In this document: piece by piece, positions 1-64,000 of the stretch | Numbering within the stretch: the stretch's first letter is position 1 | Layout of the letters: each line of letters opens with the position of its first letter | Origin: Candidatus Gracilibacteria bacterium | GTDB taxonomy: Bacteria; Patescibacteriota; Gracilibacteria; BD1-5; UBA6164 | Assembly: GCA_010119145.1 (NCBI GenBank) | Contig: JAACSU010000010.1 | Location: forward strand, 1-64,000 | Length of the DNA stretch: 64,000 nt | Reading direction: 5' to 3' | The notes under the pieces: generated by a model | Seen by the model: the letters and a program-made list of their open reading frames with translations, nothing else | Told to the model about the DNA's origin: nothing | The model's database searches: none | Translations under genes and position numbers: made by a program

Positions 1-1
1 T

Positions 2-118
2 GCAGATGATATTATAGTAATTGAAAATGGGAAACTCCTCGAGAGATGAACTCATAAAGAGCTTGTGAAAATGAAATGATTTTATAATGAAATGCTTGAG
101 TTACAAAGTTGATTTTAA
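2..118 (+). CDS. ABC exporter ATP-binding subunit, C-terminal end (partial)
   Basis: Only the last 38 residues are present; the frame is open at the left edge of the window. The stretch IENGKLLERGTHKELV is the typical end of an ABC-exporter nucleotide-binding domain, just after the H-loop. Three in-frame TGA codons are read as Gly; the one in ERGTH sits at the position that is nearly always Gly in the family. The gene stops with TAA five bases before the next start, so the two are probably co-transcribed. The substrate cannot be told from this fragment. Confidence 0.8.
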
Positions 119-122
119 ACTT

Positions 123-1172
123 ATGAAAAAAATACTACATCTCACGATTGCCCTGATTTTTATTGTAGGTTTTGGTTTATATTTTGGTCCAGAATACTGG
201 CAGTTTCGTGATGCTCAAAAGCTAGAATCTAGTAACGCAGAGGTAACTTCGCAATCTATCAAAGATTTTTCTATCAATTCTGTCCCAGACTTTAGGTGAA
301 AATTAGAACTCTACTCAACTCCAAATAAAGAGTTTTTAACACAAATAGTTTCTGAAATAGACGCTGCTCAAAATAATATATATGTAGAAGTCTATATCTT
401 CACAGAAAAGGATATGAGAGACGCAATTATCAGAGCTCATAATCGATGAGTAGAAGTTAAAATACTCCTTGAAAATAATCCATATCAAGCTCCATATCTC
501 AATGATAAGCATTATAATTCTTTTGTAGATGCTGGAATTGATGTGAGATGGTCAGATCCATTGAATTATTCACTCAATCACGCGAAGCTCTTGATGATTG
601 ATGAATTTGCCTATATTTCCACATGAAATTTTTCTTATTCATTATTTACTAAAAATCGAGACTTACTTGTAAAAATAGGTGATGTGTGATTTGTTCAAAA
701 ATTACGTGAATTATTTTTACTTGATTATGAGAGGATTGCTGGATGAGTGATTGATTCAAGACTCGTTTTATCTCCATCTCAAAGCCGTTTTAAACTAGTG
801 TCGCTTATAGAATCTGCTGCAACAAATTTGGATATTTATTTCCCATATCTTGCTGATGATGCATTGGAAGAACTAATAATTAAAAAATCTAAAGAGTGAG
901 TGCAGGTTCGTCTTGTAGTCGAAAAATTGTATTTTAATGAAAATCCAGAAGTAATTTTGAAACTTACGAATGCATGAATTATGGTTCAAGCTATGAAATG
1001 ACCTAAACTCCATGCAAAATCTATCTTATCAGATTGAAAACTTCTCTATATATGAAGTATTAATTTTTCCAGATATAGCTTAGATGAAAATAGAGAAATA
1101 TGAATATTGTTGCAAAATAAGGAAATAATCGAGAAATTTACTCATATATTTAGCTCTGATTTTGACTCATAA
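123..1172 (+). CDS. Membrane-anchored phospholipase D-like protein (two HKD motifs)
   Basis: 349 residues. An N-terminal hydrophobic segment (about residues 5-22) anchors the protein, with the catalytic part outside. Two PLD signature motifs are visible: HAKLLMID with H153/K155 and HAKSILSD with H297/K299, each followed by a Gly-x-x-Asn-Phe-Ser stretch. The family hydrolyses or transfers phosphodiester bonds, as in cardiolipin synthases, phospholipases D and some nucleases; this length and single anchor do not decide between them. The start was chosen because ATG AAA AAA precedes the hydrophobic helix, 5 bases after the ABC gene. Several glycines, including those after both HKD motifs, are TGA codons. 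Confidence 0.85.
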
Positions 1173-1246
1173 ATTATCGTGTAGATTCTTTACAAAAAAA
1201 TATATATGTGTTAATCTTTACTCATATACCTATTAGAAAAAAATCC

Positions 1247-3922
1247 ATGAGATTTATTTTCCGTGTTTTATGAATAATTATTATGACTCTTTGATTCATG
1301 GTTCTTATTGTAGTATGATTTTTTTCTGAGTCACAGTCATCTAAAGAAGAAATCGGTTTTTTGCAAAATAGTCTTGTAGATATCTCACTTTCTGAAATAA
1401 ATAATTGAATTGTATCAACCCATTTCTCTCAAAAGGAATCACTCTATAGTTCTAACAAGACAATTACTAAAAAGTGAACTGATTCACTTGAAGTAGATGT
1501 ATCTGAGCCATGATTATACCTTAGTTCATTTCGAGACTTAAACTCACAGCATAGTTTTAAAGCTTCTTGATTTGAAATAATTCAAAAATGAATTGGAGAA
1601 GTTTACATTGATACACAAACACAAACAGGAAGTGTTATGATTTTTGCACTTAATACTCCAGTTCAGCTTACTCTCAAGAGTAGCGAAACAACACAAAAGT
1701 ATACAGATATATATCTGCTACCTCATATGTATATTATTTTTGAACCAAGTAGATGAAAATTTTTAGAAAGTGCAGACTTTGTTAGAGTACAAACGGTGTA
1801 TCAACTTTGATATCTCAGTGAGTCACTGAGTAATATCTTACAAAAAGATAATATAGGAGTATATAAAAATAATTTTGAAAAATTTGTACTTCCACTTATG
1901 ACGGACATTTACGCAAGAGATACGATACAAAAAAATAATCTCATGGAAATTCAGTCGCAGAACATATCTAATATTCCTGCCTACGATATGATACAACAAT
2001 ATTCAAGTTTATTTTTCAATAAAGAAAAGAAAATTGTGTATTACAAGAATCTTATCTTACAGAATTATCTCGATATTTCTCGAATGAAAGAGATTGACGA
2101 TGGTTTAATAACAGAAACAAGAGACAATTTACAATCATTAAAATCTTTGAGTTCTGATTCATATATTGAAATGATAGAATTCAAAGAAATATTTGAATCA
2201 CTTTTAGTTTCGAGTGTTTCAGCTTGAGATAGTATTTCTAGAGTATGATTTGCTCTATTAGATAATAAAAACTCTAATATGAACTCATTTCTCTTTTCAT
2301 CATATGGGTATTCATTATATTGAAACTTAGATAAAAATCAGAAATATAATGAAGATATAGCAAAAAAATATATTCAGTCATTTCCTGTATTTAATTCTTA
2401 TATTTCTAAAACAACTCAGCAGTCAGAGCTTTTATACCAGTATTTCAGTTTATTTTTAGAAAAACAACTTACAAGTTTTCTCGATGATGAAAAAGTAAGT
2501 CAAAATACAACCATCATAATTGAAACACTGTCTCGATATATTGAAAACTCAAATCTTGCGTTCTCTCGTTCTAATATACTTAAAATTACATCATTATATG
2601 TATATAGTTCAATATTAGAAAAACTCGATACGTATATGAGAAGCGCATATTTTCAACCTGAACGTTCTGACGAAAATATACTTGTTCCAAAATCTGGACA
2701 AATTCTTTGATTTAAAGATCTTACACAACTAAAAAAACAAATTGAAATAATTTCATCTTTTTACAAAAAAACTTCGTATTTATTAGAGCCAAGCAATACG
2801 AGAGATAATGCCATTTCCATTAATATACAAAATTCTCTTACTGATATTTCAGAATATTTTATTGCCTTAGAAAACTATGAACTTTATATTGCGGAATATG
2901 ATGTTTCAAAACAATGACTTTTTAATCCTGATTCAAATTCTCAGGATGAGGAACTTACTGAAGAAAAAGGATGAGATTTTATATCACAATTTAACGATGT
3001 TGTACTTTCAAATACTTCTCTTAAAGTTATAAATAATAACTATTATGAATTTAAAAATGTAGTAATCCAGGGGAAACGCTTTGATTTTGACCTCTATCCT
3101 AATGCGTGAAATAAAATTCAAAATATCTCACTAGATTCTAAAAAATTAGGCTTTGTATATAGATTAGATCCGATTCAAAAAGAATGGGAAGAAAAATTTA
3201 AATCAGCATCTGAAGAGGAGAAAGATATTTATAACTTTTCCAATTTTTTCCAAATTACATTTTTACAAAAAACTGAATCATGAGTTCAGGAATTTGAGGA
3301 TAAAAAAGTCATATTAGATGAAGATGCGTCTGAAGTGGTATTTAAAAGAGATATTTTAGTGGCTTCGGAATTTAAGCCTATTAAAAAATTTATAGATATT
3401 CAATACAATGATATAACATTAGAAAAAAATAGCTGAAGGTATGATACCTATATTAATGATGTTGAGGTACTCGTACCACAAAATGCTAATGTACAGTCAG
3501 AGTATATATCACTTTTTAGTATGCAATATATGTACGGTGAAAACGAAAAATATTTTAAAAATATTAAAGTTAAAATCAAGAAATCTCTAAATTGAGTCCG
3601 TGTAGATACTTTTGGGTGAGAGCAAATATCCTTTGCATGAACGATTTCAAAAAATGAATTTATTTCATTTTATGAAAACTTTTTTCTATCACTGATAGAT
3701 TATTCTGATGTATATGATACAGTGAGCTCAAAATATAAATGAGTTCAAATTGATGTGAGTTATAACAGTATCACAAAGAAGTTAAGCTTAAAATTTGATT
3801 CTGCTTGAAAAAAATATACTATTTTATTAGAACAAGAGTGAGTCTATAAAATATTTGAGGGGACAAGAAATATTTTAGATGCTCCAGTTCCTCATTCAGA
3901 TATACGTACTTATCTTCCTTAA
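1247..3922 (+). CDS. Large membrane-anchored protein of unknown function
   Basis: 891 residues, read through many TGA=Gly codons. One hydrophobic helix lies at about residues 5-28; the rest is hydrophilic and probably extracytoplasmic. I recognise no family with confidence. Residues about 105-140 (FEIIQKGIGEVYIDTQ and following) loosely resemble the beta-strand pattern of FecR-like domains, which is weak evidence. The rest is rich in Asn, Lys, Ser and aromatic residues and looks mainly helical in the middle. The gene runs in the same direction as the PLD-like gene upstream and the small membrane protein 14 bases downstream, so it may belong to one envelope operon. It may be lineage-specific. 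Confidence 0.75.
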
Positions 3923-3936
3923 TGTAATTTTTAGAA

Positions 3937-4185
3937 ATGAAATATAAACAACGGCTTATGCCAAAAGTAATAGCTGGTATAGCTCTTTTAGCTTTATTTT
4001 GAGGTATACTTTGAACATGACTTCTTGTATTAGCAAATATGGCTAGTCAAAATAGTGCTCCAGAAATATCTCAAGATGAGCTTCAAGATTTCCTCAATAC
4101 TCTTAGTGGTTCAGCGTCCACATGATCTGAAATAGACACTCAAAACTGAGATACTCCTTCTCAAAGTTGAACGAGTAGTAACTAA
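3937..4185 (+). CDS. Small single-span membrane protein, unknown function
   Basis: 82 residues. A basic N-terminus (MKYKQRLMPK) is followed by one hydrophobic helix (about residues 11-32) containing three UGA-encoded glycines, then an acidic, Ser/Thr/Gln-rich tail. It starts 14 bases after the large anchored protein and is followed directly by a strong terminator, so it closes that operon. No family recognised. Confidence 0.7.
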
Positions 4186-4203
4186 TATTATGGTATAATA
4201 TAG

Positions 4204-4241
4204 AAAAAATATTAAAATCCTTTGATTTTAATATTTTTTTT
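4204..4241 (+). terminator. Rho-independent terminator
   Basis: Stem AAATATTAAAATC / GATTTTAATATTT with a four-base loop, followed by a T run. It ends the operon that closes with the small membrane protein. Confidence 0.85.
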
Positions 4242-4269
4242 GTATGATTAGTATTACTTTTCATACTTT

Positions 4270-4275
4270 TATAAT
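4270..4275 (+). promoter_or_regulatory. -10 box (TATAAT) of the abrB-efflux operon
   Basis: A perfect TATAAT ends 10 bases before the ATG at 4286, so the predicted transcript begins about 4 bases before the start codon. This supports ATG 4286 over the in-frame ATG at 4244. No clear -35 box was seen. Confidence 0.5.
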
Positions 4276-4285
4276 TTACCGAGAT

Positions 4286-4522
4286 ATGTCTTGTGATAAA
4301 AAACTGCAAATTCAATTGTGTGGAACCGCAAATATAGGTTCAAAAGGACAAATAGTCATCCCTAAACAAGCTCGAGAAGTACTTTGACTTCAACCAGGAG
4401 ATAGTGTGAGTATTGTTATTAAGGATAACAATGCTATTTGTATTATCCCAAACGAATCAATTGAAAATCTCTTAAAGTATATACAAGAAGATGAAAATAT
4501 GGAACTTATAACTACTCAATAA
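4286..4522 (+). CDS. AbrB/SpoVT-family transcription regulator
   Basis: 78 residues. The swapped-hairpin AbrB DNA-binding domain covers residues about 15-55: IGSKGQIVIPKQAREVLGL, then PGDSV and a beta-strand. G in VLGL is a TGA codon. Such proteins bind DNA as dimers and act as transition-state regulators or as antitoxins. Here no toxin follows; the next genes encode a lipoprotein membrane-fusion protein and an RND pump, with only 4 bases between abrB and the first of them. Local control of the pump operon is therefore the likeliest role (inference). A longer start at 4244 is possible but lies against the preceding terminator's T run. Confidence 0.88.
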
Positions 4523-4526
4523 TCTT

Positions 4527-6488
4527 ATGAAAAAAATAGCTCTCTCCATTTGAATACTTTTACTTATCGCGTGATGTAGTTCAAATGATGAAGTAGTTGT
4601 TTCAACAGAAAAACAAGATTTTATTGTTGAAACAAAACTTTGAAGCGAATTTCAAGATTCTAGTTTTTTAGAAAAATCTGGAAGAGTTTCTTCAAGCCAA
4701 GATATTTTACTCACCTCAAACGCTAATGGGAGAATTAAAACTCTCAGTGTTAAAGTTTGAGATAGTATAAATGCTGGTCAAACTATAGCAAGACTTGATG
4801 ATACACTTTGAAACTATAGTTTTGCTCTCCAAAGGGCAAAAAACTGAGTTGAGAGATCAAGTATTAATTTTGATTCTCAGAAACTACAACTTGATAAACA
4901 ACTATTTGATGCCCAAGTGAATCTTCAAAATCTCGAATTGAGTTTAGATACAGCGAAAAAAACAGGTGTACAAAATGTTATTCAAGCTAAAGATTCCATT
5001 CAAAATAGTGAATTTACAAATACGAATACTCCTACAAATTTACAAATTGAACAAATAGATAATACTATATCTAGATTAGAACTCGAATATCAAAATAAAA
5101 TTATTTCAGATCAAGAGACGATTGAGTGATTTAAATCTAACATAAAAAAAGAAATTATATCTCTCACATTTTCAATAGATGATATAATTGAGTTCTCTGA
5201 TAATATTCTTAAAGTTTCAAATAACGATATTAATAAAAATATTAACTTTGATCAATTGCTTTGAGCGTGAGATTCTGTTCAAAAACAAAGAAGTAAGGAT
5301 ATATTACGAGAGCTCATAGATTATAGAAATAGTTCAACCTACATAACATATCAGGAAAAGCTGAACTCTTGAAATGTAAGTGAGGGAGAACTTTTGGAAA
5401 TCATTGATTATCTTAATGTGTGATATTCTACTTCAAAAAATCTCCTCACTAATCTCGAAATCACACTTAACAACTCATTGGTGAGTATTGGCCAACTCAG
5501 TCAAACTCAGATTGATGCTTTTGTTTCTCAAATCAATTGATATGAATCGAGTATCCAATGAAGTTACAGTGCTTTTATATCTCTTTCAAATACGATTAAA
5601 AGTTTTCTGAGAACCTATGAAAATACACAACTATCACTTGTTAAAAATATAGACTTACAAAAAAAAGATAAAGAAATTCAAATAAAAAATAAACAAATTC
5701 AGGAAAATAATCTTCAAGCTTCTGAGTTGAATGCTACGATTTGACTAGAAAAAATACAAATATCAAACGCGGATACCATTGCATGACTCCAAAATCAAAT
5801 TCTTTCTGCCAAAAATACCATTTCAAACTTAAAATCAAGCTATGATGTATCTCTTAGTAGTTTGAAAAATGCAATTGCAGAATCAAATATTGCTCTCGCG
5901 TCTGCGCAGAATGATTACGCGAAACTTACTATTCGATCTCCTATAAACTGAACCGTTTGAGAAGTATTTGTTGATGTGTGACAAGAAGTAGCTTCATGAA
6001 CGCAAATAACTAATTTGCTCAGTGATAATACTCCAGAAATACAAGTAGCATTTTCAAGAGAAGAACTCCAGTATATTACTATTGGTCAGAAAGTATTAGT
6101 AAATACAGCAAATGAGTCTATCTCGTGAACTGTATATTCATTATCAGATATTGCAGATAAAAATCTCAATTATGTTTCAACCATAGTATTTGAGAGTGGA
6201 GTAAATTTTATTTGAGATTTAGTAGAGGTCCAAATACCTATCAGTACCTCGCAGACTCTCTATCCTATTAATATAATTTCAACAAATGGAGATGGTTCGT
6301 GAACGATAAATATTCTGAGAGTTGATGGAATTAAACAAGCACAAGTTGTTCTTTGAGGTATTTATGGTGAATATGTAGAAGTAATATCTTGTACTTTTGA
6401 AGAGAGAGATTGTGAAAATCAAAAAATTATTATGACCGATATTTCAAATTATGAGAGTCAGAAATTTATGCTCGTTGAAAAAAAATAA
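4527..6488 (+). CDS. HlyD-type membrane-fusion lipoprotein of an RND efflux pump
   Basis: 653 residues. A lipoprotein signal is clear: MKKIALSIGILLLIAGC with the modified Cys at 17. An N-terminal biotinyl-lipoyl half (about residues 60-110, SANGRIKTLSVKVGDSI) is followed by a very long coiled-coil region (to about residue 470), the second lipoyl half (INGTVGEVFVDVGQEV) and a beta-barrel (QYITIGQKVLVN). This is the adaptor order of RND/MFP systems. At 653 residues it is longer than the usual 380-450 because the hairpin is extended. It precedes the RND gene by 3 bases, so the two form a pump in a cell that probably has one membrane; the partner channel, if any, is not here. Confidence 0.88.
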
Positions 6489-6491
6489 AAT

Positions 6492-9400
6492 ATGAAAAAA
6501 ATAAAACCAGGATTTTTTACTTTTTGGGTTGAAAATTATAAGACATCATTTTTACTTCTTTTTCTCATTATTCTTATTTGAGTTGCGTCTGTAATTGTAA
6601 TTCCAAAAGAATCAAGCCCAGATATTAAGTTTGGTATCATATCTATTGCTACATTGTATACTGGAGTGAATCCTCAAGATATAGATAGTCTCATAACTGA
6701 AAAGATTGAAAATGAGATAGAGGATATAGATGGAGTGAGTAAAATAACTTCAACTTCTTCTGTTTGACTGAGTAGTGTTACAGTTGAGTTTGAAAACTGA
6801 ATCAATACGAGAGACGCACTGACAGATATTAAGGATGCGGTTGATAGTCTCACTCTGCCTACTGACGCTGAAGATCCTATCGTTCAAGAAATATCTACCA
6901 AGAATGAGCTTCTATTTGATGCTCTCTTATATGGACCGAGTGAAGAGTATGATATTTTCACTCTCACATCTCTTGCTATAGAGATGAAAAATGAATTAGA
7001 AGGAAAGTGATGAATAGCTTCTATAGATATTTGATGAGCGAGTACAAATCCACTCTGAGGATCTTCATCGTGAGAGAGTGAATATGAGATTCAAGTACTT
7101 GTATCAAAAGCGAAGCTTGATAATTTGAACCTGAGTCTTTGAAGTATAGTTTCATCTATCCGTACCTTCAATAAAAATACACCACTTTGAAATTATACTA
7201 TTTGAGATTTAGAATATGACTTTCGTATAGAAGGAGAACTATCGGATATTAAAGATTTAGAAAATATTATTGTTTCAGGTGACTGAGTTTCGAGAGTCAG
7301 ACTTTGAGATATTGCGACATTTCAAAAAGAATATCCAAATCAATGAATTAAAAGCCTTTGATTCTATGAAAAAACAGGTCAAAACTATGTAGCACTCTCA
7401 TTTAATAAACAATCTGGGGATAATGTTTTTTCTGTATCCAAGACTGCAAAGGCAGTGTTACAAGATTATATACAAACACAGCCAGAATTTAAGGAATTGC
7501 AAGTTAAATATTCCCAAGATCTCGCTGAAACAATAATTGAGGATTATAAAAACCTTGCTAATACAGCCATTCAAACTCTCGTATTAGTCTTTGTTGTCAT
7601 ATTTCTCTTTGTAGGTTTGAGAGAATCACTTATAACAAGTATACTTCTCCCACTTTCATTTTTTATCACATTTGCAGTACTCAATATCATTGGGATTTCT
7701 CTAAACTTTTTGACAAATTTTTCACTCGTTCTCACTCTTTGAATAGCTATTGATACTATTATTGTAATTATAGAATGAGCTTCAGAGCGACAAAAACTGT
7801 GATATAGTAGGAAAACTGCAGTCATTCTCGCTGTGCAGGATCTCAAGTCACCACTTATAAGTGGTACTGCAACAACACTCGTTGCTTTTCTCCCCCTTAT
7901 TTTTCTCCCTGGAATAGTAGGGAAATTTCTCTCATTTATTCCCATAACTGTTTTTGCAACACTTGTTGCTGCTCTAGTACTTTCTCTTACACTGGCTTCT
8001 GCATTATTTTATAAGCTGGCTGCCAAGAAAAAGATTTATCATAGTGATCCAGCTCATGAAGAATCACTTTCTGATGAAGAAAAAGCATTTTTACTCGAAG
8101 AAAGAGTATGAAAAACAGAAAGGAAAGATGATAAAAAAAATAGAAGAGAAATAGTTCTTGAAAAAATCTCAAACGGATATTTCTATGTTTTAGGAAAATT
8201 TATACACAATAAATTTTCGAGACTTATGGCTATTGCGATTCCATTTGTATTACTTGTGCTAAGTTTTGTGTTTCTTTCACCATCAATTTGATTCACACTT
8301 TTCCCAGCTTCTGATGAGGGAATTATTAATATAAATATAGAAGCTCAAACGTGAACAGATGAAAAGTCACTTGAAAAATTTATTCCTCAAATAGAAAATA
8401 CTATCTCGTCTTTTCCTGAGCTCAAAGTATATTATGTTACTGTGAAAGGGAATAGTATGTCAGTGTATGTAGAGCTTACAGATGCAATTCAAAGAGAGGA
8501 TGATTGACTCAGAGATGTGTTTGAAGTAGAAGAGGAAATTCTTGCTGGCCTTGACTCACTCGTTTCAGCCTGACTCAAAGTTGAAATAGCAACTCAAGCG
8601 AATGGTCCTCCTACGTGAGCTCCAGTTTGAGTGAAGCTAAACGCAGCAAGCAGTAATGACATTTGAATCCTCAAAGAAGTTGCCAATGACTTTAAAGAGT
8701 ATCTGGTTGGAGTTGCTGGAACAAAAAATGTTTCTGTTTCATCAAAAGACAATCCAGGTCAATTTGTATATCGATTTGATACACAAAAACTCTCTTTTTC
8801 TTGACTGACTCCTGATGATATAACAGGGTGACTTCGAGCTAATCTTTCCTGACTGAGTGCTGGAACCATAGCATCACAGTATGAGGATAATGAAATCAAG
8901 GTTCAAATTGCTGAATATAAAGACTCTGTGAGTCCTACAGATATTCAAAATATTATAATATCTACAGCTCAGTGACAAGTACGAGTAGGAGACTATCTCG
9001 ATTATTCTTTTGAGCCAGCTCTTTCTAGTATTAATAGACTTGATGGTAAGATTAATATATCAGTAGAATCTGAGCTTGAAAATGGGACTCTTCCAACTGA
9101 TGTCCAGCCACTTCTCGAAGATTTTGCTGCATCCTATAATTTTCCTTCTGGAGTGAGTTATTCTTCATGATGAGAGAATTCTGAAAATGCAGCCCTAATA
9201 CAAGCGACCGTATTTTCATTTTTTATCTCTCTCTTTCTTATATTTTCAATTCTTGTTCTTCAATTTAATTCCTACACACAACCTGCTATAATACTTTATT
9301 CTGTGATACTTGCACTGTTAGGAGTAAATATAGGTCTCTTTGCTACTGGTAATCCATACTCAATGACTTTTGGTATTGGTTTTATAGCACTTACTTGAGT

Positions 9401-9743
9401 AGTAGTAAACGATGCAATTATATTGATTGATAGGATTAATAGAAACTTAGATAGACTCAACTCAAATTTTGCACCTGGGACTTTAGTGTTGGAGGATTAT
9501 GTAAAATGACTCGTTGAAGCTTGAAAATCTCGACTTCAACCGATAATTGTTACGACTCTTACAACGGTATTTTGAGTGCTTCCACTCGCTCTCCAAGACC
9601 CATTTTGGGCAGGACTCTGATTTACTATTATATTTGGTCTTGTAGCAGGTTCTGCCATGACTTTATTTGTTATTCCAGCACTGTACTATACTATCTACCT
9701 CAAGAAAAAAATGAGGGAATGAGAGATAAAAATAGAAGAATAA
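6492..9743 (+). CDS. RND-family efflux transporter (AcrB/MMPL superfamily)
   Basis: 1083 residues, the normal RND length. Visible parts: TM1, then the periplasmic-type porter domain (TLYTGVNPQDIDSLITEKIE), TM2-6 (from about residue 355), a second porter half and the last helices. The TM4 motif GIAIDTIIVIIEG keeps one of the two AcrB proton-relay aspartates (D407 equivalent), with Thr at the D408 position. TM10 reads GVVVNDAIILIDR, with Asn where AcrB has K940. That is closer to metal-type RND pumps, so the substrate is uncertain. The gene is co-transcribed with the fusion-protein gene and ended by the hairpin at 9761. Without TGA=Gly it breaks into many pieces. Confidence 0.92.
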
Positions 9744-9760
9744 AATTTTTTATATCTAAC

Positions 9761-9795
9761 AAAAAGACTCAGGAATGTTCCTAAGTCTTTTTATT
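9761..9795. terminator. Bidirectional terminator containing the stop of the DUF2256 gene
   Basis: Interrupted stem AAAAAGACT-AGGA / TCCT-AGTCTTTTT with A and T runs on the two sides. It serves the RND gene (+) and the DUF2256 gene (-), whose TAG stop (9781-9783) lies in the 3' arm. Confidence 0.75.
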
Positions 9796-9927
9796 TCTTT
9801 TACACCTCTCGCTACAGTATAAGACTTCATCAAAAGTATGCTTCCATTTTTTACGAATCGTAAATGGCTTTTGACATATTTTGCATAACTTTGCCTCTTT
9901 TATTTGTCATCGGTCTAATATTTTCAT
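9781..9927 (-). CDS. DUF2256 small zinc-finger-like protein
   Basis: 48 residues, too short for most gene callers. The sequence shows the DUF2256 pattern: LCKICQKPF, RKKW, then DEVLYCSERCKRN, with two CxxC/CxxxC pairs likely to bind a metal. In other bacteria this family is often encoded beside cryptochrome/photolyase genes. Here it begins 3 bases after the stop of a class I photolyase on the same strand, so it is surely co-transcribed with it. Its function is unknown; the pairing suggests a role linked to photolyase expression or assembly (inference). Confidence 0.85.
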
Positions 9928-9930
9928 AAT

Positions 9931-11262
9931 TTAATCTATGGTATTTTTCGTATAGGATGCTTTATAAATTTCTCTGGCAATTTTTGTTTCTTCTCTATGA
10001 TCTACAATAGTTCTTATATATCAAAGCTTATTTTCAAGTGGATCATGAATCGATTTTAATTCTTGGTTTTCAAGTTCAGGAATGTATTTTTTTATATATG
10101 TAGCTTTTGCATCAAATTTTTGAGATTGTAAAATAGGATTAAATATTCGAAGTGGTTTTGGATCAGCTCATACACTTGCTGACCACTGCCAGTTTCACAA
10201 GTTAATAGCTTCATCGTAATCAAGTAATTTAGAAGCAAAGTATTGTTCTCAAAGTCTCCAGTCTATATGCAGATCTTTCGTCAAAAAACTTGCGACTACC
10301 ATTCTCGCTCTTCCATGCATCCAATTTGTACTATTTAATTGCTTCATAGCTGCATCAACTATAGGATATCATGTTTCTCCATCACACCATTTTTGAAAAA
10401 GATATTCATCATTTGACCACTTAATATCCCTATATTTCTCTAAGAATTCTTCTTGTTTTGTATTCGGAAAATTATAAAAAATATGATGCCAAAATTCTCT
10501 CCACGCAAGCTCTGATACAAAACTCTCGCTAGTATATTTAGCTTTGTTGTAAATCTGACGAATAGAAAAAACTCAATGTCTATGATAGGGAGAGAGTCTT
10601 GAAATCCCATCGATTCATAGGTCATTTCTGTCTTGGTTATAGGATTTTTTGATATGATTTTTGAATCTTTCCTGACCAAATTTCATAGTGAAGTACGGAT
10701 GTTTTGGTGTATCAACAAAATCCTTTGCTTGAGTTTGCTGGGTAGTTTTGAGTTGTGTAAATTTTTTGAGTTCTAACTCATGAAATTCAAATTCTACTTT
10801 TTGCCAGAGTTTATAAAAGGGAGTAAATACTTTTCTTTGTTCCACCTCATGTGGTTCAACGAGTAAAAAGTCTTTATGAGATTCAAATTTACATCAAAGA
10901 TGCTTTATCTTTTCAGCTACTGTTTCATCTCTTTTTTTTCAATAAGTCCCATAACTTGTATTTGTAAATACACATTCTATTTTATACTCGTGTACTAGAC
11001 TTGGAATAATATCTTCGGGTTTCCCAGAAAAAACTATAATTTTTTCACCTCATATATTTTTTAAATCTTCAGATGCATATTCAAGTGCTTCTCTGAGAAA
11101 TCAAAATTTTTGATCTGTAAGTCATCCGAATTTTGGAGTAATGTTTTCATCAAAAATAAAAATAGGAAGCACTTCCTCCGAGTTATGTACTGCCTCAAAC
11201 AATCAAGTGTTGTCTTGGATTCTGATGTCTTGTCTGAACCAGAAAATTGATTTTTTATACAT
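9931..11262 (-). CDS. phr: Class I deoxyribodipyrimidine photolyase
   Basis: 443 residues. The N-terminal alpha/beta antenna domain begins [17 protein letters not shown]. The FAD-binding helical domain ends with [58 protein letters not shown], the standard C-terminal signature of class I CPD photolyases; the Arg, Asp and Asn contacts to flavin lie in these segments. The enzyme uses FADH- and light to split cyclobutane pyrimidine dimers. Its start overlaps the end of an upstream 109-residue ORF by 8 bases, and it is followed by DUF2256, giving a three-gene operon. Second and third photolyase relatives lie at 13.2-14.8 and 17.1-18.5 kb. Confidence 0.93.
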
Positions 11263-11584
11263 AGCTTTTTATTAATTGTTTCATAACTTTTATTTCTCAC
11301 GATTTTATGGGGAATCCATCTTTGAGTATTTCGGCATTTCAGGTTTCTGAATTTTTTATAAGCATAAGATTATCCCAGTTTTTAACTTGGCAAACCTTCG
11401 ACCACACATTTATAAGATTTATTCTATCTTTTTGTGTGATTTCTAGAAACTTATTTTTAAGAGCTCTGTCGTATTTCATCTTCTCAAATGTATGTAGGTG
11501 ATGGGGAACTCATCTTGATCCTAGATTAATTCAAGACTTATTTCAACGAACTAATTGGTCTATATGTTCTAATTTTATTTTCAT
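11255..11584 (-). CDS. Hypothetical protein translationally coupled to photolyase
   Basis: 109 residues (MKIKLEHIDQLVRGNKSGINLG...), hydrophilic and basic, without signal peptide or membrane helix. Four TGA codons are read as Gly. I recognise no family. Its stop overlaps the photolyase start by 8 bases (ATGTATAA), so the two are translated from one message. A short segment, [19 protein letters not shown], ends the protein. It may be a photolyase-associated factor, but nothing in the sequence shows the activity. Confidence 0.7.
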
Positions 11585-11655
11585 TTGTTTATAAAATAAG
11601 TGATTATTTAAAATACTTTGTATACTATCTTATAGTATATTAATAATAATGCTGT

Positions 11656-12681
11656 ATGAATTTAGATAAAAAAATTGCAATGCCTCTTTGGATTATGGTG
11701 ATATTTTTGTTATTTGTAGTATTATACTTATGAAAAAGTATATTTGTTATGCTTACATTTACATTTATTTTACTCATATTCTTTTCTGGATTATATAGAT
11801 ATTTTTTCAAAATATCACATTCAAATATAATATCAGCAAGTATTACTGGATTTATATTTGTATGATTTTTTGGTATTATTGGATTTATCGTTTCGACTCA
11901 GATAGAGAGCTTTACTGAAAATTTTGATAAAATAGGAAAATGATTTCAAGGTCTTATTTCAAGTAATTCTCTTCTAAATGTTTATTTTAAAGATTTTAAT
12001 ATTCAGCAGATATTTTCAAATGTAGATTTTTCTGCCCTTTGAACGAGTGCACTATGAATTATTAGTTGATTTGCAGGATGATTAGTGACAGTTGGTTTAC
12101 TTTTAGTATTTATACTGATTGAAAAAGATACCTTTGTAAAAAAAATTGATATTATTTTTTCTGATAAATCGGAAAAGAAAATAGAAAATATATATGGTAA
12201 AATTTATTCTGATCTCAATATATTTATTGTTTCAAAATTTCTTATAGCACTCCTTAACTGAGTAGTGAGCTGAATTATTATGTTATTATTTTGATTAGAG
12301 TTTGCTCTCTTATTTGCCTTGTTTGTTTTTATATTGGATTTCATTCCCTCTGTATGAGGGGCTATTGCAATGACTCTTCCATTTTTGTTTTCCTTTGTAC
12401 AATTTGATCAAAGTTATATGTCATTTGTCTTGCTAGCGTGTCTTATGGTTCCACAATTTATAACAGGTAACATAATTGAGCCTAGAGTAATGGGGAGTAG
12501 GCTAAACCTCAGCTCATTTGTGATTATACTCTCTCTCATTTTTTGGTCGAGTTTATGGTGAGTTTCAGGTGCTTTTTTAGCTATTCCACTTATGGTTAGT
12601 ATTAATATTGTATTATCTAAGTTTAGCATTACGCAACCAATTGCTATATTTTTGTCTCAGGATGGACAAATAAAAAAATAA
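11656..12681 (+). CDS. AI-2E family (PerM-like) membrane transporter
   Basis: 341 residues with about seven to eight hydrophobic helices. The C-terminal half carries the family signature: VLDFIPSVGGAIAMTLP, then MVPQFITGNIIEPRVMGSRLNLSSFVIILSLIFW in the usual place. AI-2E family proteins are oligomeric carriers or antiporters with varied substrates (the name comes from TqsA; others are Na+/H+ antiporters), so the substrate here is open. A paralogue of similar length lies at 42975. The start is preceded by TATAGT at 11631, with no Shine-Dalgarno sequence. Confidence 0.9.
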
Positions 12682-12692
12682 TTACAATTCTC

Positions 12693-12721
12693 TTACAATT
12701 TAAGATTAATCTTAATATACT
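12693..12721 (+). promoter_or_regulatory. Sigma-70-type promoter before the PLDc_N-like gene
   Basis: TTACAA (12693-12698), a 17-base spacer, then TATACT (12716-12721). Predicted transcription start is near 12728, 17 bases before the ATG at 12745. Confidence 0.55.
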
Positions 12722-12744
12722 TTTAATTTAATAAATTTACTATT

Positions 12745-12918
12745 ATGCAATACGGATGAATACTTTGAATTATACATATTATTATCTTCATTTGGGCACT
12801 TGTTCAAATTTTAGGATCAAGCATGCCTTTGGTTAACAAAATAATTTGGTTACTTGTTGTAGGTCTTCTTCCAATAGTAGGACTTATTATATATCTTCTA
12901 ATAGGAAGAAAAGCGTAA
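12745..12918 (+). CDS. Small membrane protein, PLDc_N-like
   Basis: 57 residues, two hydrophobic helices: IIHIIIFIWALVQILGS and IIWLLVVGLLPIVGLIIYLLIG, ending in GRKA. The pattern of a helix, a short loop with Lys, then W-x-x-x-V-G-LLP-x-VG-x-I-x-Y fits the phospholipase D/nuclease N-terminal (PLDc_N) family that occurs as free-standing small proteins, often near envelope-stress genes. It precedes a CsbD-like stress gene. Role unknown. Confidence 0.75.
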
Positions 12919-12981
12919 TCATACATTTTTTTTACAATTTTATTATAAAATTGAATCACTTTAATATTTAATTTATACATT

Positions 12982-13188
12982 ATGAATTGGGATATCGTAG
13001 AAGGAAAATGGGAACAAGCTAAAGGACACATTAGAAAAAAATTTAATGAACTTACAGACGACGAAATAGATGAAGCAAAAGCTGATGGACAAATTCTATC
13101 AGGTAAACTCCAAGAAAAATACGGTTGGACAAAAGAAGAAGCTGATGATAAGGTTAATGATATTCAAGATGAAATTTCAAAAATGTAA
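12982..13188 (+). CDS. CsbD-like stress-response protein
   Basis: 68 residues beginning MNWDIVEGKWEQAKGHIRKK, the defining start of the CsbD family (EGKWKQLKGKVKEKWGKLTDDD...). It ends in a short charged helix. No TGA codon is needed, so it is one of the few genes intact under the standard code. CsbD proteins are small, soluble and strongly induced by general stress in many bacteria; the molecular function is unknown. TTGAAT-17-TATACA lies just before the ATG with almost no leader, and a terminator follows. Confidence 0.92.
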   Translation: MNWDIVEGKWEQAKGHIRKKFNELTDDEIDEAKADGQILSGKLQEKYGWTKEEADDKVNDIQDEISKM

Positions 13189-13201
13189 TTTTGAACATCA
13201 T

Positions 13202-13233
13202 AAAAAAACTCTCGATTATGAGAGTTTTTTTTG
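13202..13233. terminator. Bidirectional terminator, ACTCTC/GAGAGT type
   Basis: AAAAAAACTCTC GATTAT GAGAGTTTTTTTT between the CsbD gene and the convergent photolyase homologue. One of a set of near-identical terminators in this window. Confidence 0.9.
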
Positions 13234-13235
13234 CG

Positions 13236-14780
13236 TTAAAATAATGTTGTTTGATTATTTTCTGATGTGTGTTTCTTTTTTGAAGAAGTATTATTTTTTC
13301 TATCTGAGTGAAATGTACGACTTGCGTGTTTTTTTATAATTTTATTTTTCGTTTCTTTGGATGTATTTCACTTTATTTTCCAAAGTATATCTTTAGCTTC
13401 TTTATTTGCTTGTTTAATATCGATAATGGGATGTGGATATTCAAGTGTTTCAAACAAGTCCCAAAGATGTGGTTCATGAATAAAGTCTATTGGTACTGTG
13501 CGTAATTCTGGGAGATATTGATAGATAAATTTTCAGAATATATCTTTTTGTTTTCAGTTATATACTGGATTATAAATACGAATAGTGTTTATTCCAGTCG
13601 TTGCTGCCTGCATTTGAATTTGTGGATAATGTATACCCGGTTCATAATCTGTAAAGAGTTGAGCTATTTTTGAAGCTACTGATTGCCATGGCTGCATACA
13701 AGTATTACATAAAAAACTTACGAGAGTAGCTCTCGAACGAAAATTTGTCCATCAAGTTATCTGTAACTCTCTTACTGTAGCATCTATATAGGGAATTCAT
13801 GACCTAGCAGAAAAAACAGCATCAATGAGTCACGTATCAGTATCATTTCTAATACTATTAAAATCTGGATTCAAATTTTTGATTTCCATTTCTGGTTCGT
13901 CTTCTAGTTTCTGGATGAAGTGTGATTGCCAATGAAGTCTTGATAAAAAATATTCAAGTGATTTTATATGATTTTGAGCTGCTGTTGATCTAAGTTGTCC
14001 AAGTTCAAACATTCTTTTTTGAGTTTCTTTGAAAACGTATTTTACTGAGAGGCATCAATATGTTATGTATGGAGAGAGTCTAGAGCAAGTGCTTTGAGAT
14101 TCAAATGGTTTTGATATATTATACATATAAGAACTACTTCTAGTGCTTAAAAAATTTTTCAAAATACTTTTTCAAAGTTCTTCTCAGCCTTTTTGAAGAT
14201 TCCTTTGTTGAGCTATAGTTTCAAATAAATGTTTATAATATTTTCTACAATTTTTAGAATTAGAGCTGAACTCTGAAATAAGCTCAAAATCACAAGTCGT
14301 TTTCTTTGCTTCATATATTTGATGAGACATACGAGACTTCCATATTTTGTTCCATGAATCTCTACTTTTTAATCTTCGGACCACTCAGTTTGTAGGATAT
14401 TCGATAAATTTAATATTATTTTTATTAGTGTAATGTATGACATCTTTATCTCGCTCAAAACTTTTCAAATTTCAGGTTTCTTCATGAGCAAATATTTTTT
14501 TAATAGAATAATATTTTCAAATATATTCAAGACCATCTACGGCATTGAGAGGAATATAGAGGAGTTGAATTCATATTTTTTTAAGAGAAGACTCTAGGTG
14601 AATCAAACTAGAAACTATAAATTGTAAATGAAAATCTGAAAAATCTGATTGTCGTATTATATCGCTTTCAAAAAAATATACTGCAATGGTTGGGAGTGAT
14701 GTTTCGTACTCAAAAAGACACTGATTATCAGTAATTCTTAAATCTTTCTTAAACCAGATTATATTTATTGTGTCTTTCAT
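13236..14780 (-). CDS. Cryptochrome/photolyase family protein (QMQ...TTGINTIRIYNP type)
   Basis: 514 residues. The N-terminal antenna domain starts KDTINIIWFKKDLRITDNQ. The FAD-binding domain contains VVRRLKSRDSWNKIW, SGIPYIDATVRELQITGWTNF, RSRATLVSFLC, FTDYEPGIHYPQIQMQ and TTGINTIRIYNP. This subgroup of class I-related photolyase/cryptochrome proteins is annotated in many bacteria as FAD-binding domain protein; whether members repair DNA or only sense light is poorly settled. It differs from the photolyase at 9931 in length and motifs, so it is no recent duplicate. ATG 14780 was chosen over an in-frame ATG at 14861 because homologues begin just before the IIWFKKDLR strand. The last 45 residues are Lys/Asn-rich. 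Confidence 0.9.
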
Positions 14781-14914
14781 AGCATATACATTATATATAC
14801 TTATGATATTTATATTTAAAATATTTACAAGATGTGACCCCTTGAAATATTTTATTTTCATACGATATCTATACAGAGATTATCTATATTATATTAATAA
14901 TATTAAGGATATAT

Positions 14915-16009
14915 ATGGTCGAAAAAATCGAAATACTCAAGAACTTATATACAGACTACGAAGCCTGTGCGAGTAAATTTTGACTCAAGTATTGTGAAGA
15001 TACCAGTGATTGGATTGTCAGAAAAAGAGCAGGTAAGGGCTTTTACTATAAGGATACACATAAAAATAAAATAGATGATTCCAAAGTTTTAACATATATT
15101 AAGGATCTGGTAATTCCACCAAAGTGGGAAGAGACTTTTATTAGCCCCGACCCTAAAAATCATATGTTGGCCATTGGTTTTGATGAGAAATGAAGAAAAC
15201 AATATATCTACAACGAGGATTGGTCGCATGCACGTAATCTTATCAAATCATATAAAATGATACTGTTTTGAAATACTCTACGAGATATACGTAAACAAGC
15301 ATGAACAGATATAAAATCTAAAAACTATAGTTTTGAAAAAGTTATGGCTACGCTTCTAACGGTACTTGATGATACGGTTATTAGGATAGGGGATAATTAT
15401 TATTATGAAGAAAACGAAACAGTATGACTTACTACAATGCATCAGTGTCATTTGGATATTAAAACGTGAGTTGCACAATTAGAGTTTCAGTGAAAATCAG
15501 GGAAGGAACATACTATCAAAATTAAAAAAAAGAAAATTGTAACAGCACTCACAGCTCTTAAAAACCACAAGCAGGAAAATCTATTTTCATATAAACAAGA
15601 TTGAGAGTGGCATGAACTTGATGCTACGAAAGTAAACTGTTATCTCCATGAATATGGTTCTGACCTCATCTCTGCAAAAGACTTCAGGACTTGGCATGCT
15701 ACAAGAATTGTTTTTAAAAAACTCATAGCTGAGACTCAAAAAAAGGATTTTAAAAAACTCAGTGATACGAAACGAAATAAAATACTTCTCGAAAGTTTTG
15801 ATCTTGCAGCTCATAAGCTATGAAATACGAGAACTGTAATAAAAAATAGTTATGTACACGGAGATATGGCTGATACATTTCGAGATAAAAAATTTTCTGA
15901 TTTTTTTCATGAAATTGAATCAACTCGAAAAAAGAAATATTTGTCAAAAACAGAATCCCAACTTTTAGCTTTTTTAGAATTTTTATTTCAAGAAAATTTT
16001 GCACTTTAA
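14915..16009 (+). CDS. DNA topoisomerase IB (poxvirus/bacterial type)
   Basis: 364 residues. N-terminal DNA-binding part: KRAGKGFYYKDTH, VLTYIKDLVIPPKWEETFIS, GFDEKGRKQYIYNEDW. Catalytic part: LLTVLDDTVIRIGDNYY, LTTMHQCHLDI, EFQGKSGKEH, AKDFRTWHATRIV, and LGNTRTVIKNSYVHGDM with the nucleophile Tyr313. The enzyme nicks one strand through a 3'-phosphotyrosyl link and relaxes supercoils without ATP. Two glycines in EFQGKSGK are partly UGA. AAGGAT lies 6 bases before the ATG, one of the few plausible Shine-Dalgarno sequences here. Its stop overlaps the convergent epimerase gene by 4 bases. Located among UV-repair genes. Confidence 0.95.
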
Positions 16010-16788
16010 AAATCTCTCGATATTTGTATCCCAAATTGACAGTATTTTCAAACACCTAAGTTATATGGATTCTTTATAAGACTTCATTCATCTCAATATA
16101 CTGGCTCTATACAGATAAAATCTTTGTCCTTCATAGACCATATCCAGAAATCATTTAGTATTCATAAACTCTCAATTGTGAGATTTTTTGATTTTTCTGA
16201 AATACAAATTTGAGATACATTTTTCAAGCTTATTGTTCCATTATTTGCCCATATGTGTATCTTGGATTGAATTACATCTGTCAGTTTAGAAAACGTGAGT
16301 TCTAACTTGTTATTTATTTTAAAATAGGGATGAAGTCATGGAGTAAGCGGAAATTCGGTCTCTCCAGTGTTTATTACGGTATAAATGATGGAACAAGATC
16401 ACTGGATGAGGGTAATTTTACATTCAATTTCAAAACTAAATGGAAATTCTGTATTTCTAGCGTCAGATTCAAAGCTCATCTCAACACTTCTATCTGTAAT
16501 ATGCTTGAGTTTCCAAGGTCTTTGCCTGAGTACACCATGTTGAGGAAGGTGATATCATACCTCTTTTGAATCAATTTCGCTTATTGGACCAGCTTGAGGA
16601 AATAATATTGGAACTCATCATCTCACACTCTTTGAGTCATCAAAAAGTGTTTCTTTGAGCAGGTCCTGATACAGTATTTCATCTCCATGTAATATAAGCG
16701 ATGTAATGATTCATCCTCTTTCAGGATAAAATGCTACACTATTATTTCACTCTTTTAGTAAATATCTTTGCATATATTGGTTTGTCAT
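16006..16788 (-). CDS. Aldose 1-epimerase family (glucose-6-phosphate 1-epimerase-like)
   Basis: 260 residues. Family motifs in order: GGIITSLILHGDEILYQD, RGGVPILFPQAGPI, YHLPQHGVLRQRPW, NTGETEFPLTPGLHPYF and DKDFICIEP. The conserved His of LPQHG and LHPYF and the Glu of CIEP are the expected catalytic set of the galactose-mutarotase fold. The enzyme interconverts alpha and beta forms of a hexose or hexose phosphate. Several motif glycines are UGA. The gene converges on topoisomerase IB with a 4-base stop overlap. ATG 16788 gives the usual length; a second ATG follows at residue 6. Confidence 0.88.
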
Positions 16789-16824
16789 TATAATATTTAC
16801 ACCATTATAACTAATTATATTACT

Positions 16825-16971
16825 ATGAAAACAATATTTGCACTTCTTGCTCTTGGTCTCCTTCTCGTTTCTTGTGGTGGAGCTGATGAAAATGAAGATA
16901 ACTTAGATACGACAATAACTACTGACAACGGAACAATTATCACAACTGATGATGATGTAGTAATTGATTAA
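16825..16971 (+). CDS. Small acidic lipoprotein
   Basis: 48 residues. Signal MKTIFALLALGLLLVSC with lipobox LVSC, then an acidic, Thr-rich tail (DENEDNLDTTITT...). It starts 36 bases from the divergent epimerase gene, with TATAAC at 16806 as a likely -10 box, and ends at its own terminator. Function unknown. The in-frame upstream ATG at 16768 is less likely because it would destroy the signal peptide. Confidence 0.75.
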   Translation: MKTIFALLALGLLLVSCGGADENEDNLDTTITTDNGTIITTDDDVVID

Positions 16972-16989
16972 TAATTATTGATGCAATAA

Positions 16990-17018
16990 CAAAAAACTCT
17001 TGAATAAGAGTTTTTTTT
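16990..17018 (+). terminator. Rho-independent terminator
   Basis: AAAAAACTCTT GAAT AAGAGTTTTTTTT directly after the small lipoprotein gene. Confidence 0.85.
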
Positions 17019-17078
17019 GTTAACTACTGTGGAATTCATACATTAGATGTATATAATCTGAAAAAATAAATAATACAC

Positions 17079-18542
17079 ATGTCAAAAACTGCACAATTTA
17101 TACTCTACAATCAACTCAGAGAAGACTATCTTGATATGTCACTTGAGCATTTTTGTTATGTACATCATACGGGAAAAATTAACTTTTTAGAACAAGAACT
17201 CAAACTCAATACTGCCAGTAAAGTCATAGATTATGCTGGATGATATAATCTCGTAGAGAGCTTACAAAAATCATGAAAAAATGCTGAATTTATCTGTGCT
17301 GCTAATTTTTTTGAGTGAATGCTCACTTTTGCTCAAAAAAATAATATTTCTAGTTTTATTATCATAAAACCAGTAGAAAATTATGTATTTGAAAATATTT
17401 TAAAGCTTCAAAAAAAATTAAAAAAACAAAATATAGAATTAGAAATGAGAGAAGATACGCAGAGTTTTTTCATATCTCATGCACTTTTTGAAAAGCAGTA
17501 CAGCAAACCTCCTGTTATGGAAAACTTTTACCGATATATGAGAAAAAAGTTTGAGATTATGGTCGATAACGACTGAAATCCAGAGTGAGGAAGTTGGAAC
17601 TATGATAGTGAAAATAGGTCTTTTGATAAAAAGCATCAAGCAACAAAATTATTTAGTTGAGATAAAAATGAGGGACTACAAAAAGCAGAAGCATTTTATA
17701 ATTTTGAGCTCAAGATATTTCAACCAACAAAGAGAGAAGAAGCACTTCTAATGCTTAATTATTTTGTACAAAATCACTTAGAGCGATTTTGAGAACTTGA
17801 GGATGCGATGTATCAAAATGACCCGTATGTCTATCACTCGATGCTCTCAACGAGTATTAATTTTGGTCTATTATCTCCCAAAGAAGTAGTACTACGAGTA
17901 GCAAATACTGATACAGCGCTTAATAATAAAGAGTGATTTATCAGGCAAATTCTTGGATGGAGAGAGTATATGTATCACTTTTTTCAACACTATAAAGACT
18001 CTATGTACTTAAGGAATCACTTTGAACATGAGGCAGATCTCCCAGATTTCTTTTGGAGTCAAGTAGAGAAGTCAGATATGAACTGTCTAACTACAACACT
18101 GAAGCAAGTTCAAGACGAAAACTTTTCTCATCATATACAGAGACTCATGGTGATAGGTAATTTTTCACTTTTGACTGAGCGTGATCCTCATGAACTCAAT
18201 AGATGGTTTTTTGAATACTATACAGATGCCTTTGAATGGGTTGTGAGTCCAAATGTGCTCGCTATGAGTCAGTTTTCTGACTGAGGAAGACTCGCAACAA
18301 AACCTTATATTGCGAGTGCAAACTATATAAACAAAATGTCAGATTACTGTAAAAACTGCAGTTATAATTACAAAGAAAAATACACAGAAGATGCCTGTCC
18401 ATTTAATTATTTGTATTGGGCTTTTGTTGATAGAAATAAAACAGCATTTGAGGGGAGGCAACCTTTTGTGATTTCTAATCTTAAGAAAATAGATGTTGAA
18501 AAAGTACAAGAACTCAAATCAAAATTTATGAAAAAGTTATAA
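17079..18542 (+). CDS. Iron-sulfur bacterial cryptochrome/(6-4) photolyase (PhrB/CryB family)
   Basis: 487 residues, the usual size of FeS-BCP proteins. The C-terminal third holds YINKMSDYCKNCSY and EDACPFNYLYWAFVDRN. Four cysteines, C336, C424, C427 and C440, are spaced 88, 3 and 13 residues apart, which is the spacing of the 4Fe-4S ligands of Agrobacterium PhrB (350/438/441/454). Characterised members repair (6-4) photoproducts or act as photoreceptors, using FAD and a lumazine-type antenna. Lumazine and flavin synthesis genes lie at 28-30 kb. The FAD domain also shows GFIRQILGWREYMYHFF. This is the third photolyase-type gene within 9 kb and the only one on the + strand. Confidence 0.93.
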
Positions 18543-18576
18543 AAATTTTTGACAGAAGTATATATCCTGAATATAA

Positions 18577-18607
18577 TTAGCACAGAAATTAGTTTTGTGC
18601 TAATTTC
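18577..18607 (+). terminator. Two mutually exclusive hairpins after the FeS photolyase gene
   Basis: TTAGCACA (18577-18584) can pair with TGTGCTAA (18596-18603). GAAATTAG (18585-18592) can pair with CTAATTTC (18600-18607). The two cannot form together. Only a weak T run follows, so this may be a terminator or a leader element of the next gene at 18636. Confidence 0.45.
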
Positions 18608-18635
18608 TAACATTTATATTTTAATTTTTGGTATT

Positions 18636-19076
18636 ATGTTTCAATGAAAAATATATTCCTACCAAAATGTAAATGGTCAGGAAAAATCATTTGAGAAATC
18701 TTTTGATAACTATGAGGAGTATAAGAGCTTTATGGGAGGAAATAACTTCTTTGGAAATTTCTTAGGTTCTGGGAATAGTTTCTTTGATTTATATCTCAAT
18801 AACTTTTTTGATAGGAAATTGGCTTTAACTGGATGAGAGATGCAGGATAAAGAGTCATGAGATCTTCCAGTAAATCTTGATAGATATGAGCAAGAAATTC
18901 AAAAAATAGAAATGAGTGAAAAAGAAAAAGATTCTAGAAGGAAAAAGCTAGAATCTGCAAAGACTCGTCTTTGAGAGTATAAAAATAAATTTGAAACTTC
19001 AGGAAAAAAAGAACTTTTGAAAGAACTCGAAGAAGATATGAAAAAAATCGATGCAGAGATGAAATCTCTGTCATAA
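18636..19076 (+). CDS. Hypothetical soluble protein with C-terminal coiled coil
   Basis: 146 residues. The first 65 are aromatic and Gly/Asn-rich (FMGGNNFFGNFLGSGNSFF), without a signal peptide; from about residue 80 the protein is a charged heptad-like helix (Lys/Glu/Leu), likely a coiled coil. Six in-frame TGA codons. It stands alone between a hairpin region and a terminator. No family recognised. Confidence 0.7.
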
Positions 19077-19081
19077 AATAT

Positions 19082-19113
19082 AAAAAATCTCTCAATATCG
19101 AGAGATTTTTTTA
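19082..19113. terminator. Bidirectional terminator
   Basis: AAAAAATCTCTC AATATC GAGAGATTTTTTT between the coiled-coil protein and the convergent DUF2461 gene; the TAA of the latter (19111-19113) lies in the T run. Confidence 0.88.
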
Positions 19114-19776
19114 TATATGAATTGCGTTTAACCAATCATTTAGGGGTTTAAGTGCCATAATTCTTTTTTCATATTCTCTGTATCCGTCTTCTGATTCTAC
19201 TTCTATATCTGAGAGATAACTTCTCACAGAAAATGTTTTAAGATTGAGTAAATCGATATATTTGTGATCTTTTGAATATCATCGGGGAGAGGTTTTGAGT
19301 TTGTTTCTTTGATTAAGTTCTCAAAAATATTTCTTAAACTTTTTTTCGTTTAGTATTTCTTCGAGTTCATGTCAGTGAGTTGCTACTTTTTCTCGAATCT
19401 TTTCTAGATATTCTCGACTTGGAGCATAGTTTCCTCCACCCATAAAATTATTAAAGGGTTCTATATGCAGATAATAACATGCTCTAAATTCTTTATTGGC
19501 TTTTCAACCTGGGCAAACATATCCACTCATGTGAGCTTTATAGGGGAGTTTGCTTTTTGAGAATCTCACATCACGATTTATACGAAACATATGTTTTTCA
19601 GCTTCTGCGTTATCTATATTTACATCAACTTTTTCAGCAAGTTTCGTAAAAGTATCTAACTCATCCATAAAATTTTTTCTCGCAATTTCATAATCCTTTT
19701 TATGACTATGAAACCACATTCGGTCATTGTGTTCTCGCAGATTTTTGAGAAAATTAAAAGTATGTTCTTGAATCAT
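19111..19776 (-). CDS. DUF2461 (TIGR02453) family protein
   Basis: 221 residues. The family signature is clear: TFNFLKNLREHNDRMWFHSHKKDYE near the N-terminus, MFRINRDVRFSKSKLPYKAHM in the middle, then YYLHIEPFNNFMGGG. These are cytosolic proteins found in many bacteria and fungi; no activity is established. The gene is single, with a strong hairpin upstream (19787) separating it from mutY. Confidence 0.9.
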
Positions 19777-19786
19777 CTAACAAAAA

Positions 19787-19818
19787 AATAATAGTATATT
19801 TGTGAATATACTATTATT
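19787..19818. terminator. Bidirectional terminator between mutY and DUF2461 genes
   Basis: Perfect 14-bp stem AATAATAGTATATT / AATATACTATTATT around a TGTG loop. It probably ends the mutY transcript on the minus strand; about 100 bases to the mutY stop hold nothing else recognisable. Confidence 0.8.
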
Positions 19819-19920
19819 TTTGGGTATGAGAAGTGTAAAAGAGATTAGTTAGTTTTATTTCTATTCGTTGAAATTTCTCTTCTGGTAATTCATATTATTT
19901 ATCTATATTTCAATTAAAGT

Positions 19921-20958
19921 TTAAAATAAACTCAAACTACTCCCAAACTCTAACTCTTCTACATATCCCTCCTCAAACCCTCTGACTTTAAGATTTTCGA
20001 AAGTGTGAAAATCGTGAGTTCAGGATTGTATCTGTGCGTAACAGACAAGATAGGGAGTTTCGTGCTGACTGTAGGATTTAATTTCTGGAGGGCGAACTGA
20101 GAGCTCGAGTCCGTATTTCTCTGAGAAGTAATTCTGAATCATAGCTCTTGGATCAGAGGTATTTCTTCCTATGAGAAATGGAGAGAATTCAGTGTATTTG
20201 CTAAAGTATATTTTGTGATTTTCGTGAAGGATTGCTATGACGTACGCTTGTTTGGTTGGAAAAGTAGATTTTTTCTTTTCCTTTACTGGTTCGAGTTCTC
20301 AGCGAGTTTGATAAAATTTAGATTCGGGAAATGGGTAGGTTTCCCAGTTTATTCCAGAAATATTATTCAGAGAAACGGTCGCTCCGTAATCCATGAGAGC
20401 ATTGTTGATATCTCGAGCTGAGATATCTGATTTTTGAAAATCACGCATGATATTTTCTTTATCCTCTTTACTCAGCTTCTGAAATTTATTTCCAAAGAAG
20501 TAGCGAGAAAATATTTTTTCTAAATTGGTATCAAAGGAGAGTGTTGGAATATCGTAGGCAAAAGCTCTAATAGCTTCGGCTGTGTAGGGTCCAACTCAAG
20601 GAAGCGTTCGAAGGAGTTCTGTTTCTTCTGGAAAAACTCAGCCAAAATCAGAGACAACTTTCTCAGCTGCTTTGAGCATATTACGAGCTCTCGAATAATA
20701 TCAGAGTCATTTGTAATATGGAAAGAATTCTTCATAGGTCGCAGCTGCTAAATCCTGAATTGTAGGAAAAGCCTCAAGAATATTTTCAAAGTAGGATTTT
20801 ACTCGCTTAACTTGCGTTTGTTGAAGCATCGTTTCAGCGAGCCAGACTCTGTATCCGAGCTCTTTTTCAGAGAAATTATAATCTCTCCAGGGAAGTGAAG
20901 TTCGTCAGTTAATTTGATACCAGGTATGGAGCTCTAAAAAAGGAAATTTGGAAATCAT
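19921..20958 (-). CDS. mutY: A/G-specific adenine glycosylase (MutY family) lacking FeS ligands
   Basis: 345 residues. Helix-hairpin-helix glycosylase fold: [13 protein letters not shown] with catalytic Glu42, [17 protein letters not shown] (HhH), [13 protein letters not shown] with Asp143, then MDYGA. E42 and D143 are 101 apart, as E37 and D138 are in E. coli MutY. The four cysteines that normally follow M(D/E)xGA and hold a 4Fe-4S cluster are absent; the only Cys is in the C-terminal domain (LVCYAQ). That domain (about residues 235-345) resembles the NUDIX-like 8-oxoG recognition domain. The enzyme removes A opposite 8-oxoG. G in LPGVG is UGA. Confidence 0.9.
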
Positions 20959-21025
20959 ATTCTTACAATTGTAATACAAGTTGAGACTAGTATACTGATA
21001 TAAATTATATTTTAAATTCGTATAT

Positions 21026-21454
21026 ATGGATATCTTGAAAATAATCCTAACTTTTGCAGTTGGGTACGGAGTTATCCTTATTGGTGATGCTATATTTTTG
21101 GGGAGGGTGATGCATCAATTTATTATCGATAAGTTTGGTCCATTAGTTGAATCCTCCAATGGAAGTATCAATATGAATCTTGGAGTAGGACTTGCTGCGT
21201 GGTTTGTGATCGTGATGATGATATATGTTTTTGTACTCAAATCTGGATATGCAGTGTCATATTGAAGTATTGCATTGTGATGAGCAATAATGTGATTTTT
21301 GATGTACTCGATGTATGACCTCACAAATCTTACTTTTTTGAAAGATTATCCAGTAAGTTTTGTTATTACAGATATAGCGTGGGGAACTTTTCTTTGTTCA
21401 GCTATTGCTGTTGCTATGTACGCGTTTTCTATTTGGATAAATAAAGTAATCTAA
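21026..21454 (+). CDS. DUF2177 family membrane protein
   Basis: 142 residues with four hydrophobic helices. Family features: ILIGDAIFLG in helix 1, IALGGAIMGFLMYSMYDLTNLTFLKDYP, and TDIAWGTFLCS. DUF2177 members are small integral membrane proteins of unknown activity, often beside DUF1295 or other lipid-related genes, as here. The stop overlaps the next start (TAATG), indicating translational coupling. Confidence 0.9.
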
Positions 21455-22218
21455 TGTCTGAAGTTCTTATTTTTCTCGTCATATCTTATATTATTCTTTA
21501 TGTAGTATCCCTTAAACTGAGAGATAACTCAATAGTAGATGTATTTTGGGGTTTTTGATTTGTTGCAATAGCCTGGATTACTCTTATTTGAAATGATACA
21601 TACATTCTTCCTCAAGTCTTACTTACGCTCCTTATAACTGGATGGTGAGTGCGATTAACTTTGAATATCTTATCTAAAAAACTTCCATATAAATGAGAAG
21701 ATAGACGATACGCGAGATGGAGAAAACAATGGACATACTTTAAACTAAGAAGTTTCTTTCAAGTATATGTGCTTCAAGGGGTTCTCATGTTTATCATTTC
21801 TCTTCCGATAATATTTTTAAATACTCAAAGTTGATTTGAAACTAACTTTGCTCTTACACTTATTGGATGACTTTTAGCTCTATTTTGACTTTTATATGAA
21901 TCCAGAGCAGATGCTGAACTTGCTTGATTTATAAAAAATAAAAAGGATTGAGATATTCTTATTTCTGGTCTTAGAGCATTTCATAGGTTCCCACAGTACT
22001 TCTGAGAATCAGTATTTTGGTTTGGGATTTGTATTATAGCTTCTCAAATAAGTATTCTCGTATTTGTATCTTGGATACTGATTACTTTACTAGTTCGATT
22101 TGTTTCTGGTGTACCTCCAATGGAAGAGCATTATAAAGATAGTGCGAAATACCAAAAATATTCAACTCACACTCCAATATTTTTTCCAAGATGGGGAAAA
22201 GCGTTTTGTATAAAATAA
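21454..22218 (+). CDS. DUF1295 family membrane protein (steroid 5-alpha-reductase/isoprenylcysteine methyltransferase fold)
   Basis: 254 residues, about six hydrophobic segments. The C-terminal half has the DUF1295 signature: a long helix with ALFGLLYESRADAELAGF, then LRAFHRFPQYFGESVFWFGI (usual form RHPNYFGE), and the ending EEHYKDSAKYQKY...TPIFFPR. The gene begins inside the stop of DUF2177. Members are membrane enzymes thought to act on lipids or prenyl groups, but the substrate is not known. The Gly of YFGE is UGA. Confidence 0.9.
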
Positions 22219-22226
22219 TTTAAATT

Positions 22227-22898
22227 ATGAAAATATTCCTATTGCTTTGATTTCTCTGACTCTTACTCAGTTCATGTTTAAATTCAAATGAAACATCTAT
22301 GATTCAAAATAACGAAGATAATATCTCTGAAATAACTCAAGATAAACAAGTTATAATTGCACTATGAGACAGTCTCACTGCTTGATATTGACTTGATATT
22401 TCTGAAAGTTACCCGAGTAAATTACAGCAACTCTTATCTCAAGATTGATACAATTATAAGCTTGTCAATGCGTGAGTGAGTGGAGATACCTCTCAAAACT
22501 TACTCAATCGAGCAAATCTGTATCTTGACCAAAATCCCGATATAGTATTACTGATGATTGGATGAAATGATGGACTGAGAGGACAATCGGTTGATGATTT
22601 GAAAAAGAATATTCAGAGTATAATAGATATGTATTCGTGAGAGTCTGAGATTGTTTTATGAGGAATGGAAATTCCTGCTAATTTTTGATTAAGTTATACC
22701 AGAGAGTTCAAAAAGATGTATTTTGATATAGCAAAGGAAAATAAAGACATATACTTTTTAGAATCATTTCTCAAAGATGTATGATGAGTAACTTCATTGA
22801 ATCAAGGAGATAGAATACATCCAACAAGTGCATGATACGATATAATAGCTCAAAATCTCTATGAGTTTTTACAAGACGAGGAAATACTTCAAAAATAA
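22227..22898 (+). CDS. SGNH/GDSL hydrolase lipoprotein (arylesterase/TesA-like)
   Basis: 223 residues. Lipoprotein signal MKIFLLLGFLGLLLSSC. Block I is LGDSLTAGYGLD (Ser nucleophile), block II NAGVSGDTSQNLL, block III MIGGNDGLRG, and block V DRIHPTSAGYD with the Asp-x-x-His pair. These four blocks define TesA-type esterases/lysophospholipases. As a lipoprotein it acts outside the cytoplasmic membrane, probably on acyl esters or thioesters from host or own lipids (inference). It lies between the DUF1295 and ABC genes with gaps under 10 bases, so it is in the same operon. Most of the motif glycines are UGA. Confidence 0.92.
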
Positions 22899-22901
22899 AT
22901 A

Positions 22902-23561
22902 ATGATAGAAATACAAAAATTGGAAAAACACTTCTCTGTTGCAGGGGAACGTGTAGATATATTTAAAGATGCTGACTTTAATCTTTGAGATGGAGATTTT
23001 ATTGCTATTGTTTGACCAAGCTGAAGTGGAAAATCTACTTTTTTAAATATTCTCTCATGAATCGACAGAGAATATACTTGAAGTGTTACAATCGATAAAA
23101 ATAATATATCAAAACTGAGTGACGCTTCAATGACTCGTTTTAGAGGACAAAATATTTCTTATATTTTTCAAAACTTTAAACTCATTGAAAACTTAACTGT
23201 GAAAGAGAATATAGATCTAATTGTTGATTTAAATAAACTGGAAAGAAACTTTAGTACGAAGGAAATACTTACCATAGTTGGGCTTGAAAACAAAATAAAC
23301 TCGTATGTATACAATCTCAGTTGAGGAGAGTCTCAAAGAGTTGCGATAGCTCGAGCCTTTGTTTGAAAAACAAAACTTTTACTTGCTGATGAGCCAACTT
23401 GAGCTCTTGATATTGTAAACAAAAAAATAGTTATGGAACTCATTGTCCGATTACAAAAACAAATATGAAATACGATTGTCCTGATTACGCATGATGATGA
23501 AGTAGCAGAACTTGCTGAAAAAATATATAGAGTACACGATTGAAAACTAGAACTCACATAA
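22902..23561 (+). CDS. ABC transporter ATP-binding protein (LolD/MacB type)
   Basis: 219 residues. Walker A GPSGSGKST (two of three Gly are UGA), Q-loop YIFQNFKLI, signature LSGGESQRVAIARA, Walker B LLLADEP, and H-loop ITHDDE. The order and length match the LolD/MacB/FtsE group that pairs with FtsX-like permeases, which is the next gene. The start ATG follows the GDSL stop by 3 bases. Likely moves lipoproteins, peptides or lipids at the membrane; the substrate cannot be told. Confidence 0.94.
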
Positions 23562-23571
23562 CCCCTCACTC

Positions 23572-25944
23572 ATGTTATTTACTGTTTCAAAAATTATTTA
23601 CCAAAGTTGAAAGAGCTATTTGCTCTTTATTTTTCTTGCTACTTTTTTAAGTCTTTTTTCTTATATACTTTCGAGTAATATAATTTTTTCTGTAAACGAG
23701 TATCTCAAAGAGCAAACTCGACCATTATTATGAGGTGATATTGTCTTTTCTTGAAATTCAGAGTTTGATAGAGCTTATTTTGATGAGACCTATACAGATA
23801 AACTCAAAATTGCACATACTATAGAAACTCAAACAAGTATTTTTGACACGCAGCAGCAGCCAAGTCTTATTGATCTCGTATATCATGATGAATCCTATCC
23901 TATTTATGATACTTTTTTGTATGACATAATCAATGAATCTGGAACACTCATAATAGATGCGTGATTATATGAAAAATTTTGAGAAAATATCACCATATTT
24001 TGAAAAGAATACTGAGTTTTATGAGTTATTACAGCGTCTCCACTATGAAACCTATCAGCATTTGCTGTAAGCTCAAAAATATATTTACCCATTTGAGAGT
24101 TTGATGCATCATTAAATAGTTCTAATTCTCGAATTGATAGAAAATATTATGCTTGATTTTACTGAGATTATAATCCTGAGATAGTTCAAACTATAGAAAA
24201 TGATTCCAAATTTAGTTCAATGAGAATAAGAAGCTTAGAGGATAGAAATGAAAATATTTGAGAAATAACAGATAGACTTGGGCTCTTTATAAATTTCTTC
24301 AATCTGATAGTTTTTGTACTTACATTTTTTATAATTATTCTATCTTTAGAAACATTTTATAAAAAACTGAAACAAACTCTTGGATTATTAACCATTCTTG
24401 GTCTTTCCAAAACTAAAATGTTTATGTTTAATCTTGTTTTTATTGCTGGAATTTTCTTTATTGCTCTCATATTTGCAATTGTAATGAATGCTCTTGCCTT
24501 AGTGTTTTTATGAAATCTCTATGATTTTTTAATTTTTCATCCAGAATCTATTGTTCAGGGAATGTTAATCACATTAGTATTACTTTTGATTTGAGTATAT
24601 TCTCCGTTTTACAAAATTTATACTTCGAGAATTAGAGATTTACTCAGTGATAGTTCATTTTTTTCAAATTTTGGGTTTGTGAATTATTTTGTGTATCTCT
24701 CTCTTATTTTTATTGGATTTTACGCGATAAGTGTCATATCTAATATACCTGTGTTTGAAGCATTCTTATATAGTTTATGATTTACAGGAACCATTATTAT
24801 TCTCTATATTTTAAGTAGTTTATTATTGAAATTTATATATTTTCTGAGTCGATGACTCCTTAAAAAAATAAGTTTTTATAGTTTTGATGCTGTCCGTTCT
24901 ACTATTAAGCCAGGAAATGTATCTTTTTTTATAGTATTTTCCTCATTTATTTCATTTCTTTCTATATTTGTATTTTTTGTATTTTCAGGAAGTTTCTTAA
25001 ATTTTATTTCAAATTTTACAGCTACAAGTAATGATAGTTTTATTGTCGATGTATCACCTGATGATATAGAAATTACGAGACAATATTTTAGTGAAGAGGA
25101 AATATATACAATTACTCCACTCAGAATTTTACAAGTGGAAGGGATAGATATTTTAGAGTACTCAAATAGAATATGAGCTCGGCCAAGGCAATTTTCTCGA
25201 GAGTTTCTTTCAACTACAAGAAATATGGACTGAGATATCATAGTTTGAAATCCTATAAGTTCAAACTGAGTATCTGTAGACGAAGACTTTGCTTGAGAGC
25301 TCTGAATTGATATTTGAGATGAAATACTTTTTAGTTCAGCCTGATTAGAAAAAATTCTCACTGTCGAAAATATTCGAAAGGCTGTACGATCTGGAAGTAA
25401 TCCATTTTTTTATTTTTCTGTATTTGAGCCTGATTTTGAGAACTTTCCTAAGAGATATTTTGTTTCTTATAAATCTGAGAATAAAGCTGAAAATATTCAG
25501 TTTGAATATTCACAAGCTGTAGGATGAGATGTAGTATTTATAAACGCGAAGGAGATTCTAGAAATAGTATTGGATGTGGCACAAAAAGTTCTCCTTATTA
25601 TTTATTTCTGTCTCACATATGTTACTATATTTTCATTTCTTACATTTTTAGTCTCTATAAGTTTCTTGCGTAGTTTTAAAGATGGAAAGCTCAAACTTAT
25701 GCATATTTTATGAGGGCAAAAAAATAAGCTTGAATCAGCAGTAACAGGAGAGTATATTTATCTCATGATCTTTTGACTCACCATTGCAGTATCTCTTTGA
25801 ACTATAGCACTATTAACTCTTGAGTATTACGTAGAGTATTTTACTCTCGATACATCTTCATACATTCAGTGATTGTTGCTCGTTTTTTGACTCTTGTGAC
25901 TTATGTCTTTATACCTGTTTTTACTAAAAAAATCTAAGAATTAA
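23572..25944 (+). CDS. FtsX-like ABC permease
   Basis: 790 residues. N-terminal helix, an extracytoplasmic region (about residues 40-235), a group of three helices (about 240-350), further helices around 380-440, a second outer loop (about 470-670) and three final helices: a duplicated FtsX-type permease of the DUF214 kind. The LolD-like ATPase lies 10 bases upstream. The TAA stop is at the centre of a perfect 44-bp palindrome that also contains the stop of the convergent gene. More than 40 TGA codons appear to be glycines. Confidence 0.88.
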
Positions 25945-25964
25945 TTCTTAGATTTTTTTAGTAA
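25921..25964. terminator. Perfect 44-bp palindrome acting as bidirectional terminator
   Basis: Positions 25921-25964 equal their own reverse complement without a mismatch (TTACTAAAAAAATCTAAGAA then its mirror). It covers the last seven codons and stop of the FtsX-like gene and the stop of the gene at 25958. T runs occur on both strands. Confidence 0.85.
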
Positions 25965-26830
25965 CTCATGGCATTAATAACCTTAAGTCAGAGTTGAGCT
26001 ATAGGCATAAGCGTTTCATACAAGCGAGATTTTAAGAGGATTACATCTGCGTGGACTATTTCAAGAAGATAGTGAATAGGAAAGTTATTTTCATAATCAC
26101 TATACGCGTGATAGGCAATTGGAAATACTTTGTAACTGTGAGATATTTCTTGGGCAATTTCCGTCTCTATACTGTTTATAATAGTTGGAAGTTCTGTCAG
26201 AGTATATTGGTCATCTATTTTTATATCCTGACCATACGATTTACGCATCTCACTTTCATCTGCGAATCTATCTAATTGTGCGTAATATCATTTTAGGTAT
26301 TCTAAATAATTTACGTAGGTACAAAGTTGAGTCGTTGTTTCCCTGAGTATGTTGAGTTTATTTTGAACGGTTTGATTATCACTCAGTGTGCACCCCAATG
26401 TATTACTAGATATTTCAAGTCTTTGGAGTCTTTGATCGAGTTGTCATCAGATAGAATCTTTCAGTTGACCGGAGTTTTCCTGTCAGAGCTCTTTATTTAA
26501 GAAATTTAATGAGTTTATTTGGGACTGTATGATGGCACATTTATATATGTTTCAAATATTTGCTCTGTAAAGCTCTTTAGCCGCATCTAATGCTGGAGCA
26601 GCAGCTTTTTGATTTTGGAACGCTGGGGTCGCGTCTCACGCATTTTCAAAGGGAAGTACGTTATACGTTGGTTTAGCTGACTCATATCCTTTGCATATAT
26701 TTTCGTTTCTACATGTATAAAGTCCAAATCAGCTTTGAGATGCGCAAATTTCTTCAGCTCAAAAAACTCACTGGTTTTGAAATGTGAAGACCAGGAGTAG
26801 AATCAAAAATGATATGTATTTTTTTTTCAT
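25958..26830 (-). CDS. Secreted protein of unknown function
   Basis: 290 residues. Signal peptide MKKKYISFLILLLVFTFQNQGVFG, likely cut near AE-E. The mature part is mostly helical, Gln/Asn/Glu-rich, with cysteines near the N-terminus (EICASQSGFGLYTCRNENIC) and single Cys farther on, so disulfides are likely outside the cell. Predicted coiled-coil stretches at about residues 130-190. No family recognised. Its stop lies in the palindromic terminator shared with the FtsX-like gene; upstream it is divergent from the gene at 26971. Confidence 0.72.
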
Positions 26831-26970
26831 AAAATGGGTATCGCTAATTTATGAGTTTTAGTATAAAGATTGTTCAATGTCACGCAAGTTTTTGCCACTT
26901 ATTTGACTTTGAGAAGCTTTTTTTTAGTATAGTTACAGTAAGCTGTTTTTCTCTATTTTTCAAATAAATC

Positions 26971-27648
26971 ATGAAAATAATATCTATATTTTTTACACTT
27001 ATTCTTACAATTGCTTGGGGATATACATCTTGGTACTGGTACACATGTAATGTAAAATGATTCTGTACTGACACTATTGCTGCAAATACGCTCGTTTCGA
27101 ATACTTGAGCTCTCACTGAAGATAGCTTTGATGAGATAAATCCATCTTCGTCATCTGATTCAAGTGGAACTCAAAGTCTTTCTAGTAATGATGTCCTCCT
27201 TTGAAATAATGATCTATCTCAGTGAAGTGTTAATACTGAATTAGACGTTCCAGAATCATCAACTGGAAGTTCGTGAACACTGTTAGAAGCTCTCGAACAA
27301 GAGACTATGACTCAAAATGGAGATTTAATCAAAGAAAAAGTACCTGTATTTTCATCAAATACTTGAACGAGTAGCTGAGATTGAGTATGTTCTGATAATT
27401 TCGTTGGCCCTATAGCCTTCGGTTGAAATAACAGTACAATACAAGTTCAATATCTTGAAAATTTTCTGAATTCTATAGGAAATAATCTTACAGTAGATTG
27501 AAGTTATGATGCAGATGATTTTGAAGCCGTAAAAGCTTTTCAACTACTCTATAGAGCAGATGTTTTAGACCCGTGGGATATTAACCAGCCTACATGATAC
27601 GTGTTTACTACTACTATTTCTAAAATGAAAGAACTCGCTTGCCAATAA
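26971..27648 (+). CDS. Secreted protein with C-terminal peptidoglycan-binding-like domain
   Basis: 225 residues. Short N-terminal signal (IISIFFTLILTIAWGYT) followed by WYWYTCNVKGFCTD, then a low-complexity Ser/Asn/Asp linker (about 50-145) and a C-terminal globular part: IQVQYLENFLNSIGNNLTVDG, YDADDFEAVKAFQLLY. The last part has the spacing of a PG_binding_1 repeat (QxxLxxxG...VDGxxGxxTxxAVxxFQ). It probably sits on the wall. Adjacent to a membrane/HhH protein on the same strand (30 bases). Confidence 0.72.
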
Positions 27649-27678
27649 GATTCAATTAAATTATTATACACTCATCCT

Positions 27679-28158
27679 ATGTTTGAATACCTACCCTCCG
27701 ATGCAACACTCTTTGAATCGAGTTTTGAGATATTAATTATCCTCGCTGGAACATTTTTTTTAGGAATGATGTTTGGTTGGCTGATTAAACCAGTTTCAAA
27801 AATTAAAAATTACACTGAAGCCTCTAAATTAAACTCTCTACAAGAAAAAAAAATATTTGAGAAAGATGATGATGAAATATTTGAGGAAATAGTCACTTGA
27901 GATATTACACTCATAATCTGAATAGACTCAAAAATTAAAAAACTTTTAGCGTTAAAATGAGTACATAACTTTGCAGATATTGTTCGACTTGATGTCGCAT
28001 GATTAGAACAAATATTACTTGAAGCGGGGAATTGATATACTAACTATATCCCAACTACTTGGCCTGACCAAGCGAGACTTGCTTCTCTTTGAAAATGGAC
28101 GGAGCTTGAAGAATATCAGGAAATACTCTCACATTCAAATCAAAAAAAACAACACTAA
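27679..28158 (+). CDS. Membrane-anchored helix-hairpin-helix protein
   Basis: 159 residues. One TM helix (about residues 17-38, ILIILAGTFFLGMMFGWLIKP), a charged linker, then a DUF4332-like helix-hairpin-helix region: GIDSKIKKLLALKGVHNFADIVRLD, followed by WPDQARLASLGKWTELEEYQ. This tail is typical of proteins annotated as 'predicted flap endonuclease-1-like 5' DNA nuclease', for which no nuclease activity is shown. The TAA stop lies in the loop of a terminator hairpin and overlaps the stop of the convergent gene. Confidence 0.8.
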
Positions 28159-28176
28159 TGAGTGTTGTTTTTTTGT
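28146..28176. terminator. Bidirectional terminator with both stop codons in its loop
   Basis: Stem AAACAACAC / GTGTTGTTT with loop TAATGA, with A and T runs outside. The loop holds the + strand TAA (28156-28158); the - strand TAG is the complement of 28155-28157. Confidence 0.88.
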
Positions 28177-28922
28177 TTTAGGAGTGAGCTCTTAAATATT
28201 TCAGGTTGAAAAGCTTTTATTGTGATAATATGACTACTCAGTCATAGCTCTTTGAGGGTTTTAGGAAGGGAGTCTACATATTTTCAACGTTGATCATATC
28301 CTAGGCATATAGAAAAGGGTTTATATTTTTCAAGCCATTGCATAGGACGAGTATTACTTCAAGCTTCGATGATATCAGAAATACCAAGCGCATTTAATGA
28401 ATGTATTCTATCACTCATAGTATAGTCAGGTTTTTTTCATTTAATTCTTTCTATATTTTCATCACTTGCCACAACAGTAATGAGTGTATTTCAAAATTTC
28501 GATGCTTGTTTGAGATAATATTCATGTCATGGATGTATGTGATCAAAACTTCAGAAAGTGAGCACGGCTAAAACTATATTTTCTGCTTCAAATTTGTCTT
28601 GAGTAATTTGTCATCTTAGTGCGTCAAAACTATCAAATTTCTTATTTTCTCGTAGTTTTTTGAGGAGAATTATTTCCACTATCTCCCCATAAATTTCTTG
28701 ACTGAAGTTAAATATATGGGCTTCAAAGAGGTTTTTTCCTTCTAAATATGTTCCAACTCAATCATATATTTTATTACATATAACTGCTCGAATAACATAG
28801 ACTCAAAAATGTATTGTACGTGAATCTAAATGAATATTGAGGGTAGGAAATCAGATAGTTCTTCATAGTTTTTTCCCATGAAGCACTACTCATGATATTT
28901 GCTGTATTGTAATATTAGACAT
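28155..28922 (-). CDS. Riboflavin kinase fused to archaeal RibL-type FAD synthetase (reversed domain order)
   Basis: 255 residues. Residues 1-125 are a riboflavin kinase domain: GKKLGRTIGFPTLNI, then GVYVIRAVI, FEAHIFNFSQEIYG, LRENKKFDSFDAL. Residues about 128-255 are a cytidylyltransferase-fold domain: TFGSFDHIHPGHEYYLKQA (HxGH), TVVASDENIER, then KPFSICLGYDQ, which looks like archaeal FAD synthetase RibL and not like the FMNAT domain of RibF. Bacterial RibF has the adenylyltransferase first and the kinase second; here the order is reversed and the second domain is of another family. The predicted job is riboflavin to FMN to FAD. Its ATG overlaps the ribH stop by 8 bases. Confidence 0.88.
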
Positions 28923-29364
28923 CGAGACTTGCTGATAATAAATTGAGTCCAGAAATACCAAGATTTGCGTTTATACGCTCTTCAACTTGTTCTTTGTTTT
29001 CACAGGTAAGAAGCCCAAAAATAATAGGGGTTTTATACTTCACAGTTGCATTCATGATTCACCTTGCTGTTTCATTACATACGTAGTCATAGTGACTGGT
29101 TGCTCAACGTATTACGACTCAAAAACAATAAATAAGATCAAAATTTCAGTGCTTCATAATTCTTTCTATCATACCTGGAATTTCAAATGCTCCGGGAACT
29201 CTAAATTTTTTAATGTCTCTGAAATGATGTTCCTCGAGTAATTTTTCAGTAAGATTTTCAAGTTGAGTTGTATAGAGACTATTAAAGTCAGCAGTGATGA
29301 ATGCTATTTTTATATTTTTTGGAATATTTGAAATACTATTGAGTTCTTGGGTAAAGTCAGCCAT
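28915..29364 (-). CDS. ribH: 6,7-dimethyl-8-ribityllumazine synthase
   Basis: 149 residues, the usual size. IKIAFITADFNSLYTTQLENL, the FRVPGAFEIPGMIERIMK block, CFGVVIRGATSHYDYVCNE with the catalytic-region His, and IIFGLLTCENKEQ. It condenses the pyrimidinedione intermediate with dihydroxybutanone phosphate to make lumazine, the substrate of RibE. Gly of VIRGATSHYD is UGA. It begins 1 base after the ribE stop and overlaps the RFK-RibL gene by 8 bases, giving a three-gene operon. RibA, RibB and RibD are not in the window. Confidence 0.95.
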
Positions 29365-29365
29365 A

Positions 29366-29935
29366 TTATTTTGTATTAAGTATATATTTTCCTAGAAGAT
29401 CAAACTCAATGTTTATACAATCAGATAGATTGATTTCTCATAGATTTGTCCAGTCTTGAGTTAAGGGAATGAGAGAAACGAGTATATATCAATCTGACTT
29501 TTCTGCAATAGTAAGACTCACTCCATTAAGTGCAATTGATCACTTTATTATAGTATACTTGGAAAAAGTTTCAGGAAAATTAATTCCTAATAAAAGTGAT
29601 CCATCATCTAAGAGCTCTCTTTTTTTTACTAGGCCTATACAATCTATATGACCACTTACAAAATGTCAGTCTATTCTATCTGATACTTTGAGGGAACGTT
29701 CTAGGTTAAAAAAATCTCATGTTTTTTTAGATCAAAAATTTGTTTTAGCTAAGCTCTCTAACATTACAAAAAAACTATAGCTTTCTGAAGTAAAACCATT
29801 TATCGTCATACAAGCTCAATCATGAGCTATAGACTGTCCAAGTGTTAACTCGCTTCAGTACAAGTTTTCTACAGTATAGGTTCCATTTTCTATAGAAAGT
29901 ATTTTTCCTTTTTTTTCGATAATTCAGCTAAACAT
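29366..29935 (-). CDS. ribE: Riboflavin synthase alpha subunit
   Basis: 189 residues with the two-barrel layout: MFSGIIEKKGKI at the start, GASMTINGF-like GACMTINGF, IDGHFVSGHIDCIG in the first-to-second barrel junction, and GSIALNGVSLTIA. It dismutates two lumazines into riboflavin. First gene of the operon; a TATAAT on the minus strand (29947-29952) ends 11 bases before its ATG. No FMN riboswitch is visible: there is no room for one in the short leader. Confidence 0.95.
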
Positions 29936-29946
29936 TTTATAATATG

Positions 29947-29952
29947 ATTATA
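29947..29952 (-). promoter_or_regulatory. -10 box of the riboflavin operon
   Basis: TATAAT on the minus strand, 11 bases before the ribE ATG; predicted leader about 5 bases. Confidence 0.45.
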
Positions 29953-30032
29953 TAGAAGAGCAATCTATTTTTATTGCTTTATATGAGCATTTTAATAATA
30001 TAAGTCTGTTTATAAAATAATTTTCTGACTTT

Positions 30033-31100
30033 ATGATCTTTTCACAGAAAATAAGAGCCTTTACACTTGTAGAACTTATAGTTGTTATCACGATTATAGG
30101 AATACTATCTACAATTTGATTTGTCTCTTATTCTAATTACCTTACTTGAGCTCGAGATTCTAATAGAGTTTCACAAATGGTTAAACTTAATGACTCTATT
30201 CAAGTATATGGATCAAATAAATCTCTTCCACTTCCAGATGATTATATAGATATTACAGCAAGTGGTGCTACAAATATCATAGGATACCAAGGTTTTCTAT
30301 GAGTAGACGTACTTGAAACTATTGATTATACGAACTGATGAACAGATCCTAAAGATGGAACATACTACACATACTATGTATCTAAAGATAGAACATCATT
30401 TCAACTCCTGACACTCCTTGAGGAATGAGGGTTAGTTTCTAAAAATACATTTTGAAATCAAGCAAATGCTGTTAATTATGATGAAAGGTTTGTAAAAGTT
30501 TATGGTAAGAAATTATGAATTCTCACTTCTACAGATCCAACTATTTACAACACTCCAGTACAAGATATTTCTTGACTTACGAGCGTCGACGTAGTGGCAA
30601 CTACAAATACTTACATAGCTCATTTGTCAGATACTGATAAATTAGAGTGAACAGGAACTGTTCTGAGAGCAGCAAATCCAAAGGCAAACTGTAAGAGATT
30701 GAAACAAACTGGTAATGGAAATAATAGCTGAATTTATGAAATAAATCCAACTGGATCAGCAGTTGTAAGTGTATACTGTGATATGGAAATAGCAGGTGGT
30801 TGATGGACTCTTGTTGCTCGAAGTGTTACCTGAGGAACAGGAACTTTTAATCTTACTACTAATAACTGAACACTCACAAACTTAAATGCAGCATATACTC
30901 TAGCTTCTTCAAATTTGAAATATTCTGCTCAACTCTTCACAAGCTATAGTTTTGATAGAGTCATAGATAAATCGAAAGAAACTGCAGTTACAGCTGCAAG
31001 TTTAACGAGTGCTCCTCATACTCTTTCTGGTTCAGGTATAACAGGTTGAGTCGCTAATGACGGATACAACGCGAAACAAGGTATGTTATTTGTGAAATAA
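30033..31100 (+). CDS. Type IV prepilin-like protein with C-terminal fibrinogen-like domain
   Basis: 355 residues. Prepilin N-terminus KIRAFTLVELIVVITIIGIL, processed by a prepilin peptidase between Ala and Phe (position -1 is Ala instead of Gly). A long variable middle follows. The C-terminal part has NCKRLKQTGNGNNSGIYEI, VYCDMEIAGGGWTLVARS, the core pattern of fibrinogen-related domains (CxxI...G.Y.I.P.....V.CDM...GGGWT). Such domains bind sugars or proteins, so this looks like a pilus-tip or surface adhesin. PilB lies just downstream on the other strand. A terminator follows. Confidence 0.88.
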
Positions 31101-31131
31101 TACATAATTCAAAAAAAGTATTCAAGGTATT

Positions 31132-31165
31132 AAAAAAATCTCTCCAATTTGGAGAGATTTTTTTA
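31132..31165. terminator. Bidirectional terminator
   Basis: AAAAAAATCTCTCCAATTTGGAGAGATTTTTTT-type hairpin between the prepilin and the convergent PilB gene (stop at 31169). Confidence 0.88.
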
Positions 31166-31168
31166 CAG

Positions 31169-32479
31169 TTATATAACTCTAATTATTTCTTCGATAGTAG
31201 TAAATCATTTTAGAGCCTTGAGAATACCATCTTCTTTCATAGTTATAAGGTCTCAATTTCTCGCTTCATGAATTACCTGCTCTACAGAACCTCAAGATCT
31301 AATGATTTCTTTTATTTTTTCATTCAGGGTAATTATTTCATACACTCAGATTCGTCCTTTATACCCGGAATGATTACATTTTTCACATCAGGTTCCTTCA
31401 TAGAGTTTCATACTTACACTTGATACTATATTCATTCCTGTTTCTTTCATCATAGCTTCAATGAGAGCGGTTTCTTGATTTGATTTTTCTCGCTGCACTT
31501 TACAATGAGGACATATTTTTCTTACGAGTCTTTGAGCAATAATTGTATCAAGTGCTGAAGCAAGGATATATGGTTTCAGTCCCATGTTTATAATTCTATC
31601 GAGCGTATCAGCTGCTGATTTAGTGTGTAGAGTAGAGAGAACGAGATGACCTGTAAGTGATGCTGAAGTAGCAGTTTGTAAAGTTTCAAAGTCTCTGATT
31701 TCTCATACCATTATTATATCTGGGTCTTGCCTGAGACATGCTTTAAGTCCACTCGCAAAAGTAACTCAATTTTTATCATCAATTTCCGATTGTACGATTC
31801 ATTCAAGCTGATATTCGATTGGATCTTCAAGAGTAATTATCTTTTTTTCACGAGTATTGAGATGATTGAGTATGGTATAGAGAGTCGTAGTTTTTCATGA
31901 ACCAGTAGGTCATGTTACTAAAATCATTCCTGATTTTTTTGATATGGCCTTTTCAAGCATTCTTTTAGATGTCCAAAAAAATCAAAGGTCTTCGAAATCA
32001 ATAATAGCTTTTTGTGAATCTAGTATACGACATACAATGTTTTCTCCATAAGCAATAGGCAGGGTAGAGACTCTGACGTCAATTTTTTTCTCTCCTTCTA
32101 ATTCAAAAGAATACTTCCCATCTTGAGGTATATTTGTAATATTAAGTTTTAAGTTTGAAGAGTATTTGAGTCTCTCAACTATTTTTTTGTACTGTATGTG
32201 TGTGAGTTTGAAAATATCAACGAGTACTCAGTCGATTCTAAATCGCACTAATACGTATTTTATAAAACACTCATAGTGAATATCCGAACTTCATAGTACC
32301 AAAGCTCAAAGAGTAATATCTTTGAGTACTTGTTGAGTATCTTGTTTTGCAAGTCACTCTATGACTTGAGATTCGATTTTTGAAAACCTTGAAGAAGAGT
32401 ACTCTTTTTCAGGTGTTTTTTTCAATATTTCTTCTTTGAGTTTTTCTGTATCTACGCTTTGGATTTTGCCTGAAGCCAT
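31169..32479 (-). CDS. pilB: PilB/GspE-type type IV pilus assembly ATPase
   Basis: 436 residues, shorter than PilB of model bacteria because the N-terminal MshE domain is missing. Visible: [27 protein letters not shown], Walker A VTGPTGSGKTTTLY, Asp box [11 protein letters not shown], Walker [17 protein letters not shown], His box [15 protein letters not shown], and the zinc site CPHC...[12 protein letters not shown]. It powers pilus extension for the prepilins at 30033 and 44180. Several Walker glycines are UGA. The rest of the pilus machinery is not in the window. Confidence 0.94.
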
Positions 32480-32652
32480 GATTTTTTAGATAATATTACA
32501 AGATACTTTCAGTATATCATATATAGAATATTTACACAAATATAGGAGTGGTGAGATAGAAATTTGATCTTAAAAAAACAAGTGAGATTTTTGAATTAAA
32601 TAGGGAAATATGCTATCATATCGTATATACATATTTTTAAGACTACAATTGT

Positions 32653-34164
32653 ATGGCCTGAGAAAAAAAAGTACTTGTTTCCGTTGATGGATGACTTACA
32701 TGAAATCGTCGAAGGAATCTCCATTTAACAGTGGGGCTTTTGAGTTTCTCAACGATGATGTTTCATTTTACCACAGTATATTTTTTTACGCTTCAACTCC
32801 AATCACTTGCACTCGTTTGAATTTTTCTCTGACTAGGGAACCTCTTTGCATTTTTATTTGATGTGCCTATTGGTATTTTACAGTATTACTTTAAATCAAA
32901 AACGCTCTATCTCATGTGAGTTATATCACAGGTTGTTGCTATTCTTATATTTTGAAACTTTATTTTTGAAGTTACCAACTTTATAGCTGTGAGTGTCTCT
33001 GAAAATGCTTGAGTGTTAGAATGAGTATTACAGTTTTTTCTTTGAAGTGCTTTAAATCTTTTACTTTTGCTCATTGCTGCAATGTGTTATGGTTTCACAA
33101 AGGAGGTAAATGATATAACAAATATTTCATATGTCTTAAGTAATGCTACTCCTGATCAATACAAGTCTATTATCGCTCAAAATAATTTATTTACCTGAAT
33201 TGGGTCATTTTTATGACTTCTCACTGCTTGATTTATTTTGACCTTTTCTCCTAAACTCATTATATTTCATATATTAGTTATCATTGTACTTATATTTGTA
33301 CTCATGTACCGTTACTTTGATAATGAAACTACAACTCTCAATATTCATGAAGTTAAAAAGTTTCAGGTTTATTTCAAGCCCTGATTTCTTAATAAAACAA
33401 AGGAAGTTGTGGTAAAAACCGTGAGTAATATAGATTTAAAAAATACACTCTCTCAATCTAAATTTATATTTTTAAATCCGATTAAAATATCGGATGATAT
33501 GATTTCTCTCTCTGAAATGAGGTCGAAAACATTAAAGAGTTTCAAGGAAATTTATGAAACACTTTCATATGCTTCTCATAGTTATCTCATTGTCTACTGG
33601 TCATTTATAATGTTGTTAACTTTTTGATTTTGGGATACTTTTGCCTCAACATTTCTTATTGAGTTTTTAGATCAAGTTCGGTCAGGTTGGAGTTTTATTC
33701 TGCTGGGTATTATTGCTATTCCTGCCTTTGCTCTGCAAGATATGTTTTGAAAACTTGCTGATAAAATTTGAGTGTACAAGGTTGCTGTTGCGTGACTTAT
33801 ACTCTCAGGTTCATCACTGATTATCATGTGATTTTTCGCAAGTGATCCTCAGTTCCTCATAGTTATGCCACTAGCTCTCCTAAACTCAGTTGGGTATTCT
33901 ATTTGTATGAGTTTATCAGTTGCTACATTTCTAGAGAGTTATAATACGACCTACGCAGAAAAAAAGTGACTCAAACAAATCGATGCAAATGCTTCAGCTG
34001 CACCGATGAAAATCCTACAGAATTTTGCAAACGTAGTAGGACTCTTCCTTGGTTGAATCATATTATCTATCGCGTGATATGGTGGATTCTTTATAAGTTT
34101 TGGAGTATTTATTATCTGTTTCTTGATCTGGTCTCTTATTCACAAAAAGAAAATAATATCTTAA
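32653..34164 (+). CDS. MFS-like membrane transporter
   Basis: 503 residues, about 12 hydrophobic helices: six in the first 230 residues, a cytoplasmic loop of about 80 residues (including KNTLSQSKFIF...), then six more. Weak MFS landmarks: GIFLGLGNLFAFLFDVPIG in helix 2-3 and DMFGKLADKIGVYKVAVAG after helix 8. The extreme N-terminus is basic and Arg-rich (NRRRNLHL). Substrate unknown. It is preceded by AT-rich intergenic DNA and followed in the same frame by a small gene. Confidence 0.8.
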
Positions 34165-34212
34165 AATGCTCACTCAGGATATTTGCATAATTGAGACAGT
34201 TTTTTTGACTCA

Positions 34213-34506
34213 ATGAACAACTTATGAGATACTCTATGTATTACTACTAATTGATACGATTGCATGATAGAAACAGTTATACGAAGCTATTACATATTTT
34301 TTGATGAGAAACTAAAAAGTAGTACATTTATAGTACTCGCTATAGCAGGAGTAGTTATGACTGTAGGGTCATTAGTTTGATGAGTGAGTGCTTCTTGACT
34401 CAGTGCTAATACACTCCAAATATCTCAGCAATATAGCCTAGACTCTAACATTATAATAATTGATGGGGTGAGTTATAAAATAGAACTTACAAAATTGAAT
34501 CAATAA
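34213..34506 (+). CDS. Small membrane protein after the MFS gene
   Basis: 97 residues from ATG 34213 (MNNLGDTLCITTNGYDC...), with one hydrophobic segment (STFIVLAIAGVVMTVGSLVGG) and a short outer tail. The frame is the same as the MFS gene, which stops at 34164. A shorter start at 34264 is possible. A 34-codon ORF in another frame (34166-34270) overlaps its beginning and could be a leader peptide, but this is weak. No family recognised. Confidence 0.55.
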
Positions 34507-34518
34507 AATTATTAAATA

Positions 34519-34549
34519 TAAAAAAACTCTCAAAGTTGAGAGTTTTTTA
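34519..34549. terminator. Bidirectional terminator, ACTCTC/GAGAGT type
   Basis: AAAAAACTCTC AAAGTT GAGAGTTTTTT; the stop of the convergent gene (34547-34549) lies at the end of the T run. Confidence 0.88.
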
Positions 34550-34828
34550 TATAAAACTGAGTGTCATATTTTTGAGAGAAGGGAATCAAAGTTTTGTAAT
34601 CTTCATGTCAAGGATTTCATGAATATTTCAAACAAGTAGTGAGAGCTCACTATTTATGAGCTTGTTATCAGTTTTTATAAATATCTTCTTTCACTTAATT
34701 TGAACTGATTTTACACTCACAGTATTTCAAGTTATATTTTTATATACTTCCTGGACACTGAGCGCAATTATAGATAACACAGTTATCTCATCTCGAGCAT
34801 TTTTACGTAAAGATGTGCCTAAATCCAT
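34547..34828 (-). CDS. Hypothetical protein, last gene of the rsmI operon
   Basis: 93 residues, soluble, basic. A central beta-rich part reads SVKSVQIKGKKIFIKTDNKLINSEL, which resembles the DciA/DUF721 pattern (a strand with V-x-x-G-x-L-x-V followed by an L-rich helix), but the match is too short to name it. It starts 4 bases after the rsmI stop and is co-transcribed with it. Confidence 0.7.
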
Positions 34829-34832
34829 GAGA

Positions 34833-35495
34833 TTATATTAGTATTACAAATTCTCATTTTATTTTTCCTGGGTTTTCTGAAAAATAAGCTATAACTTCCG
34901 TTACCGTTCCTCTTTGATAATTTTCAAATTTTTTAGTGAGTTCTCTTCCAACTACGATATGATGATCTGCTCAAAAGTATTTTAAGATATCCTTAAGAGT
35001 TTTTTCTAACCTATGAACACTTTCATAAATAACGACTGTTTCAGTTTTGTTTTCAGAGATACGTGTTAAGAGTGTTTGTCGTCACTTTTTAATTGGAAGA
35101 AATCAAAGATACAAGAAATGATGAGAACTCATTCCACTCGCTGATAATGCCGTAATTACAGCACTTGGACCTGGAAGAGCTGTGATCTCAATTCATTTTT
35201 CCAAGACAGCTTGGACCAGAGCATAACCTGGATCAGAGATACCTGGAGTTCACGCATCAGATATAAGAGCTACAGATTTTCCATTTTCTAGCATATCTAT
35301 AATCTTTTCAACTTTTGCTATTCAAGAGTGTGAGTGATATGAAAGTGTTGGAGTATGAATATCATAATGCTTGAGAAGCACTCATGAAGTTCTCGTATCT
35401 TCACATGCAATATATTCTACCTCTTGTAAAATACGAACAGCCCGAAAGGTCATATCTTCAAGGTTTCAAATGGGAGTAGGGACGATGTAAAACAT
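34833..35495 (-). CDS. rsmI: 16S rRNA (cytidine-1402 2'-O)-methyltransferase
   Basis: 220 residues. MFYIVPTPIGNLEDMTFRAV, EDTRTSGVLLKHYDI, SDAGTPGISDPGYALV, ITALPGPSAVITALSASGM, FLGFLP-like YLGFLPIKKG and YESVHRL are the RsmI blocks in order. It methylates C1402 of 16S rRNA at the decoding centre using SAM. The protein ends without the C-terminal extension of E. coli RsmI (about 280 residues), as is common in reduced genomes. Many motif Gly are UGA. Confidence 0.95.
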
Positions 35496-35530
35496 AAGTT
35501 TTGTAGGAAGTATATAATGGGATTTTAAAA

Positions 35531-35971
35531 TTATTTTTTTCCCATTCTTGTAAGTCTATCTTTGATGGTACTGAAATCATAGTTTACATTGCTGACTACT
35601 TTTTCAGTTTCTTTTTTTGTGAGTTCTAATTTTTTATCAGAATCTTGTTTGAATTCTCAGAGTTTTTTATCAAATTTGTCTTCTATATTTTTAATGAGTT
35701 CCCCTTGTTTATTTAAGAGTTTTGATTTGAGCTCGTAGACTTCGGTTTCTAAACTTTTTATTCTTCTATTTGTAAATACCTTTCCAAAACTCAGGCCTGC
35801 CCAAATCATGAGCATATAGATAATAAAAAATAGAGTGATAGTAATAACCACAGGAATATCAAAACGAAAGAGCCAGAAGAAATTAATTTCTCTCGTAAGT
35901 GAAAAAATACCTATATTTATAATCAATAGAGCAATGAAGATAATTGCTGGAACAACAAGTAAAAATTTCAT
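35531..35971 (-). CDS. Two-helix membrane protein with coiled-coil tail (LapA-like)
   Basis: 146 residues. Two TM helices (about residues 3-25 and 38-62) separated by a short loop, then RRIKSLETEVYELKSKLL and a long Lys/Glu coiled coil to the C-terminus. This matches the LapA (DUF1049) layout, in which a cytoplasmic coiled coil follows two helices; LapA links membrane lipid synthesis or assembly factors in Gram-negatives. The identity is tentative. Same operon as rsmI. Confidence 0.68.
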
Positions 35972-35994
35972 ATTTTATTTGTGAAAAAAGTATA

Positions 35995-36726
35995 TTAATC
36001 AGTATTTAATAATATGTAAATGAGGCAGTTTTTCTCATACAAATTTCAAATACAAAGTTCTCTACATATTTTTGTATCCTGTAAACTGAGACTTCATTGA
36101 TGTCTTTTTTCTCAGACAGCATTTGAATTTACAAGTTGCTCTAATTGTAGGAAAAAATCACTTTCAAGCAAGGATTTTTTTAAAGATGAGTGAGAGTGAA
36201 TATACTGAGAAAAATGCAACAAGTAAAGTCCATCTATTTTATTATTTTTAATTTTTTGGAGTGCCTGATAGAGTCTTCAAAGTCACAGAGTATAATGATT
36301 TGCATTTATGGCATAAAAACTCTTTTCAAGAACTTTATTTTCTGGAGCATGAGAGATTCACTTTTCTTGAATAAACTTACGAAATCACTCAGTTATTTTT
36401 ATTTCTACTAAAAGATCTAGTACTTTTTGGTATCCTACTATTACAGCTGTCCCATCGAGATGGTAGCCCTCTAAAATATGCTCAAATAGTATTTCAGAGG
36501 ACCTTATATTTTCTATAGTTCACTGTGGAATATCTTGAGGTGAAAAATCTTCTAAAAAATATTGTATCTTTTGTGTTACATTAAACTCTTTTCAAATAAT
36601 AGTTGCATTATCTTTGATAAGCTTATTTTTACGTACTTGTTCTGCGTTTTCTATTTCTCGAGCCATCCATTCTTGGGCATGCTTCAGTTTTTTTTGAAGA
36701 AGTTCTATGTTTTGTGAATCTGTCAT
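35995..36726 (-). CDS. Hypothetical soluble protein
   Basis: 243 residues, hydrophilic, mostly helical by eye. A long N-terminal helix (LLQKKLKHAQEWMAREIENAEQ) is followed by a region with IIGKEFNVTQKIQYFLEDFS and another with LYQALQKIKNNKIDGLYLLHFS. No signal peptide and no motif that I can assign. It begins 6 bases after the TraG-like ATPase stop, so it may act with that ATPase. Confidence 0.68.
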
Positions 36727-36732
36727 AGGTAG

Positions 36733-39159
36733 TTACTTTATTCAAATTCTATACTCTATTTCTTTACTGACAAATGCTTTGTCTCGTCAATATTTCAATC
36801 GAGATAGTTCTATAAAAGCTTTTGCTATTTTAGGATCTCAGGTTTCCAAGTAGGGATTAGTTGGAATAATTGAGAAAGGTGTAGAAGGTTGATTATCGAT
36901 AGCCAGTTTCATAACTCATTTAAATTTATCCATATTAATAAGATCTGCGTCAGAAAATGTAGGTTGAAAATACTTTGCCATAAATTCTCCATCTTCTGGA
37001 CCAACTTTATAACTCATGACTGATCATACATTTCAGAAAATCGCGTTTTTAAGATTGAGACTTGATTTTGTGAGCGCGTCAGATTTTTCTAGTTGACCAA
37101 GATATTGATGAGCCAGAACAAGTCAGAGTCGATACTTTCGAGCTTCAGAGAGAATAGATTCTATTGATGGAGTGACATAGTTTTGAAACTCATCTATATA
37201 AAGGTAGAAATCCTTTCTGTCTTCTTTTTCCATTCGTTGACGTTGCATCGCAGCTGTTTGTATTTTACTCACCACAATCATACCTAGGAGTTGAGAATTG
37301 AGGTCTCAGATTAAACCTTTTGAAAGATTAAGAAGAATAATTTTCCCCTCTTGCATTGACTGAGCAATATTAAACGAACTCTTTGTCTGTCAGATAATAT
37401 TTCTCATAGTAGCATTTGTGATAAACCCTGAGAATTTAGCTGCAAAATACGGAATTATTTCTTGTTTTTCTCTTTGTCACATAGAAGCGTAGGTTTTTTC
37501 CCACCATGCTTTTACGATTGGATTTTTTACATTTCTGACATGATCTTTTTGAAAATCATCATCCGTAAAGAGTCTGATAATATCTGTGAGGGCTCAACCT
37601 TGGGGATACTCCATAAGAGTCAAAACTCAGTTGAGAAAATAATCTTGAAGTCTTGGGCCAAATACTTCGTTTCAAAATAGTTTTATCATTATATTAGTTG
37701 CATCTTGTGCTACCATATCTCGTTCTTCGGGAAGTGCTTCTAAGAGATTGAGACCAATTGGTCTACTCTCATCAGATGGATCAAATATGATGACATCATC
37801 AGCTCTTTCTCTTGGAATAAATGGGAGTAAATCTTTTACCAAATCACCATGAGGATCCATAATAGCAAGACCATCTCCATTGACAAAGTCTTGACGTGCC
37901 ATTGCTTGTAAAATAGATGATTTACCAGTACCAGTTTGCCCAATAACATAAAAGTGTCTAAATCTATCTTCTGTTTTGATTCTGACTTCTTTTTTTACTC
38001 CTCTATGAATATTCTCTCAGAGTAAAAGTCATTCTTTTGGCATATCTTTTGGTGCTTTTACTATTTTGAAGTTTTGCCATTTTATTTCAGGTGTTTCATT
38101 ATATCTTATATGTGGAAAATGAAATATCGAAGCAAGTTCTTCAGTATTTAAAATCATTTTTTTAAGCCAAAATGGCTTCGTGAAATATCTATAAATATAG
38201 TTTTTGATAAGTATTTTCTGATTATGTCGAATCGTGGGGTAGAATTTATTGAAGTCAGGATGTGAAAACTGTGTAAAACTACTTATTATATTTTTCAGTT
38301 CTATTTCAGTATCGTTTTGCTTATTTCCGGTTGTAATAACTCTAATAATTACTTCATATCCAGTTTTATCTCACTTCTCATCAACTGTTTTAGATCTATC
38401 TTGTGTGAGGGCACTAGAACTGTTATCCTGAGAACTTTTATCATCATTGTCATTATTTTGAAAAAACATTTCAAAGAGTGAAACTAACATCCTAATAGGA
38501 TTGAGAGTAAAATGAGAACTTTTAGAATGCATCATGGTACTTGATATCTTTGTAGATTTACTTTGCCAATCGTCATCAATAGGTTTTACAAGAATTTGAA
38601 TGGCTGCTGATTGATCTTCTTCTAGTTTTGAAAAAGCATTCGTAATGTTATTTATTGGGTCAGATTCAAGTTTTTGATATGTTTTTATTGGATAGGGAAA
38701 TATCTTTTTAGTATTGAGGTAGGTATTTGCATATGATGTACGGTCTTTGAAAATATTCACTTCTTTCGTTTCTTCTATTATAGCATCTGGATAAAATCCA
38801 TTAATCTGTTTTTCCAAAAGTTTTTTATAGTCTTTTGAACAGGTTACATAAAAGAGTATTTCTCCATCATGAGCTATATATTCAAAAGTAAGAATATCTT
38901 GGCCAAGAATTTTTGTTAGTATTTTAGATGAATGTGTACTTTTCAAAGAGGATAAAAGTTGCTCCATGAGTGAAACCATTTCTTTAAAATCTTTCGTGGT
39001 TTCCTTTTTTGCATCTGAATCAGAGTTCTTTTTTGGAAGTGTCACACGTAAAAAAACCGTCTTAAGTGTACGGGAATAGTTGTAACGTTTTTTCCAAAAA
39101 TATAAAATAATGGAAAATAGTACAACCAACAGAGAAATAATACTAAGAGTTTCAAACAT
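36733..39159 (-). CDS. VirD4/TraG-like type IV secretion ATPase
   Basis: 808 residues. One N-terminal TM helix (residues 5-22), a region of about 300 residues with no clear motif, then the ATPase: Walker A YVIGQTGTGKSSILQAMA, FVNGDGLAIMDPHGDLV, a long insertion, Walker B FYLYIDEFQNYV, and the Gln-rich LAHQYLGQL. This is the conjugative-coupling (DUF87/TraG) ATPase type, widespread in CPR genomes without a full T4SS. No relaxase, VirB4 or pilin gene is near, so its partner is unknown: DNA transfer, protein export or a pilus role are possible. First gene of a five-gene operon ending at 34547. Confidence 0.88.
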
Positions 39160-39344
39160 ATTATATAGTTATATACATCTAGTATACTCTATATAGCTGA
39201 AATAATAAATCAAAACGTACTAGTTTCTTGAAATATATTTTGACTAATAGATGTTTTCATCCATCACTCTGCTTATTTTTATTTGAATACATTGACTTTT
39301 CATGCTTTTTTTTCAATATGAGTATATAAATCAATAAATAAATT

Positions 39345-39797
39345 ATGAAAATTCTCTTACTCGACAATATCAGAAGCATGCAAAATGTGTGAGCTCTTTT
39401 TAGAAATGCTGACGGATCTGGTTTTCAAAAAATTTTTCTTACTGGATGTACTCCCACACCTCCTCGGAAAGAAATTTCTAAAACAGCACTGGGTTGAGAA
39501 AAATCTATAGATTGGGAATATTATTCAAGTGCTCAAGAGTGTTTACGTTACATTAAAAAATCTTGATTTACTATATACAGTATAGAGCTGGATGAGAAAA
39601 GTATAGATTATAAAAACCTGTATAATAATACACCATTAAACATCTGTCTTATATTATGAAACGAAATTAACGGTGTTCAAAGAACTTTGCTTGATGAATC
39701 AGATGAAATAGTTATGATACCTATGTTAGGAAAAAAAGAATCTCTCAATGTTTCAGTTGCGTGAGGAATAGTTATGTACGCTACGGTGAATACTTAG
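39345..39797 (+). CDS. TrmH/SpoU family RNA 2'-O-methyltransferase
   Basis: 150 residues. ILLLDNIRSMQNVGALFRNADGSG (SpoU motif 1), ICLILGNEINGVQRTLLDESD (motif 2), IPMLGKKESLNVSVAGGIVMYA (motif 3) give the deep trefoil knot of SPOUT methylases. The catalytic Arg of FRNAD and Asn of LNVSVA are present. It is close to the minimal size (as TrmL). RNA target unknown. The N of NVG and the Gly codons include UGA. It is followed by the surface-protein gene 15 bases away. Confidence 0.9.
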
Positions 39798-39812
39798 TAA
39801 ATAAGAATATTT

Positions 39813-42800
39813 TTGAAAAAAATACTTTACATATTTCTCTTCTGGATACTAACTTTTGTTCCTGGATTTACAGCTACTCCTCTTGTTGAGGATATCTTTA
39901 GCGATATTTCTGCTGATTACGAGTATAGAGATGAACTTCAAGCCCTCTATGATAGAGGAATGATCATCCCAGATGGATCATCACGTTTCAATCCTCAGAC
40001 ATTTTTAAATCGAGATGAGTTTGTTTGAATCTCAATGGAAGTTATTTGTGAACGTTGTATTGCTCCGCACACTGATTATGAGCTTATTCAGGAGTTTACA
40101 GGGAAAGATGTCTATTTTGATATAAATGCGAGTAATCCATATTTCTATTGCGTTGCAGAAGCAGATAAACAAAACTATGTTCGTGGATATGATATATCTC
40201 AGAGTTGTGAGAATGGAACAACTCGTTTTTGAGAAAGACCTTTTTGTCCAAGTAATCGTATTAATCTAGAAGAAGCAGTTGCGGTACTTTTACGTAATTC
40301 TGGAATTTTTACTATCAATGATAACCAAGTAGTTATTGAAAGTATCTTAAATGGAACAACAACTGAAACACTGTGAAGTGATGTCAGAGCTAAAGACAGT
40401 GCTGGAAATCCATATACCTTCTATGGATATATAAGAAAAGCCATGACTTATGAAATTACAGAATATGACACAAGTTGAAATGAAAAAGTATTAAAACTCT
40501 TAGAAACTGACGCACAGTGAAATATCAATCCAAAACAATCAATAACTAAGGAGCAGTTTCTCAGGATGTCATATATTGCACTCAAATCGAATAGTTGTAA
40601 TGAAGTCACACAAGATGAGTTTGCTCTTGCGCTGGATATATTTGAAAAAACTTGTACTCCATGACAAGTAGATTGTAAACTTTCAGATCTTAAAGATCCT
40701 TCAAATACCTATGATTTTCATGCAGACGCGCAGGGAAGTTGTGAGTCTGGAATCACAAAACCAAGTTGATATGTTTGGAGATTTATACATCAATCAACTG
40801 GACAAGAAACTTTTAAATATTGAGAATTTATAGATAATTTTGAGTTTCAAGATTCATGAGAATGGAGAATTATTTTAAGAGTCACTGATACTTGTGGTCA
40901 AAGTAGTGAAGTATTTTCAACTATTTTTGTTCCTGAGTCTTCTACTGAAACTGTAAGCCAACAAATAGATGTTGATATTGATGTTTTTGATGATAATTGT
41001 ACTCTAGGAAATAATACCTGTAAAAAAATAGATTTCACTAGTTGAGAAGATGATGGAGATAATATTTTTGATTTTGCTTGAAAAGTAGATACAAGCTGCA
41101 AGATATGAATCATTACATATAATTGGACCTATACTCATAGTGCCTCTCAAACGGAGAGAAAATCAAACGGAGTGTATCAAGATAACAAAGTTTTTGATAT
41201 TGATGGATTATGGAATATTACACTAGAGGTTCGTGATGGATGTGGAAATACGTGAAGTGAACAAATGTCCTATACTGTTTATCCAGAGACAACAAAGAAT
41301 TATATTGATGCTGATATAGATGTATTTGATGATGGGTGTATTTGAATAGATGCAAATTGTCAGGAAATATCATTTTCCAGTGATGAAACAGACGGTGATA
41401 ATATTTTTGATTTTGCTTGAAATGTAGATACAAGCTGCAAGGTTTGAAATATAAGTTATAATTGGAAATTCCAATTGCAGGGAACTTCACAAGTTATTTC
41501 AAGGCAATGAAGATATGTAGATAACTTTTCATTTTTAGATGCTGGAGTATGGAAAATATCTCTCGAAGTGAGAGATGGATGTTGACAATCAGCTCGCGAA
41601 GAGATGACCTATATTGTTCCAAAGGTTCAAAAAATAGATGTGAGTATTGATGTATTTGATGATACCTGTTCATGAGTAAATGCAAATTGTACTCCGATTG
41701 ATTTTACAAGTGGAGAAACAAATGGAAATAATATTTTTGATTTTGCCTGAAAGGTAGATACAAGTTGTAATATTTGAGTGACAAAATATAATTGGACTTT
41801 CGAACATCTAGAGAGTGGAACAAAGACGCTTGCCACTTGATTATTTCAGGATAATAGAGCATTTCCTTTAGATTGACTGTGGAGCATTCAACTCGATGTC
41901 ATTGATTGATGTGGAAATACGTGAAGTGAAACAATGAATTATACTGTATATCCAACGAAGCAAGTCACATATATAGATTTAGATATAGATGTGTTTGATG
42001 ACACTTGTACCCCAAAAGATACAAATTGTAAGGAAATATATTTTTCTAATCAGGAAGATAATTGAAATAATATTTTTGATTTCTTGTGAGAGGTTGATAC
42101 AAGCTGCAAGGTTGGAACTATAAAATACAACTGGAAATTTAACAGGGAGTGAACCACTCAGAGCATACAAGCTCAAGGGAGATATGTAGATAATTTTTCA
42201 TTTTTAGAAAGCTGAGTTTGGAATATTGAACTCGTTGTTGCTGATGGATGTGGTCAAACTGCAACAGAACAAATGACGTATATAGTAACTGATACCAGTG
42301 CAACTGAATGACTCAGCGTTGATATAGATGCTACACCTATTTATGGTTATGAAGATTTACTTGTAAATTTTAATGCGAGAATTTCTGGATGACAAGGACC
42401 TTATACTTATGAATGGTCATTTTGAGATAGCTCTACTCCATTTTATGCGTCTAATATAGATCATTTGTATCAAAGTAGTTGAACGTATAATGTATTACTT
42501 GTTGTTACAGATTCTTTATGAAAAACTGCAAGTGCGACAGTTATTATTCAAGTTCTGGATGGGGAAGCTTGTTTACAAGATAGCGACTGAGATGGAATCT
42601 GAAACTGTGAAGATATGTGCCCACTCATAGCTGGAACAGCTAATAATCTTTGATGTCCGATTTTAGAAACTCAGTGTCAAAATACAAATCAGTGCCCAAG
42701 TGCGTATAGTTGTGAAAATATTTCCCCAGATACTGGATATGGAGCATGCATCCCGACATTTAATCCAGCTAGAACCTGTTTATATAATCCAGATATAGGA

Positions 42801-42959
42801 AGTATCTTTTGAAATGCCATTTGCACAACCTGTCCATGTAGTGCAAGCGTAGATTTTCTAGCTGATGTACGAAAGTGTGATCTCATATTTCCAGCGATTA
42901 CTTCAGCTGATGGTTCTGAGATATATTCGAGGTGAGAGTATTGGCAAATAAGTGAATAA
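39813..42959 (+). CDS. Large surface protein with SLH, four Cys-paired Ig-like repeats, PKD and Ca-binding repeats
   Basis: 1048 residues. Signal peptide (ILYIFLFWILTFVPGFTA), then SLH-type repeats (FSDISADYEYRDELQALYDRG, PQTFLNRDEFVG; VYFDINASNPYFYCVAEAD), which bind wall polymer. Four tandem repeats of about 112 residues each start with DIDVFDDxC and contain NIFDFAGKVDTSCK and a YNWxF strand with an end of SGVWNISLEVxDGCG; each has paired Cys. A PKD domain follows (LVNFNARISGGQGPYTYEWSF), then a calcium-binding DSDGDGIGNCEDMCP repeat and a Cys-rich tail. It looks like a cell-surface adhesin or S-layer component. It lacks a C-terminal anchor. Confidence 0.88.
40965..42290 (+). repeat. Four tandem about 330-340-bp repeats in the surface-protein gene
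   Basis: Repeat units begin near 40965, 41304, 41633 and 41972, with the shared codons for DIDVFDD, NIFDF and VDTSC. Units vary at many positions, so this is an old in-frame expansion and not a recent one. Confidence 0.85.
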
Positions 42960-42974
42960 TTAATAACGTAATAT

Positions 42975-44072
42975 ATGAAAACAAAGTATCAATCATTTAT
43001 AGCAATCAATTTGTGACTTATTAGTCTCTGATTTTTTGTATATGTACTCTATATCTGAGCTCCCATAATTATCCCGTTTGTTATAGCAATACTCTTATCC
43101 TTTATAATACTTTCACTTTCAGGATTTTACAAACATATGTGAGTTCCTTCATATTTCTCACTTGTGTGTTCACTTGTTACGATATGACTTTTTTTCTACC
43201 TTGTATCTCAAATAATTAATGCAAATATTGAGCAAATAATCTTAGGAGCTCCAGGTTATGAAGAGAAACTTAGCAATATCATAAATACGCTGACATCAAA
43301 ATATAATATTGATGGAACGGTATTGAGTAGTCAAATAATGGATTCATTAGATTTAAACTATATATTTTCTCAAACTGCAGCGATTATTGCTAATATAGTG
43401 AAAAATACTGGAATGATATTATTTTTTACTATTTTTATTCTTTTGGAGAGTAAATCATTTTTTAATAAAATGAGAATTATTGCTGGATGAGATAGAGGAG
43501 CATTTTTCAAAATATTTGATCAGGTTCAGGCTGATGTAAAGTCATATTTTCTTATAAAAACAATAGTAAGTCTCTTGGTAGCATTTATAAGTTTTATGAT
43601 CATGTACTTTTTCGGACTAGATTTTCTAATATTTTGGGCATTTCTTATTTTTTTATTGAACTATATTCCAAACATAGGTTCTATTATTGCAGTATTTTTT
43701 CCAGTTATTTTTTCACTGATCCAATTTGAGTCACTGTCACTTACTTTTATTTTTCTAGTTCTTATGATTTCTGCTCAAGTCTTGATATGAAATATCATCG
43801 AACCACGACTTATGGGAAACAAACTAAACCTGAGCCCACTCGTAATTCTTATTTCACTTATATTTTGGGGTACGATTTGGGGACCAACAGGTATGTTGCT
43901 TTCAGTACCGATTATGGTAATGATTAATATTGTATTGGCTCATATAGAGGTTACAAGACCGATTGCTATACTTCTTTCTGAGAGATGAATTGTTAAGTTC
44001 GCAAATATGAAGGAACTTCCAACAGGAAAACTCAGTATCAGAAAAATGAGAAAATTATTAAAAAGAGGTTAA
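42975..44072 (+). CDS. AI-2E family (PerM-like) membrane transporter, paralogue 2
   Basis: 365 residues with about eight helices. Signature: FLLNYIPNIGSIIAVFFP, GNIIEPRLMGNKLNLSPLVILISLIFWG, GPTGMLLSVPIMVMINIVL. It is clearly related to the protein at 11656, which has VLDFIPSVGGAIAMTLP and IEPRVMGSRLNLS at the same places. The gene begins 15 bases after the surface-protein gene. Substrate unknown; the family includes AI-2 and Na+/H+ carriers. Confidence 0.9.
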
Positions 44073-44179
44073 TAAAAAATATTGCTAGATATGAATGAGA
44101 TTTCGTCAACCTGAACTCCTTGCAAGCAGCTTCCTAATCCTTATAAATACAGTATTAGTTTTTTTATAAGTACAATTTT

Positions 44180-45979
44180 ATGAATTATTTCAAGAAACAA
44201 GCTTTTACACTTGTTGAACTCATAGTTGTTATCACGATTCTCGCAATTCTAGGGACGATAGGATTCATTTCACTCCAATGATACTCCGTAACAGCACGTG
44301 AATCAGCACGAATTTCTGATTTAGCTACGATTCAAAGAGCACTTGAATTTTTTCAAACAACAGAATGATATTATCCAGATCCAACTGATTTTATTAATGT
44401 AACATACTCAGGTTCACTCGCTTGGAAACAAGGAGTCTTTGGAGATGCTACAAGAAATACGGTACAAAGAATTTCTGAAACTCCTACTGATCCACTACTG
44501 TGATCTCCGTATGCATATTCTACGACGAATACAAGACAAGAGTATGAACTTTGAGCCATAAGTGAGAGTCCACTTACGAGCTTTAATTTCATGACGAATC
44601 AAGCCAATGCAGCTAATACTTTTTACACTAATATTGTGTGAAACTATAATAGAGAAATAGTTGCGATTCAAGAATCAGATTTTGTATATATACTTTGAGT
44701 TCCAACTATAATAACAAGTGAAATAGTAGATGTTACAGTTGAGCAAATCTTTGCAAACCAAAGCTTTTCAATTAAAAATTCAAAAAATCTTCCTTGAAAC
44801 CTTACTAATTTTATACCACAGTGACAAACACTTAAGGAATGAATTAGTTTCACTCCTTGAGTACTTACGAGTGTTACCGCACCTGTTTTATATTCTGGAC
44901 CAACTATTTCACTTGCAAACACTAGCGAAAAACAATTGTTTTGAGAAAATATTATTTCATACTACACAAACTCAAATATTTCTGAGAATCAACAATATGA
45001 TAACCTGAAAAACAAAACAGGGAGTGAAATAGCTGTTGTTGATCAAATACTCCTAAATAATAAATCTGGAATTGATTCTAGTAATTTAGTAAGTTCATCA
45101 TCAAGTACTTGACCTTCTATTGATTGTTATGATTCTCTCAATGTCTGAAAAATAGGAACAGGTGGAGAATGTTTAAATATGCTCATTGTAGATACTGCAA
45201 TGTTGAAATCTGTTTCTAGCGGAACAGTGTGATGAAACGCTACATATTCTTTAACATGACCTGACAGTAATGTTTACACATTTGCTAACTCAAGTTACAA
45301 TATTTTTACATGACAAGTCACTGATATGGCAGGTTTGTTTTATAACCAAGGTAGTTTTAATCAAGATATTTGATATTGGAATACCAGTAATGTAACGAAA
45401 ATGGACTACTTATTCTATAATGCATTAGTATTTAATCAAAATATTTGAGCTTGGAATGTTTCAAATGTAACAAATTTCGAAAGTACTTTTCAAGATGCGA
45501 GAGAATTTAATCAGGATATTTGAAACTGGAAACCTATAAAAGCAGTAAATGCATATAATATGTTTAGAACAGCTGCAAAATCTAATCAAAATATATCTTC
45601 ATGGGATACGAGTAAAATTACTTCAATGAGAAATATGTTTAATCAAGCTATAGTATTTAATCAAGACATAAATACAAAAATTATTACAAGATGAGATGGA
45701 AGTACTTATAAGGCCTGGGATACGAGTAGTGTTACGAACATGAACTGAATGTTTATTTGAGCTTCACAATTTAATTGAAATATTTCATCGTGGAATACAA
45801 AGAATGTTACCATAATGACATCACTATTGTATTGAGCTACATCTTTTAATCAGGATCTAAGTACATGGTGTGTTTCACAATTTGCCAGTATACCAGCTTG
45901 ATTTGATACAGAGACACCAGCTTGGACTCCAAAAACAAATCGTCAACCTAAATGGTGAGTTGTATGTCCGACGAGTTAA
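44180..45979 (+). CDS. Type IV prepilin-like protein with C-terminal BspA-like (DUF285) repeats
   Basis: 599 residues. Prepilin N-terminus KKQAFTLVELIVVITILAIL with Ala at -1. A pilin-like head (about residues 30-340) is followed by about six DUF285 units with the pattern NQDIGxWNTSNVTxM..LFYxAxxFNQ, each about 25-35 residues. DUF285 repeats occur in surface lipoproteins of Mycoplasma, Bacteroides and protists and are linked to adhesion. The same architecture, pilin start plus adhesive repeats, is seen in the protein at 30033. A terminator follows the stop. Confidence 0.9.
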
Positions 45980-45980
45980 C

Positions 45981-46012
45981 AAAAAAACCTCTCAGTATTG
46001 AGAGTTTTTTTA
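45981..46012 (+). terminator. Rho-independent terminator, CTCTC/GAGAG type
   Basis: AAAAAAACCTCTCAGTATTG then AGAGTTTTTTT after the BspA-like prepilin gene. About 135 bases to pnp hold only AT-rich promoter sequence (TATATT at 46129). Confidence 0.88.
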
Positions 46013-46148
46013 CTTTTTGCTTCTTATGCTTATACTCTTTTTAAGCTTGAATATATATAAAAGGCTTATTTGAAATTCTTATATCTTTAAGAGTTTTGCA
46101 TAAGTTTTATGATATATTTCAAGTGCTATATTTTTTAAATTATTGTGT

Positions 46149-48305
46149 ATGTACGGACTTTCAGATAGCACGGCTATTACCATGCAACCTCTCAAAAAAG
46201 AGTATACTATTGCTGGAAAAAAACTCAGTTTTGAAACAGGAAAATTAGGACTTCTCGCAAATGGTGCGATTACTATGAGTGATGAGGGAGGAAATATGCT
46301 CTTCACGACTGCAGGCATAAAGGAAGTTGGACTCAATCTAAAAGCTGACTTTTTTCCACTGGTTGTTGATTATCAAGAAAAATATTATGCAGCTGGAAAG
46401 ATAGGAGGAAATAGATTTATGAAACGTGAAGCTCGTCCAAGTGACGCTGCAACGCTTACTTCTAGAATGATTGATAGACCTATCAGACCCATGTTCCCAA
46501 AAGGGATAATTAACGATACTCAAATTATCGCAACAACTCTTTCAAGTGATAATAACTGTGAAATGGGAAGCTGGGGAATAACTTCAGCATCACTTGCACT
46601 TATGGTTGCAGGAGCTCCATTTGAATGACCTGTTTCAGGAGTGAAAATAGTTTTAAATCAAGATGATAGCTACACATTTGAACCAAATTTTGAACAAGAA
46701 AAAAATGCAAAACTTCATCTTGTCATTGCTGGGACATCTGATGCTATTACTATGGTAGAAGCTTGAGCAAGTGAAGTCTCAAATAAACAAATGTTGGATG
46801 CTTTATCTCATGCTCATAGCATTGTAAAAGACTTGTGTGCAGCACAACTTGATTTCAAACAATTTTATGAAGCACAGTATGGAGTAATTCACTTGATTGA
46901 ACCAAGTTTTAATCTTCCGGATACGAGTTTATATGATACTGTGAGAGATTTTTTGACAGAAGAAAAAATGCAATCTCTCTACAATGTTGGAAAAAAAGAA
47001 TTTCAAGCAGTACTTGATACTTTTGATGTTGAAACACGTGATTATCTTCTAGAAAAAAAGTATTTAAGTGAAGACGATGACACTTCAGGAGTTGGTGCAA
47101 TGGTCTATAAAAGAGTAAAAGAAGTCATGAGAAAAAATATTCTTAGTACGGGAACTCGCCTTGATGGTCGAAAAACAGATGAAGTGAGAAAAATAAAATC
47201 AGAAGTATGACTCCTTCCAAGAACCCATGGTTCAGCATTATTTCAAAGAGGAATGACACAAGTCCTTAATATCTGTACTCTAGGTGGACCTGAGGATAAT
47301 ATGCTCGTTGATGGGATGTTTGATGAATCTACAAAGAGATATATACATCATTATAACTTTCCTCCATATTCAGTATGAGAAGTCAGAATGATGCGAGGAA
47401 CTGGTCGAAGAGAAATCGGACACGGACGACTTGCTGAAAGAGCACTTGAACCAGTTCTCCCAAGTGAAGCTGAGTTCCCATATATGATACGAACAGTATC
47501 AGAAGTTACGACCTGTAATGGATCAAGTTCTATGGCATCTGTGTGTGGCTCTACGATGAGTCTTATGAACGCGTGAGTCCCAATTAAAAGACCAGTTTCA
47601 GCAGTTGCTATGGGGATGATATATGATGAAGAGAGCGGAGAATATAAAATACTTTCAGATATCCAAGCGCAAGAAGATTTCTTATGAGATATGGATTTCA
47701 AAGTAGCACGAACATCTGTAGGGATTACGGCTATGCAAATGGACGTCAAGATTAAATGACTGCAAATGAAGGTCTTTGAAGAGGCTTTTATTCAAGGTGA
47801 ATCTGCTACGATGTATATTCTGGGTGAAATGCTGAAGACACAAGCAGAAGTTGCTCCAGAACTCTCTCCATACGCTCCACTTATTATGAGTATGCAAATA
47901 GCTGAATCTCAAATTAGAACAGTTATTGGAAAAGGATGAGAAACCATTCAAAAAATCCAAGCGACGCACGATGTCATTATCTCAATTGCTGAGGATGGAC
48001 TCACGACGATTACAGCAAAAACACAAGACTCTTGAAAAGCTGCCATTGCAGTTATTACTGAACTCCTTTGGGTTCCAGAAGTTTGATTTATTAGTTCTGG
48101 GAAAATCGTTAAAATAATTGATGGAGTTGGAGCCATTGTAGAATTTAGAGGGAAACAATCAGGAATGATACATATTTCAAAACTCTCAAAAGAAAAAGTA
48201 GAAAAAATCGAAGATATAGTTAAGGTAGATGAAATGGTTGATTTTGAAATTATTCAAGTTGATCTTGCAAAGGGGAGAATTGGACTGAAGAGGATGGAAA
48301 AATAA
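46149..48305 (+). CDS. pnp: Polynucleotide phosphorylase
   Basis: 718 residues, full length. RNase PH-like domain 1 ([35 protein letters not shown]), the alpha-helical linker, domain 2 with [56 protein letters not shown], then a KH domain (TVIGKGGETIQKIQ) and S1 domain ([20 protein letters not shown]). It degrades RNA from the 3' end with phosphate and can add tails. Phosphate use links it loosely to the PiT/polyphosphate genes 5 kb away. The TRLDGR and IGHGR arginines use CGC and CGA codons, showing that CGN is Arg here. Confidence 0.97.
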
Positions 48306-48309
48306 AACT

Positions 48310-48345
48310 CAAAAAAATCTCAGAAATATTTCTGAGATTTTTTTC
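48310..48345 (+). terminator. Rho-independent terminator after pnp
   Basis: AAAAAAATCTCAGAAATATTTCTGAGATTTTTTT-type hairpin. Confidence 0.9.
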
Positions 48346-48403
48346 AAAACTTGCTTTTTAACGATTTTCGATACTATTTGGGTATTATAAATTATTTTAA
48401 AGT

Positions 48404-48967
48404 ATGAAAACAGCATTTCAATCACGATTGGGAACAGTTCTGAGGATAGATAACGAGTTATATCTTGTCGTTAAATTTGAATATAGAAGAGGTGGACGAG
48501 GAGCAACAACCATTAATCTGAGACTTAAAAACCTTATACAAGGAAATAGTGTGGATAGACAATTTGATTGAGAAGTAAAAATGGATGATGTGACACTCGA
48601 TAGGGCAAAATTTGAGTATCTCTATGAATCAGCTGGAGAATATTTCTTCATGAATAACGAAACTTTTGAACAAATAGAGCTTTGAGAAGATAATATCTGA
48701 GATAATAAATATTATCTCACAGAAGGTATGATTGTTGATGTACAACAATACGAAGGAAAATTCATCTGAATTTCCCTTCCTACATCAGTAAGACTCACTA
48801 TTGAAACCTGTGATCCTGGAGTGAAGTGAAATACGGCAGACTGAAAAGTTATGAAAGACGCAGTTACTAACACTGGACTTAATATAAAAATCCCAGGATT
48901 TGTTGAACAAGGAGAAGATATTATGGTCAATACAGAATCTGGTGAATATTCAGAACGTGCAAAATAA
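48404..48967 (+). CDS. efp: Elongation factor P, arginine-32 type
   Basis: 187 residues, the normal size, with the KOW-like domain I and two OB domains (GMIVDVQQYEGKFIGISLPTSV, IETCDPGVKGNTADG, GEDIMVNTESGEYSERAK). EF-P relieves ribosome stalling at proline runs. The tip of domain I reads YRRGGRGATT with Arg32 (CGA) where E. coli has Lys34. In Arg32-type EF-P the side chain is rhamnosylated by EarP, and an EarP gene is convergent with this gene, sharing the same terminator. The gene stops at TAA and the terminator contains the EarP stop. Confidence 0.96.
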
Positions 48968-48994
48968 AAATGAGAGTTTAACTCTCTTTTTTTT
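48966..48994. terminator. Shared terminator of efp and earP containing the earP stop
   Basis: Stem GAGAGTT / AACTCTC with T and A runs; the earP TAA (48978-48980 on the - strand) lies across the loop. Confidence 0.82.
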
Positions 48995-49910
48995 GTGTAA
49001 ATATTTTATGTACTACACCATATTTATACTCTAAATTTCATAATTTTTGAGCTCTAACATATTCATCTCAGTATCAATTCAATTTTAAATATTCACAAAA
49101 ATCGTGTATTTTTTCTCTATGTGCACCATTATTCTCTTTATAAATATCCCAGTAAAATGGTTTTCAAGATTCCATAGCGTTAATCATACTATTTTCTCAC
49201 CGTACTATATTTCATTCACAATAATGCAGGAGAGATGCGTATTCTTGCATTGAAAGAAAGGGCAGAGTCATACTATTTTTATATGAAAGTACTTGTTTTC
49301 AAAAGCTTAAAAATATATAATCGTCTCAAAATGATTCAAAAAATCATGTTTTTTCAAGTTCACTTTGAGTTTCAGGATAACAGAAAACTGAGATCCATTT
49401 TTTATTTGTATTCAGATGATATTTTTCTAAAAAATATTCTTTTTCTAATATTTTTGTTTGGTAAATTTTTTCTGAAAATGCCCCTCAGGTAAAATTTAGA
49501 AGTGAAACACTAAAATGTTTCACGGTCAAATTACTGTGCGTTGATATTTTATCGTGATACTCTATTATTCATGGTTTATAGATTCAGTCTTTCGCTTCAA
49601 GAGAGAAATATGTAAAATCAGTCAGATGAATAGGGAACTCAAAAGACTCTAAAAATGAGTAATGTATCTCTATCTCAAACAAATTGAGTATCTTTGAGCT
49701 TGGAGTATAGGATTGTACCTCACTCAGATTATAATATGTTACTTGAGCACTTTCTAAAAGATTTTTTGAAAATACATCATAGAGATCTCTGTTATTGGAA
49801 AAGAATCGAAAACTCTGTTCTTTTTTTTCAAAGGTGTAGGTATTGATTACCTTGATAGCAAAAGCCATATCTCAGTAATTATCTATAATGTCACAGTATA
49901 GGTCAGTCAT
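48978..49910 (-). CDS. earP: EF-P arginine rhamnosyltransferase EarP
   Basis: 310 residues (family about 370-390). N-terminus DLYCDIIDNYGDMAFAIKV matches the EarP start (IFCKVIDNFGDIGVSWRLA), with D10 and D14 at the sugar-binding and catalytic loop. The C-terminal half has LPFLSMQEYASLLHYCEGN, IVRGENSMINAMESGKPFYW and DIYKENNGAHREKIHDF, the counterpart of VIRGEDSFVRAQLAGKPFFW and IYPQDENVHLDKLHAF in Neisseria; E239 equals the catalytic Glu. The Gly of NYGD and of RGEN are both UGA. EarP transfers rhamnose from dTDP-rhamnose to Arg32 of EF-P, which lies next door. Recognition is mine from motifs. Confidence 0.88.
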
Positions 49911-49921
49911 TTCTTTTATTG

Positions 49922-49927
49922 ATTATA
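49922..49927 (-). promoter_or_regulatory. -10 box of earP
   Basis: TATAAT on the minus strand, 11 bases before the earP ATG, as at ribE. The 122 bases between earP and the gene at 50033 hold divergent promoters. Confidence 0.45.
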
Positions 49928-50019
49928 ATATATAGCATCATAAATATATATTTTTTAAAGCAAATATAAGCTTGTTTTTTAAACATTGCTTTGCCTTAAA
50001 TATATTTTTTAGTATATTG

Positions 50020-50025
50020 TATAAT
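50020..50025 (+). promoter_or_regulatory. -10 box of the CYTH-domain gene
   Basis: TATAAT ends 7 bases before ATG 50033, so the transcript should begin at or 1 base before the start codon (leaderless). Confidence 0.5.
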
Positions 50026-50032
50026 ATATATT

Positions 50033-51283
50033 ATGTTCAATACACTTATTATGGCATTAGATACTGGCCCTTTCTGATTATTTCAAGGACAAGATTCTGA
50101 CGAGTCTACTATAATTAAAGATATTCTTTCTCGAGAATGAGCTCAATGAATAATCCGTATTTTATCTGAGGATGTTGTTGCAGATGTAAATCTTATCATA
50201 TCTCAATATTTACAAGAACACTCTTGAAAAGAGAGTATAGCTACTATTACAAGTATTGGTGGAGAAATAAAAAAAGTGGTAGAAGAAATTGAAAAAGTCC
50301 TCAAAGGGAAGATAGTATGAAAATATTTTAGAGGAACCATTAAACCAAGTTTGAGTTATAGGCTCTATATTAATTGGGTATTAGAAAAACTACAACATTC
50401 ATGATTTATTCCACAAAATCATAATTATAAAGATGTTCCTACAGCTCATGGTGAAGATATTTTTAATATTCTTCAAGACAAAGCACTGACCTCATTTTTT
50501 ATGGTTGCAAAATCTTTTTGACTCTTAGATTTTAGTGAAAATCAAATTAATACCTATGAAGAAGAAAACGAAATTAAAGTTTTAGATACTTCAGCAGCTC
50601 ATGTTTCTGAGTCACTTTTTTCATGGCAAGAATGAGATGATAATGTATCTATTGAAGAACATGAAGAGGTGAGTATTTTGGATGAATATTATGATGATGA
50701 AAACCTCAGACTTGATAGACAAAAATTATGAAAATGATCTAAAAGAAGTCTAAGAATTCGAACTAAAACTAGTATCTCTTGAGAACATGAGACCTTCTAT
50801 ACTATTAAAAGAAAAATTGATGAATCTCAAACTAAGACAAAAAAATGAGAAATTGAATCTAGAAAATGTTTTGAAAAAGAATTTGAAGTCAATGACTCAA
50901 TAATTTTTTGAGAATTCCTTTGAAATGTATGATTAAAGAAATCTCGAGAGAAATCTAAAAAAAGAAAATCTTATAGTATTTCTTTTATGTATAGAAAGAA
51001 GCTCGTACACGCAAAATTAGATATTGATAATTATGAAAATGGAATACCAGAATTTTTAGAAATTGAGTGTGATGATAATAATGCAATAAAATATATTATA
51101 AAGAAACTGAAACTTCAGAAGAAACAATTACTCACAGATGGTTCAAGATGATTGTTTGATCATTATTGATTAGATGATCAATATAAGAGATATTATAATG
51201 TAGATGGAAATTGAAGTGTTGAGTGGAATGATGGAAATGTTTGAAATATTAATGCTTCTCCTGCAATTAGACTCAGAGCATAA
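50033..51283 (+). CDS. Two-part protein with C-terminal CYTH (triphosphate tunnel) domain
   Basis: 416 residues. The N-terminal 210 residues are unrecognised (MALDTGPFGLFQGQDSDEST..., helical, no TM). Residues about 215-395 resemble the CYTH fold of the next gene: a start like LRIRTKTSISGEHETFYTIKRK, a strand with RKSYSISFMYRKKLVHAKLDID, then GIPEFLEIE and LFDHYG. The first strand, where ExExK is expected, reads IEEHEEV and lacks the Lys, so catalysis may be lost. CYTH proteins act on triphosphates or bind polyphosphate. Short leader promoter at 50020, terminator at 51282. Confidence 0.75.
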
Positions 51284-51318
51284 AAAAATAAAACCCACTT
51301 TTGGGTTTTATTTTTTTA
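51282..51318 (+). terminator. Rho-independent terminator
   Basis: AAAAAATAAAACCCA CTTTT TGGGTTTTATTTTTTT after the first CYTH gene. Confidence 0.88.
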
Positions 51319-51362
51319 TAAAACTATGCTATAATTCAAACATATAATTATTACAAAAATAC

Positions 51363-51914
51363 ATGTTAGAAAAAGAAATAAAAATACTCGAAATAAACAA
51401 AGAAGAAATAGTATCGAAACTAGAGGCAATGTGAGCAAAAAAATCCTTTGAATGATTTATTCATGATATCTATTATGATTTTCCAGATGATGCTCCAAAG
51501 AATAAAATGGACGCAAATGGGAGAATGTTTCGTCTGAGACAAAAGTGAGAAGAACACATCTATACTATCAAAAATAAACGAAAAGAAATAAAGAAAAAAG
51601 AGTGAGTGGTAGCAAAAGATGAACACGAAACTCAAATATCTAATATTGAGAGCTTTGCAAAAGTTCTTGAGAAATATGGTATGGAAAAAACAAGAGAAAA
51701 GAAGAAACATAGAGTTTCTTACACACTTGAAAATATGGAGTTTGATTTTGATATGTATGAAGGGATTCCAGAGTTACTTGAAATAGAATGACCAGACGGT
51801 GTTACGATTCAAGGCTGGGTAGAAAAATTAGATCTCCAAGATTATGAACAAATGCTCGGGGGTTCACGTAAGATTTTTAAACATTATGGGATACCATATT
51901 TAAATATAGATTAA
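51363..51914 (+). CDS. CYTH (class IV adenylate cyclase-like/tripolyphosphatase) protein
   Basis: 183 residues, one CYTH domain. The N-terminal EKEIK is the ExExK metal/phosphate motif (residues 3-7). Other tunnel residues: MFRLRQKGEEHIYTIKNKR, ETQI, HRVSYTLENMEFDFDMYEGIPELLEIEG, FKHYG. Members hydrolyse tripolyphosphate, thiamine triphosphate, or make cAMP. Here the adjacent VTC-type polymerase and PiT phosphate carrier favour an inorganic polyphosphate role (inference). The gene is flanked by terminators, so it is a single unit. Confidence 0.9.
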
Positions 51915-51947
51915 AAAAATACTCTTATTCTTGAGAGTATTTTTTTG
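51912..51947 (+). terminator. Rho-independent terminator of the CYTH gene
   Basis: ATACTCT / AGAGTAT stem with flanking A and T runs. Confidence 0.8.
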
Positions 51948-51968
51948 TCCTAATTAATTTTATAAATC

Positions 51969-52001
51969 AAAAAACTCTCAATATGATTTGAGAGTTTTTT
52001 G
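51969..52001 (-). terminator. Terminator, ACTCTC/GAGAGT type, after the VTC gene
   Basis: AAAAAACTCTCA ATATGATT TGAGAGTTTTTT, 4 bases beyond the VTC-frame stop (52006). Confidence 0.88.
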
Positions 52002-52005
52002 ATTA

Positions 52006-52886
52006 TTATGCTGTTTGTTTTACTTGTTCAAGTGAAGTTTTCTTGAATTGAGAATTTACGGTTTCTTCTACATTTGTCATAGATTTTTGACGTTTCTTTT
52101 TTACAACTTCCATTCTAATTTCTTGTATTTTGTTGATAGTTGTTTGGAAATGAGACCATTTTTCAACGAGACCTGAGTATACAACTCAAAGAGAATATTT
52201 AGAACATGAACTTGCCCGTTTTATTCCGTGACCTTCGATGATTCCTAAACTTTTACAGTTATCAGAGAGTGATTTACTTTCGATGATTACTAAATTTTTA
52301 GTTTAATATCCTTGGCTTTTACGTTTCGAAGATCTTTTACTGAGATGTTGAAATCAATAGTGAGTCTCTCTTCTCCTGACTTACTCACGAGTGTGAGTCT
52401 ATTGTATTTCGTTTGCATAGCGGGAGAGATATCTGGAGCTTTTTCACTATAGAGGCTTTGGAACACTCCTTCAAAAAATCTCTTTTTTCCTTTAGTCATA
52501 GTCCCATGTTCATCAGCAGGGAATTGGTATCGAAACTTTTTAGTGATACCATTTTCCTTTTGTTTGTATTCAAAAAATGCGAGATCTCCAGCGTCAGTAT
52601 AGTGTCTCGTTCGAATTTTTGTTCGAGAAGGGACTTTATCTTGGTGTTGGTGGTAGAAGAGATAATCAGCTGTATCCATATATACGTTATCATAGAGGAA
52701 AACTCTTTTTCCATCAATTTCTAGTGATCGGAAATCTTCTGAAAGGTCTTCCAGAATATTGAGAAACTCTTTTTCAGTAAGTAGAAATTTTCTATCTATT
52801 CGTTTGAGATAACTTGCTGTAGCATTGAGTTCTGTTAAATTAATTGCAGAGAAACCAGAGAGTCTAGAGAGTAGTGCAGATCCCAT
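52006..52886 (-). pseudogene. VTC-type polyphosphate polymerase domain protein, frameshifted
   Basis: About 293 residues when two frames are joined. Frame 1 (from ATG 52886, 198 residues) holds RIDRKFLLTEKEF, VYMDTADYLFYHQH, RTKIRTRHYTDAGD, FFEYKQ and RLTIDFNISVKDLRNVKAKDIKLK; it then meets TAG at 52290-52292. Frame 2, one base back, continues NLVIIESKSLSDNCKSLG, AS-SCSKYSLG and ends at TAA 52006. LVIIESK is the conserved E-x-K strand of VTC domains, so the second part belongs to the same protein. The shift is at an A5 run near 52293-52297 (AAACTAAAAATTTAG); one more A restores the frame. It could be a homopolymer error, a real mutation or ribosomal -1 slippage. VTC domains make polyphosphate from ATP. 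Confidence 0.78.
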
Positions 52887-53081
52887 ATTTGTATTTTTGT
52901 TTTAAAAAATAATGTCACAGTAGAAGCAACTTTATTTTGAAGTACTTCTAGCTATATATAAATAGTAGCACAGAAAATTTTAAATGTGTAGTTAATTGTA
53001 AGATTTAAGTAAGAGAACATCTTGACGAATTTATTTTTTTTGTTATCTAAAAATAATTTTTAGTATTATGATATTAATGCA

Positions 53082-53117
53082 TAAAAAAAAAGACTTTCTA
53101 AAATGAGAAAGTCTTTT
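53082..53117 (-). terminator. Terminator of the PiT gene
   Basis: AAAAGACTTTCT / AGAAAGTCTTTT hairpin with T run on the minus strand. The 195 bases between the VTC start and here hold nothing else recognisable. Confidence 0.85.
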
Positions 53118-53132
53118 AATCATAAAGATTAT

Positions 53133-54506
53133 TTATAGAAAATATATGATAGTTGTATAACTTAAACCTGCAATTAAAGCTGAAGCAGGAAGCGTTATAA
53201 TCCAAGCGAGAAGAATTTGTTTGAGTATAGATTTATCAACATATATTTTAGCATTCTTAGATTCTCGTTTTTGCCATTCTCTGAAAAATCAGATTCATAG
53301 TATTCAACCAATTGCTATATGAGTTGAACTTACTGGAAGCCCCAGAAGACTCGCAACGATAACGGTAACTGCTGCTGAGAGTGCTACACAAAACGCTCGA
53401 ATTTGATTGAGTTTTGTTATTTCATTCCCAACGGTTCTAATAAGCTGTGAACCATAGATTCAAAGTCCAATTGCGAGTCAAAGTGCTCAGATTATCATGA
53501 TCCATAATGGGATTCCAGCACTTGCTTCGATGGTTCCAGAACTTACTGCGTCGTATATAGCAGCAAATGGTCCAATAGCATTTGCTACATCATTCGCTCA
53601 ATGAGCAAATGAGAGAAGTGCTGCTGAAAATACAAGTGGGAGGTTAAAAAGATGATTAATTGATTTTTTTGAATTTTTAAAGACACCAGAAAATTTAACC
53701 AATAGATTTCTCACTACAATATAACTCAGAAGTGCAGCTCCTAGTCCCATAGCAAATGCGTGAAGTTCAGAGAGATGTATAATTTGTTTAAGACCTTTTA
53801 AGAGTAGGTATGCAGTGAAACTCCCAGTCATAAGAGCAATATAAACAGGGACCCAAGTTTGAGCTGCGTCATGTCGAGACTCTTTTTTCATAATAGTTTT
53901 ATCTATACTCCACAGTAGTAAGGCAGCAACTCCTCACCCTAGAACCGGTGATATTACCCAACTTGCAAGTATTTCAACTATTTTTTCCCAGTGAATCACA
54001 TCAACCCCTAGAGCTACGATTCATGCACCTACAAGTCACCCTATAACAGAGTGTGTTGCTGAAACTGGTTTTTTAGTATAGGTTGCTATATTGATCCAAA
54101 GCGCCGATCAAAGAAGGGTAGCGAGCATAATACCTATATATACTTTTACATCTACTATTGCTGTAGAATCAATAATTCAGCCTTTGATAGTTTGTACTAC
54201 ATCTCCACCTGCAATAATGGCTCAGGCAGCTTCAAATATTCAAGCAAGAATAATAGCTCCTCAAATAGTAATAGCTTTTGATCCTACAGCTGGTCACATA
54301 TTATTCGCAACGTCATTGGCTCATATATTGAGAGCCATATAGAATGCAAGTGTCGCACCTATAATAACCGTGAGAGAAACAACACTTCCGGAAAAGAATA
54401 CTACAGAAATGATTATTCCAAATAATACGAGCAATGGGAGCAGTAGTTTTCCAAGTGTACTTTGAGCTTGGAGATTATCCAAAAATGCCTCTATTTTATG
54501 TGTCAT
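53133..54506 (-). CDS. pit: PiT family inorganic phosphate transporter
   Basis: 457 residues, about 11 helices, with the two family repeats: FYMALNIGANDVANNMGPAVGS near the N-terminus and LLSFAHGANDVANAIGPFAA in the C-terminal half, and LPVSSTHIAIGG near the end. PiT carriers bring in phosphate as a metal-phosphate complex with H+ or Na+. The gene lies next to the VTC-like gene on the same strand (about 245 bases). A perfect 17-bp palindrome (54535-54551) lies 29 bases before the start. Many of the Gly in the motifs are UGA. Confidence 0.95.
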
Positions 54507-54534
54507 ACTTTAGTAATAAAAATAATATATTACA

Positions 54535-54551
54535 AATAGTATCATACTATT
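54535..54551. promoter_or_regulatory. 17-bp perfect palindrome upstream of pit (possible operator)
   Basis: AATAGTAT C ATACTATT. It lies between the murG terminator and the pit start, at a position suited to a repressor or activator site. Candidate only. Confidence 0.4.
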
Positions 54552-54561
54552 ATTTCACACG

Positions 54562-54592
54562 CAAAAAAAGAGCTTTATTACAAGCTCTTTTA
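54562..54592 (-). terminator. Terminator of murG
   Basis: AAAAGAGCTT / AAGCTCTTTT hairpin with T run on the minus strand. Confidence 0.85.
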
Positions 54593-54599
54593 TATTTTT

Positions 54600-55649
54600 C
54601 TATGTAATTTCTGATTCTATCTTTTTGAGTCCATCGAGGAATCCTTCAAGATTGAGTTTTGCTTTTCGAAGTGATTTGTAGCTTTGAAGTTTTCTAAATA
54701 TTTCTAAATTCAGTGTGTCACTGTCTTCGTCTAAGAGATCAGATTCAAACTCTTTTTTAAAATACTCTCAGTTATGTGTTTGATGATTTCATCCTGTTGC
54801 TTTAAGGGGAATAATAATAGAGTGAATCCCAAAATAGTATAATTCCCAAAGGGTAGAGCTTCATCGAGTGATAGCAATATCACTATTTTTCATAACTTTT
54901 CCGAGCTCTGCCTGCGAAATGTAGCCATGCGTTTTTACATTGAGATAATTATCAAATCTCGACTTAAAGTCTGAGTTTTGAGTTCCAAGAATAATATTAA
55001 AATCTATATCTTTACAGTCTGGAAGTATCTCAAGAAGGTTTGTAAATATTTTTTGAGACCCCTGACTTCCTGCTATTACCAGTACACTGAGTCGCTCATT
55101 TTCGTCCGGTTTCATATTTTTCAGTCCATCAAGGAGCTCAGGATTTACGAGAGGTCAAGAGTGTATATATTTCTTTCCATCTATTTTCTTATTTGGAAAA
55201 CTAAAAAATACTTTTGTAGCAAATCGTGATGCAAATGAATTTGCTGAACCCATGACAGTATCTGATTCGTGTATATATATATTTTTTCTTAGTACAAATG
55301 CTGCAAGACATACCGGGAGAGATACGTATCAACCTTTTGAAAATATGAGAGTTGGTTTAAACTTTAGAATAAAATAAAGAGCCTGAAAAAAACCTGTAAG
55401 ATTTTTGAGTGGCTCATAAAAGTTTCTCACATCAAAATACCTTCTTATTTTCCCAGCAGCGACATCGTGAAATTCGATATTATTTTTGAGGGCAGCTTCT
55501 TGTTCAAGTGAATCTCTCTCACCAAGCCAAAGAGCCTTAATATTTTTATCTTCTTCTTTTATATAGTTATATAAACTTATGATAGGAGTAATATGTCAAC
55601 CAGTTCCTCATCCAGCGAATAGTATACGTGTCGTTGAGCTGTTTCTCAT
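54600..55649 (-). CDS. murG: UDP-GlcNAc:undecaprenyl-PP-MurNAc-pentapeptide GlcNAc transferase
   Basis: 349 residues. ILFAGGGTGGHITPIISLY is the G-loop start, then FKPTLIFSKGGYVSLPVCLAA, YIHESDTVMG, LVIAGSQGSQ, AITRGSSTLWELYYFGIHSII and TGGNHQTHNEYF, all MurG blocks. It makes lipid II at the membrane. The Gly of GGGTGGH are partly UGA. Just upstream, 1 base from its ATG, ends the PAP2 gene, which may recycle undecaprenyl pyrophosphate, so the pair forms a lipid II supply operon. Confidence 0.95.
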
Positions 55650-55650
55650 T

Positions 55651-56238
55651 TTATAAATATATTTTAGATAATAGATTCATTATCAGAGAATTTAGATTTT
55701 TTACAAATTTTATTTTTGGGAGGTATCTGAGTGCAATATATGCTGAAATAATTCATACTACGGTTCATGCTACTATATCAAATGGCCAATGCACTCCTGC
55801 AACTACTCGTGACAAGAGCATCAAAATTACAAATGGAAGGTATATCCAAAATACTCTTCTAAACCCTGCAAGCAGTATTCAAGTTAGAAATGCTACACTG
55901 ACTCCGGCATGATCAGATGGGAAACTCGCATCCGGTATATGTGATAATAAAAGTCTTCCAGAATTCGTTATTGCCGTTTCTGGTCTCTCAAGATGTATAA
56001 ATGATTGTATGATGATTGCTATTACTATAGCTATTACACATCAATAGAATATATATATAAGATTACATTTTTTCTCTTGATTTTTTTCAAAGTAGCTGAA
56101 ATATATCCAGTATCAAACCAAAAATATTGGGATAAAAAATATGGGAAGATCTGCGAATATAGGACTGATGAGAGCTATAATCTCATTGCTCGAAAAATTA
56201 TTTAAATACTGAAACAGAGCTCTGTTAATTTCTTGCAT
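55651..56238 (-). CDS. PAP2-family membrane phosphatase (undecaprenyl-PP phosphatase-like)
   Basis: 195 residues, about five to six helices. Phosphatase motifs: LERPETAI (C1, with the usual Lys-x6-Arg-Pro reduced), ASFPSDHAGVSVA (C2, with Ser and His) and LSRVVAGVHWPFDIVAG (C3). It likely removes phosphate from undecaprenyl-PP or another lipid phosphate, consistent with murG directly downstream. PSDHA and HWPFD carry the catalytic His. Confidence 0.92.
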
Positions 56239-56353
56239 ATAATATACTTATAAATATTTGCAGTATTGTATAAGAAAATTATTTGAAAACAACTTTGAAA
56301 AGCTCTTTTTTTAGCTATACTATACTGTATTACTTACTTCCACCACACAACAT

Positions 56354-57682
56354 ATGGAATCAACCGTCGAAAATAGACTCCAAGGTACTTCAGATGTATT
56401 TCCTGAGGATCATATCTACCTAACATTTTTGAAAAAAGTGTTTCGACACGAGTTAAGAAAAAACGGTTTCAAACGTATTTCTACTCCTCTCTTAGAACAA
56501 ACAAGTCTTCTTCGAAAAATATATCCAGAAAACCAAAATAGATATGGACTCTATAGTTTTAATACAAAAGACGATATAGATGTATCACTTCTTCCATCTG
56601 CAAGTGTTGGGATTATGCGAGCCTATATGCAAAATGAAGTATTTGAATGACTTCAACCCGTTTATTACTATTATATGGAACGTGCATTTCGTCAAAATAG
56701 ACTCAGAAAAGAGTATTATACCATTGGATGAGAAGTGATTTGAGAATCTGATCCAGTTATCGATGCACAAAATATTTATATGGTGTATACAGCTCTCAGT
56801 AAAATTGGTCTTTGAGATGATATTACACTTAAAATTAACTCATATGGAAATGCGAAAGAGATGGAAAAATACTCTCTAGAACTCGCTAATTTTTTTGAAA
56901 ACAAAAAACAAGTTATGTCAGAAGAGACAGCTGCAGCGTATGAAAATAATGTATTCGCTCCTTTTTTCTCTCAGGATGAAGATGATAAAATACTGGCAAG
57001 TAGCGCTCCATCAATTGTGAAGTTTCTCAAAAAGGATAACAAGAAGCATTTTGAAGACTTCAGTTTATATCTCACTGATTTAGATATTCCGTTTATTCAT
57101 GACCATACACTCTTTTTTCAAGAAGGATTTTATACAAATATAGTATGGAAAATCGAGGACTCACATTGAGTAGAACTTGCGTCTGGATGACGATATGACC
57201 TCCTTGCTCGTAGTTTAGGTTCACCAAAGGATTATGGAGCTGCTGGTTTCTCTATAGACGCGATGAGAATCATCGAAAAACTAAAAAAACGAGCTATTTC
57301 CATTAAAAATAAAGATAGCATTGATCTCTATTTTGTTCAGCTTGGAGATGAGGCAAAACGAGTAGTATTCCCATTATCACTTCAAGCAAGAGAAAGAGGA
57401 ATAAATACACTCACATCACTTGGAACTCCATCAATGAAAGAGCAGATGCTCAAGGCTCAAAGAATAGGATCTAAATATGTAGTACTTGTGGCAGTAATGG
57501 AAGCCAGAAGTTGAGTATTTCAAGTAAGAAATATAGAGGCCTGAACACAAGAAGAAGTAAAAAAAGAAGACCTCATCGATTATATTATTGGTAAAATAGG
57601 GAAAGATAGCCTCAATTTTTATGAACCGAGTAAAGACCTCGTACAATGAGTCGTAGTGGAAGAATGAGAAACTGAATCTTAA
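56354..57682 (+). CDS. Histidyl-tRNA synthetase-like protein lacking the HisA motif
   Basis: 442 residues. Class II fold: motif 1 (GFKRISTPLLEQTSLL), motif 2 (MERAFRQNRLRKEYYTIGG, GESDPVIDAQ), HisB (VELASGGRYDLLARSLG), motif 3 (GAAGFSIDAMRI) and an anticodon-binding domain (IDLYFVQLGDEAKR to IIGKIG). The HisRS HisA motif RGLDYY is here FFQEGFY, without the catalytic Arg (R259 of E. coli). It may be a paralogue such as a HisZ-like protein, but the anticodon domain argues for tRNA binding. No other HisRS is in the window. Annotated as hisS-like. Confidence 0.82.
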
Positions 57683-57694
57683 ATTTTTTGGAGT

Positions 57695-58138
57695 ATGTTC
57701 GAGCAAGTATGAACATCACCTGAAGAATGTATAGAAATAGAGCTTACTATTCAAATTGAAAAAACTATAAGAAATACTGCTATTGTATTTGCTAGTGCTA
57801 TTGCATGAGTTTTAGCTCTTTCGCTTTCAGATTTTCATACAAACAGACCCAACTTGTCATTTTGGAAGTCACAACAACATTCTTTGCTCACACTTCCTCC
57901 CTCACTTGATTCATCAGAAATGGTATTATGAGCTACACATCTTGCTGGATGAGCTTTGGCAAATGTATGAATCCCTTGAATGAAAATCAATATTCCTTTG
58001 GAATGTTTATCGTGAGAGGTGACTGACAAAGAAAAAATGAAATGCATTGTATGGAGAGATTTTTGTATGGAAAATAATTCAAGTCCTCGTAGTGTTCAAT
58101 TTTGTAGTGAAGTATTTTTGTGGAATTTATGATTTTAA
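57695..58138 (+). CDS. Hypothetical protein with one membrane segment
   Basis: 147 residues. One weakly hydrophobic segment (NTAIVFASAIAGVLALSLS), flanked by a short Glu-rich N-terminus and a long Ser/Pro/Cys-containing tail (about 100 residues). It starts 12 bases after the HisRS-like gene, with GGAG close to the ATG. Five or more TGA=Gly codons. No family recognised. Confidence 0.65.
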
Positions 58139-58149
58139 AAGTTTCTATT

Positions 58150-58368
58150 ATGAAAACTCATCACGAAATTCTTCATGGAACTTCACTCAAAAATATTCTT
58201 GAAATACTTGAGTGAGAATATGGTTTTGAGTGACTTGATAGCAGACTCAAAATGAATTGCTTCGCAAATAATCCAAGTTTAAAATCAAGTCTGACATTTC
58301 TCAAAAAAACTCCATGGGCTCGTGAAAAGGTTGAAGAGCTATATGTAGAATATATTCGAAATAAATAA
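58150..58368 (+). CDS. VF530 (DUF2132) family DNA-binding protein
   Basis: 72 residues. The signature [27 protein letters not shown] and [25 protein letters not shown] matches the VF530 family, small helical proteins with a proposed DNA-binding fold (solved by NMR for the Vibrio fischeri member). Role unknown. It ends in the terminator at 58366. Same strand as the hisS-like gene. Confidence 0.92.
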
Positions 58369-58396
58369 AAAACTCTCATTATGAGAGTTTTTTATT
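58366..58396. terminator. Bidirectional terminator, ACTCTC/GAGAGT type
   Basis: AAAAAACTCTC ATTAT GAGAGTTTTTT. The + gene stop (58366-58368) and the - gene stop (58392-58394) lie at its edges. Confidence 0.9.
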
Positions 58397-59402
58397 GTTT
58401 AGACTTATCTTTCAATAGTTTTCATATTCCTTTTTCTACTCAGGGAGTTTGATTATGATAATAGGGCATCATTACTTTTCTGAGATCTCTCACTGGAACT
58501 CTAAATTCTCTCATTCCATTTTCTCAGATAGCATTTATTTCCAGTTCTTTTTTATGTATGAGCTCTGCCCAATGTGTAGAATTAAAATCCATTAAAGGGT
58601 ACTGTATTTTAAGTCTCTGTATCTCCTCTGACTCAGGATTTATTAAAGACATAAGGGGATACTTGAGTACTTGATTCCAATAATTCTTGATTTCACTATC
58701 TTGGATTTCTGAGATAATCTCAAGAATTAAGCATGTTTGATAGAGTAGAAATTCTTTTAATGGTACTCAAAGTTCATCTATCTCATCAAAGATATCTCGA
58801 TGAAATGTTGCTGAAGCGATCTCTTGGGGGCTATGAATTTCTGCTCAAGATGTATTTCTTGCAATTCCCCTTTCAAATCATAATTGATTTTTTAAGAGTT
58901 TATTAGCTCAGGTGGTATCAGCCGGAATTGCAACTCAAAACCTATGCATTGTAGCATCGTGATTCATCAGTGCAAAAACAGCTCAGAAACTTTTTTCTAA
59001 TTGTTTAAATGTTTCAATTTTAAGTTCTTCTATTGAAGCTGCAATGACTTTATGATCAATTCTAATACATCATATAGACTGCATTTTATTTTCCATTCCT
59101 TGTGCATTATCTCTTTTAAAAAATGTATGTTGAAATAAGTATCTCCCAAATCTTTTATAGAAAAATAATATATCTACAATATTTACTCAAGGTATTTGTG
59201 GTTCATAATTTGAACTTACTAAAGCAATAGAGCTTGAAAAAAGGAGCTCATTGTCTCTTATATTTCCTCCTAGTATTTCGTGAGCCTCTTTGCTCATACG
59301 ACTTATAATATCTCGAGTAGCTCATCAAGCTCATAGAGCATTGTGAATTTTTCTATCAAGCCCTGTTTGATCTGAAAGTCATGTTATTCTAAGTGAGTTC
59401 AA
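58392..59402 (-). CDS. Hypothetical protein, possibly TTG start
   Basis: 336 residues if translation begins at TTG 59402, or 301 from the first ATG (59297). The upstream part LNSLRITGLSDQTGLDRKIHNALG looks coding, so the longer form is preferred. The protein is soluble, charged, mostly helical: ADTTGANKLLKNQLGFERG, SPQEIASATFHRDIFDE and MREFRVPVRDLRKVMMPYYHN. No family recognised. Several TGA=Gly codons. Confidence 0.7.
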
Positions 59403-59443
59403 AAAGATAAAACCTAAAAATTAATATAACTATATATATAATT

Positions 59444-59483
59444 AAAAAAATAATAATGTCAATATTTGGACATTATTATTTTA
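59444..59483 (-). terminator. Terminator of the membrane-protein gene at 59502
   Basis: AAAATAATAATGTC / GACATTATTATTTT stem with T run on the minus strand. Confidence 0.82.
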
Positions 59484-59501
59484 ATAGTATTTTGTACGGA
59501 A

Positions 59502-59954
59502 CTATACTCGTATTTTTGTTATTTTTTGTCCTGTTTTCAGTCATTTTTTTGTAATAGCTTTTCCCGTTATTCCAGCAATTGCTACGATGAGACCCAGAAT
59601 GAAGTAAAATATATCAACCGTAAGACTTGCTGTATCCAAAAAGAGCCCAGAAACAAACATAAGCAGTACTCAAAAAATTACTTGGAGAATTCGTGTTCTA
59701 CCACGAGAGAGTATATTGATATCAAGTCCACCCATGACAAGAGGGAACACTCATAGTGCTACTATTATATATGCGAGTATTTTTTTAGTCATTGGATCAA
59801 GATTGATTCCAAAAAACGAGCTTTCCAGTGATAGGTTTTGTACTCAAAATGCTATGATTCAAAGAGCAATAAGGACAATTCCAAGAATAATCTTAGCATA
59901 TCTTATTTGTAAGTCAGTGGGTCGCTTCATGAGAAGCTGTAAAAAATTCATCAT
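59502..59954 (-). CDS. Four-helix membrane protein, unknown function
   Basis: 150 residues from the first of two adjacent ATGs. Four hydrophobic segments: IILGIVLIALGIIAFGV, ILAYIIVALGVFPLVMGGLD, ILQVIFGVLLMFVSGLF and IFYFILGLIVAIAGITGK, with a basic C-terminus. No family recognised; the size and regular helices suggest a small integral membrane protein. It is followed by the terminator at 59444. Confidence 0.75.
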
Positions 59955-60023
59955 GTGATTTTAATTAATTGTATAGTGTGTGGGATACAGGATAAACAAA
60001 AGCGAAAAAACAGCAAAATAATT

Positions 60024-60050
60024 TTGACTTTTCTCTCTATTTTATATAAT
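60024..60050 (+). promoter_or_regulatory. Promoter of tRNA-Gln
   Basis: TTGACT (60024-60029) and TATAAT (60045-60050), spacer 15, about 19 bases before the tRNA. Confidence 0.6.
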
Positions 60051-60068
60051 ACTCTCGCTTTTTTGTAT

Positions 60069-60143
60069 TGGGATGTAGCCAAGTGGTAAGGCAGGGGACT
60101 TTGACTCCCCCACGCGTAGGTTCGACCCCTACCATCCCAACCA
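60069..60143 (+). tRNA. tRNA-Gln (UUG anticodon)
   Basis: Acceptor stem TGGGATG / CATCCCA, anticodon loop CTTTGAC with anticodon TTG, T-loop GGTTCGACCCC, discriminator A, and CCA encoded in the DNA. Reads CAA and CAG. Confidence 0.96.
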
Positions 60144-60236
60144 TTATTGAAACAAGCAGAAAAAATATACTTTTATGGCCTTGCAGCATAAAAAAAACAT
60201 AAGGAACAAGTAAATTAGGGATTTGTTTTTTAAGTT

Positions 60237-60265
60237 TTTACTTAGAAGTATTATTTATTTATAAT
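60237..60265 (+). promoter_or_regulatory. Promoter of rplU
   Basis: TTTACT (60237-60242), a 17-base spacer, TATAAT (60260-60265). The transcript should begin about 4 bases before the ATG at 60276. Confidence 0.5.
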
Positions 60266-60275
60266 TATATTAAGT

Positions 60276-60587
60276 ATGTTAGCAGTTATAGAAGTTGGAG
60301 GAAATCAATTCATCGTACAAAAAGGTGATATCATCGAAGTTAAAAAACAAGATGTTGAAGTTGGTAAAAAGATGACAGTAGAAGCACTACTGATTTCTGG
60401 TCTAGATGGAAAAGACATGAAATTAGGAGCTCCATTTATTGGTGGTTCTAAAATCGAATGTAAAGTTCTAGAACAAAAAAAAGGAGAAAAAGTACGAGTT
60501 TTTAAGATGAAATCTAAAAAAAGATATATGAGAAACAAAGGGTTTAGACCTCAAGTTACTCAACTAGAAATCCTGTCTATAGCTTAA
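60276..60587 (+). CDS. rplU: 50S ribosomal protein L21
   Basis: 103 residues, no TGA codons. MLAVIEVGGNQFIVQKGDIIEV, then VKVRV-type VRVFKMKSKKRYMRNKGFRPQ near the C-terminus, is diagnostic of L21, which binds 23S rRNA domain IV with L20. The gene stands alone here; rpmA (L27), its usual partner, does not follow. It has its own promoter and a hairpin after the stop. Codon use is free of UGA, as might be expected for a highly expressed gene. Confidence 0.97.
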   Translation: MLAVIEVGGNQFIVQKGDIIEVKKQDVEVGKKMTVEALLISGLDGKDMKLGAPFIGGSKIECKVLEQKKGEKVRVFKMKSKKRYMRNKGFRPQVTQLEILSIA

Positions 60588-60598
60588 ATAAAATCATT

Positions 60599-60632
60599 GT
60601 CTACGCACAAATGTAGGCATTTTTTGTTTTTT
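60599..60632 (+). terminator. Terminator of rplU
   Basis: TGTCTAC / GTAGGCA stem with one wobble pair, then T-rich tail. Confidence 0.7.
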
Positions 60633-60736
60633 CAAGTATACTGAGATTTGATTACATTGAGCGGAAATAATGACGAAGAAAATTATTCTAGAAATACGAC
60701 GAGCATAACCAGAAATTTAGTTTCTAAAATTACGTT

Positions 60737-61864
60737 TTGTCACCAAAAATTAATTTACGAGCTCGAATAGAGCGACACTCAAGAGTCTTGCAACATAATT
60801 TATATGCTACAAGCAAAAAGACTGGAAAGACATGAATCGCACTTGTTTCTACAATAGCAATATTTATGCTTCCTATATATCCTACATTTGCAAGTTTTGT
60901 AAATAACGGGAGTCCAACAGATTTCTACAGAGGAGAAATAGATGAATCAACGATTATAAGTTCTTACTTTTGAGACAATGAGACTGTTTGAGACGGAGCA
61001 GTATTTATTCAATCAAAAGATTCATACTTATATGTAAACGCTGGAAGCGATCAAGAAAATAGAGATGTTTCTTCGAGTAAAGAAATTATTTCTTATGAAG
61101 TAAAGTGAGGAGAAAGTATCGGTTCAATTGCTGAAAAGTTTAATGTTACTCGAAACTCAATTTTTTGGGCAAATAACTTTGCTGATGATTATATAATCCA
61201 TCCAGGAGATATTATCAAAGTACCACCTGTATCAGGTCTTATTCATGAAGTAAAATCATGAGAAACTTTGAATGGTATTGCAAATAAATATGATGTTGAT
61301 TCTGAGGATATAATGAGACAAAACCTGCTTCTTTCAGCAGGAGATCTCAAATCTTGAGATACTATTATTGTACCTGGTGCTATTAAGATTATCCCAAAAC
61401 CAGTGGTTGCTCCAGCTCAAGCAGTAGCAAAATCATCTGCAGGTGCGAAAGCTACTCCAACTGCAGCGTACTCAGCTCCAGTTGCAGCAAAAAGTAATTA
61501 TGTTGCTCCATCTGGTTCATATACACTTACTTGGAGAGCTCCAAAGCATACTTTCTACTGGGGGAACTGTACTTGGTACGTCGCTCAATATAAAAATGTT
61601 AACTGGGGAGGAAATGCAAATCAATGGCTTACTAATGCTCGAGCGAAAGGTCACGCAACAGGTTCAAATGCTCAGCTATGAGCAATAGTACAATTAGGAG
61701 GTCGAGGATACAATCCTTATTACGGTCACGTTGCTATTGTAACTGGTATAGAAGGTGGTAATCTTATAATTTCAGATATGAATTATAGAGCTCTATGAGA
61801 GGTTACGACTCGTAAGGTTCCAATAAATGACAGATCTATTCAAGGTTATATCTATGTAGATTAA
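60737..61864 (+). CDS. LysM-CHAP peptidoglycan hydrolase
   Basis: 375 residues from TTG 60737. N-terminal basic part and a helix (IALVSTIAIFMLPIYPTFAS) give a signal/anchor. Two LysM units: ISYEVKGGESIGSIAEKFNVTRNSIFWANN and IHEVKSGETLNGIANKYDVDSEDIMRQN. An Ala/Pro linker precedes a CHAP domain: YWGNCTWYVAQYKN with the catalytic Cys and GHVAIVTG with the His. It cuts wall peptides, perhaps during cell division or host attack. There is no ATG before residue 44, so the start is uncertain. A longer reading through a -1 step at an A5 run (60750s) is possible (see findings). Confidence 0.88.
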
Positions 61865-61871
61865 GAATCAA

Positions 61872-61908
61872 TTAAAAAAAACACTCACTTCAGAGTGTTT
61901 TTTTTGTT
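61872..61908 (+). terminator. Terminator of the LysM-CHAP gene
   Basis: AAAACACTC ACTTCA GAGTGTTTT stem with T run. Confidence 0.88.
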
Positions 61909-61956
61909 ATTTAAAAATCTTTTTTTATAATTTTGATACTATTTTGAAAATACACT

Positions 61957-62616
61957 ATGAAAGATAAAATTATTGATATCGTTTTTAATGGGAAATTTAC
62001 ACTTCCTATGAAATACATAAATGCACTATGCTACTATATCATTCCTGCTTGAGCTTTACTCTACGTTTTTGTTCCATATTTTATCTGAGACAGCATATAT
62101 TATAACAATGCTGTAAGCCTCTGATCAGTTGCATTTTATATTCTACTTGGACTTTTGTTTATAAAACCTCTCACCCTCATATTTTCTGATATACGACTTT
62201 TTGCTAAATTACTTATCCTCAGAAAACAGTTTTGAGTGCTCATGTTGTGGTTTTTTCTGGGACATTTTATTTGAACAGTACTTTCTATATGATATAAAGA
62301 TATATTTTTCCTTATACAGGCCCAAGGTCTTAAATCGTACTTCGTTTGGGGAATACTTGCAGGTATTATAGTATTTCTGTTATGAATCACTTCAAACGTG
62401 TACTCTGTGAAGCTTCTCAAAAAAAATTGGAAACGACTTCACAAACTCGTCTACCCAGCACTCCTTTTTACGGCTCTTCATATCTACTTTATAGCTGGAG
62501 ATGTGTTACCACTTGTTATTACAGTTTTGTACTGAGTAGTAAAAATTATAGCTTGGAAATGAATCAAGATTCCAGTGAAAAGATACTGTATCACGAGCAA
62601 AAAGTTGCCTAACTAA
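61957..62616 (+). CDS. MsrQ/YedZ-like heme membrane protein
   Basis: 219 residues, about six helices (ferric-reductase-like fold): PLTLIFSD, LRKQFGVLMLWFFLGHFIG, GILAGIIVFLLGITSNVYSVKLLKKNWKRLHKLVYPALLFTALHIYF. The His of GHF, LHKL and LHIYF are the likely heme ligands. MsrQ gives electrons to MsrP for periplasmic methionine sulfoxide repair, but no MsrP is nearby, so another oxidoreductase may be served. The second half and the C-terminus are basic. Starts after an AT-rich promoter region. Confidence 0.84.
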
Positions 62617-62660
62617 AGATTTTTCTTACACTTATAGTATTAATTTTTAATTTTACTCGT

Positions 62661-63146
62661 ATGAAACAATTAGGAATTTTACTGATACTAAGTTTATTAC
62701 TCGTTTGATGTAATAAAAATACAAGTGAGCAGGAGGACCCAATGATTACTTCTGAGGATGTAATAGTAAATCAAGAGTCAGAAGTAATCACTCAAGAAGA
62801 AACTATAGATCAAGAGATTCCAGAAGTGGAAGAAGCACTCCCAACGCTTGATCTCTCTACTGCTATCTTTGATGGAAATGGGACTGAACCATTTTGGGGA
62901 TTTAGCGCTTCAGGGAGTACTCTTGTACTCAGAGAACCAAGCAATTCAGGACCAATAAGTCTTACAAGTTTCACATGAGTTGTTATGACTAATGTTGGGA
63001 CTTCTGTAAATATGACAACTTCTGGTATGACCTTAAACTTAGTACTTTGAACCTGTAGTGACGGTATGAGTGATATGCTATATGCCTATTCTAGTACCTT
63101 CGTTGCTGGATCGACGAGTTATACAGGTTGTGCGAATGTAGATTAA
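62661..63146 (+). CDS. Lipoprotein with COG3650-like domain
   Basis: 161 residues. Lipoprotein signal MKQLGILLILSLLLVGC, an acidic linker (residues 20-65), then the globular part FDGNGTEPFWGFSASGSTLVL and TCSDGMSDMLYAYSSTF with GCANVD at the end. The FxGxGxEPFWxxxxxG and CSDGMSDxxY motifs are typical of COG3650-type proteins, of unknown function, often outer surface in Gram-negatives. Terminator at 63154. Confidence 0.85.
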
Positions 63147-63153
63147 AATAAAA

Positions 63154-63198
63154 TAATAAAAAAACTCTCACAGATTATCTGTGAGAGTTTTTTTATTA
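63154..63198. terminator. Terminator, ACTCTC/GAGAGT type
   Basis: AAAAAAACTCTCACAGATTA then TCTGTGAGAGTTTTTTT; also lies downstream of the two tRNA-Arg genes on the minus strand. Confidence 0.9.
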
Positions 63199-63206
63199 TT
63201 TCGATA

Positions 63207-63283
63207 TGGTGCACCCGACTGGAGTCGAACCAGTAACCAACGGCTTCGAAGACCGCTACTCTATCCAATTGAGCTACGGGTGC
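63207..63283 (-). tRNA. tRNA-Arg (UCG anticodon)
   Basis: Acceptor GCACCCG / CGGGTGC, anticodon loop CTTCGAA with anticodon TCG, T arm CTGGTTCGACTCCAG, CCA encoded. Reads CGA (and CGG), consistent with CGA at conserved arginines in PNPase and the RND pump. Confidence 0.93.
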
Positions 63284-63302
63284 ATATGCAAGACAAACTT
63301 AA

Positions 63303-63378
63303 TGGTGCAACCAGCTGGGCTCGAACCAGCGGCCTCAACCTTCGCAGGGCTGCGCTCTTCCAACTGAGCTATGGCTGC
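63303..63378 (-). tRNA. tRNA-Arg (GCG anticodon)
   Basis: Acceptor GCAGCCA / TGGTTGC, anticodon stem CAGCC / GGTTG with loop CTGCGAA, anticodon GCG, T arm GCTGGTTCGAGCCCAGC, CCA encoded. GCG reads CGC and CGU; most bacteria use ACG (inosine) instead. Adjacent to tRNA-Arg(UCG), 19 bases apart. Confidence 0.9.
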
Positions 63379-63529
63379 TCTTTTTATGCTTGCATAGTAT
63401 ATTTATAATAGTAAAAAGTAAAGTTTATTTTAAAGCTTTGAAAAATATTTTTTATCCTCATAATAAGTGCCAACAATTATTTCATCTCTTTTTTAATTAT
63501 TATAAAAGAGCTAGCTAGATAAAAATTTT

Positions 63530-64000
63530 ATGCAAGAAAAACTCAGTATCCTCTGAAATAGAATCATTCTTCCTACACATTCAAAAGAAAGCAGTATTGA
63601 TGATATTCTCTCCCTTAGATTTGATGACCTGAGTATTTTGGAGAAAAATATGAGTGATCTGCACGATCCCTATTTGATGTGCGATATGGAGAGAGCCGTT
63701 GCTCGTATTAAACTCGCAAAAGAAAATTATGAAAAAGTGATTATTTTTGGTGATTATGATGTAGATTGAGTGACCTCGACCTCTATTTTGATGCATCTTT
63801 TTAAAACACTTGGAATGCTCGTGAGTTACAGACTTCCTCATCGAGTACATGATTGATACGGTCTTAAGCAAAAGTTTATTGATGAGCTTGCTCCACTATG
63901 AGTGACTCTCATAATCACGGTTGACTGTGGGTCGCGAGATGCAGATATTGTGACCTACGCGAAATCACTGTGAATAGATATTATCGTGACTGATCATCAT
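63530..64000 (+). CDS. recJ: Single-stranded-DNA exonuclease RecJ (5' part)
   Basis: 157 residues up to the window edge. DHH-family motifs: IFGDYDVDGVTSTSILM (motif I, DxD), LPHRVHDGYGLKQKFI, ITVDCGSRD and IVTDHH (motif III). RecJ digests single-stranded DNA 5' to 3' in repair and recombination. Motif I Gly before VTST is UGA. The ATG is chosen from the start of the family (MQEKLSILGNRI...). Confidence 0.92.

Follow-up and report, generated by a model that had tools for sequence, protein, structure and literature searches.

A kinase-first fusion of a bacterial riboflavin kinase and a RibL-type nucleotidyltransferase as a predicted bifunctional FAD synthetase of Gracilibacteria

In the canonical bifunctional RibF (TIGR00083, PRK05627) an FMN adenylyltransferase domain (FMNAT, PF06574) comes first and a riboflavin kinase domain (RFK) second. 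The partner of the archaeal FAD synthase RibL is the unrelated CTP-dependent kinase RibK. For the RFK domain, the roles of the PTxN motif and of the catalytic glutamate are assigned by homology to CaFADS (PMC5428420), and the motifs HxGH and ISSTxxR are described for the nucleotidylyltransferases (PMC11423594). RibL from M. jannaschii also uses CTP and GTP, whereas the Entamoeba enzyme EhFADS uses ATP only and is active although it lacks the two conserved cysteines of archaeal RibL (PMC11423594). For the Parcubacteria, FAD synthase was listed in 2015 among the missing activities, though the FAD enzymes MurB and TrxB are kept (PMC4508563).

The gene considered here lies on the minus strand of the window, that is the whole analysed stretch of 64,000 nucleotides, and belongs to a genome of 1.28 Mb in 37 contigs which uses TGA as a glycine codon and whose nearest named relatives are Gracilibacteria MAGs. 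Translated with table 25 it is a single intact open reading frame (Table 1) which starts with ATG at 28922, ends with TAG at 28155–28157 and contains 13 TGA codons read as glycine; the motifs GRTIGFPTLN, HPGH and CLGYDQ quoted in a preliminary description of the sequence are all present. Translation of the same region with table 11 yields no long open reading frame, and an annotation in the standard code would overlook the gene entirely. As the frame is broken under the standard code and as stand-alone versions of both domains exist elsewhere, one could argue that the single chain owes its existence to the code chosen for translation or to the assembly, and that two separate proteins are made. 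We rejected this explanation, whose probability is practically negligible, since 32 genomes have the same uninterrupted frame, some of them with only 4–6 TGA codons in the gene, and since several of the TGA codons coincide with conserved glycines of the family (G11, G24, G55, G124, G132 of HPGH and G213). Among the 77 genomes of the order, 32, the source genome included, encode the complete fusion, 31 of these belonging to the same family; it is also present on two MAG contigs of another collection (51–53% identity; protein identical to two of the 32). Thus, the fusion is real and not a chance frame.

At the 3′ end of the gene (28140–28182) an inverted repeat, AACAACACT...AGTGTTGTT, can be seen by eye between A and T runs. 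Both the fusion gene and a convergent gene (27679–28158, plus strand) have their stop codons inside this repeat, which resembles a bidirectional terminator used by the two.

Table 1. Features of the fusion gene and its flavin gene neighbours (positions in the window)
Feature	Position	Strand	Basis
Fused riboflavin kinase / RibL-type FAD synthase gene (predicted)	28155..28922	-	255 aa, code 25
Riboflavin kinase domain, residues 8-116	28575..28901	-	PF01687 E 1.3e-27; 1s4m Z 14.5
PTLN, residues 26-29, PTxN ATP-binding motif of RFK	28836..28847	-	T27, N29 34/34
E67, presumed RFK catalytic glutamate	28722..28724	-	34/34; role by homology (PMC5428420)
RibL-type nucleotidyltransferase domain, residues 119-250	28173..28568	-	PF01467 E 4.1e-9; 3glv_A Z 17.4; archaeal RibL profile match
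HPGH, residues 130-133	28524..28535	-	H130 33/34; G132, H133 34/34
GYDQ, residues 208-211, signature common to archaeal RibL	28290..28301	-	34/34
KSS, residues 244-246, putative counterpart of SS/ST phosphate-binding motif	28185..28193	-	34/34
ribH, lumazine synthase; overlaps fusion gene by 8 nt	28915..29364	-	PF00885 E 5.7e-36
ribE, riboflavin synthase, two lumazine-binding domains	29366..29935	-	PF00677 (Lum_binding) E 1.5e-34

The preliminary description had claimed a reversed domain order with a bacterial RFK and had proposed a domain search with table 25. This search returned the kinase first (Flavokinase, 96.9 bits against a curated cut-off of 19.6) and CTP_transf_like second (Pfam match over residues 121–248), in agreement with the claim. 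The RibF equivalog model TIGR00083 aligned to residues 9–116 (E 2.2e-31) with 109.4 bits, its cut-off being 184.35, and the FMNAT family FAD_syn (PF06574) gave the C-terminal domain 18.5 bits (cut-off 27) over only 36 residues round HxGH. The hallmarks of canonical RibF, an N-terminal FMNAT of PF06574 and an RFK at the C terminus, are both missing from this protein. An AF2 model built from three sequences (mean pLDDT 70, pTM 0.51; adequate for each fold and not for interdomain placement) puts the end of the kinase helix near residue 116; the initial strand of the second domain runs from residue 119, and the two domains would abut with almost no linker. When the model was compared with PDB folds, its N-terminal half matched the RFK modules of FAD synthetases (Table 1). 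In an alignment of 34 fusion rows, corresponding to 32 distinct sequences, G11, T27, N29, E67, G124, D127, G132, H133, R172, GYDQ and KSS are invariant, and C206, directly before LGYDQ, is kept in 31 of the 34.

With hhalign the profile of the fused C-terminal domains scored 170 against archaeal RibL (E 1.4e-29, 132 columns), represented by only three proteins of which two are annotated by similarity (3glv and two Natrinema plasmid genes), 104 against TagD, 101 against HldE and 45 against the FMNAT of RibF. The label RibL would therefore draw on annotation and literature. The PDB entry 3glv is titled "lipopolysaccharide core biosynthesis protein"; the protein is encoded by Thermoplasma volcanium, shares 46% identity with a haloarchaeal sequence that carries the annotation FAD synthase, and is most likely an archaeal RibL FAD synthase. 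Chain A of this entry is also the best PDB match to the C-terminal half of the model (122 residues, rmsd 2.1, 31% identity), followed by the Fom1 CyTase (Z 16.1), TagD (15.8 and 14.6) and HldC (13.9). Among the reference groups, the archaeal set gave the top blastp score for 66 of 67 Patescibacteria rows. The fusion family shares G(Y/H)DQ with archaeal RibL, and the same site reads GxDW in TagD and KGxDY in HldE. Identity with either of these was set aside, as KSS is likewise lacking there and the fusion stays far below the family cut-offs (TIGR01518 for TagD, 26.1 against 165.4 bits; TIGR02199 for HldE domain II, 55.7 against 181.5 bits). No NCBIfam RibL model was matched, even by annotated archaeal FAD synthases, and therefore there is no curated yardstick in this collection. 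Archaeal RibL was also not found in a scan of viral contigs.

In a weakly resolved phylogeny of the second domain, based on 139 columns and with long branches in the outgroup, the fused and stand-alone Patescibacteria domains and archaeal RibL are split from TagD and HldE with support of 98/89, and within the Patescibacteria set the fused domains cluster with stand-alone ones of their own order (95/80). AU tests rejected neither a forced grouping of the fusions with TagD (p 0.385) nor a single origin of the fusion (p 0.356). As the tree is short and these tests reject nothing, the assignment leans on profiles, motifs, context and co-occurrence. Taken together, HxGH and G(Y/H)DQ are present and the best profile and the best fold are those of archaeal RibL (three archaeal rows, moderate tree support), which supports a nearer kinship of the domain with archaeal RibL than with TagD, HldE or the FMNAT of RibF. 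The archaeal-type second domain of the preliminary description is thereby upheld as a description of the family and not of a recent import from archaea, the nearest kin being stand-alone Patescibacteria proteins. A grouping with the FMNAT of RibF or with the glycerol-3-phosphate cytidylyltransferase (TagD) of another pathway, named there as refuting, did not appear in the profile scores or in the tree, but on the side of TagD the AU test leaves this a weak result. The preliminary description went too far in calling the adenylyltransferase motifs of RibF unrelated: both domains belong to one superfamily, with (H/T)xGH and ISSTxxR (PMC11423594), and to distant families within it.

The flavin context put forward in the same description was found as well. 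On the minus strand ribE, ribH and the fusion gene follow each other, and in 30 of the 31 other fusion genomes ribE and/or ribH lie upstream on the same strand within ~1.5 kb of the fusion. Divergent from ribE, at 30033–31100 (plus strand), is a gene with an N_methyl type IV pilin-like N-terminus and a fibrinogen-C-like stretch. DHBP synthase (RibB) and GTP cyclohydrolase II (RibA) are absent from the source genome and from each of the family's 33 high-quality genomes; ribE and ribH are nevertheless retained beside the fusion, and the riboflavin pathway is cut to its last steps. The reduced genomes and the truncated pathway suggest dependence on others, and it could be imagined that FAD comes from a host or neighbour, that the C-terminal domain binds FMN or FAD as a poor or regulatory enzyme and that the protein mainly makes FMN. 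We consider this very unlikely, as HxGH, GYDQ and KSS are conserved over the 32 distinct sequences as would be expected for an active enzyme.

The source genome (97% complete) encodes the FAD enzyme MurB, and PF06574 has no match in it even at E 1. Apart from the fusion, CTP_transf_like matches only one protein of this genome, which is NMNAT-like and looks like an NMN adenylyltransferase. A second place with similarity to RFK was ruled out as a possible RibF, as it is a short fragment of 59 residues after an xseA-like gene (L002 1531–1710, plus strand; G000:C7:251578–251760). It may be a decaying second copy, because G331 of the same genus has a full-length second stand-alone RFK (L079). Another stretch of the assembly (L091, G000:C11), in which a RibD_C/DHFR-like gene stands beside a gene that by eye resembles an F420 ligase, has genes without TGA glycine and is probably a contaminant from another organism.

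Across the phylum, RFK (PF01687) was detected in 82 of 287 sampled Patescibacteria genomes. PF06574 passes its cut-off in three of the 287, and a clear canonical FMNAT is present in one, G008 (160 bits), as a stand-alone protein of 203 residues (L106 724–1332, minus strand; G008:C64) with RFK on another contig; the other two reach 27–28 bits with their best stretch at the HxGH end of proteins of ~155 residues. At a threshold of E 1e-7 no RibL-like gene is matched in G008, and such genes occur in 73 of the 82 genomes with RFK versus 25 of the 205 others (odds ratio 58, Fisher p 5e-36), a p value to be taken as a guide only, since the genomes are not independent and the counts are uncorrected for shared ancestry. 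In several Patescibacteria genomes the stand-alone RibL-like and RFK genes adjoin. This co-occurrence provides a candidate FAD synthase for the Patescibacteria and may explain how FAD is made there. As 25 genomes carry a RibL-like gene without a detected RFK, some members of the family may act on other substrates.

Pfam matches show the kinase joined to other partners in the phylum as well. It is found behind an ABC transporter ATPase (ABC_tran and Flavokinase) in three genomes of one family (L098 403–1602, plus; L099 237–1574, minus; L100 439–1764, plus), which suggests that riboflavin import could be coupled to phosphorylation. A riboflavin synthase with two Lum_binding domains forms one chain with RFK at L097 493–1671 (plus) and L101 437–1471 (plus). 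Further fusions, at L095 684–1643 (minus), L096 1225–2124 (plus) and L102 817–1740 (minus), involve 5-formyltetrahydrofolate cyclo-ligase in two genomes and a NUDIX domain, by eye resembling IPP isomerase, in one, and in G288 S4 and pseudouridine synthase domains share a frame with RFK (L084 1511–2722, minus). In a sister family RFK is followed by ~290 residues without a Pfam match which by eye are SIS (phosphosugar isomerase)-like (L075 1563–2798, plus; L076 1056–2342, minus). RFK is a mobile module in Patescibacteria, and the kinase-first fusion is one of several. Since these partners include unrelated enzymes, being joined to RFK is by itself weak evidence that two activities belong to one pathway.

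These observations bear on a reading in which the N-terminal RFK is real, whereas the C-terminal domain uses CTP or ATP to activate another phosphorylated compound (for example a polyol, a sugar or a lipid head group) and the join is incidental, as also seems to hold for the other RFK fusions. Such a role would fit the superfamily shared with TagD and HldE and the weak matches to both, the other partners of RFK and the RibL-like genes in genomes where RFK was not detected. Nevertheless, the archaeal FAD synthase is the best match by profile, fold and motif, the co-occurrence with RFK is strong where the canonical FMNAT is absent, flavin genes adjoin the fusion and the PF06574 search at E 1 revealed no other FMNAT in the source genome. 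We therefore consider a different substrate unlikely, and suggest, with a probability of about 0.86 and on sequence-based grounds, that the protein is a kinase-first bifunctional riboflavin kinase / FMN adenylyltransferase, i.e. an FAD synthetase.

In the proposed mechanism riboflavin would be phosphorylated with ATP to FMN at the N-terminal bacterial-type RFK, with PTxN serving Mg-ATP and E67 as the base, as the family would suggest. FMN and ATP would then be converted to FAD and PPi at the C-terminal RibL-type nucleotidyltransferase, as suggested by family and context, where HPGH and KSS may hold the phosphates and GYDQ may partly line the nucleotide or flavin pocket. The overlapping genes point to co-expression with ribE and ribH, and the fusion would substitute for RibF in these Gracilibacteria. 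Its origin could be the joining of two proteins that are common in Patescibacteria as separate chains, an RFK and a RibL-like one; this is the simplest origin, because both genes are widespread and the fused domain nests among stand-alone RibL-like ones. Going further, we lean towards a scenario in which the FAD-making Patescibacteria generally swapped the canonical FMNAT for a RibL-type enzyme and this Gracilibacteria lineage put the latter behind the freed RFK; a bifunctional FAD synthetase would thus have been built a second time and independently, with the domains in opposite order, and would be fed by a riboflavin route of which the last two enzymes are left.

The preliminary description knew of no enzyme with this domain order, and in the open-access literature searched we likewise found no description of a kinase-first FAD synthetase. 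The separate domains and reactions are known; what we did not find described is the domain order, the combination of a bacterial RFK and a RibL-type domain and the use of such a protein throughout a lineage. The fusion links riboflavin kinase to a RibL-like protein for which a generic cytidylyltransferase would otherwise be the only possible annotation, and makes the 2015 statement on the lack of FAD synthase in Parcubacteria testable. As a second, differently built bifunctional FAD synthetase it would also be useful to ask whether domain order or the hand-over of FMN matters.

When compared with known systems, the fusion resembles canonical RibF in having a homologous RFK module and the same two predicted reactions in one chain, and differs from it in that RFK stands before and not behind the adenylyltransferase, which is of a distant family. 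With archaeal RibL (M. jannaschii) and with EhFADS from Entamoeba histolytica (PMC11423594) it has in common a compact nucleotidyltransferase domain that carries HxGH and G(Y/H)DQ, but archaeal RibL is a stand-alone protein, whereas the RibL-type domain of the fusion sits behind a bacterial ATP-type RFK. TagD and HldE domain II / HldC belong to the same superfamily and have the same fold (Z 13.9–15.8) without GYDQ and KSS. The stand-alone pairs of RFK and RibL-like proteins in other Patescibacteria (e.g. G181, G053, G070 and G159) comprise the same two domains as separate proteins, and in the first three of these genomes the RibL-like gene comes first, opposite to the order in the fusion.
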